A stretch of 64,000 nt of DNA from NCBI RefSeq assembly GCF_042477335.2, contig NC_091251.1, forward strand, positions 33,248,501 through 33,312,500. Direction: 5' to 3'. Origin of the DNA: Ovis canadensis (taxonomy: Eukaryota > Chordata > Mammalia > Artiodactyla > Bovidae). This document shows, one piece after another, positions 1-64,000 of this stretch (the stretch's first letter is position 1; every line of letters begins with the position of its first letter). Below the pieces are notes generated by a model. That model did not search any database, was not told the origin of the DNA, and worked only from the letters and a program-made list of their open reading frames with translations. The position numbers were made by a program, and so were the translations under genes.

Positions 1-102
1 AGGGGATATATGTATACCTAGGAGCCTAGTGGGGTGCTGCTTACGGGGTCACACAGAGTCGGACATGACTGAAGCGGCGCAGCAGCAGCAGCAGCATGGC
101 TG
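1..102 (+). mobile_element. Bov-tA/BovA SINE 3' part, cut by the window edge
   Basis: Typical end: GGGGTCACACAGAGTCGGACATGACTGAAGCG, followed by a (CAG)n tail. The 5' part lies outside the window. Confidence 0.75.
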
Positions 103-339
103 ATTCATGTTGAGGTTTGACAGAAAAAAACAAAATTCTGCAAAGCAATTATCCTTAAATTAAAAAATAAATTAATTTTAAAAAAAAGATGTCGCTTCCC
201 CATAGAGCTCTTCTCTATCCATCAATCTGATTAGTTGGTTACCTCCAGTCTCTTAAGTATATCACCCTATTTTATTTTGTATCCTACTTAGCACTTATTG
301 TTTAACATCAACGTGCTTGTTTGTTCATTAAATTCTCTT

Positions 340-440
340 TTCTCTAAAATGTAAGCTCCTTAAGAGCCTATCTGTCTGTTCACACCCAGGACCCAGAACA
401 GGGTCCAGCACAGAGCTGCAGGTGTTTGCTACTTACACAC
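340..440 (+). repeat. Worn L2-like LINE end
   Basis: The pattern AATGTAAGCTCCTTAAGAGC ... CCAGCACAGAGC resembles the L2 3' end. It is old and fragmentary. Confidence 0.4.
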
Positions 441-599
441 TTAAAAGCAACAATTTGCAAGATGTAACTTATCATTGTTCCTTGAATATGTGGAGCAAAC
501 TCCAATAGTTGTACTGTTTTTTAATAAAAATGATGTGATTTATTTGATTAATCTCCCATTCTTAGAAATTTAAGTCTTCCCAAAGTTTTACTAATTTTT

Positions 600-850
600 T
601 TCTCAATTAAAAAAAAATTGGAGTATAGTTGATTTATAGTGTTGTTAATTTCTACTGTGCAACAAAGTCATTCATTATACATGTATATGTACATTCTTTT
701 TAATATTTTCCATTATAGTTTATCATAGGATATTGAATATATAGCTCCCTGTGCTATACAGTAGGGCTTTGTTGTTTTTCTGTTCTATATATACTAGTTT
801 GCATCTGTTAACCCCCAGATCCCAGTCCATCCCTCCCCCCCCTCAACAAA
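600..850 (-). mobile_element. L1 3' UTR fragment, antisense
   Basis: AATTGGAGTATAGTTGATTT ... CCCTGTGCTATACAGTAGG is the reverse complement of the artiodactyl L1 3' region. Confidence 0.75.
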
Positions 851-1369
851 AGTTTTGCTATTCTAAATAGAGCTGTAATAAATATCCTTGTACAAGAAAA
901 TAAATCTTTGGGTTCATTTTAAATTATTTCCTTAAGATAACCCCCAGAGTGAGAATTATTATGCAAACAACATTGAACACATTTAAGGTGGTTTGATATA
1001 CTGTATTAGTTTCCAGAAATACATCAGTATCTCTTTTTATTGAACTTGGGGGAAAATGTGAGAGCTTAAGATTTTTAACAACTTTGTAACTTGCTTCACA
1101 TTTATTCACTTCATCCTGGTCCTCTGCATGTATCAGAACTCAAAAATGCTTGAAATCCTCAAAAACAAAAACAAACAGAAAAAAACGGGAAGGCAATGCT
1201 ATTCTCCAAACAGCTAGAGGGAAAGAAACGAATATATGTTGAGCTCCTACTATGAGTTAAGCTCGAACTGGGTGCTTTATGGGGATCATCTCCTTTTTTT
1301 TTCTAGGGGTGAGCATCAGAATCCCTATTGTCCCAGTTTAATTTGTTCTTAGGCCTCTGGCTCCCCTCC

Positions 1370-1475
1370 CACTAGAATGGAAGGGCAAGGACCTTATCTC
1401 TGTTACTCATGCTGATTCATAGCCTGTGACATACTAGGTGTTCATTAAATATCTGTTGAATGGAAAATGAACTAA
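1370..1475 (+). repeat. L2 LINE 3' end
   Basis: AGAATGGAAGGGCAAGGACC ... GGTGTTCATTAAATATCTGTTGAATG follows the L2 3' consensus. MIR-like sequence precedes it at about 1230-1295. Confidence 0.6.
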
Positions 1476-1794
1476 ATTGGAGGGTGATGGGGCGTCTGGA
1501 GGCTTAGGAGTGCAGTGGATGATTATGTTTTAGAGAATTTGTGGGAAGAATGCATGAGGGATAACTAGTCCAGCTCTGGGAAGACATAATTGGGTACTCA
1601 GGGAGAGCTGAGTAATGACCAGCTGAGCAAAACTCTTACTGGAATTGTACCTCAGCAAAAGTACTAGGGAAATGTATTTAATACCATTTACATTTTATAT
1701 GATTATTTCCTTTACATCATCCTTTATAAAACAGAATGCCTTTCTTAAAAAATTAAAGATGTATTCTTAGTTTTGGCTTTAAGAAATTCACTAG

Positions 1795-2065
1795 AAGACT
1801 TCCTTGGTGGCTCAGTGGTAAAGAATCCACCTGCCAACGCAGGAGACACAGGTTCAGTCCCTGATCCAGGAAGATCCCACATGCCTCGGAGCAACTAAGC
1901 TCATGTACCACAACTTCTGAGCCTGAGCTCTAGGGTCAGTACTCTGCAAGAAAAGTCACGGCAATGAGAAGCTCAAACACCACAACCAGAGAGTGGCCCC
2001 TGTTTGGCACTAGAGAAAGTCCACACATAGCAGTGAAGACCCAGTGCAGCCCCAAATAAAATTTT
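1795..2065 (+). mobile_element. CHR-type tRNA-derived SINE, long form
   Basis: GACTTCCTTGGTGGCTCAGTGG head, then GATCCCACATGCC, and GACCCAGTGCAGCC with an A-rich end. It is nearly full length. Confidence 0.85.
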
Positions 2066-2094
2066 TTTAAAAGAATTTAATAAGAAATCCACTA

Positions 2095-2920
2095 GAGTTT
2101 CTGAGGGAGGCTTGGGGAGATAACTATGAGGGGTTTTGTGGAGGTAGTCAACACATGAGCCACAGAAGATGAAAGCCAAGCCCACGAGGCAAGGACGAAG
2201 GACTAACCCAGTATGTGCAAAGAACAAGATATGAGACAACTTGGTGTATCCTGAAATGCAAGCAGTTTGAAGAGGATTGGCTTATAGGTGCATGATAAGT
2301 GCAAAGTGGCAAGGAATGTGTTAGAAGAGGTGAATTTATTCAGATCATTAAAAACCCTTTCGCCATATTTTGGAGCTTGGACTTTCTTTAGAAAATAAGG
2401 GGGAGCTGTCAGTTAGGGATGATGTGATCAATTTTGCATTTCACCAGATTTATGATGAAAGCAACATGGAAAAGAAATTAGGAGTTGGGCTGGAGATGGG
2501 GAGACTAGAGTCTTCTCAATGTGAGAGACAGGGAACCTGCTGTAAGATACAGACTGTGAGCGTGGAAAAAAGAGGGGGTAAGTTTGAAGGTTCCATTAGA
2601 AGTAGAACTGATTAGACTTGGTGAGGGACTAGATTTGGAGAACAGAGAGGACAAACTTAAGGGCAATGTTCTTGTTTTCTGAGTCACGGGTAAAGAAACA
2701 TGTCATGCACAGAAATACAGAGGCCAGGAGAAAGAACAGAATTTAAAATAGAAGATAATTTTCAGTTTTCATTCTGGCATATAAAGAGCTTAGAAGTTCT
2801 TCTCACTTCTGTCCTTACAAGAAGGATGAATAGAAAATCAAAACCAAGAGAAAATCTTGAATGAAGCCTGAGGAGTAGAAGTGGGTACATCTTACCTACA
2901 GAGGAGCAAAAATAAGAATT
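2095..2920. other. Gene-free flank with old interspersed sequence
   Basis: No exon was recognised. Phrases such as ATGATGTGATCAATTTTGC and GCAACATGG recall a mammal-wide repeat, but I cannot place the family. Short open frames show no known domain. Confidence 0.35.
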
Positions 2921-2926
2921 ACATTA

Positions 2927-3056
2927 GGGGAATTTCCTGGTGGTCCAGTGATTACGACTGTGTGCTTTCACTGTCAGGGCCAGATTCAATCCCTGGTTGG
3001 GGAACTAAGACCCCGCAACCCATGCAGGGCGGCCAAAATAATAATAATAATAATTA
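2927..3056 (+). mobile_element. CHR-type SINE, short form
   Basis: GGGGAATTTCCTGGTGGTCC head, GGTTGGGGAACTAAGACCC body and an (AAT)n tail. Confidence 0.8.
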
Positions 3057-3059
3057 CAT

Positions 3060-3850
3060 CGGACTTCTTCAGAAACCATGCAAGAAGAGAGCACAGTAAA
3101 ATGTCTAAAGTGTTGAAGAAAAAAAGTCCATCAACCTAGACTTCTGTCTCTAACAAGATTATCTCTCAAAAGTGAAGGAGTTAACACTTTTCCAGGCAAA
3201 CAAAAATTGAGGGAGTTTGCAGCCAGATCTGACTTGCAAGATATGCTAAAAGAAATTCTTCAGAAAAGAAGGAAAACGACATAGGCCAGAAACTCAGATC
3301 TACATAAAGGCAGAACTTTTGGGAAAAAAATAAAGGTAAAATTAAAAAAGTCAGGTAACTAGAATTTCATAGATGTCCGATTTGAGTACTTTGGAACTTC
3401 CAGCTAGATGTCCCGCTGGCAGTCGAATGCATGGCTCTGCACAGAAGACTGATGGGGGCGGGGGGGGGGGGGAGGGGGGGAGGGGGGAGACAGGGAGGAT
3501 CTCTAAGAAAGGAGATGGCCCATGGAAAAGGTAGTTTCACCAAATCCCTGTAAGGCAGTCAGAGCAGATAATTCAGAAAACAAAGAATACACACTGTGTG
3601 TCAAGGTTCTGTCCCTGGAAATAAGGAGAGATCCCAGGAAGGGTGACAAGGAGAAAGACAAGTTACATGAGGAGGCTGATGGGAGTAAGCTCACAACAGA
3701 ATTCCAAAACGGAAATCTATGTTATTATTTTTAGCACTACACGCCTTTAAAAAATATATCAAACACAGAAGAACAAACAAAATTGCCTACAGTCTCACCA
3801 TCTAGAAAAAAGTTAACAATCTGACGTATTTTTTCAAACTTTGTATTTTA
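3060..3850. other. Gene-free stretch with a G-rich tract
   Basis: No exon was seen. The G-rich run at 3454-3487 (G5 C G13 A G7 A G6) is the only clear feature. The rest leads into the TINF2 upstream region. Confidence 0.5.
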
Positions 3851-4204
3851 TTTTTTAAGGGCGGGCGCCCTCTCCTGTTCTGTAAAAAGAGCCGAACTCT
3901 TACTGGAAGCCGCGCACCGCCAGGGGAAGGCTTTGCAGACACTGGTATGGGCGCTGAGATTTAAGGAATCGGATTTGAGAGGCTGAAGACGATGGAGAGG
4001 GAAAGTGGCACGAACCTCCCTTTACCGACTAGAAAGGCAAGTCTTCAAAGAACGAAGCGCTTTCTCTACAGGCTCCACGAAATAATGCACCGGTTGGGGG
4101 CGGAGCCCAGACGCGCGGTCCCCTCCGCCCCGAAGCTGTCGGAAGTGCGCGGAAGCGAGGGCGGGGACCAGCAGCGGCGCCGGATCTGCCCGGGCGTGGC
4201 CTTG

Positions 4205-4330
4205 TGACGCGACGTCACGTAGCCCCTGTCTGGCGGCCCATTGGTTCGCCACTACCACCCTTTTCCCGGGTAGGAGAAGTGGTCGCAGAGCCGGAAGCGA
4301 GGTAGCCTTCGGGTTTGAGACAGCGGTGGC
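4205..4330 (+). promoter_or_regulatory. TINF2 promoter elements
   Basis: CpG-rich DNA about 260-380 bp before the TINF2 start codon. It holds two CRE half-sites in one stretch (TGACGCGACGTCA, 4205-4217), an inverted CCAAT box (ATTGG, 4240-4244) and an ETS-type CCGGAAG (4291-4297). No TATA box is seen, which suits a housekeeping promoter. The start site is inferred, not visible. Confidence 0.6.
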
Positions 4331-4585
4331 GTTTCAGGCAGAGCGGTCTAGGGCCAGTGGAGCTGGCCAGCTTCTCCATTCGGGCTCCATCCCGAGTTGG
4401 AGAGAAACCCAGGATTCTGGTGGTCCTTGGGAGGCGCAGAGTGGGATAGCCAAGTATCCGTTGCAGACTTGAAATAGCGGAGCCAGTGAAGGCCACCGGA
4501 AACCCCGCCCCTGGGAGGAGTCGAGAAGCCGCGCCGCGGAGGTAGGAACCCAAAGAGACGGCCCCTGGGGTGGAGTCCACCTGCC

Positions 4586-6828
4586 ATGGCCACACCCCCG
4601 GGGGCCGGTCCCGCTGCTATTCGCTTTGTAGCAGCTGCCAGCTGGCGAGTCATTCGCGGACGCTGCGTGGAGCATTTTCCCCGAGTATTGGAGTTTCTGC
4701 GATACCTGCGCGATGCTGCCCCTGGCTTGGTTCGCTACCGGCATCATGAACGCCTGTGTATGGGCCTAAAGGCCAAGGTATTGGAACCAGTAGGACCTGG
4801 TAGAGGGGATAGGGGCCGACTGCTTGGGGATGGAACCGGTAGGAAAAGGGCAGTTTGCTCCGACGTGGGCATTCTGAGCTCAGTACCCTCCACAGTTGGT
4901 GGTGGAGCTCATCCTGCAGGGCCGGTCTTGGGCCCAGGTTCTAAATGCCCTACATCACCACTTCCCAGAGTCTGGACCTGTAGTGCGGGACCCCAAAATC
5001 GTGAGTAACCCTTGAAGCGAGTCCTACCCCGGTTAACACCTGATGCAGCAGAGTTGCTCCTCATCCTGGTCACTGAATCCTGGTGCCCCTTACCCGTTTG
5101 CCTTCCTTACCCTCGACAGACAAAGCAGGATCTGAGGAAGATATCGGAGGCTCAGGAAACCTTTTGCCAGCAGGTGAAGCAGCTGGCAGAAGCCCCTGTT
5201 GACTTGGCTTCGAAGCTGCAGGTAGGACTGGCTGCTTTGGGAGCAGTGGTGTAGCTGTTGGCTCTAGCCCTCTCTGACCTGCTGCTTTTCCTCCTGCAGG
5301 AACTTGAACAAGAGTATGGGGAAACTTTTCTGGCAGCCATGGAAAAGCTGTTCTTTGAATATTTGTGTCAGCTGGAAAAAGCACTGCCTACGCTGCAGGC
5401 ACAGCAGGTTTTGTTGGGGCAAAACACATAAGGACAGAATGCTGGGATGGCGGGTGGGGCCTGTGGTCTTCATAACTCTCTCCCTTTTCACAGCTTCAGG
5501 ATGTGCTGAGCTGGATGCAGCCTGGAGTTTCTATTACTTCTTCTTTTGTCTTGAGCCAGTATGGCGTGGACATGGGGTGGCCACTTCCAGGTACCAGGAC
5601 CATGTGGGAGAACTAAGAATTTAGGGGGTGGAGTATTTAGCTTGAGACCTTTTGAGACAGCCCACTGGAAGGGTTACATGGGCCTGAGGTATAAGAAACC
5701 AAACTGAGTGGATGTGTTAGAATTTTAGCTTTTTAAGGAGCCTTGTTTTCTTCTTCAGAGTGCTCTGCTGCTGATTCAGTGAACACAACAGAGCCCTCAG
5801 AACAGAGTCCTCCTCAGCAACCAAGACCAGCACTCCACGACCCTCTGCCAAAAGCCTCTCCTGGCCCACTGCTTCCTCAGGGACCAGCCTCGAGGAAGCA
5901 TCCGGAACCTCTGACCGGCCATCATTTCAATCTGGCCCCTCTAGGCCGGCGAAGAATCCAGTCCCAGTGGGCACCCACTAGCAGAGGCCATAAGGAGCGC
6001 CCCACAGTCATGCTGCTCCCCTTCAGGGATGTGGGTTCACCAGCCCAGGTCATATCTAAGCCTGGGAAGAGCAAAGACGGCACACACACAGCAGATCCAG
6101 CAGGTGCTGTGGGCACCAGGGCACCCTCCACCGGGAAGTCTAGGAGTCCATCCAAGACCCTAGGGGGAAGAGCTCTGAAGGAGAATCCAACTGACTCATC
6201 TGCCTCGGAGCAAAAGGAGTGAGTAGAACAGCTGCTTCTCCCTACTAGCAGCACGTGCCCTGCCCGCTTTCCTTTCACCCTGTCTTTGCTTGCTCCCACC
6301 TCAGGAACTGCCACATGGACTGCCACATGGAACCACTAAGACTCTCATTATCACCTCCTAGGAAGTCAGGTAGGTATCCTGAGTCAGAACCAGATCAAAC
6401 AGCCTTCTCTCCTGGGGACTCCTGAGGATCTGTGTTCACTGAGGAGAGTACCTGGACTCTGCTTTCCTCCCTACAGTGTGTCCTCCATCTCTGTACAGCT
6501 CTGACATTACCATAGGGGACCTGGTTTTGGACTCTGACGAGGAAGAAGATGGCCAGAGGGAAGGAAGAGTGAGTAGGAAAGCTGGGAAGGGGATGGGTGG
6601 GCAGAACAAGACAGAAAGTGACATGCTCTAGGATATGGAGGGCTCAGGGCATGTTTCAATGATGATAGGATCTCCCTGCTCCCTTCTCTGCAGGAATCTC
6701 TGGAAAACTATCAGAAGACAAAGTTTGACACCCTGATCCCCACCTTCTGTGAATACCTACCCTCTTCTGGCCCCAGCACTGTGTCTATCCCCTTCCCTGG
6801 CTGTACAGACAGTTCTAGACTCCTGTGA
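4586..6828 (+). CDS. TINF2: TERF1-interacting nuclear factor 2 (TIN2), shelterin hub
   Basis: Nine coding exons: 4586-4777, 4896-5000, 5120-5221, 5300-5407, 5494-5590, 5759-6218, 6305-6369, 6477-6568, 6694-6828. They join in phase to 1356 nt, 451 aa, the length of human TIN2L. TIN2 bridges TRF1, TRF2 and TPP1 at telomeres in the nucleus. The N-terminal TRFH-like region is about residues 1-200. The TRF1-binding motif FNLAP is at residues 258-262, followed by GRRR. The segment mutated in human dyskeratosis congenita follows, with K280, R282 and P283 conserved. The acidic patch LDSDEEED lies in exon 8. All introns are GT/AG. If intron 6 is retained, the frame stops at TGA 6220-6222 and gives a 355-aa short form like human TIN2S. 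The start matches the family N-terminus (MATP). Orthology is near certain. Function is inferred from the family. Confidence 0.97.
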
Positions 6829-6954
6829 TAAGACTGAAATGCCCACGAGATTCTGCCTGTTTCCTTTCTCTCATACAGTTTAGTGGGGATAAAGTGGAAG
6901 CCTGGGCTTGGGTTGCCTGACTATAATGCTGAAGTTACTTTGTAATGTTTGATA

Positions 6955-6960
6955 ATTAAA
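6955..6960 (+). terminator. TINF2 poly(A) signal
   Basis: ATTAAA variant hexamer 127 nt after the TINF2 stop codon, followed by T/G-rich sequence. It is the only good signal in this 3' flank. Confidence 0.7.
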
Positions 6961-7388
6961 TTTTGGATTTGTTAAAACAGTCTTGATGCAAGGAAGGCGA
7001 ATGAAGCCTTCTCTAAGGTCAGGGTAGGTCATTCTTTAGAAACACAACCAGCCTCTCTGGGGCTGGAAGCGGATCCTTTTGCCATTTTACTTCCCTTGGA
7101 GAGTATTGTTCAGACATGCCCAATTACCAGGGCTGAGAGCCTGGAAGAAAAATTTCCTTTTGCTCTTCTGAAAATACTCTGTGGTCTGATGCCAGAATAT
7201 ACTTTGTAAATTCTCATGCTGCCAGGTTCCTTGGGGGTAGTGGCTCTAGAATGGAGATATTTCATGGGAAGGGTACTCACTGTCCCTGACTCTACTGGGT
7301 CAGTGCCGACTCCACTTGCCCTGGGGTAGCACCCAGATGCCAGCCTTATGCAGAAAACACCAGAATCTCAAAGTCATTGGGATCTCTC
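6961..7388. other. TINF2-GMPR2 convergent spacer
   Basis: About 430 bp between the TINF2 poly(A) signal and the inferred GMPR2 3' end on the other strand. I see no coding exon and no recognisable young repeat. Confidence 0.6.
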
Positions 7389-7394
7389 TTTATT
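7389..7394 (-). terminator. GMPR2 poly(A) signal
   Basis: TTTATT on the plus strand is AATAAA on the minus strand, 418 nt beyond the GMPR2 stop codon. The stretch 7395-7811 is then the GMPR2 3' UTR. Confidence 0.7.
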
Positions 7395-7811
7395 GAGGTA
7401 TTTAAAGTATGTAAATACTTCCACGCTTTGTAGATATTCAAAGGTCTATTTAATGAATCTGATTAACATAACATGATTCTAAAAGCCTACCTCTACCAGA
7501 ACCAAGGCCACATAAAACATTTATGTATGAATCAGCCTCTCTTCTTTTTAATCATCTTCAGAATGCTGGGTCCCCAGATTCCCACTTGATTCTCTCAACT
7601 TCCTTTTCTCAGCCTGCCTGCCTTGCTTCCTCCCCACTGAGTGCCCTTGGCATTTTGCATGTGCAAATAGAGAAGTACAGAATTACTGCAGGAGCCGTCA
7701 GGAGGATAGGAAGTGACCAAGTAATAGCCTCAGTAGCTGGGATGAGAGAGGGGCCCCCGTGGGAGCCCTGTCGTAGATGCTAGAGCCCTGGGAGGGCAGA
7801 ACTGCTCAGGT

Positions 7812-13400
<5,589 letters not shown>

Positions 13401-13807
13401 GGCAGGGACCTTAAGATAGCAATGAATCTGAGGGTTGGAAGGTAGGAAAAGTCTGGGAGAGGGTAGCTAAGTCAGCTTCTCTTTAGGTCTTAATGCCCTG
13501 TTAAAGCTGGGTGGCTTATCTCTCTCCTAGCTTAAACAGTGGAAATCTGGGCATTGACTGAGGTACAGTCCCTGAAGAATGTCACTTCAGACCCATGCGG
13601 TTTCACTTTCTCTCGGTGTCTTCAACAAATAGTACTATTTGTTGGGGAGAACTGGGATGGAGTCGTGAGTGACCCTAAAATGGTGCATTCTTTACCCCAT
13701 CACTCTTCTTTCTGCCACCCTTACAAAGACCAGTCTGGGGTAAGGGGCAGATTTGGGAGCGAGAAGTGGTGGGTTTCTCATAAATCAGCTTCCGGGATAG
13801 GGGTACT

Positions 13808-14402
13808 CACTTCCTGTCTCCGTGATCCGAGTGGCAGTTGACCAACGCTTCTCTCGCTTAACCACAGCCTCGCGCAGCCCCGCTGAGCCTTGTGGGATAA
13901 CAGGTTGGGCTAATTTGCCGCAGAGCACTAGCAACCAAGGAATTCCGGCTTCGGTGGCAGCCGTGCAAGGCCTTCTGGGTAACAGTTCACACATTGAGGA
14001 TGCCGTCGGATCTGAGGGACAGAGGACTACAACTCCCAGAGTAAGACGCGCGGAGCTGCCCCCTGGCATGATGGGAGGAGTAGTTCGTTCCGCGCCCGCT
14101 TATTACTAGCCCAACTCACTGGGGACTCTCAGAATTGTCATCTCTGCTGTGACTAATCTGGCTGCCTTTTTACTTTCTTTTTTTCTTTCACTACGCCACC
14201 GAAACGAAACGCAGAAATATTCCTGAGCCTTTCCGAAACCCCTTGGATAAAAGGGGGTGGGGGAGTGCGAGGCAGGGGTGGAGCCTGGCAGTGACCCGGA
14301 AGCAGAAGTGATTCTTGCAGGCAGAGTGCTGGGGAGAGGCATCGGCGACCGCAGCGGCAGAAGCAGCAATTTGTCTGTGTGCAGCCCCAAACTGAGAAGA
14401 AG
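13808..14402. promoter_or_regulatory. GMPR2/NEDD8 bidirectional promoter
   Basis: GMPR2 (-) and NEDD8 (+) diverge here. Start codons are 1.0 kb apart, and the inferred 5' ends are within about 500 bp. Two ZNF143/SBS-like motifs face each other: ACTACAACTCCCAGA at 14026-14040 and, inverted, GCATGATGGGAGGAGTAGTT at 14066-14085. ETS-type sites are seen at 13808-13817 (minus, ACAGGAAGTG) and 14296-14302 (CCGGAAG). No TATA box is evident. That the motifs bind ZNF143 and GABPA is inferred from known consensus sequences. Confidence 0.7.
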
Positions 14403-22051
<7,649 letters not shown>

Positions 22052-22297
22052 TGGACTCCACTCCGCTTGACCTCCCTGCCCTGTCACTCATAATGAGGCA
22101 TCGTAGATCCTCTCCCTCTGTGGGACACCAGAACCACTCCCCGCTCCCCTGGCTGCCCAGTCTTGTGTGTCTGTTGGTGGGAGACTGTGAGGACCCCAGG
22201 AGGCAGTGTTCCTGGCCCAGAGGGCCCTTGCTGGCTACTGGGTTTTAGTTTGCAGTCCTGTGTGCTTCGCTCTCTTATGGCTGTGTCCCTGGTTCTC

Positions 22298-22303
22298 AAT
22301 AAA
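22298..22303 (+). terminator. NEDD8 poly(A) signal
   Basis: AATAAA 247 nt after the NEDD8 stop codon, with a T-rich stretch following. Confidence 0.85.
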
Positions 22304-22369
22304 ATATTTCTTGACCTCCTGGAATCTTTCTTCTATTGCACAAATGTGACTGAAATCAAAGTGGACCCA

Positions 22370-22500
22370 GGGAATTCCCCAGTGGTTCAGTGGTTAGGAT
22401 TCCGTGCTTTCACTGCTAAGGGCTAGAGTTCAGGCCCTGGTTGGGGAACTAAGATCCCACAGGACCGGTGGGATCTTAGTTTTGGGTGTGGTAAAAAAAA
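22370..22500 (+). mobile_element. CHR-type SINE after NEDD8
   Basis: GGGAATTCCCCAGTGGTTCAG head and GGTTGGGGAACTAAGATCCC body, with an A-rich end. It lies about 70 nt beyond the NEDD8 poly(A) signal. Confidence 0.85.
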
Positions 22501-22503
22501 ACC

Positions 22504-23100
22504 CAGAACGGACCCGGTGCACACCCAGTTACACCAGGCTGAAGGACTGTGACAATGGACAGGAATGCACCCTTGGAGGAATTCTCAAACTGTAAGTGTA
22601 TATACTCAGGAGTGTGCCAGAGCCAACTGTTACTTGTGCCAGAGTTAATCGCTGGCATCTTTCCCAGCCCCATATTAACTGACTTCATGTTGGTAGCTTG
22701 AAATTGGCCACGGTCAGAGTATTTACAGAAATTGACAATACAAATCAGTCCTTCCCCCCAAACTGGTTGTTAAATATCTTTCAGCATACTATTGATGTAG
22801 GTGTTAGAAACCAGGAGAGTGAGTTCTCTCCCATTGAGATGCTACAGGTCATTTGGGCCTGGTTCAAGAAAAGCCCTCAAGAGCTTAATCAACACTACAT
22901 TTTTTTATGGCTGGAATATTGCTGAGGGCTCAGGTTTCTATACCATGAGAGGCTGATATTGAGATAGGATGAGGAGTGATGAGCTATGATGGATCACTTT
23001 AGGTCTCGGTGAGATAAAATGAGAGAGGGGTACTAGAAGAAAGGGCTTCCCTTCCTTGGCTCCTCTAGTTCAGTAGACTATGGTGAGCCTAGGTGAGGTG
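22504..23100. other. NEDD8-MDP1 spacer
   Basis: No exon was recognised here. A CHR-type SINE precedes it (22370-22500). The rest is unique or old sequence leading into the CpG-rich MDP1 5' flank at about 23150-23332. Confidence 0.5.
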
Positions 23101-23332
23101 GAGAAACAAGGGAAGATACCTTGCAGAGACCTGAGGGTCATGGGAGCGATGGTACTTTGCTGAGGTCCTTCCCCTCCTCCACCACGAGAGGGTGCCCTTG
23201 TGCGGTCTTGGGACCGACCTTCCCAGCTCGGCTTGGCGACGCTCTAGTCGCCGTTTCTCTGAGGCCAGCCGGCGGCCACCGAGCTGTGAGAGCAAGGCCT
23301 GCCTCCGTGCGCACAGCCTGCGGGCACGGGTC

Positions 23333-24605
<1,273 letters not shown>

Positions 24606-24673
24606 GGTCCAGTCATTTGAGGCACAGAACTGAAAGGAAATCAGGAGGGCATTTTCAGGTGCATTTGTAAATT

Positions 24674-24679
24674 ATTAAA
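24674..24679 (+). terminator. MDP1 poly(A) signal
   Basis: ATTAAA 69 nt after the MDP1 stop codon, with a GT-rich stretch (gtgtatttgtgtgcg) just downstream. Confidence 0.75.
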
Positions 24680-24929
24680 GTGTATTTGTGTGCGGCAGAA
24701 GAGATCTTATCCTGTGTGGGTTGTTTCTATTTTGACCTGGGGTGGGCCATCCGGAGGTGCAAAGACCAGATTGTGAGGCACTGGTGCCGCTTTATAAACT
24801 TGTGGCAAACCTACTGTGATCTCCTTGTGCTCTCCCCATTCCCACCCCTCTCCCGAGCTCTGTCAAGGGCATAAAAAAACTCTTCCACTGGCCCCAAGTA
24901 GTAGGGTGCATTACCCTGCCACATTTCCT

Positions 24930-25206
24930 TCCAGGAAACAGTTTGTTCGCAGGTTGGAGTGGGGCGGCCTTTTTATACAGCGGGAAACGAAGCGGCCGCT
25001 TTGAGAGGAGCGCGTGGGTTTGGGGCTGGTGTGTTGGCTCACGTGATAGCAGTGGTCTCACTGGCGCCTGTTGATGATGTCGCCGCGGTGCCCTAAGGAG
25101 GGATTGGCCGAGGCCGGTCTCGGAGTGATGCGTACGGCACCTTCCCTGAGCAAGGCGGAAGCGCTCGGGATACCGTGGGGCGGAGGCGGGAGAGGCGAGG
25201 GTCGCG
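24930..25206 (+). promoter_or_regulatory. CHMP4A CpG-rich promoter
   Basis: GC- and CpG-rich 5' flank starting about 250 nt beyond the MDP1 poly(A) signal and running to the CHMP4A ATG. It holds a GGCGGAAGCG ETS-like site near 25153. No convincing TATA position is seen. The exact start site is not visible. Confidence 0.5.
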
Positions 25207-28200
25207 ATGAGTGGGCTTGGCCGGCTGTTCGGGAGGGGTGAGCCTGGGCGAGACTGGCCCCCGGGAGGTGCGGGCCGCAGGGGGCTGGAGGCGGGGAGAG
25301 CCGGAGACGCTGTCTGGAAAACCCCGATAACCCGGCCTTCTCCCGAGCCAGCACCGCCGCTTGTGAGCGTGCGCGGTTCCAGCTGCCTTCCTCGCGAGGG
25401 AAGAGCCCGAGGCCCCGGAGGGGGCGCGAGTGGAGGGCGTGGCTACTGTGCTGGCTCCCACTGTTGAGGCTTTTGGGACGAGTTTCTTGGCAACCAATCC
25501 TTTCCAAAACACTGGTGCTTCCCAAGAAAGCTAGCCCTCTTGAGCTCCTCTGAGGTGGGGGAGACAGGCAAAATCTGGCATTTACAGTGTGGTGTGGCAA
25601 CTCCGTAATGGAGATTTTCCCGAAAGCCAGGGGCACACAGAAGAATCAGGGTGGCAGATGGTGATCCGGAGTCTAGAAGTATGCCAAGCGGGGGGTGGGG
25701 GGTGGGGGGGTGGAAGGGTGGTTGAGGTTCTCTAGGAAGAGGTAACTGTGCAAAACAGAGGCAGGTAAAAGTGTGGTATATTTAGGGAAAAGTTCTGACC
25801 TCTGAGTATGGGTGGGGGTGTGTGTGTGTGTGAAGGACCCTGTGTATCTTGTTAAAAAACCTTTTTTGGATTTTATTCTGTGGAGAGTATGGAAGGATCT
25901 TAAGCAGGCTCAGGCCTTCAGCTTTTTTTTTTTTTTTTTAATAAGTCTGTTAAAAGTGCAGAAGATAAAGGGAAAAATTGAGATCAGATTTTTTTCTTTA
26001 GCCTCCATGCTCTGTTCAATTTGATGCTGTGGAGTCAGGACCTTGAGTATCTTCTAGGATGACAAGTGGAACAGTGATTATAAAATATGATTCAACTCTG
26101 GTGGGGAACGAGATAATGAGGAGGTTATGCATGTGTGGGTGCCGGCGGCACATGGGAAATCTTTGTACCTTCCACTTGCTCAGTTTGCTGTAAACCCAAA
26201 ACTGTTCTAAAAAAAAAAAGTCTATTAAAAAATAAAAAAAGATTGGAAATGACTTGAAATGTAGTTAGGAATAGCAAAAGGATCCTAGCTTTGAAATTCA
26301 TGCTGTCTCATTTCAGTTCCTTGCAGTCTCTTATACAGCAGTTGTGATTTTAGATCAAAATGTTAACCTCTTTGTGCCTGTTTTCACATTTGTAAACTGG
26401 AGTTGGTACATTTCATTGTAGAAAGTCGTTTGGGGATTAACAACACTATTAAGTGCCTGGCACATACCATGCACTCCACAATCAGTGGCTAATATTTTTC
26501 CTTCACACAATGTGGGCTGCTCCATTGAATTCCAGGAAAGAAGGAGAAGGGGCCAACCCCTGAAGAGGCAATACAGAAACTGAAGGAGACGGAGAAGATA
26601 TTGATCAAGAAACAGGAATTTCTGGAGCAGAAGATTGAACAGGAGCTACAAACCGCCAAGAAGCATGGGACCAAGAACAAGAGAGGTAATGGGGGAGGGA
26701 AAGGTGCCACCAGGGAGGGCCCAGGGGGAAGCAAGGGCTTCTGGCTCTGATGTTCAGGGTGTGGGCTGGATCAGCTGCCCTACAGGCTTTGCGGAGGAAG
26801 AAAAGGTTGGAACAGCAGCTGGCACAAACCGACGGGACATTATCCACCCTGGAGTTTCAGCGTGAGGCCATTGAGAATGCCACCACCAATGCAGAAGTGC
26901 TTCGTACCATGGAGCTTGCTGCCCAAGGCTTGAAGAAGGCCTACCAGGACATGTGGGTATGGGGGGAGGGGAGGAGGGGGCCCAGGCACTGGGGAGAGCA
27001 GCTTGGTTTTGTGCTGTGAATCTTAAAACCTCTCCAGATGTGAACTGAGAGTAGAGACACCTGTGACGGCGAGACCTCTGTCAGCCTTCTTGCTTACTAC
27101 AAGATGACCTCTGCTGGCTGGGACATTCTAGGGAGGAAAGATGATTTTCCTTTTTTTTTTTTTTTTCCTTTTTGGTTGTGACGAGCAACTGTGGGATCTT
27201 AGTTCCCCAACCAGGGATTGAACCTGGGCCCCCAGCAGTGGAAGTATGGAATCTTAACCACTGAATCACCAGGGAAGTCCCAATTTTTCTCATTTTTTAA
27301 GACCCTTCAGAGAGAGCAACCAGTCTTCCCCATTGTGGCTTCATGTCATTTCTCAGCCCAAGTTTGTCTCTATACTTTTCCAGGGGTCTCTTTTACCTGG
27401 TAGCCATGGATTTGTCAGCCTGAAGCCACAGGCAGGAAGGACGTCATTCATGTGAGATTAAAAAGTGAAGGGGATCGTCACCTGATTTCTGGGCTGTGTA
27501 TCTTATTCTCAGGGACATTGACAAGGTGGATGAACTGATGGCTGACATCACAGAACAACAGGAGGTGGCCCAGCAGATCTCAGATGCCATTTCTCGGCCT
27601 GTGGGCTTTGGAGATGACGTGGATGAGGTGATTGGGCGAGAGGGGTCAGGGAATGTTGAAGGCACGGGACCAGTCAGAAGGAATGCCCAAGAGAATTGTG
27701 GGGCAGGTTTGGGGGGAACTCCAAAAGTATGGTTTTGGAAACAGAATTTTCCTTTGTTCTGAGTGGTCTTGTCCTCCCACATCCAGGATGAGCTGTTGGA
27801 GGAGCTAGAGGAGCTGGAGCAGGAGGAATTGGCCCGAGAGTTGTTACACGTGGGTGACGAGGAGGAGGAGCCCCCGGTCGCACTGCCCAGTGTACCTGCT
27901 ACACATCCGCCTGCAGAGCCAGGTACCCAGGGCTCTTCTGTCATCTCAAGGACTTGAGAGGGTGGGATAGACAGGGGGAAAATTACTCCTCATCCATCCT
28001 GCCTCAAAGGATCCAGGCAGAGAGGGTTGCTGCTACAGTTGCATAGGTTGTTAACTGCATAAGGGTACCTGGCTGAAGGGGCATGGGGACTGAGATCCAC
28101 TTCACTCCACAAACCATGTATCCTGGTTTAGGGATGCAAATGCTGGGAGAAATGAGCACCCTCTGATTTGCACAAAGGTGCTGTGGGAATTAGCAGCAGC

Positions 28201-28397
28201 CCAGCAAGCAAGACCATACCCTTAGGTCCTTTGCTGGGAGAGAGCATTCAGCAGGTCCCTAGTGTTACGGGAGGGGGTGGTTGGAAGTTGCTGAGACCTT
28301 AACACTTTCCTTTTCTCTGGGTGTCCTTGTCTCCAAAGCTCCCAAAGTGGATGAAGATGAAGCGGCACTAAAGCAGTTGGCTGAGTGGGTGTCCTGA
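25207..28397 (+). CDS. CHMP4A: Charged multivesicular body protein 4A (ESCRT-III)
   Basis: Six coding exons: 25207-25237, 26536-26685, 26775-26952, 27513-27627, 27787-27922, 28339-28397. They sum to 669 nt, 222 aa, the same as human. CHMP4 is the main filament-forming ESCRT-III subunit (yeast Snf7) for multivesicular-body sorting, cytokinetic abscission and membrane repair. A basic N-terminal helical core (MSGLGRLFGRGKKEKG onward, about 1-120) is followed by an acidic region (DELLEELEELEQEELARELL). The C-terminal helix ALKQLAEWVS binds the ALIX Bro1 domain. Exon 1 codes only 10 residues plus one base. Intron 1 (1.3 kb) holds a strong G-quadruplex motif and a MIR element. Intron 3 carries an antisense CHR-type SINE. 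Confidence 0.97.
25690..25724 (+). repeat. G-quadruplex-forming tract in CHMP4A intron 1
   Basis: G6-T-G6-T-G7-T-GG-AA-GGG pattern, with single-base loops. It lies about 450 bp after exon 1. The structure is inferred from the pattern. Confidence 0.7.
26300..26490 (+). repeat. MIR element in CHMP4A intron 1
   Basis: TTAACCTCTTTGTGCCTG ... GGATTAACAAC ... AAGTGCCTGGCACATACC, sense MIR, ending 45 bp before exon 2. Confidence 0.65.
27144..27282 (-). mobile_element. CHR-type SINE, antisense, in CHMP4A intron 3
   Basis: T-rich start, GTGGGATCTTAGTTCCCC body and CTGAATCACCAGGGAAGTCC end. Confidence 0.85.
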
Positions 28398-28630
28398 TGA
28401 GTCTGGGCTTGTCAGCCTGACGTTGCCTTTGTTGCTCTCTTTTCCTTAAGTGCCAAATGCTGAGCTAAAGGAAACAAGGCCTTGTTGGTAGGTCCTGCTG
28501 AGGGTGGTGGTGTGACCCTGCCTGAGAAAAGGGTCTGTGGCCCTCCCTTCCCTGGCTCAACTATGAAGAAGGATTGGTATGGGAAGAGCCACTGGGCTCC
28601 CATGGATAGCATTACAGTGCCCTCACTCCC

Positions 28631-28636
28631 AATAAA
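28631..28636 (+). terminator. CHMP4A poly(A) signal
   Basis: AATAAA 234 nt after the CHMP4A stop codon. Confidence 0.75.
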
Positions 28637-28639
28637 ACT

Positions 28640-29560
28640 GGGCGGATGGAACCCTAGTGCTTATGCTGCCTTGTCTACCACTGAAACTCATCTGGTTCTT
28701 GGAGCTTCGTTTCAAGAAATGAGTGACAGTGAGAGTGAGAAAGGGGAGCTGTAGCGTAGAACAAACGGAGCTTCCAGTACCTTAACCTGGTGTGCTCCGG
28801 GCAGGTATTGTTCCATCTCTCAAGCTGGTTTGTCCTAGGGTTGCCTAGTGCTGAGGGTAAGGAAACTGCCGTCTAGTATTATCCCAGAATCATGTGGAGC
28901 CACCCCCAAGTCTTCCCTCATCCCTTTTCACCCAACTGTGCCACTGCAAAGAGAGCCGCATGATTTTACTACCCATATTCCTTTTACTAAGCCCGTTCAC
29001 AGATAGGAGAAATACATAGATAACGGAGCAAATAGGTTTGCTTTCTCCAGAACACACAGTGAATAGGCTTGGTTTGAAACTGTTACTTCCACGTGTAGGA
29101 ACAATGATGAGGGACCGTAACTACCGGGACTGTTTCAGTGGTAGTTAAGATGGCGTATGGAGGAGGAAGGAACCAAAATATTGCCCACCTCCTGATACTG
29201 GTTTCTAAAAGAATGAACAACGCTGTCCCTTTGGACTATAGACAAACAGAGCAACCAGGGTAGAGCAAGTTCTGCCCCACTACTTGAACATTTGGAGGCC
29301 TGGAGATACACAGCAGCGAGCATGTCCTCAGCCAGAATAGTGAAGCGGCTCCAAAGCAGGTGTTCCTCCCATCACACCCAGCCCACCTTCAGAGCCACAG
29401 AAGAGCTAATTGTAAATTACAATCTAGACTTAACTGGTGTCAGAATGACTGGTTACAGGCTCTGGGCGGAAATCCACCTCTCACCCTCAGTACTGGTCCC
29501 TGCTAAGGGTCCCCTGAGGAAAGAATGTGACTACAGCTAATGAAACTAAAACAGAATGAG
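28640..29560. other. CHMP4A-TSSK4 convergent spacer
   Basis: About 900 bp with no recognised exon. Short open frames show no family similarity. The piece near 28970-29100 looks like worn MIR-type sequence. Nothing else stands out. Confidence 0.5.
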
Positions 29561-29561
29561 A

Positions 29562-29567
29562 TTTAAT
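29562..29567 (-). terminator. TSSK4 poly(A) signal (candidate)
   Basis: TTTAAT on the plus strand is ATTAAA on the minus strand, 81 nt beyond the TSSK4 stop codon. Confidence 0.5.
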
Positions 29568-29647
29568 TATTTTTGGTATAAAAGATTTTTATCCCCAGAC
29601 CCTCCTGCTTTGCTCCTCTTTCAACCCCCCTCCCCCCTCTGCCACTT

Positions 29648-32036
29648 TCAGGTACTGATTTCCAAGGACTGGTGACGATTAGTGGTGCTGGGGGGCTGGC
29701 ACATGGCCTCGAGTAGCCTGATCTCATGGGTGGGTTGCTCAGGCTGGAACTTCAGCACCCAGGGATCCTTGATGATGTCCAGGATGGTGGCACGCTTGGT
29801 GGCTTGGCGTAGCGTCTGGAGGATCAGGTTCTAGGGCAGGGGAGAGAGAGGTCTTGGCTGAGCTGGCCCCCTACTGTGCCACACAGGCAATGAGCAGCTG
29901 GACCTAAGGAAGAAGCAGGATAGCCCATCACACCACTCTGGTGAAAGGGAGTATGGCCCTGACTTTACCCTTAAAAGCCTCCTGTCTTCTGGCCTAGAGA
30001 TAGAGACTGCTGCTGCTAAGTCGCTTCAGTCGTGTCCGACTCTGTGCGACCCCATAGAAGGCAGCCCACCAGGCTCCTCTGTCCCTTGGATTCTCCAGGC
30101 AAAAACACTGGAGTGGGTTGCCATTTCCTTCTCCAATGCAGGAAAGTGAAAAGTGAAAATGAAGTCGCTCAGTCATGTCCGACTCTTAGCGACCCCATGG
30201 ACTGCAGCCTACCAGGCTCCTCTGCCCATGGGTTTTTCCAGGCAAGAGTACTGGAGTGGGTTGCCATTTCCTTCTCCAAGAGATAGAGACTAAAACCTGC
30301 TTATCATTCATCCCAGGTGCAAGCCCAGGGGTTGGCCCTTTAAGCCCTCCCTGCCATTCTAGGGCAGAGAGTGGGCGTGAGATGGCCCTGGTGGCGAGGA
30401 GCCTTCCCCTGGATCAGGAGGTCTAGGTTGGGTATTCCTTCCCTATGGGGCACCCAAGGCTTCAGCCCTCGTAGGGGAGCCAGCACCTTGCACTCCTGGG
30501 AGATGGCATAGTTAGGTGGAAAAGTGACCTCCTTCTGAGTCTCTTTCAGCAGCTTCTTGAGATTGGTGTCATCAAAGGGTAAACGGGCAACCACCAGAGT
30601 GTAGAGGATGACGCCCATGCTCCAGGTGTCAGACAGGAAGGGGTTGTAGGGCAAGCCTAGCAAGATCTCCGGGCAGGCATAAGCAAAGCTGCCACAGTAG
30701 GTCTGGCTGAGGTGGCTGAAGCAATTCACTTGGCGGTAAGAAGGGCTATTCCGCACAGACTGGTTAGAAGGCACCATCTTGGCGAAGCCAAAGTCCGATA
30801 TCTTCACATTCTCCCGCTTGTCCAGCAGCAGGTTCTCCAACTTTAAGTCCCTACCAGCAGCAGAAAGGCTGGGGGTCAGGAGAGGGCTTAGTATTAGACT
30901 GGGAGCTGAAGGGCCAGGGGTCAGAGGCTAGAAATGAGGACAGGCAAAGGGAGAGAGATGCCAATATGAGGACACAGGGCAGAGAGGAAGGAAAGCCAGG
31001 GAGTTGTGAGCAGAACCCAAAGGGGAGAGGATGGCCACTAAGGACTGCTGGGAGCTTACCATCACTTTTCATAAAGTGCTCTGCTCACAGGGGGCACTTA
31101 ATATATGTTCTTAAAAAAAAAAAATGTTCTTGATGAGACGATTAAAGTGGATGAATGGGCCTAGATATTCAGGAAGGAGATCAAGGAGGGGAGGGTGAGG
31201 GAAAGGGGGCAGAAAGTAGGAGACATGCATAAAACCCCCTGGAGCCCAAAGGCCCCAGTCTGAGTGGCAGCGCCCTCACCGGTGCACGATGCCTTTGCTG
31301 TGCAGGTAGGCGATGCCCAGGGTCAGCTGGGAGAACCACTTTCCAGCAAGGGGCTCAGAGCAGGCCCCGTAGCGCTGGATCCACTCAAGAACGTCACCAC
31401 CCTGAGCCAGCTCCAGAATGATGTAGACCCGGGATGTGGTCTCGATGGCCTGATAGAAGTTGATGAGATACTTGTGCCGCAGGACCTTCATCACCTGGCT
31501 CCAGAAGAGGGACCCATCAAACCCAGGCAGGGAGCTGTGCTCCAGCCCTCCTCCTCTCCCACTGCTGCTTTTTTAGAACTCTGCAACAGAATCAAACCCC
31601 AGAGGGCTGGTGGCCTATGGACAAACCTTGTGTTTTGTACTCTTACTTTTGGAGTGTCTGAAGGTGAGGTGGGAAGAAACTTAAATTTTCCTAGCTGCCT
31701 AGTGAGTCATTCAGTTGTGGTTTAGTGGTTTCTGGCTCCACCCCCTCCTAACCGTACCCCTTTTGCGAACCATTAAGTATCTTGCTATCAGTGCCCTCTT
31801 CTAGACCCCTTTCCAACCTGTATCTCACGGGGCAGGAACTTGTTAAGATAGTCCTCAGACGCCTTCTTCTTCGAGATGATCTTGACAGCCACCATGACCT
31901 TCTGCTTGGTGTAGTAAGCCTCATACACTGTCCCATAGGAGCCATTGCCAATGACTTTGCCCACTTCATAACCATACTCCTCCATGACAGAGCGGTAGGC
32001 TGAGGTGGGTGGTGCTTCCACGTCTCCCTTCCCCAT
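29648..32036 (-). CDS. TSSK4: Testis-specific serine kinase 4
   Basis: Four coding exons on the minus strand, 5' to 3': 31818-32036, 31280-31494, 30487-30850, 29648-29830. They sum to 981 nt, 326 aa (human 328). It is a CAMK-group Ser/Thr kinase of post-meiotic germ cells, linked in mouse to sperm flagellum structure and CREB phosphorylation. Kinase landmarks are intact: glycine loop GNGSYGTV (from G30), lysine K52 in VAVK, HRDLKLEN (catalytic D146) and DFG (D164-G166). The APE motif reads CPE, as in the human protein. The activation segment contains [16 protein letters not shown]. The junction inside HRD is between exons 2 and 3 (CG/G). A BovA dimer sits in the last intron. The start [10 protein letters not shown] matches the family. 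Confidence 0.95.
30009..30278 (-). mobile_element. BovA dimeric SINE in TSSK4 intron 3
   Basis: Two units with GTCGCTTCAGTCGTGTCC and GTCGCTCAGTCATGTCCGAC starts. The 13-bp duplication AGAGATAGAGACT is at 29996-30008 and 30279-30291 (perfect). It is sense to TSSK4. Confidence 0.92.
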
Positions 32037-32439
32037 GGTGTTGGGCTTGTTGAGTGCAGAGAGCTTTGCTACTTAAAAGCCTCCTGTCTGCCTAGAAAGC
32101 CAACACCTTAAGCTGCTGTAGGCTAGGGTACCAAAGTGAAGTTAAAGTCTCCAAAAGCTTGCCTATGCAGTCACACAGGTCTGGGATGCTGGGCTCAGCT
32201 CTCCACTAGGAACTTGGAAGGGGAAGAAGGGAGAAGCAATTATTTTTGTCTACACTGGCTGTTGTTACTTCTTTCTCCTCTTGGTTACGGAACTCCCCAA
32301 GGTCCCATGTTCTGCACACATCATAATTCACCTTCTATCCACCACTGGCCACAAGGCTTGAGAGGAAATGCAGTTTCATTGCTGGAAATTATCCCTTTGT
32401 AATCGGGTGAGACTCATTCCATGGATCTGGTCCTTTCAA

Positions 32440-32530
32440 CCAGTCATGTTTATTGAGTACCTGCTATGTGCCAGGCAGTGTGTGGCATCCTGGAAGAAAA
32501 TTACCAGTCAGACCAATAGAGACCCTATGC
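32440..32530 (-). repeat. MIR/L2-type fragment
   Basis: GTTTATTGAGTACCTGCTATGTGCCAGGC phrase, typical of an antisense MIR/L2 core. Old. Confidence 0.5.
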
Positions 32531-32728
32531 TACTAGTGTTTGTAATCCAGCATGAGAAACACCTGAGTGTGAGAATATTCCAGAGAATGGTAAGGTATTG
32601 TAGAAGCATGTTCTAAGGAATCTAAAATATTCTTTTTGTGGAGGTGGCTTTTCTTTTTTAACAGATTGAGCTGGACTGACTTGGATAGTTCATCTGGTGA
32701 CATCTCAACTAGGCTGGTTTGTTTCTGC

Positions 32729-33025
32729 ATAAGTGAAGTGAAGTGAAAGTCGCTCAGTCGTGCCCTACTCTTTGTGACCCCATGGACTATACAGTCCATG
32801 GAATTCTCCAGGCCAGGATACTGGAGTGGGTAGTCTTTCCCTTCTTCAGGGGATCTTCCCAACCCAAACCCAGGTCTCCCGCATTGCAGGCAGATTCTTT
32901 ACCAGCTGAGCCACAAGGAAAGCCCAAGAATACTGGAGTGGGTAGCCTATCTCTTCAAGGATCTCCCCAACCCAGGAATCGAACTGGGGTCTCCTGCATT
33001 GCAGGCGGATTCTTTACCAACTGAG
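32729..33025 (-). mobile_element. Bov-tA SINE with a duplicated tRNA-like module
   Basis: AAGTCGCTCAGTCGTGCCC to TTTACCAGCTGAGCCACAAGG, then a second head copy ending TTTACCAACTGAGCTATGC. It carries two tRNA-like ends in tandem. Confidence 0.8.
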
Positions 33026-33039
33026 CTATGCATATCATG

Positions 33040-34421
33040 TCATTATTCAGTAGACTAGCTCAAGTTGCCTTACACAGTTTGCACTGAATTCCAAGTGAAA
33101 AAAAAAAACAAACCAGAAGCTGCATGACCAATTGAGGCCTAGGCTCCAAAATTTAAAAAAAAAAATCACTTCCATACCTTTATATGAATAAAGACAGGTA
33201 CAAGGATCACTCGGATGTATGGGGTGGGGCTGGAGATGCCTCTTAACCTTGAAATGCACACTTATCTTGCCTTCCATGACCCTGGACTCGTTTTCCTTAC
33301 ATCCAGCCAGCCATTCCCCAGGATTCAGTGGAGCCTCTCCCACCATCCATCCCTGTAACAGAACCTTATTTCTGTTATTTCTCCCTCTAGTCCTAATAGA
33401 AATAAGTTTCTGTTACAAGCCTTATTTCCTGACCTTAACATCCTTCCTAAGGATCTCATCAAGACCCCTCATTTCTTCACTGATGACTCCAGCAAGCCTT
33501 CTGCTCCTCTCCCGTTGGTGTGTTCACCCTGAAATCCAGGGAATAAATCTGATTTTGTTCCCACAATTCAGTGTCTCCCCATTCTCCTTAGGATCAACTT
33601 GAAATTCTTTTATGTGACTTCAAATTTGACCCCACTTGCCTCTCCAGTTTTCTGTTGTAACATACGTGCAATGTTCCAGCCAAACAACCGCTTCTCCTCC
33701 GTTCTGGCAGCCTGTGGCTCTCTCCAGGGCTTAGCTGATGTGCTGTTTCAGGGAAGCCTTTACTGGATGCTCAGGACCAGATCAGACGCCCCTCCCTCCT
33801 GAGCGCTCCCGTGGCTCCAGTGCTTTTTCTAATGCAGCACCTGTGATTTTTCTTGCTTGCCTCTCCCACTAGGCTGTAAGGAAGGTCAGCTGATGAGAGA
33901 AGGGGCATGAAGTCAAAGATCTGAGAAGAAAGGCTTGTGGAGAATGGGAGAGAGCTGACTGGGAAAATGGACACCGGGCAGCACTGACGGTCCCACTATC
34001 GGAAAACCCAGCTTATGGACACAATCCTAACACAGTGTAGTGTTGATTCTTTTAGCATCCTGGATATTGGTGCTCGAACATTAACAGACAAGCTGACCCA
34101 AGATTAAGATTTCACTTGGCAGCTGCAGTGAAAGGATAATGGGAGATAATCAAGAACTCAGGCAAGAAGGTGGCTAAAGACCTAAGTTGTGTGGGTTAGG
34201 AAGACAAGCGAGAAAAAGGCCACAGGGCAGAGGGAGGGGTTGCAGGTCTCTGTGAAATGAAACGAGGCTGGTGGGAAAGACAGAGGAAGAGAGGTTATCT
34301 GGGTTTAAGATGGGGGGGCGGCGGTGGGGATGGCACACGAGGAATAACACACATAAGGGAAGAATCAAATTTCTTTTATCTTCCATCCTCCAAAACAAAA
34401 CTTTCAACAGATTATGCCATA
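33040..34421. other. Gene-free stretch between TSSK4 and TM9SF1
   Basis: No exon was recognised on either strand. Short open frames show no domain. A G-rich patch lies near 34310-34330. Confidence 0.5.
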
Positions 34422-34495
34422 GGCTACTGGTAAATTCTCATTTATTGACAACCCTGCTGGCTACTGGTAAATTCTCATTTATTGACAATCCTGCT
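34422..34495 (+). repeat. 37-bp tandem duplication
   Basis: Unit 34422-34458 is repeated head to tail at 34459-34495 with one mismatch. Each copy starts GGCTACTGGTAAATTCTC. Confidence 0.9.
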
Positions 34496-34702
34496 GGCAG
34501 GGTGGCTGAAAGTCCTGTTGGAGTCAGATCTACATCCTCAGTCTATCAACACGAGCAGCTGTCCAGGACACACCACGGTAAGGAGGCTCACCCAGCCCTG
34601 CCTGTCTTCTGCTCCCCTGGACAGGCAGCTTGGTGGCACCTCTGTTCTTATCATGTACAGTAGGTAAATCAGTTCATGCAAGGAATGTGTATTAAGCTGC
34701 CT

Positions 34703-35299
34703 CAGTCGCTCAGTCATGTCTGACTCTTTGCGAACCCATGACTGCAGCACTCCAGGCTTCCCTGTCCATCACCAACTCCCAGAGCTTGCTCAAACTCATG
34801 TGCATTGAGTCGGTGATGCCATCCAACCATCTCATCCTCTGTCAGCCCCTTCTCCTCCTGCCTTCAATCTTTTCCAGCATCAGGGTCTTTTCTAATGAGT
34901 CAGCTTTTCACATCAGGTGGCCAAAGTATTGGAGCTTCAGCTTCAGCATCAGTCCTTCCAAAGAATATTCAGGACTGATTTCCTTTAGGATTCACTGGTT
35001 TGATCTTGCTGTCCAAGGGACTCTCAAGAGCCTTCTCCAACACCACAGTTCAAAAGAATCTATTCTTGGTGCTCAGCTTTCTTTATGGTCCAACTCTCAC
35101 ATCCATACATGATTACTGGAAAACCATAGCTTTGACTAGATGGACCTTTGTTGGCAAAGTAATGCCTCTGCTTTTTAATAGGCTATCTAGGTTTGTCATA
35201 GCTTTTCTTCCAAGGAGCAAGCATCTTTTAATTTCATGGCTGCAGTCACCATCTGTAGTGATTTGGGAGCCCAAGATAATAAAGTCTGTCACTGTTTCC
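34703..35299 (-). mobile_element. BovB (RTE) LINE 3' fragment, antisense
   Basis: Minus-strand copy of the BovB 3' end, homologous to about 38080-38690 on the other strand. Translated pieces include CSHEIKRCLLLGRKAMTNLDSLLKS. Its flanks ATTAAGCTGCCT (34691-34702) and ATTAAGTTGCCT (35300-35311) look like a 12-bp duplication with one change. Confidence 0.85.
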
Positions 35300-35450
35300 A
35301 TTAAGTTGCCTACTGTATACAAAAACACTGCTAGGTTGTGCTTGCTAAGGATTTATCCTTTGCTAAGGATACCAAAATGGATAAATTATAATCCCCCTGT
35401 GAGGAGTTAGCAATTACCAAGGGAGACCGACACATAAGAAGTTAATGAAA

Positions 35451-35456
35451 GTGCTC

Positions 35457-35507
<51 letters not shown>

Positions 35508-35557
35508 GGCCCCTGCGCAAGGATGACACGCAAATTCGTGAAGCGTTCCATATTTTT
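35451..35557 (+). pseudogene. U6 snRNA retrocopy, full length, 5' half of a U6-L1 chimera
   Basis: 107 nt running from GTGCTCGCTTCGG to TTCCATATTTTT. It includes the ATACAGAGAAGATTAGC core and matches the mammalian U6 sequence I know at every position. There is no proximal sequence element or TATA box at the spacing Pol III U6 genes need. A 15-bp target-site duplication abuts its first base. It continues without a gap into an L1 3' end at 35558. It is therefore a retrotransposed copy, not an authentic U6 locus, though the RNA part is undamaged. Confidence 0.93.
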
Positions 35558-36061
35558 ATGGAAACAACCTAGATGTCCATCAGCAGATGAATGGATAAGA
35601 AAGCTGTGGTACATATACACAATAGAGTATTACTCAGCTGTTAAAAAGAATTCATTTGAATCAGTTCTGATGAGATGGATGAAACTGGAGCCGATTATAC
35701 AGAGTGAAGTAAGCCAGAAAGAAAAACACCAATACAGTATACTAACACATATATATGGAATTTAGGAAGATGGCAATGATGACCCTGTATGCAAGACAGG
35801 GAAAGAGACACAGATGTGTATAATGGACTTTTGGACTCAGAGGGAGAGGGAGAGGGTGGGATGATTTGGGAGAATGACATTCTAACATGTATACTATCAT
35901 GTGAATTGAATCGCCAGTCTATGTCTGACGCAGGATGCAGCATGCTTGGGGCTGGTGCATGGGGATGACCCAGAAAGATGTTCTGGGGAGGGAGGTGGGA
36001 GGGGGGTTCATGTTTGGGAATGCATGTAAGAATTAAAGATTTTAAAATTAAAAAAAAAAAA
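35558..36061 (+). mobile_element. L1 3' end fused to the U6 copy, with poly(A) tail
   Basis: Begins ATGGAAACAACCTAGATGTCC, the end of L1 ORF2, and runs through the L1 3' UTR to a poly(A) tail near 36050-36061. The flanking duplication AAGAAGTTAATGAAA is at 35436-35450 and 36062-36076 (15/15). The U6 and L1 parts therefore inserted as one unit. Confidence 0.9.
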
Positions 36062-36369
36062 AAGAAGTTAATGAAATAGTACAGTGAGATAAAGTTCTAT
36101 AAACAAAGTCTGAAAGGAGACGCAAGAAGGTGGCATTTGTACTGTTCAAAAGAAAGTTAAGCAGGGAATGGTGGATTGAACAGTATAGGCAGAAGGAACT
36201 ATATGAAGCTTGCAGGCCTGAGAAAATAAGACATTCAAGATTTCAATTTAAATACAGGATAAGGTTCCAGAGGGGAATGTACCTGCAGAAGTAATTTAGA
36301 TCCAGGTCTGAGAGGCCTAATATGCCAAGTTTTTTTTTTTTTTTTCTCTGTCCTATGTACTTAGGGTTA

Positions 36370-36527
36370 AATTTTGGTATGCATCAAAATCAGAGCTTGT
36401 TAAAAAATACTGATGCCCAGTAATGTCCTCCCCAAGATCCTGATTTGGGAGGAGACCCAGGTATCTCTGTTTATAATAAGTTTCTAGCTGAACCTGATGC
36501 ATACTGAGATTTAAGAACTGTTGTTGC
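36370..36527 (+). repeat. MER5A-like hAT DNA transposon remnant
   Basis: GCATCAAAATCAGAGCTTGTTAAA ... GGAGGAGACCCAGGTATC ... AGCTGAACCTGATGCATACTG fits MER5A. Confidence 0.65.
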
Positions 36528-36542
36528 AAACTAGTGAATTTA

Positions 36543-36647
36543 CTTTTTTTTTGTCGCACTTCGAGGCATGTGGGATCCTAGTTCCCCAACCATGTTCCAG
36601 GCATTGGAAGCAAGAAGTCTCAACCACTGGACTGCCAGGGAAGTCCC
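36543..36647 (-). mobile_element. CHR-type SINE, antisense, with clear duplication
   Basis: T-rich start and CAACCACTGGACTGCCAGGG end. The perfect 15-bp duplication AAACTAGTGAATTTA is at 36528-36542 and 36648-36662. Confidence 0.9.
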
Positions 36648-36662
36648 AAACTAGTGAATTTA

Positions 36663-37486
36663 ACAAAAATAAGCAGACTCACAGATTAAAAAAACAAACG
36701 AGTGGTTACCAGTGAGGAGGGAGAGAGGGACAATATAGAGGTGGGGGAATGGGAGATACAAATTACTGCGTGTAAGATACACTCAAGGACGTACAACATG
36801 GGGAATACAGATAATATTCTGTAATAACTAAATGGAAAGAAAGCTTTAAAAATCGTATTAAATTTTTTTAAAAAAAGAATCACTGTTGCTGGAAATAGGA
36901 CATCTTTAAGATTAAAAAAAGAAAAAAAACTTGCAGCAACAGTGTGGAAAATAGATACAAAGGGAGAGATGACCAAGAGAAAAGCAAGGTGGCTGTCAAC
37001 TTAGTTGAGGGGATAGGGCCAGCACCAAAGCAGGACGGAAAGTAGTTTGGAAGATACTCGAGAGAAAAGCAGAGGAATCCTGGTGGCACTGATCTTATTG
37101 GGGGTGAGGAGGGAGTGACTGTTAACTGTGAAAGAGGCCCAGGTTTAGAGACCAGGAGGTTGTCACATAGAAGATTATTCCAAAGCCACTCTACGTGACT
37201 TTTCTAATTACAAAACTCACTGTCTAAAAATCTCAACCCCTACATCCTGGAACCTCACCTCCTCCTGCAGGGAGGGAGGGAGTAAATGAAGGACTTCTCA
37301 AGCCAGAAGTCACTTAACACTTTCCACTTTCTTTACTCGAGTAAAAGGAACCTTAAGTTGTTCCCAAGCGGCCAAAAATAGTCACCGACCCTAGGTCTGA
37401 TCTCCATAGGAACTTCCCTAATGACCAGATCCCTAGACAGAATAAACTTTTCTAGAATAATCTGCAATACAAAATTAAAAGATGCT
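36663..37486. other. Gene-free stretch before the BovB copy
   Basis: No exon was recognised. 36680-36860 resembles L1 3' sequence (GATTAAAAAAACAAACGAGTGG ... GGAGAATGG-type words). The rest is unclassified. Confidence 0.4.
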
Positions 37487-37497
37487 CAAACACATAC

Positions 37498-38690
37498 CAA
37501 GAACTTCCAGATGTTCAAGCTGAATTTAGAAAAGGCAGAGGAACCAGAGATCAAATTGCCAACATCTGCTGGATCATAGAAAAAGCAAGAGAATTCCAGA
37601 AGAACATCTACTTCTTGCTTCATTGACTACTCTAAAGCCTTTGACTGTGTGGATCACAACAAACTGTAGAAAATTCTTCAAGAGATGGGAATACCAGACC
37701 ACCTTACCTGCCTCCTGAGAAGACTATGTAGGTCAGAAGCAACAGTTAGAATTGGACATGGAACAACAGACTGGTTCCAAACTGGGAAAGGAGTACAAGG
37801 CTGTATATTGTCACCCTTCGTATTTACCTTATATGCAGAGTACTTCATGCGAAATGCCAGGCTGGATGAAACTCAAGCTGGAATCAAGATTGTCGGGAGA
37901 AATATCAATAACCTCAGATATGCAGATAACACCATCCTTATGTCAGAAAGCGAAAAGGACTAAAGAGCCTTTTGATGAAGGTGAAAGAAGAGAATGAAAA
38001 AGCTGGCTTAAAACTCAACATTCAAAAACTAAGATCTTGGCATTCAGTCCCATCACTATGGCAAATAGATGGGGAAACAATGGAAAAGTGACAGACTTTA
38101 TTTTCTTGGGCTCCAAAATCACTGCAGATTGTGTCTGCAGCCATGAAATTAAAAGATGCTTGCTCCTTGGAAGAAAAGTTATGACCAACCTAGATAGCAT
38201 ATTCAAAAGCAGAGACATTAGTTTGCCAACAAAGGCCCGTCTAGTCAAAGCTATGGTTTTTCTAGTAGTCATGTATGGATGTGAGAGTTGGACATAAAGA
38301 AGGCTGAGCACGGAAGAACTGATGCTTTGGAACTGTGGTGTTGGAGAAGACTCTTGAGAGTCCCTTGGACAGCAAGGAAATCAAGCCAGTCAATCCTGAG
38401 GGATATCAATCCTGATAACTCATTGGAAGGACTGATGCTGAAGCTGAAGCTCCAATACTTTGGCCACTTGATGAGAAGGGCTGACTGATTAGAAAAGACC
38501 TTGATGCTGGGAAAGACTGAAGGCAGGAGGAGAAGGGGCGGACAGAGGATGAGATGGTTGGATGGCATCACTGACGCAATGGACATGAGTTTGCGTAAGC
38601 TGCAGTAGACGGTTAAGGACAGGGAAGCCTGGTGTGCTGCAGTCCATGGGTTCGCAAAGAGTCATACACGACTGAGCGACTAAACTACAA
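37498..38690 (+). mobile_element. BovB (RTE) LINE, 5'-truncated
   Basis: Encodes broken pieces of the BovB reverse transcriptase: a 37500-37680 part (GTRDQIANICWIIEKAREF), then about 37685-37963 (GTTDWFQTGKGVQGCILSPF and the catalytic box as YADN instead of YADD), then the distal part with GSKITADCVCSHEIKRCLLLGR. Frameshifts and stop codons disable it. The perfect 11-bp duplication CAAACACATAC is at 37487-37497 and 38691-38701. BovB is known as a horizontally transferred LINE. Confidence 0.9.
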
Positions 38691-39039
38691 CAAACACATA
38701 CACACAGGTAAATAAAAATAAAAACATCGATCAAGGCATGTTAAGATGCTTTACCTGCAATTAATAATAAGCGTCAGGCTGCCCAACTCACGGGGTAAAA
38801 AACTCGATCTCTTTGCCTGCCTCTGCACCAGACCTGGCCCAGGCCTGCCTATTGTCGGACACAGGACGGTCACTATACAGTCAAGGAGGCCTCCAGTACA
38901 GCCTCGGGAAGATACTTTTATTTACGTATTTGGTTTTTGGCAAGAGGCCATTTATGACTGTTGGCAGAGCAGCCGTGAGGTGAGATCCGACTCTAGGGCC
39001 GTTGTACGGGCTGTGTCCTCGCTGTCCTAGCACAGCAAC

Positions 39040-39579
39040 GCCCAAAGCCTCATCCTCGTCCTCGGTGGGAACCTTGAACCGCCTCTCGGGACTCGACCTG
39101 AGCGCTCGGCGGCGAGTCCCGTTGGTTCAACCGGCAAACTCTTCGGGCATCCACTAGGCGTGGGCTAGCTGCCCCCGGGATCCGGACGGTCACTAGGTGC
39201 GCGCGGCGGGTACTGCTCTTAGGCGTCCAACCCCAAAATTCCTGAGGAGAGGGGACCGGACTGTCGGCGATTCTTATCCAAAAAAAGGTGTTTGTGTCCT
39301 CGTAGCGAGGTCTCAACCGCAACCCCTCCGCGGGAAACAGGACAGCGTAGCAGCGGCTTCAGCCGGGGGCGTGGCTCGCTCCAAGCTCCAGGACAGGAGT
39401 TTTCCGCGGGGCTGAGGTCCCCGCGGGCGAAGGCGGAAAGGGAAAGATTGACGTGTCCCGAGCTGCCCTTTCGATTGCCCGGAGGGCCCCGCGTCGGGCG
39501 ACGCACTAGCGGAGAGTCGCTGGGTCTGCAGAGGTGGGCCGAGCCTCCAGCCGTAGAAAGTTCCTCCGGCAGCACTGAG
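39040..39579 (+). promoter_or_regulatory. TM9SF1 CpG island and 5' non-coding exon
   Basis: Dense CpG sequence about 0.55-1.1 kb before the TM9SF1 ATG. A donor (cactgag/gtgagc) at 39579/39580 pairs well with an acceptor ctgcag at 40100. This predicts a non-coding first exon and a 521-bp 5' UTR intron. The promoter call is inferred from composition. Confidence 0.55.
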
Positions 39580-40132
39580 GTGAGCCGAGCGCGACGTTTT
39601 GCGGTGCGGCCGCAGCCGCTGTGATCAGGCACCGCGGCGGCCAGCCCCGTGGAGGTCGGTCCTCAAGTCCTCTCCAGGCACCCCGCTAGCGCGCCGCTCT
39701 GGGGGAGACCCCGGCCGGAGCGCAAGAGCGGCTACGGGGCCGCAGAGGCCTCCTCGGCCAGCCCTTCCCGCGTGGAGAGCACCACAGGGCTGCAGCGGGA
39801 AGGTGCCGGAGGTGCGGGGCCGCGTGGCGTTGCCATGGAAATGGGCTGGTGGGGCTCGCGGGGAGGTCCCAGGCAGGCGGGCTGCTAGAGGGGGGACCCC
39901 AGGTTCAGAGGACTACAAGAGCAGAGGCGGAACCTAGTGTTCGGGCTAGAGAGACTTGGTGTGGTGTGGCGGTGGGGTCGGGGGGTGGTGGCCTCCCGAG
40001 GGATGAGAGGAAAGGCCAAGGGGAGGAATTGGAGCCATCGGCTTCAGTTCGAAGAACCTGACCTGGGGCGTCATTTGATCCCTGGTTCCCATAACTGCAG
40101 GACTCCCTCAAACAGGTTCCGCTGCCTTAAGG

Positions 40133-43100
40133 ATGACAGTCCTAGGGCACCCTCGAAGTTGGAGCTGCCGGTGGTGGCCGCTCCTGCTGCTGCTGCTGCT
40201 CACAGGCCGTGAGCCGGGGGTGGAAGCTGTGACACACTACAAGGCCGGCGACCCCGTCATTCTGTATGTCAACAAAGTGGGACCTTACCATAATCCTCAG
40301 GAGACTTACCACTACTATCAGCTTCCAGTCTGCTGCCCTGAGAAGATACGCCACAAAAGCCTCAGCCTGGGCGAAGTGCTGGATGGGGACCGAATGGCAG
40401 AGTCTCTGTACGAGATCCGCTTTCGGGAGAATGTGGAGAAGAGAGTTCTGTGCCACATGCAGCTCAGTTCCGCACAGGTCAGCCTCTCCACAGTGACTGG
40501 GACTCAGCCCACCCTCCCAGGACCTTGAGTTTATGGTTTTCAAAGCACCTGTATGGAAATGATCTGATTTGATTCTAACTACAACTTTATGTGACAGGCA
40601 GGACAGTTGGTTGATACAAAAACATCCTTGCTCAGAAGTAACTTTTTTCGAGACTACATAGATGGTGGATTGCAGAGTTGATATGAGAGCCCAGGGCTCC
40701 TGACTCGAAGCTTCTCTGTTGGTCGTAAGGTCCCAACTCCTACGTAGTCATTTTTTTCCATTCCTACCTCTCAGCTATGTTAACTGGTTCCTTTACACTC
40801 TGTTTTGCCTGTCATGCTGTTTTCTTCAGCGATTCCTATCTTAGGGCATTTTCCCTTGGTCTACTCTAGGCCTTCCTACACCTTCTCCCTCTCCTTCTAG
40901 GCCTTCATCCTGACAAATCATACTTGTTCATTTAGGAGAATCACAACATACTAGGGTCTGATCCAGTGGCTCTCAGCAGAGGGGTTTTGTCTCTCAAGGG
41001 ACATTTGGCGATGTCTGGAGATATTTTTGATTGTTGGGATTGGGGGATGCTGCTGACGTTTAGTGAGAAGCTAGGGATGGAGCATCTTACAGTGCGCAGC
41101 GCCCCAACAACAAAGAAGCCTCTAGCCCAAAATGTCATTAGTGCTGAGGCTGAGATCCTGCTCTAATCCATTGCTTGGGGAGGCCTTGTCTGACTCCTGA
41201 CTTGCTCTCTGTAGGTGGAACAGCTACGCCAGGCCATTGAGGAACTATATTACTTTGAATTTGTGGTGGACGACTTGCCAATCCGTGGCTTTGTGGGCTA
41301 CATGGAGGAGAGTGGCTTCCTGCCTCACAGCCACAAGATAGGACTCTGGACCCATTTGGACTTCCACCTAGAATTCCATGGAGATCGAATTATATTTGCC
41401 AATGTCTCAGTGCGGGACGTCAAGCCCCACAGTTTAGATGGGCTACGACCTGATGAGTTCCTAGGCCTTACCCACACCTACAGCGTGCGCTGGTCTGAGA
41501 CGTCAGTTGAGCGTCGCAGTGACAGGCGCCGTGGTGATGATGGTTTCTTTCCCCGAACACTGGAAATCCATTGGTTGTCCATCATCAATTCCATGGTGCT
41601 TGTGTTTTTACTGGTGGGTTTTGTGGCTGTTATTCTCATGCGTGTGCTTCGAAATGACCTGGCTCGGTACAACTTGGATGAAGAGACAACCTCTGCAGGT
41701 TCTGGTGATGACTTTGACCAAAGTGACAATGGCTGGAAAATTATCCATACAGATGTCTTCCGCTTCCCTCCATACCGTGGTCTGCTCTGTGCTGTGCTTG
41801 GTGTGGGTGCCCAGTTCCTGGCCCTTGGCACTGGTGAGGTGATAACAGTTAATCAGGGATTTCTCTCAAGGGGTAGCACTAAGTAGGTGGTTTGTTCAGA
41901 AAAAGATCTGCAGATCTTTTCTGTCCAAGGTGAGGGGCAGACCTAAGGGGTGGTGGGATGGCTCTAGCAAGGATGCATATATTCTGTTGTGGGTTTTCTG
42001 GACAACAGAACTGGGGGATATTGGAAGCCCTGGGTCTGGGAGAAAGGGGGCTGGCTGATCTCTCTGAAGTGGGATAAGTGAGATCTAACACAGGCTTTCC
42101 ACTACCACCCTGCAGGCATTATTGTCATGGCGCTGTTGGGCATGTTCAACGTGCACCGTCACGGGGCTATTAATTCAGCAGCCATCTTGTTGTATGCCCT
42201 GACTTGCTGCATCTCTGGCTACGTGTCCAGCCACTTCTACCGGCAGATTGGAGGCGAGCGCTGGGTGTGGAACATCATTCTCACCACCAGTCTCTTCTCT
42301 GGTATGACTGCCTGTTTCCTGGTGGGCCAATTTAGGAACTTAGAACACATTGTGGAATGAAAATAGGCAAAAAAAAAACCCACTAAAAAAAAACATTCAA
42401 AAGACAAAAGTGCATTTTTTTCCATAGTTAAAAATGATTAAGCCTTTAAAATGTTCTGCTGCCCCACTGCTAAGTCGCTTCAGTCGTGTCTGACTCTGTG
42501 CGACCCCATAGATGGCAGCCCACCAGGCTCCTCTGTCCCTGGGATTCTCCAGGCAAGAACACTGGAGTGGGTTGCCATTTCCCTCTCCATTGCATGAAAG
42601 TGAAAAGTGAAGGTGAAGTCGCTCATTCGTGTCCAACTCTTAGCGACCCCATGGACTGTAGCCCACCAGGCTCCTCCATGGGATTTTCCAGGCAAGAGTA
42701 CTGGAGTGGGGTGCCATTGCCTTCTCCGTTAAAATGTTCTAAGCAGCATGATAAGCACTTGACATGCCTTCATCTCATTTAATCCTCATTACTGACTTTA
42801 TGAAGTTGGTACTATTGTTCCCATTTTACAGATGAGGAACTTGAGCTTAAGGCTGGTTGGGTAACTTGCCTGAGATTATACTTCTAAAAAGCAGTGAATC
42901 AGGTTTCATAACTAGGCAATCAAATTCTAGAGCCTGTATTCTCAACCATTCCACTGAAATAACGTTTTTGAATTTATCTTTTGATACTCCCTTTCTTTTT
43001 CCCGAAGCTTTTTTAATTTGGAAGTGGGCTACCCTACTCCAGCCTTTCAAGCCAGCTTGTCCTTTCAAAGACAGTAATTTGCATTCTGAACCTTTTGTGT

Positions 43101-44707
43101 TTCCAAATGAAGTGTCTGATTTCTGTTCCATCACATTTACATTTGAACCAAGGCTTTCTGAAAACAGGGCCTTAATTCAAAGGAATGTCTCATGCTAGGA
43201 GTCAACCAGTGCCATGGCAGGATAAGTCCTTGGAGGCAGGTGGATTTGTGTCATTCTTAGATCATTGTGTAACGGGCTTGCCTTGATCCTTAATGATAAT
43301 GGGTAGAGGAGGGAGTGTTGGTAAGCCAGGGAGCAAAGAACGAGACATGAAGGGGTGGAGTCAGCCTGGGAGCAGGATGTTTCACTCCTCACCCCTTTAG
43401 GTCCAGTGTGATTGGTGCTCCCAGGGATGTAGCTCCTAGTGCTGACCCTCCCTCTGGGGGCCCATCCCTGCAGTGCCTTTCTTCCTGACGTGGAGTGTGG
43501 TGAACTCCGTGCATTGGGCCAATGGCTCAACACAGGCTCTGCCAGCCACTACCATCCTTCTGCTTCTAACGGTTTGGCTGCTGGTGGGCTTTCCCCTCAC
43601 TGTCATTGGAGGCATCTTCGGGAAGAACAACGCTAGCCCCTTTGATGCACCTTGTCGCACCAAGAACATCGCCCGGGAAATCCCGCCCCAGCCCTGGTAC
43701 AAGTCTACGCTCGTCCACATGACTGTTGGTGGCTTCCTACCTTTCAGGTATCCTCCCTTTATTCTGTGGCCATCACTCTCAGGATCCTGACCTTAACTTT
43801 CCCCTTCCTTACTCACCAGTACCCTAACCCAATGTCAGTGATGGTCCCTGGTTCAGCTGTACCATTAAGAGATCACTAAGTGGTTCCTCCTTTCTCCAAG
43901 CAGGAGAATCAGTTCAAATATGAGGGTGTCTAATTTGAAAAGCTCTCCAGAGACATTGCTCCTTTCACTGTCTTCCTAGTTTCTGACCTTAGTGACACCA
44001 TGTGGGGCTTAAAACCCATTTGATTGCTCATTCAGTTTGTTGAGTACCTTTTCATGCCAGGCAAATGCAGTGCAAAACAGAACAGACAAAATCTGTTCTC
44101 AGACTACCAAAGATGTTCTTGAAATGATAGCAGCTAATCATAGGTTAAAAACAATCCCCATCAAGCCAGGAACTCCAGGGCAAGAAGTGGAGAGGGCCCA
44201 CTTTCCACAGTGAGCCGCTAACACGGAGGGGTGGTGCTGGATTTTGGCCTGGCTGCTGCGCTGGCAAAGCACCCGGTCCTCTAAATGCTGTCTACCGTCT
44301 CTTCTCTTCACAGTGCCATCTCTGTGGAGCTGTACTACATCTTTGCCACAGTATGGGGTCGGGAGCAGTACACTTTGTACGGCATCCTCTTCTTCGTCTT
44401 CGCCATCCTGTTGAGTGTGGGGGCTTGCATCTCCATCGCACTCACCTACTTCCAGCTGTCTGGAGAGGATCACCGCTGGTGGTGGCGCTCTGTGCTGAGT
44501 GTTGGCTCCACTGGGCTCTTCATCTTCCTCTACTCGGTGTTCTACTATGCCCGTCGCTCCAACATGTCAGGGACGGTACAGACAGTAGAGTTCTTTGGCT
44601 ACTCCTTACTCACTGGATACGTCTTCTTCCTCATGCTGGGCACCATCTCCTTTTTTTCTTCCCTAAAGTTCATCCGCTATATCTATGTTAACCTCAAGAT
44701 GGACTGA
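40133..44707 (+). CDS. TM9SF1: Transmembrane 9 superfamily member 1
   Basis: Five coding exons: 40133-40477, 41215-41833, 42116-42301, 43474-43747, 44314-44707. They sum to 1818 nt, 605 aa (human 606). It is a nine-span nonaspanin of endosomes, Golgi and lysosomes, implicated in autophagy and trafficking. A signal peptide ([10 protein letters not shown] then a leucine run) leads a lumenal domain of about 210 residues with NVS as a glycosylation sequon. The first membrane span is about residues 236-258 ([20 protein letters not shown]). Eight more hydrophobic spans follow in exons 2-5. The C-terminus [13 protein letters not shown] fits the family's KxD Golgi-retention type. One glycine is missing from the human GDDGG run. 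Intron 1 holds a MER20, intron 3 a BovA dimer and a MIR. Confidence 0.97.
40965..41163 (+). repeat. MER20 hAT element in TM9SF1 intron 1
   Basis: CCAGTGGCTCTCAGCAG ... GGGACATTTGGCGATGTCTGG ... CCCAAAATGTCATTAGTGC matches MER20 nearly end to end. Confidence 0.85.
42458..42728 (-). mobile_element. BovA dimeric SINE in TM9SF1 intron 3
   Basis: Two antisense units. The perfect 12-bp duplication TTAAAATGTTCT is at 42446-42457 and 42729-42740. Confidence 0.92.
42755..42935 (-). repeat. MIR element, antisense, in TM9SF1 intron 3
   Basis: CATTTAATCCTCATTACTG ... CCCATTTTACAGATGAGGAAC ... AACTTGCCTGAG is the MIR core in reverse. Confidence 0.75.
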
Positions 44708-44965
44708 GTTTTGGGTGGCAAAACCATTGCTCTTTCCCTTTCTTCATGCTGCCCCCCCCCCCCATTCATTGGTCTCTTACCAACATCTCTTCGATTGAGT
44801 GACTGACTTGTGTGGTGGTTTTGTTGCCTTCCCCTTTGCCCTTTGGGTCTCCCTTCACCAGAGAGGGCCTGGAAATTATAAATCTCTATTATTATAAGGA
44901 GTATATATTTGAATTTTTTAAGTTGCTTTTAGTTTTGGGCCTGATTTTTCTTTTTACAATACCAA

Positions 44966-44971
44966 AATAAA
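44966..44971 (+). terminator. TM9SF1 poly(A) signal
   Basis: AATAAA 259 nt after the TM9SF1 stop codon, with a T/G-rich element (ggtttggtctgg) about 20 nt downstream. Confidence 0.85.
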
Positions 44972-44989
44972 ATTTATTAAGAAAAAGGT

Positions 44990-45323
44990 TTGGTCTGGAT
45001 ATAGGAACTCATGCCCTGCCGTTAAGGGCAATGTTCCCTAGGAAGCCGGGTCGGCCGCGAAATGCACGGAACTGGAATTCTCCGCAGAGCTTGGGAACTG
45101 TCCGCTGGGGGAACTTATATTACCAGGGCCCTGTTTCCGCGGCTCACCGGGCGCTCGGCCCAACGGAAGTGGTGGAGCCCGAACTCCGCTAGAAGCGAGT
45201 TGAATCACCCTGGTGACGGGAGGGGCGCGGAGCAACGCCCTTTCCGCCGGAAGCGGGTTTCAGAGCCTCCACGTGCTGTCCCAACCCCCCTCCCGGTCCA
45301 GCAGCGGCGGCTCCGCTACTGCC
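44990..45323 (+). promoter_or_regulatory. IPO4 promoter
   Basis: Only about 350 bp separate the TM9SF1 poly(A) signal from the IPO4 ATG, so the IPO4 promoter must lie here. The interval is CpG-rich and has CCGGAAG (ETS type) at 45247-45253. No TATA box is seen. Confidence 0.6.
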
Positions 45324-48300
45324 ATGGAGCCCGCCGGCCTGGAACTGATCCTGCGGGAGCTGCTGCTGCCGGACACCGAGCGCATCCGTCGGGTACGGGG
45401 CAGGCGGGACCGGGCCAGGGCGAGTAGGGGATTGCGGGAACGGCCCGACTCTGACTCTCAGGCTCTTCCCAGGCCACCGAGCAGCTCCAGATCGCTCTTC
45501 GGGACCCCGCCTCCCTGTCCGCGCTCTGCGACCTGCTGGCCTCAGCGGCCGACCCTCAGGTGAGGCTTCTGGGCCTTCCCGCTGAGCTGTAGTACGCCAC
45601 ATGTCAAGTCCTAGCTCCTACCCTCGGCCATCCGCTCGGCATCTTTCTGCCCCGGTCCTCACACGCCCGCTTCCTCGTCCTTCCCCGGACCCCCAAATGC
45701 CTGCTTCCTTGTCCCGGCCCAGTCCCTCACGTATCTGCTTCCTTTTCCCAGATCCGCCAGTTCGCGGCCGTGCTGACCCGCAGACGACTGAGCACCCGCT
45801 GGCGTCGGCTGGCGGCAGAGCAACGGGAGAGGTGGGTTGGGCCAGGGGCGGGGCGGGGCCAGACTGAGGCGGCTACTGGGTACCAATCTTCTGCCACCTG
45901 TGTTCCAGCATCAAGTCCTTGGTCCTGACGGTCCTCCAGAGAGAGACAGAGTAAGTGCGTACCTGCCACCTCTCTGGGTCCTAACTGACTCCAGGCTGAG
46001 ACCTTCTCCGGGTTTGTCACTTCTTTTTCAGCTCTAGGCTGGGTCTTGGGGGGCAGGGACTTTGCTTCTAGATCAAGGGTGGAGGAAGAATTTTTCTCGG
46101 GATGTATTAAAAACTAAAGTTCTTGAGAGTGGGCTGTGATGGTCTGGCAAACTCGAGTCAGAAGAGTGGAACTGAAATTCAATATAAGGTCAACCCCACC
46201 ATGCTTCTTGTTTCTTTCTGAGTTGCCGTCTTCTGTGTCCCAACTTGGCAGAGACCATGTGCACACATCTGGAGGTTTCTCTCCTGGCCATCCTAGGGAG
46301 GCAGAGCCACTGTGTACAGAAGGGGAGTTGGAGGGTGATTGAGGGTGGGGAATCTCTCCTGTTTGCAGGCATTCTGTGAGTCTTAGCCTGGCCCAGCTCT
46401 CAGCTGCCATTTTTCGAAAAGAAGGCCTGGAGGCTTGGCCTCAGCTCCTGCAGCTTCTTCAGCACAGTACGCACAGCCCCCACATCCCAGAGAGAGAGGT
46501 ACTGTCACAAGGTTGGTGGGAAGAAGGGACCCAGAGGCGGGATAGACTGTAAGCTTTTCCCTCTCAATCCTTCTTCCTGAGCAGATGGGGCTTTTGCTTC
46601 TAAGTGTGGTGGTGACCTCCCGCCCCGAGGCCTTCCGACCCCACCACCGGGAGCTTCTTCGACTTCTGAATGAGACTCTTGGTGAGGTGGGCTCTCCTGG
46701 GCTCCTCTTCTATTCCCTGCGCACTCTGACCACCATGGCCCCTTACCTCGGCATTGATGATGTGGTGAGATGTGGGCCCTTACCTTCCTGGCTCCTGTCC
46801 TCGAGCTTTCGTGGCCTTCCCTTAGTGGACGCAGATCTACTTGAGATTTTTTCCCCTGGTTTTTATTCTGCCTAACAGTTGAGAGGGGGTCCTGTGGGTG
46901 GCTGTCCCTGGACTCCTATGTCCAGACTTTGAGGAAGCTGCCAGTTTCTGGGGCTGGAGATTAGGCTGTGTCACGCTTTCTGTGATGTATCTCATCTTGT
47001 GTCCTCCAGCCTCTTGCGCGGATGTTGGTGCCCAAGCTGATCGTGGCCGTGCAAACTCTGATCCCCATAGATGAAGTAAGGACATTTGGGTGGGAGCTCT
47101 GTTGGAAAGAGGAAAGTTGCAGGAGTGTTCAGCCTGATCCACTAAAGAAGAGCATAATAAGCCTGTGCCTTCTCTGTTTGGCAGGCAAAAGCCTGTGAGG
47201 TCATGGAGGCCCTGGATGAACTGCTGGAGTCAGAGGTGCCCATCATCACCTCACACCTCTCAGAGGTCCTCACATTCTGCCTGGAGGTGAGCCTGGGCTC
47301 GGCACTGTCCTTGCTGCTCGTCCTGCTGGGAGCTTCCTTGCCTGTTTCTGATTCGAGCTGGTCTCTGGGCAGGTGGCTAGAAATGTGGCCCTGGGCGATG
47401 CAATACGTGTGCGGATTCTTTGCTGCCTCACTTTCTTGGTCAAAGTCAAGAGCAAGGTGAGTTGCCTTCTGATACACATCAACCCACCCCCATCTCCTCC
47501 TCTGTCTCACTCCTGGGGCTTGCGGTCCTTTTGGGGATATGTAAAAATAGCATAGCTAAGGTGTTCCGGATTTGGCCTGGACTCAGCCCAGCTCCTGGCT
47601 TGGGGACTGGGAATCTCCTGCTGGACCCCTTGTAGCCTGGAAGGCTAGAATTTTAAATGTGAGCCCATCTTGGGAGCAGATTCTCAGGGACACCCTTTCA
47701 TCCTTCCCCTTCAGGCCTTGCTGAAGAATCGCTTCTTGCCACCCTTGCTGCACACCCTTTTCCCCATAATGGCTGCCGAGCCCCCCCTGGGCCAGCTGGA
47801 TCCTGAGGACCAGGATGTGGAGGAGGAAGAGCTGGATCCTGGGCTGGCTGGGGAGACCCCCAAGCACTTTGCTGTTCAGGTGGGATGAATGTGGAGGGTC
47901 CGGTGCCTGGGGTGTGAGGTGGTTGGAGAAGGTCGTGGGGCAGAGATGGAGTCCGGCTAGGTCTTCCTATCCTATTCCAGGTCGTGGACATGCTGGCACT
48001 CCATTTGCCTCCTGAGAAGCTCTGTCCCCTGTTGGTAAGTGTGACTCTGACCTTCCAGTGCTCCTAACCCCAGGTTTGCCTGATCCCTCCGAGGCTGAGG
48101 ATGTTTGGGCTCTGGTAGGCATGGCAGGCTCTTGCTGGGGTCTCAGGAGACTGCCATCTGCTCCCCTAGATGCCCATGCTGGAAGAGGCCTTGCGGAGCC
48201 AGAGCCCATACCAGCGCAAGGCTGGGCTCCTGGTATTGGCGGTACTCTCCGATGGAGCCGGCGACCACATCAGGCAGAGGTGTTTGCTCCCGTCTTGGAG

Positions 48301-51300
48301 TGAGGGTGGGCCATGGTGAGGAGGAATGTGCGCCCACAGGACACCGCCCACAGCAGTCCTGGGCTGCGCTTGTGCTTCAGCCTCATCATCAGTAGCATCT
48401 GCCCTTCCTCTCAAATGTCCTGACCTGGCAGATCAATGTCTATACCCCGGTGGCTGGTGCTTACCCTCTGGTGACAGAAAGCTTGGTTTTCCCAGGGGAG
48501 ACAGCAGCCTGGCTCAGCCCAGGGATCTCAGGTCCTGCCCCTCAGACTCCATCCTCTTGTCCTGCCCCATCCAGACTGCTGCCCCCGCTGCTGCAGATCG
48601 TGTGCAAGAGCCTGGAGGACCCATCGCAGGTTGTGCGCAATGCCGCGCTCTTTGCCCTGGGCCAGTTCTCAGAGAACCTACAGGTCAGCAAGGCCACAGT
48701 GGGCAGCCACCATTCCAGAGTTCCCACCCCCTCCCACCAACCCCCTGCTCTGACCCAGGGACCAGCCTCCCCTCAGCTCATCCATCTGCATATCTGCTGC
48801 CCTCAGCACTTAGACTTAAGCTGACTCAGACCCCCCTTCTCCTCTCCCCAGCCCCACATCAGCAGCTATTCCGGGGAGGTGATGCCACTGCTCCTCGCCT
48901 ATCTCAAGTCAGTGCCTCCTGGGCACACACATCACCTGGCCAAGGCCTGCTATGCCCTGGAGAACTTTGTGGAGAACCTAGGTAGTGAGGGCATTTGGGG
49001 GTGTGAGGCAGTGGATGGGGCTGTGGTTTTGGCCGAAAGGGCAAGGATGTGCAGCTCCGTGAACCACTGCCTGTGGTGGGGACAGGTGTGGTAGGGAGAC
49101 AGGCACGGTGGGGCCACAAGGCGGATTGGCTTGGAGGCAGGCATGAGAACCTTGGTTGGTTGCCAGAGGGGTGCCTTTTCCCACAGGGCCTAAAGTGCAG
49201 CCCTACCTTCCGGAGCTTATGGAGTGTATGTTGCAGCCTTTGAGGACCCCCAGCAGCTCCCGGTCCAAGGAGCTGGCTGTGAGTGCCCTGGGAGCCATTG
49301 GTGAGTCAGAGGCAGGAGGTGGGCGCCCAGGGTTCACTCACCGTTCACTCACTCACAGTGCCTGTGGCAGGTATCCCGGCTCACCCGCCAGCTCTGAGTC
49401 TGTCCTTCCATCCATAGCCACGGCTGCCCAGGCCTCCATGCTTCCCTACTTCCCTACCATCATGGCGCACCTGCGGGAGTTCCTGTTGACGAGCCACGAG
49501 GACCTGCAGCCTGTTCGGATCCAGAGCCTGGGTGAGTGAGGGGCTCCTGGCAGGCTTCCTGGGGCCGAGGAAGGGCCGATGCTCACCTGATGTTCACAGA
49601 GATGGGCTCCGAGGCAGCACAGGTGTCTTCTTCCCTTGCACTGTACCCAGAGGTGGGAGGGGTTTCTGAATCCCCCTCAGCTACCTCTAGTTGCCCAAGC
49701 CTTGGCCCTGCACATCTCTAGCCTAGAGCTCCTGGTGCTGACCATGCCCTTGCCTCCGCAGAGACGCTTGGGGTGCTGGTGCGAGCAGTAGGAGAGCCCA
49801 TGAGGCCCCTGGCTGAGGAATGCTGCCAGCTGGGGCTGGGCCTGTGCGACCAGGTAGACGACCCTGACTTGCGGCGCTGCACGTGAGTGAGCCCTTACCC
49901 TGCCCCCACCCAGACCCCAGACCTCCGGTTCTGGACCATGGGTTCCCCGGGCTCCCCCATCCAGCCTGGCTACAGCAAGCAGGACTCTACAGCTTCCCCC
50001 TGCCTCTCCTAGGTACAGCCTGTTTGCAGCCTTATCAGGGCTAATGGGAGAGAGCCTGGCTCCCCACCTGCCACAGATCACCACACTCATGCTGCTGTCT
50101 CTGCGTTCCACCGAGGGCATTGTGGTGAGTGGGAGGTCAGGGGAGGGTGTGGGCCCGTGGGCGAAGGCCGCCCCTGGGATGGGAGCTCTCTCCAGGGCCC
50201 AGCTGAGCTGAAGTCCCTGCCGGGCCTCCCCATCCAGCCTCAGTACGACGGAAGCCACGCATTCCTTCTTTTTGATGATGAGAGCAGTGGTGAGGAAGAG
50301 GAGGAGCTCATGGAGGAGGATGACGAAGAAGAGGATGACTCAGAGATCTCAGGGTGAGGTGGCTGCCCTTCTGGTCCAGGGGGTCCTGGCTTAGACAGGG
50401 GCCCAGCGCCAGCTCTGCTCTTCTTGGCACTTGATTGCGGCTGCCTCCGTGCCTTACTCTAGATACAGTGTGGGGAATGCCTTCTTTGATGAGAAGGAAG
50501 ACACCTGTGCTGCCCTGGGGGAGATCTCTGTGAATACCAGGTGAGCACCAGCCCTTCCCCAGCACTGGGAACCCCTCCTGGGACCCTCTTCTCCATGGTG
50601 GTGTGTCTGTCTGTCTGTCCACAGCGTTGCTTTCCTTCCCTACATGGAGACTGTCTTTGAAGAAGTGTTCAAACTGCTGGAGGTGAGAGGACCGTTGGGC
50701 TGGTGAGCAGGGCCAGAGGGCTCGGGTTGGCCCTGCGCACAGCATGCACGTCCCGCCCCTCCTCATGCTGCAGTGCCCTCACCTGAACGTGCGGAAGGCA
50801 GCCCACGAGGCCCTGGGTCAGTTCTGCTGTGCACTGCACAAAGCCTGTCAAAGCTGCCCCTCGGAATCCAACACTGCTGGTGAGAAGGGGAGGTCAGGGC
50901 CCCTGGAAACGGGGTGGGTGGGGAGAGGGGCAGGGCCTGAGCAGGGCTTCAGCCAGTCGTGTCCCCAGCTCTGCAGGCCGCCCTGGCCCGGGTGATGCCA
51001 TCCTACGTGCAGGCCGTGCACGGGGAGCGAGAGCGTCAGGTGGTGATGGCCGTGCTGGAGGCCCTGGCGGCGGTGTTGCGCAGCTGTGGGGGTCTGGCTC
51101 TGCAGTCCCCTGGGCGGCTTGCTGAGCTCTGCCAGGCACTCAAAGCTGTGCTGCAAAGGAAGGTGAGGAGGGCTGCAGGGTGAGGAGGTGGCCCGGCCCC
51201 GGGTGGGGCTAGTCAGAGACATCCCCCTCCTTCCACCCCATGGAGACGGGAAGGCGCTGGAGAGCCCAGACTGAGCTGAGTGCCCTTACCCGCAGACAGC

Positions 51301-53664
51301 CTGTCAGGATGCTGAGGAGGAGGAGGAGGAGGAGGATGACCAGGTGAGAGCTTTGGGTACAGGCTGGGACCGGGTCATCTCCACGGGGCAGGGTGGACAG
51401 TGCACTTGGCCTTGGCCTGGGGGTACAGGGGCTGCTCAAAGATGGCTAGTGGCTCTGAACAACCAACCCTTCTCCCACCGAGGCAGTGGAGATTCAAGGA
51501 AGGCTTCCTGGCGGTGGGGATATGGGGCGGCTTGGATCAGTGGATGGGGATAGGAGAACCAGGAAGGAGGAAAGGCTGGGCTGCAGACCAGCCTAGCCTG
51601 GGAGGGGCCCCCAATCCTGTCGACCAAGGGCAGCCCTCAGGGGAGACCACCTGCAGCTGCGGAGGATCGCGACGGGAGCTGCTCCCAGGCTCAGAGTTGG
51701 CCCTGGCACTCCAGCGTCTGACCTGGCCCCATAGGCTGAATACGATGCCATGTTGCTGGAGCATGCTGGCGAGGCCATCCCTGCCCTGGCAGCTGCGGCT
51801 GGGGGAGATGCCTTTGCCCCCTTCTTTGCTGGCTTCCTGCCATTACTGCTCTGCAAGACGGTGAGTGCTCTGTTCTCTTGACCTCCAACCCTGTTCCTCC
51901 CGGGCTCCAGTGCCCTCCTCCCATATCTGTCCCCGTCCCAGGCTGACTTGCACTCCTCCCCTCACCAGAAGCAGGGCTGCACAGTGGCAGAGAAGTCTTT
52001 TGCAGTGGGAACACTGGCAGAGTCCATTCAAGGCCTGGGTGCCGCGTCAGCCCAGTTTGTGTCCCGGCTGTTCCCCGTGCTGTTGAGTGCCTCCCGGGAG
52101 GCAGACCCCGAGGTACGAAGTAATGCCGTCTTTGGACTGGGCGTGCTGGCAGAGCATGGGGGTCGCCCTGCCCAGGAGTATCCTCAGTTTGCAGGAGGGG
52201 GGAGCCTGAATGCAGTTGGGAGCGTGGCCCTGGCGTTCGGGAGGGGAGTGGTCTGCCCCTGTGCCTGTTCCTTGACTTTGGACCAGACACTTCCCTAAAC
52301 TTCTGGGGCTCCTGCTGCCCCTCCTGGCACGAGAACGCCATGATCGTGTCCATGACAACATCTGTGGGGCGCTTGCCCGCCTGCTGATAGCCAGTCCCAA
52401 GAAGAAACCGGAGCCCCAGGTAAGGTTGGGGGGCATCAGGCAAGGCCAGGGACCCTGCTGCGGAGCATGCAGGGCCAGGGGCCAGAGTCTTCCGTGTGTC
52501 CAGGTGCTGGCCCCACTGCTGCATGCCCTGCCACTGAAGGAAGACCTGGAGGAGTGGGTCACCATGGGGCACCTCTTCAGCTTCCTGTACGAGAGCAGCC
52601 CTGACCAGGTAACCCCGATACTGGGGCCCTTGCAAGGGGCTTGATGCTCCAGTCTCATTGATGGGCAGAGTTAGCATCAGTTGAAGCTGCCCTTCTCAGC
52701 TTTCTCATTAGTCTGCCAGGATTGGCAGCCAGGACTTTAATGGGAGAGAAGGGGCTTCCTCTCACCATGTAGCATTTTTCCTCAGGGAGGCTTTGTTTCC
52801 ACCCTCTGTTCTGAGCCAGAAATCCCAGCTTTCATAAACTGGTTTCCTAGACCAGAGCTCTTTCAGACTGTGTGCCATGAAGCCTGGTTCCGCTGGGCCA
52901 CCCCACCTCCCATTCTAATCAGAGCAGCTCTGCTTTCTGAATACAACTTGTCTGAACCAAGTGGCTAGCTCTGGCGCCATGCCCCAGTGCTCCTGTGTCT
53001 ATCACCTCTGTCTTGCGCCTTCAGAAGACTGTGTTGGTGGAGCTCCTGAGTGTGTGAGCCCCTTCTGGTCTTGAGGCCATATCAGCTATCTGTGGTCACA
53101 GTCCCATCCTCCTGCCACCCCTCCTCCCCCTGCAAAATTACTGCTACCCTGTTTCATGGGTCCTTCTCAGGGTTCACAGTTGTTTGGGATGTCTGTTAAT
53201 CAGTGTCAGGCTCAAACAGCTCAGGTGGGAGACTGCCTCTCCGGGGCTCCTGCTGCCCACCCCAGTGCTGGGGCCCAGAGGTTCTTCTGTCCCTTAGTCG
53301 GCCCATCTTTTCCCACAGGTTGTAGACGTGGCTCCAGAGCTCCTTCGTATTTACAGCCTCATCCAGGCCGAAAACAAGATCCCATCAGGTTTGGATGGCA
53401 GTTGTGGGCAGGGCTGGGGGGAAGGCGGAGAGCAGCGCGGGGAGGCGGAGAGCAGCAGGGCTCGGAGGGCCTGGGCCAGCTAGGATTGGGGGCCAGTCCT
53501 CCCCAGACGTCTCCCTCTTTACTCCCCACCCAGACACCAAGGCGGCGCTGCTGCTTCTCCTCACGTTCTTGGCCAAACAGCACACCGACAGCTTCCATTC
53601 AGCACTGGGCTCCTTGCCTGGCGACAAGGCTCAGGAGCTCCAGGCTGTCCTGGGCCTCACCTAG
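45324..53664 (+). CDS. IPO4: Importin-4 (karyopherin beta)
   Basis: Thirty coding exons: 45324-45392, 45473-45559, 45752-45831, 45909-45950, 46369-46498, 46585-46764, 47010-47075, 47185-47286, 47373-47456, 47715-47879, 47981-48034, 48170-48279, 48575-48683, 48852-48981, 49187-49300, 49418-49531, 49762-49882, 50013-50124, 50238-50353, 50463-50540, 50625-50682, 50774-50879, 50969-51162, 51296-51343, 51735-51860, 51969-52177, 52287-52419, 52504-52608, 53319-53388, 53534-53664. They sum to 3243 nt, 1080 aa (human 1081). It imports histones H3/H4 with ASF1, RPS3A and others into the nucleus. It is a HEAT-repeat solenoid with an N-terminal Ran-binding region. Acidic insertions occur in exons 10, 19 and 24; exon 24 carries seven GAG codons. 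Exon 29 uses a weak donor, GTTTGG. Confidence 0.96.
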
Positions 53665-53868
53665 ACTGTGGGCTGCAGCTGGGCTGAAGAGAACAGAGCC
53701 TGCCCAGGCCCAAGACCAGCTCTCAGCCCAGTTCCAGCTCAAGCCTTACCAAAGATTCTGGGCCTGGGCCTCATACCCACTTGGAGTCCCAGCTCTACTT
53801 GCTGCCTTATGGGGGTGTCCCCTAGGGCTGGAGCTGTGGGACAATACAGAGTCGTGACACCATTCTGT

Positions 53869-53874
53869 AATAAA
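53869..53874 (+). terminator. IPO4 poly(A) signal
   Basis: AATAAA 205 nt after the IPO4 stop codon. Five bases later begins TTTATT, the REC8 signal on the other strand. The two 3' ends must therefore overlap by a few tens of bases. Confidence 0.85.
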
Positions 53875-53879
53875 GGCAG

Positions 53880-53885
53880 TTTATT
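53880..53885 (-). terminator. REC8 poly(A) signal
   Basis: TTTATT on plus is AATAAA on minus, 104 nt beyond the REC8 stop codon. It faces the IPO4 signal as AATAAA-GGCAG-TTTATT. Confidence 0.8.
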
Positions 53886-53988
53886 TTCTGCTTGAACGGT
53901 AGCTCTAGGAGCAGGAAGGACAGAGATACACGTTCAGAAGGCCACAGTGTAATATAGTTGGTTGCCTGGCAGCTTTGTAAACTGGCTC

Positions 53989-56900
53989 TTAACTGTCGTG
54001 GAATCGGGGCCCTGGCTGGATCAGGAGGCGCCCATATGGCTCCTCTTGTTTCACACGAAGGATCTGCTGCGCGGCAAGCACTGGTCAACAGAGAAGGGGG
54101 CTGGTCAGAGGAGTTGCTACCACAGCCTCTGGCCCATGTGTCCGCTCCCCACCCTCCACATGGGCACACATGCTCCTCACTCACCTAGGAGCAGGTAGAA
54201 GACGCGAGCGGCCATCCTGCGGGGGCTGAGAGGTGGCACCAGGCTGCTGAAGTCGGGCTCCCTGTCGGCCTGCATCTCCCGCGCCACTGCCCTGTGGTCA
54301 AGAACCAGGAACCGTCAGGTGAGGCCGCAGCCTGGCCACCCGTGGAGGGGCGTCCTTCCTAGTACCTGTGCACAGCCTCCGGCGAGAGCAGCTCAGGCTC
54401 TGGGGGCAGCTCCGCAGGCAGCTCCACGGGCACCTCAGGGAGCTCAGGCACCACAGGCAGCACAGGGGCCTCTGGCTGCTCCGCCTCCACCCAGGCCCTA
54501 GAAGAACATGGGAGTTAGGCGGAGCAGGGGAGGAGGCGGTGCTGACAGCCCCATCCCACTGCTTCCCCCTTCTGGCCAGGGCTGCAGGCAGGCCGCTGCT
54601 CACCACCGCTCTTCCGGGGGCACGAGGCTGATGCGGGACTTCTCCTCCTCAGCTACTTCCAGGGAGATTTCTGTCAGGGAAAGGGGAGTGTCCTGAGCGG
54701 GTCTGTTTGCATCTGAGCAGTTGGATTTGGGGTCACCTGGCCCAGCTGGGTGCCACAGCAGGCAGTGACTTATTAACAGCACTTGGTAGGGAGGGGAATG
54801 AAGATAATCAGTCTGTGAGTCCTTATGTTAAATGCACTGACAAGAACTGTCAGCAGCTGGGGCTCCACTTTCCTGGGACAGTGGTTAGAGTGGTGGTCTC
54901 CATTGCCCCTTCTCCAGGTACTTACCAGAAGATACCATGAGGGGCCCACTGGGCTCCTGGGCCTCCCTCAGGACCTGGGGATGACAGAAAGAGAGCTAAG
55001 GCCCCAAGCATCACAGCTGGGCCAGGGGTAAGGCAGGCCCGTTGGCTCCTGTGGGCAGAAGGCAGCCTGTGGGACTTCAGTCAGAGCAGACGGGGCTCCA
55101 GGAGGGACTGAGGGGGCCGCTACCTCAATATCGCTCGGAGTCTCAGCCTTTCTCCTTTCCTCCTCAGCCGCTGCCTCCCTCTCAGCCCCCTCTAGCTCCT
55201 CAGGCAGCCTTCGCCTTAGTGCCCTTGGAGGTGGCTGGGCACAGTGGGTCCAGAAAGCCAGCAGTTCTGGGGGTAGCCAGCCAGCTGAAGAGAGGGGCAG
55301 CAGGGAGGGGGTTGAGGTGTGAGGAATAGGGGTGTGGAGGATCCCCTACACCAGCTCCCATCACTCCTCACAGTAAGTTGGGTTTCGGAACAGCTCCACG
55401 GGGGTCCTGATCATCCTCTCAGGAGGCTGCACCATTGGCTGTGTGCAGAGAAGGCCAGAAAACCGTTAGGAAGGAGCCATGGCCCTTCACCTGTAATGCC
55501 TCGTTCCAAGGCCTCTGGCCTTCCAGCCCTTCCAGGCTCGTGCACCTGCCTGCTCTGCTCATCGTTAAAATGATTTTCAACTGATGCCCTTGGATGTGCT
55601 AGGCAGGGTCACGAAGTGGTGTGTGGACAGTTCCCCAACCCATGCATGTGGGGGACTGTTCTCAAGATTCCCCCAGAAGTTCAGATGGCCCAGCATGCAC
55701 CTGCCTCCCTCCATCCCTCCAGAGCCTGGGGTACTCACACACTCCCTGCAGTGGGCTCTGGTTTGCAGTTGTTCCTGGAATTCCTTCCGGGAGATCTGAG
55801 TCTCTTTGTCCCAAAATAGTAACTGGCGGCGGCGACGGCGAGCTGGTGGGCCCCTGGGAGGTGGGGAGACTGGGGGCCTCCTCCACTGAATGGGGAGGGG
55901 AGGTGCAGGCAAGGCTACCCATTACTCTTTCCTGAGGTCCTGGTGGACTGTAAATAGGCCCTACACTCCCAATCCTTAGAGGTGCCCTCGTGATGGACTT
56001 GGGTGGGGACTCGGAGGGGTGCAGCCCCACTGTATGAGGTTCCCATCTGGGAGGTGCAGGGTGTGGGCCAGGCTACCTTGTACAAACTTGCACAAAGGCC
56101 TGTGGAAGCCAGCAGGGGCCTTGAGGAGACTGAAAATGGGTGAGGAGCTCTGGCAGAGGCAGTGTGGAGGGGCAGCACTCACCTCAGGGCTGACTGGGAC
56201 GGGTGGCAGACGCAGCTCCAGCGGGGGCGTCACCTCTGCAACAACAGTCTAGGTCCACACCCTTTGCCCTCAGAGCCAACCAGGTGAGAAGCTAGAGGGT
56301 CCTCCCTTCAGCAAGCTGGATTACAGGGTGTTGTCTGCAGCAGCTGTGCTGGGACCCCGAGGAAAGACCCCGGTTTAGTGGGTACTCACCAGGAAGTGGG
56401 ACCTCTGGCTCCCACCCTACCGGCTTCAGCTCCTCCGGGGCCAGGACCTGGCTGGGAAGTGGCTCTGCTGCCTCCTCCACCCTGAAGGGAAATGGGCAAG
56501 AGGATGAAAATACCCTCCCAGCGCTGACCCCTACCTGGCCTGGGGCTCCTCCCCTTACCCTACAAGAGCTGAAGGTGAGGGTGGGGGAACTGTGATCTCC
56601 CCCTCTGGGGCCCGGGGCTCCTCTCTGAATTCTGCGAAGAGAGGATCAAGCTTAGAACACAGAAGAGGTGTGAACATTGCCCGGCCCAGATGGCCAGCGC
56701 CTGGGGTCTGACCGTCCACTGCCAGGTGGGTCCTACCTAGCCGACGTTCCTCTAACAAGATGCCTTCATCCTCCTCAGCAATCAGCAGGTCCAAGACACG
56801 GCGGCTGACTTCTGGGAGGTCCAGTTCACCCTGTCAGGAGAGGTGACCATTTCTGTCTGAGAGACATGCCGCAGGGCCAGGCCAGGCTGAGGAAGCCTGT

Positions 56901-59084
56901 GGGTACTCGGGCATCGGGGGAAGGGGTAGAGAAACGGAGGCAAGAAGGCAGGACTCTAGGGGCAGAAGGAGCAGGTACAGGGGGCCTGGGCCATCAGACG
57001 CAGGACTCGGCCTTGGGCTCTGTGTGCAGGGGGCAGCTCACCTCGATCCGCAGCATACGTATGGGCTCCGCCTCCTGGATCGTGATGGCTTCGGGGGTGA
57101 CCCGAATCCTTTCTGGAGGGGGAGGGAAGTCACACCAGCCTCTGTTTCAAGTCCCCACACCCATGTGTGTAAAGCAAAAACAGACTCTAGAGTCAAGCCA
57201 ACCTGGGTTCTAGTCAGGCCCTGGCCAGTCACTGGCAGTCTGACCCAAGGCACATTGCTTAACCACTATGGGCTTCACTTTCCTCATCTGTAAAATGGGC
57301 ATAATAATTCCAATCTCGTAAGAATCTTGTAGTGCCCCTCCCAAGGCCTTGCTCCTGAAAGAAGCTCAAAAACAGTTATTTCTTCAGCCTTTGGGCGTTG
57401 GTCTGCCTCTCACCAGAAGGGTCTCTGCTCACCTGGCTCCCGAAGCTCTGCGGGCACTTCAGGAGGGATCTCTTCAGGAACTCTCTCCAAGGTCACGGCC
57501 TCTAGAAGGTGTCGAACCTTTGGGAAGGGATGGGAACAAAAGACCAGATTCAGCTTCAGTGCCCTGCTCCCCCACTTTCACAACCTTATCCAGACAATGG
57601 ACAGTGACACCCCTTTATGCCTAATCCTGTGGCACTAACAGCAGCATGCAGGGTGAACCCACTCACCATCCAGCTCCCCTTCCTCCCATTTCCTGCCCCC
57701 GCCCAATCATCTAGCCTGGGTCACTTTGTGAAAGAAGTACTGCATCCTGGGGTCAAGTGTTGTCAGGGACAGAGGAAACTAAAGATCCTTGAGGATACTG
57801 TCTAGTGGGGAGACAAGTTTGTGTATGACCCCAGCAAAGGCCAGCACAAAGAATGCTGTGCTGCTGAAACTAGCACAATGCTGTAAATCAACTACACTTC
57901 AACAGAAGCTTGTCTAAGCTGTAGGGGTGTTAGGAGTGGATGGACAAGGACATGGAAAACCCAGTGCCGAGGGACACAGAGGGCCTGGACTGGGGCCTCG
58001 GCTCTAGGGATGGTGTGAAGACAAAAGCCACCTCTAGGTTGGTCCTGAATAGGTAAGTGCAGCAGGCTTGTCTGGATAGGCCCACCATGACAGCTGCCCT
58101 GCCCTGACTCCTGTGGGGCAGAGCTGGAGCAGGCCCCCACCTGCACCCCTCAACCCTGGTGCTAGACTGGCGCAGAAAGAGCACCCCCCTCTGTACTGTC
58201 AGCTCATCAGTCTGAGCTGTCCGACGGGGAGGAGACCTACCTGAGGGATATCAAAGGGATCAGGCAGCATGGGATCCACAGACATCATCCCAAAAAAGGG
58301 GTCTGGAGCATCTTCCAGAGTCTCCATTCTGGCCAGGTGGTCAGGCAGCAGCAGGCTGGGTCTGAGGGAGGCAGTGGGCTGTCAAGGACTGAGGCCAAGT
58401 TCCCTTCCAAAGACCGGGTGGTCCCAGCCCCAGGGATGCACTCACAGGTCAGTCTCCACCATATCAATGCGGATCTGCAGCTGCGCCCGGTGCAGGCGCT
58501 CCAGGATGTGCTGGATGTCTTCTGCGGTGAGGGAGGGCAAGCTACAGTGCCCGCCCAGAGGAGGACCACTCGGCACTGCCCTACATCCAGGCCTTCCAGC
58601 CTTACCTACAAGGTACTGGCATTGTTGAGAGTAGACGCGGATGACGCCAATCTGGAGCTGCGCTGAGAGGTAGAGCGAGAAGCGGGGCCGCGGTGCGCCC
58701 GGCAGCGGGGGCTGAACTCGCACCAGCACGTAATTGAGGATTTCCTCGCTGGGGGAACAATGCACCCCATCACCGCTGCGCCAAAGACCTACAGCCTTGC
58801 CCAGCCCAATGCATCCCCTAACCCACCCCAGCCCTGGGCCACTCTTTCCTGGGTCTTACCAGGTCTTCACCACATTCACCTTCAGGTATTCGCGCTTCAC
58901 CAACCGGCAGCCCCGTGTCGCTGCCAGCCTGGAAGAAGAATGAGAGGTGTAGATGCAGGGGGAGCCCTCAGGTTGGGACCCCTGGGTGTCCCTCCCAGAG
59001 CACCTACCCTGGCCAGGCCCGCCCTTACCAGATGGTGGCGAAGCAGCCGGTGTGGCGCTGAAGCACGTTGGGATAATAGAACAT
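53989..59084 (-). CDS. REC8: Meiotic cohesin kleisin REC8
   Basis: Nineteen coding exons on the minus strand, 5' to 3': 59029-59084, 58860-58928, 58606-58748, 58446-58521, 58241-58361, 57433-57517, 57042-57112, 56737-56830, 56559-56631, 56390-56481, 56183-56235, 55739-55885, 55372-55438, 55124-55284, 54926-54974, 54604-54670, 54366-54497, 54185-54291, 53989-54080. They sum to 1755 nt, 584 aa (human 547). REC8 closes the SMC1B/SMC3 ring in germ cells and is cut by separase at anaphase I. The N-terminal Rad21/Rec8 domain starts MFYYPNVLQRHTGCFATIWLAA. The middle is Glu/Pro-rich, with an Arg tract before LLFWDKETQIS. The C-terminal winged helix ends VFYLLLVLAAQQILRVKQEEPYG. The last residues FHDS add two to the human end. 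The exon 12 acceptor (TGG start) is the least certain junction. Confidence 0.94.
57185..57330 (+). repeat. MIR element in REC8 intron 6
   Basis: CTTCACTTTCCTCATCTGTAAAATGGGCATAATAATTCC phrases give a sense MIR core, antisense to REC8 (reported in two joined words here). Confidence 0.75.
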
Positions 59085-59582
59085 GGTCCCTCCAGGGTTT
59101 TACCCTCGTCTACACCACTTCTGTTCAGATCTCAATCCAAATTCTTCAGGGTACAGAATTTCCCAAACCGTTGGAGAGAAGGATGTGGACCGGTAGTGTG
59201 GACCAGAATGCCAAATACAGGAACCAATGAACTATGGGTGGATAAATGATTAAGGGGATAAGTAAATGGAGACACAGACTGGATACACGTGAGCCCTGAG
59301 CCAGTCTGCACACCACGTAGGTGCTTCGAACTTACGGGAGCCTTGCAGGTTGGATTCCAGGTTGGAGATGCAAAGATTCGCGAAGGAAGACCGTCCGAGC
59401 TACAACCCAGGCCAGGTCCGAGGGAGAAAGGGTTGTCCTCTGCAGATAGGCCCGGCAGCTGACTGTTGCGCAGCTTCGGCTGCTGCCGGTCCCGCTCCTG
59501 CAGCCCAGATCCCGCCGCGGGGAGCGCGTGCTCTGGTGCTTTGCGCTTTACTCCTCATTAGATGGCGCGCTCTCCAGAGCAG

Positions 59583-59809
59583 CCAATGGGGAACAGGGTC
59601 AACTTGGGGGCGCTCGTTCGGGGGGGGGGGGGGGCGCTACGTAGCCTAGTCCAAGCAACAGGGGGCTCCCGAGGCAGGCAGAGAACCAATGGGACGAACC
59701 CTGCAGGTGGTAGGGGGAGGGGGGAGGGATTGTGAGGGGTCTGGACCAATGGGCTCTCATCCTCGCCGGGTAACAGGGGTACCTCGGGAGTGCTTCCCCA
59801 TGGACCAAT
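59583..59809 (-). promoter_or_regulatory. CCAAT-box array upstream of REC8
   Basis: Four CCAAT boxes on the plus strand: 59583-59587, 59686-59690, 59746-59750 and 59805-59809. The last three are about 60 bp apart, and all are followed by G or GG. They lie 0.5-0.73 kb upstream of the REC8 ATG in GC-rich DNA with no other gene start nearby, so they most likely serve REC8. NF-Y binding is inferred from the motif. A G15 run (59620-59634) lies between the first two. Confidence 0.6.
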
Positions 59810-59829
59810 GAGTAGGGAGGAGACTCCGA

Positions 59830-60365
59830 GCACCGAGCCTGGTAACTAGGTGCTTCAACTAGAGGAGGAGGTTGCGTCATGCCAAGGGCAATCGTGAGGG
59901 CCTGTTTAGGGCGCCTGACTTGCAGTTAGACCTTACCCTTTTTCCGAATCCCACAGTGCAGCGAGTGGTTGGTCTACTTTTATGCCCAGCCTAAGGCCTA
60001 TGGCGAACGGGTGTGAGGTGGCTTTGGAGCCACCACAGGTCGATGGGGAAGAAAGATCTGACAAGCAGTGAGGGTCTTGCCAAGTCCCTTCTTAAACTTG
60101 AACAGCTTAGGTGGTAGGCATTCCTCTCCTGGCTGTTTCCCAGGTGTGAATGTTCTCTTGGCTGAGACCTTAGTTTTGCTGGATGTAGGGCATATTTATC
60201 AGCGTAGCAAAAGCTGTTTGTCTCAAACAACTGTTTGTGTGCTGTAAATTGTGTGGCTGTAGTTGCGAATACTCCTTTCCCCATGCCTCCTGCCTGCACA
60301 GTCATTTCTTTGGTCTAGAGTGCACTTTTCAGCCTTGACTCCAGGGCGTGCTTCTGTCTGTAAGG
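59830..60365. other. REC8 distal upstream flank
   Basis: Unique sequence with no recognised exon on either strand. It lies beyond the CCAAT array and before the L1. Confidence 0.5.
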
Positions 60366-60372
60366 CTCAGCT

Positions 60373-61908
60373 TTTCACACTATACACAAAAATAAACTCA
60401 AAATGGCTTAAATACTTTAAGACATGACACCATAAAACTCCTGGAAGAGAAGAGAGGCAAAACATTGTCAGACATAAATTGGAGCTATATTTTCTTAGAT
60501 CAGTCTTCCAAGGCAAAAGAAATTAAACCCCAAAATAAACAAATGGAACCTAATGGAATTTAGAAGCTTCTGAACAGCAAAGGAAACCATAAACAAAAGG
60601 GGAAAAGCCTACAGAATGGGCAGAAACATCTGCAAACCATGTGACCAACACAGGCGTAATTTCCAAAGTATATAAACAGCTCATACAACTCAGTATCGGA
60701 AAAACAATCCAATCAAAAAATGGGCAAAAGGGGACTTCTCCGGTGGTGCAGTGGTCAGGGTACATGGGCTCCATGCTTGGTCTGGCAAGATCCCACATGC
60801 TGTGGAGCAACTAAGCCCACTCACCACAACTACTGAGCCCACACGCCACTGCCGAGCCGATGAGCCCTAGAACCTGTGCTCCGCGACAAGAGAAGTCACT
60901 GCAAGGAGAGGCCCATGCACTGCAAAAGGGAGCTCCCCACTCACTGCAGCTAGAGAAAGCCTGCTCGCAGCAGTAAGACCCAGCACAGCCAAAAATAAAA
61001 GTTTAGAAATATTTTTTAAATGGGCAGAAGATCTAAATAGACATTTCTCTAAAGAAGATATACTGATGGCTAACAGGCACATGAAACTTTGCTCAACATT
61101 ATCAGAGAAATGCAAATCAAAACGACCGTGAAGTATCACCTTCCATGGATCAGAATGGCCATAACTGAAAAGTCTACAAATAATAAGTGCTGGAGAGGGT
61201 GTAGAGTAAAGGGAACCCTCCTACACTATTGGTGGGAATGTAAATTGGTGCAGCCATAGTGGAAAACAGTACGGCGATTAAAACTGAAAATAGAGTCACC
61301 ATATGATCCAGCAATCCCACTCCTGAGCATATTTCCAAAAAAGACAAAAAGTTTAATTTGAAAAGCACATACCCCAGTGTTCACAGCATTATTTGCAATA
61401 GGCAAGACATGGAAGCAATCTAAGTGTCCAACAACAGATGAAGATGTGGGGTATATGTATATACACATATACAATGGAATATTACTCAGCCATAAAAAAG
61501 AATGAAAAATGCCTTTTGCAGCAACATGGATGGACCTAGAAATTATCTAAGTGAAGTCAGAGAAATACAAATATTATATGATATCACTCACATGTGGAAT
61601 CTAAAAAAGAATACAAATGAACTTATTTACAAAACAGGAATAGACTCACAGACATAGAAAACAAACTTATGGTTACCAAAGGGGGAAGGGGAGGAAGGGA
61701 TGAATTAGGATTGTGGGATTAACAGATACACACTACTATATATAAAAGAAACAAGGACTTACTGCATAGCAGAACTATATTCAGTATCTTGCAATAATAA
61801 TCTATAATGGAAATCATCTGAAAAAAAATGTACATAACTGAACCACTTTGTTTAGTACTTTTGAAACTAAAACAATAGTTAATCAACTGTAGTTCAATTG
61901 AAAAAAAA
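60373..61908 (+). mobile_element. L1 3' portion, interrupted by a SINE
   Basis: L1 ORF2 C-terminal region and 3' UTR, ending in an A-tract. It contains the usual AATGGAATATTACTCAGCC stretch near 61470. Short flanking CTCAGCT copies (60366-60372 and 61909-61915) may be the duplication. A CHR-type SINE splits it at 60731-61017. All frames are broken. Confidence 0.8.
60731..61017 (+). mobile_element. CHR-type tRNA-derived SINE nested in L1
   Basis: Starts GGGACTTCTCCGGTGGTGCAG and ends in AAAATAAAAG-like tail sequence. The duplication AAATGGGCAAAAG (60718-60730) versus AAATGGGCAGAAG (61018-61030) shows it entered the L1 after that had inserted. Confidence 0.85.
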
Positions 61909-61919
61909 CTCAGCTCTGA

Positions 61920-63160
61920 TTAGAGCCAAACTAACCCTATTTCATTTGTTCCTTCAATCCAGGAACTCTTAAGATTGGGGTCTTGTTTTTTCCTTTAGTG
62001 CCTGAAACATAGCAAATATTTGTCAAATGAATGTACAATTACCCTAAATTTACAACCACTGAATATTAAGGCTGAATGGGATTCCAAAATCTAGTCCAAG
62101 ACTTGTCTTCATGGTGAGAAAACAGAGGCCCATACAGACCGTTTCTGCCAGACCACACAGCTCTGTAGTGGCAGCCTGGTTGGGAGCTCGACTCTTCTGA
62201 ATTCCAGTGCTCTCAGTCCTTCCATGGTGCCTGGCTAGACTGGCTTCTACATGATACTTACAAATTGTTTTGATCATATATTGCCAATGTTCCTAAGGGT
62301 TAACACTGGGGCACACATATGATAAATTTGGGGGTACCTGCCTTTAAGGAAGGCACTTATAACCTAGTCTAAGAGATAAGGGATACAGTAATTTGTTCAT
62401 TCACTTAACAAATATTTATTACATGCCTACCATGTATCAGGCAGTCCTCCAGGCACTGAGGGTGTAGCAATGAACAAAATAAGTCCCTGTTCTCAAGGAA
62501 TAGGAAAGGAGTGATGATAACCAAACAGACAAATAGAAACATATGTCATAATCTGTGCTGTGAAGAAAAATGAGGCAGCATAATGAAATAGTGAGGGGTG
62601 CTATTTGGGTCAGGTGCTCCGGGAAGCTCTCTGAAGAGAAGGGGTAAAGCCAGTGTGCTTACCTGAAAGAAGAGTGTATCTGACACACACACAAAAAAAA
62701 CACAAAACAAAACTTAGCAAGCACAGAGGTCCTGAGGCAGAAATGTGTTTGGCGGGTTCAAGGAGCCTAGAGCAAAGTGACTAAGAAGAATGGCAAGGGG
62801 TGAGGTTAGAAAGGTGGATAGGAGTCACATTGCCTTGGAGGCCAAGGAAAGGATTTGGGCTCTTCCCTGAGTGAACAGAAAACTATTGGAGAGCTTTGAG
62901 CAGAGGAGTGACATGATGAGATCTATGTGTTAAGAGGATCTCTTCTGTGTTGAGAATGGACTGATGGTGAACAAGAGAGGGAGCAGAAAAGATGTGGAAG
63001 GAAGCGGAAAGAAGAGGTGTGTGAGATAACAGTGGTTGAACAATCAGTCTTAGCGAGGGAAGCAGAGGCCAGATTCTAGAGAGAATTCTGAAAGGGATGC
63101 TAGAACCAGCTGATGGGTTGGAGGTGGGGTATGACGGAACAGGAAGTAAAGGGCCTGTGC
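61920..63160. repeat. Old mammalian interspersed repeats
   Basis: TTCATTCACTTAACAAATATTT ... ATGTATCAGGCAGTCC, then TTGGAGAGCTTTGAGCAGAGGAG phrases are familiar mammal-wide repeat words. They are probably LINE-derived, and the family is not settled. No gene is seen. Confidence 0.5.
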
Positions 63161-64000
63161 CTCTGCGCAGTCAGCACCCGACTTCCTCACTGCCTATGCA
63201 GGTGCCTGTCTCGGGAGGGACAAGGAAGGTCCAAGGAGGCGGGACGGCTCCAAAGCAGCGCTGATGTTTGTCAGGTGAGACAGTAAGGACTTTCTCAAGA
63301 AGCCAGACGTCTGTCTAGACTTAATGATGTGGCTGAACCACTCAAAGCTCATATAAGTGACATCACAGGAAGGAGCTGGTTTGGAAGGTTCCTGCTCTGC
63401 CCATCTGGTGTCCTGTACGGGGAGGGGGAAGCGGTGGCTATGGCAGTTGGGTAAGTGGTGAACTAGTTTGGTGAAGGTGAACGTCCAGAGAGATAGGAGG
63501 ACCACTGGCCTTGGGAAGAACTTCCAATTTGGGAGCAAGATAAACACGAGGTAAGGGAGAGAGGTGTTGGTGGATTTGGGCCCCTGGGATCCCCGCAAAT
63601 AGAGTGCTGCTGACATGGCAGTCTAGGTTAGGCTGTCTGACGTGGGGCTCAGGCGGAGTAAGGAGACCAGCATGGCAGCAACTTTCAGTTAGGGTGACAG
63701 TGCCGCAGACACTGGGAGAGAGTCCCCAGGACCTGATCTGCCTTGGGCACAGGAGGCTCAGCCCCTCGTCCCTCTTGATGTCCTCCCATGCCAGGCCCCA
63801 GGGCCTCGAGCTCATGGTTTCAGGTCTGTTCATTGAGGCTTCCAGGTAGGAGTTCAACCGTGGGCCGAATCAGAGGCCTCTAGCCACAGGCTGTGGACAC
63901 TGGACTTTCCCATGAGAGAAGGTGGCTCAGAACCCTTCTTGGTGGCTGACCCCAACCCTCCCTCCAGTCCTGGTTGCCTGGAGAATACAGAGAGCTGGGC
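63161..64000. other. Right-hand flank without a recognised gene
   Basis: Two overlapping minus-strand open frames of 139-140 codons show no family match. In human the next gene is IRF9, but no IRF9 exon was found here. Confidence 0.45.

Follow-up and report, generated by a model that had tools for sequence, protein, structure and literature searches.

A complete U6 snRNA copy and a 5'-truncated LINE-1 3' end within one 15-bp duplication: a probable U6-LINE-1 chimeric processed pseudogene in a sheep-like genome

We analysed a 64,000-nucleotide stretch of DNA, called the window here, and found that a complete U6 snRNA copy within it runs directly into the 3' end of a LINE-1 (L1) element, with a single target-site duplication around both parts. 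We conclude, with a probability of about 0.93, that the locus is a U6-LINE-1 chimeric processed pseudogene that arose from one L1 target-primed reverse transcription event. The L1 part belongs to a young subfamily, and the insertion has many sisters in the same genome. The coordinates of its parts are collected in Table 1.

Table 1. Parts of the U6-L1 insertion, in window coordinates.
Feature	Position	Strand	Basis
Target-site duplication, 5' copy (AAGAAGTTAATGAAA)	35436..35450	+	Identical to 36062-36076, otherwise unique in the window
Full-length U6 snRNA copy, 107 nt, five T at its end	35451..35557	+	Rfam RF00026, 118.8 bits, full model
5'-truncated LINE-1 3' end: last 68 ORF2 codons and 3' UTR	35558..36049	+	Translation; ORF2p match; 98-99% to the best genome copies
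Open ORF2 tail, 68 codons and stop	35559..35765	+	Translation; human ORF2p match
Poly(A) tail; the A-run goes two bases into the duplication	36050..36061	+	Sequence read
Target-site duplication, 3' copy	36062..36076	+	Identical to the 5' copy
Putative first-strand nick, bottom strand TCTT/AT	35434..35439	-	One departure from consensus TTTT/A

The U6 copy lies in the sense orientation relative to the L1. Its Rfam match covers model positions 1-105 of 105 (gathering score 44) and was the sole U6 at gathering score within the window. This match confirms that the copy is full-length, as the sequence-only reading of this DNA had claimed. The L1 part, also on the sense strand, is joined directly to the 3' end of U6 and, with its poly(A), occupies 35558-36061. 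It opens with the last 68 residues of L1 ORF2p, read to the stop and followed by 3' UTR, and these residues matched human LINE-1 ORF2p chains in the PDB (E = 4e-18). L1 sequence continues upstream of the junction position in six of seven compared genome copies, so the L1 part of the window is 5'-truncated. The ORF2 tail match and the A-run bear out the earlier description of U6 running straight into an L1 3' end that carries a poly(A) tail.

The duplication is exact (15/15 bp), and the window holds just two occurrences of it, starting at 35436 and 36062. No other 15-mer pair has that spacing, and the match cannot be lengthened at either end (0 bases), in keeping with the perfect duplication reported from the sequence alone. 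Its left copy adjoins U6 nucleotide 1 and its right copy adjoins the A-run, where the border is ambiguous: the two A that close the tail cannot be separated from the two that open the duplication. The insertion site, TCTT/AT, is L1-endonuclease-like, departing at one base from the consensus 5'-TTTT/A given in the available text of PMC4476161. The single duplication that encloses both parts supports the earlier proposal that U6 and L1 entered as one retroinsertion.

We infer an order of events that would have started with a bottom-strand nick by L1 endonuclease at TCTT/AT, where an L1 RNA would have primed by its poly(A) tail. Synthesis of cDNA would have covered about 490 nt of L1 before passing into a complete mature U6 RNA with five U at its end, and a second-strand nick 15 bp away would have produced the duplication. 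In the joining step that we prefer, the L1 RNA would have been broken, and RTCB would already have ligated mature U6 to it when reverse transcription began.

We then examined the window's own assembly (2.97 Gb, 42 contigs) for similar copies. Leaving out the window's own copy, the exact 3' 20-mer of U6 with five or more T was found at 141 other places (reversed control, 0), and the exact 49-nt 5' end at 79 (control, 0). Given these counts, it would be an overstatement to call such a locus rare. The sequence-only reading had proposed a genome search for other U6-L1 joins. For this junction census, 100 of the 141 places with a U6 3' end were fetched, and 71 of the 100 run into well-aligned L1 (88% identity or more, 50 nt or more); with a looser test, L1 continues after U6 in 85. 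Over 107 nt, 26 of the 100 fetched places were identical to the window's U6 and a further 28 differed by one base. Adding the window gave 101 junctions, of which 72 were used at the 88% and 50 nt thresholds, including 6 whose U6 has more than 14 mismatches; 69 of the 72 served for base counts.

Outer duplications were also frequent. A duplication of 9 bp or more was detected within the fetched stretch for 50 of the 89 U6 copies that have 10 mismatches or fewer, compared with 4/89 in a mismatched-partner control. The commonest length was 15 bp (12/50), and some duplications will have been missed because many L1 parts run past the fetched stretch. Nearly the whole L1 part of the window was matched at 95-99% identity by at least 39 other genome places, with 40 of 1955 candidates scored. 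Taken together, we conclude that the locus is ordinary, one more example of a catalogued class with many alike in the same genome.

Several individual places were noted during the census. The sequence at C28:25281580-25281628, together with the L1 copy L115, makes up another U6-L1 chimera that has the window's L1 subfamily and a longer L1 part. At L056, L066 and L101, a 16-20-nt sequence upstream of U6 recurs inside the downstream L1-like sequence with no preceding poly(A), and these repeats could reflect either insertion into an older L1 or rearrangement.

For the step that joined U6 to L1, we lean modestly towards RNA ligation before reverse transcription over template switching. Under template switching, which we consider a serious possibility, the insertion would again be a single one, but the reverse transcriptase of L1 would have run off the L1 RNA, or stalled on it, and then moved over to the 3' end of U6. 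Mature U6 bears a cyclic phosphate, which suits it to RTCB. Exactly five T were present at 53 of the 72 junctions, and five U plus the L1's own T explains 69 of the 72. The T-run search demanded at least five T, and the five-U result is therefore read against the places with exactly four T, which number only 9 in the genome. This nearly uniform end suits mature U6 and so is compatible with ligation, and it tells against template switching. T microhomology at the base before the junction, which we considered as evidence for template switching, was rejected as such because it was not in excess (18 seen versus 14.5 expected, P=0.30). Both the five-U end and the missing excess of microhomology also fit an end-to-end jump to the mature U6 3' end. 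The window's own junction shares 0 or 1 T, because the L1 copies that continue upstream end in GAC, GAT or CAT before ATGGAAAC.

The first L1 base was A at 42 of 69 junctions, compared with 28.9 expected (P=0.002). A was also the first base in 13 of 24 truncated L1s that have no U6 (13/25 with L115, itself a U6 chimera), and thus the preference is not special to chimeras and does not favour ligation. For the same reason we dropped a pyrimidine-A cleavage signature (20/69 versus 11.1, P=0.0075) as evidence for ligation. In the available portions of the literature, template switching is the model used by Doucet 2015 (PMC4476161), both routes are left open in PMC13174262, and U6-LINE-1 RNA ligation is described in PMC13247085, which cites Moldovan 2019. 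The sequence-only reading had proposed a chimera made in one event by template switching. The single event stands, but the switch is not established, since ligation is a published rival (PMC13174262, PMC13247085, as far as the available text goes) that fits the census about equally.

We were able to map 70 of the 101 junctions onto L1, with 20 set aside as unaligned at the junction, 5 as short and 6 for a U6 with more than 14 mismatches. Among the 70 there were 8 pairs with identical L1 junction positions, one position being used three times and five positions twice, a recurrence that is also compatible with ligation of mature U6. Chance would give 1.1 pairs when junctions were moved freely within 30 nt (8 reached in 0/5000), 1.4 when the first L1 base was kept (P=0.0002) and 3.4 when the junction dinucleotide was kept (P=0.016). 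A stricter set of 49 junctions contained 6 pairs, compared with 0.6, 0.9 and 1.5 expected under the same three nulls (P=0.0002, 0.0004 and 0.004). The groups that share a junction are L036/L056/L064, L091/L095, L060/L107, L052/L103, L062/L105 and L074/L085, the last being loosely placed, with alignments that start 1 and 4 bases inside the junction. Shared junctions could also have arisen if a single chimera had been copied, but we rejected this: only 6-9 of 20 bases agree between the 5' flanks, and the L1 parts are 96-98% identical in five groups and 89% identical in the sixth, whereas for several members there are other copies with 98-99% identity. Given the differing flanks and these L1 identities, we conclude that the chimeras sharing a junction are separate insertions.

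Truncation points of L1s that have no U6 also tended to fall at chimera junctions. Of 34 L1 copies, all chosen for their similarity to the window's L1 part, 25 gave a truncation point, and leaving out L115 reduced the set to 24. In this small control set, and in an analysis that was unplanned (post hoc), 3 of the 24 points fell exactly on chimera junctions (0.5 expected, P=0.014) and 8 fell within 2 nt (2.7 expected, P=0.0045). Such coincidence is what run-off or pausing would predict and so speaks for template switching. One of these copies, L003 (C8:89512478-89512984), is a U6-less L1 whose truncation point lies about 2 nt or less from the U6-L1 junction of the window, and it was picked by similarity to the window's L1 part. 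Without L003 the exact coincidences were 2/23 (P=0.07) and those within 2 nt were 7/23 (P=0.008).

We tentatively suggest, as a possibility that we would not yet favour, that U6 joins L1 at preferred, shared break or stop sites, with a common cause behind chimera formation and 5' truncation. In that case there would be preferred sites at which L1 RNA breaks or reverse transcription halts, and U6 would be attached at these same ends. Should the shared sites be RNA breaks, much of the ordinary 5' truncation of sheep L1 would amount to run-off on pre-broken RNA. The recurrence of junctions, some of them shared with U6-less truncations, is moderately supported and may be the only part of this analysis that is novel; we found no report of recurrent U6-L1 junctions in the titles and abstract openings of the papers listed by our literature searches.

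We also considered whether a U6 pseudogene and an L1 could have been inserted separately and abut by chance. We rejected this reading as highly improbable, because one perfect duplication surrounds both parts and the arrangement recurs genome-wide, with the direct U6-L1 join in 71 of 100 other fetched copies and an outer duplication in 50 of 89 U6 copies. The least probable reading, that this is a functional U6 gene downstream of which an L1 was inserted, draws on the intact U6 and its terminator-like T run, but we rejected it and consider a working gene very unlikely from the sequence, as no TATA was seen by eye at -30 to -21 (35421-35430 is GGGAGACCGA), U6 starts exactly at the duplication, and the same arrangement is common to many genome copies. 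Bovid sequence was also sought, with the L1 part and L1 patterns, as a contaminant of plasmid, phage, viral, prokaryote and E. coli collections, and none was found.

To place a limit on the age of the insertion, we compared its L1 part with 34 genome copies chosen by similarity to it. Over 483 positions of the L1 part (16 of them CpG-type), 0 non-CpG substitutions are private to it, whereas the 34 copies carry 0 to 8 each, the count being 0 in two. The L1 part departs from the majority at five non-CpG positions (35801, 35805, 35877, 35975 and 35983), where 2 to 14 of the 34 copies have the same difference, and by C to T at four CpG-type positions (35639, 35780, 35824 and 36021), where 4 to 13 of the 34 do. 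The 93 non-CpG sites of U6 and the 30 sites of the duplication are unchanged as well. The 95% upper limit on divergence is, by arithmetic, about 3/590, or 0.5% per site. Mammalian sequence changes at about 2e-9 per site per year, and at that rate the insertion would be about 2.5 million years old or less, if the five non-CpG differences that it shares with other copies are taken to mark a subfamily. With such an age, the insertion is predicted to be absent from cattle and is likely to be absent from goat. All seven CpG of U6 are intact (7/7), which also points to youth. Set against the four CpG-type changes in the L1, this is not a clear conflict, because the L1 changes may be inherited. These results support the earlier view of a fairly recent event in bovids, with 0 private non-CpG changes in the L1 and 0 in the duplication. 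The accompanying caution that U6 conservation gives no date went too far, since zero changes across U6, the duplication and the private non-CpG L1 sites do bound the age.

Near the insertion, the window contains a protein kinase match in an ORF at 30340-30924 (-), which we take to be a TSSK4-like gene, and EMP70 exon matches in three ORFs within 40079-44704 (+), presumably a TM9SF1-like gene. If this reading of the genes holds, the insertion is intergenic, between the two. Other repeats are present in the window. An inverted repeat pair (35237-35302 / 38079-38143; 91% over 66 bp), one arm of which lies in the left flank of the insertion, may be a BovB or SINE piece. A weak tRNA match at 27203-27275 (-), at 31.5 bits with a gathering score of 29, is probably the head of a tRNA-derived SINE. 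An old L1 fragment at 61409-61710 has about 66% identity to the young L1 part.

U6/LINE-1 chimeric retropseudogenes were reportedly described by Buzdin in 2002/2003 and by Garcia-Perez in 2007, and the locus is a member of this well-known class. We suggest that it is useful as a starting point, since the sheep-like genome holds a dense set of such chimeras. With about 100 events in that set, junction statistics could test whether ligation or template switching joins the parts, and also what causes 5' truncation of L1. According to table 2 of Doucet 2015 (PMC4476161), 100 of 149 analysed U6 copies in sheep and 54 of 122 in cow are repeat-associated, and section 10 of Law & Burns 2026 (PMC13174262) gives 180 U6/LINE-1 loci in human.

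The available text of PMC4476161 also describes U6 on other LINEs, namely L2 in platypus, L2-like and RTE-like elements in Anolis, and one possible CR1-like case in turkey. Like the locus, these joins place U6 upstream of a LINE 3' end, but the LINE belongs to a different clade, and in platypus, unlike here, U6 is almost always 5'-truncated and the duplications are short. The U6 pseudogenes with poly(A) and the 3'-truncated U6 pseudogenes of the same source resemble the locus in being L1-mobilised U6 with a duplication, whereas the locus has a complete U6 and an L1 segment between U6 and the poly(A). In contrast, the U6/LINE-1 chimeras, as presented in the available portions of PMC4476161 and PMC13174262, share with the locus a complete sense U6 joined directly to a 5'-truncated L1 3' end, a poly(A), a single duplication and an L1-endonuclease-like site, and in anatomy the locus is no different from them.
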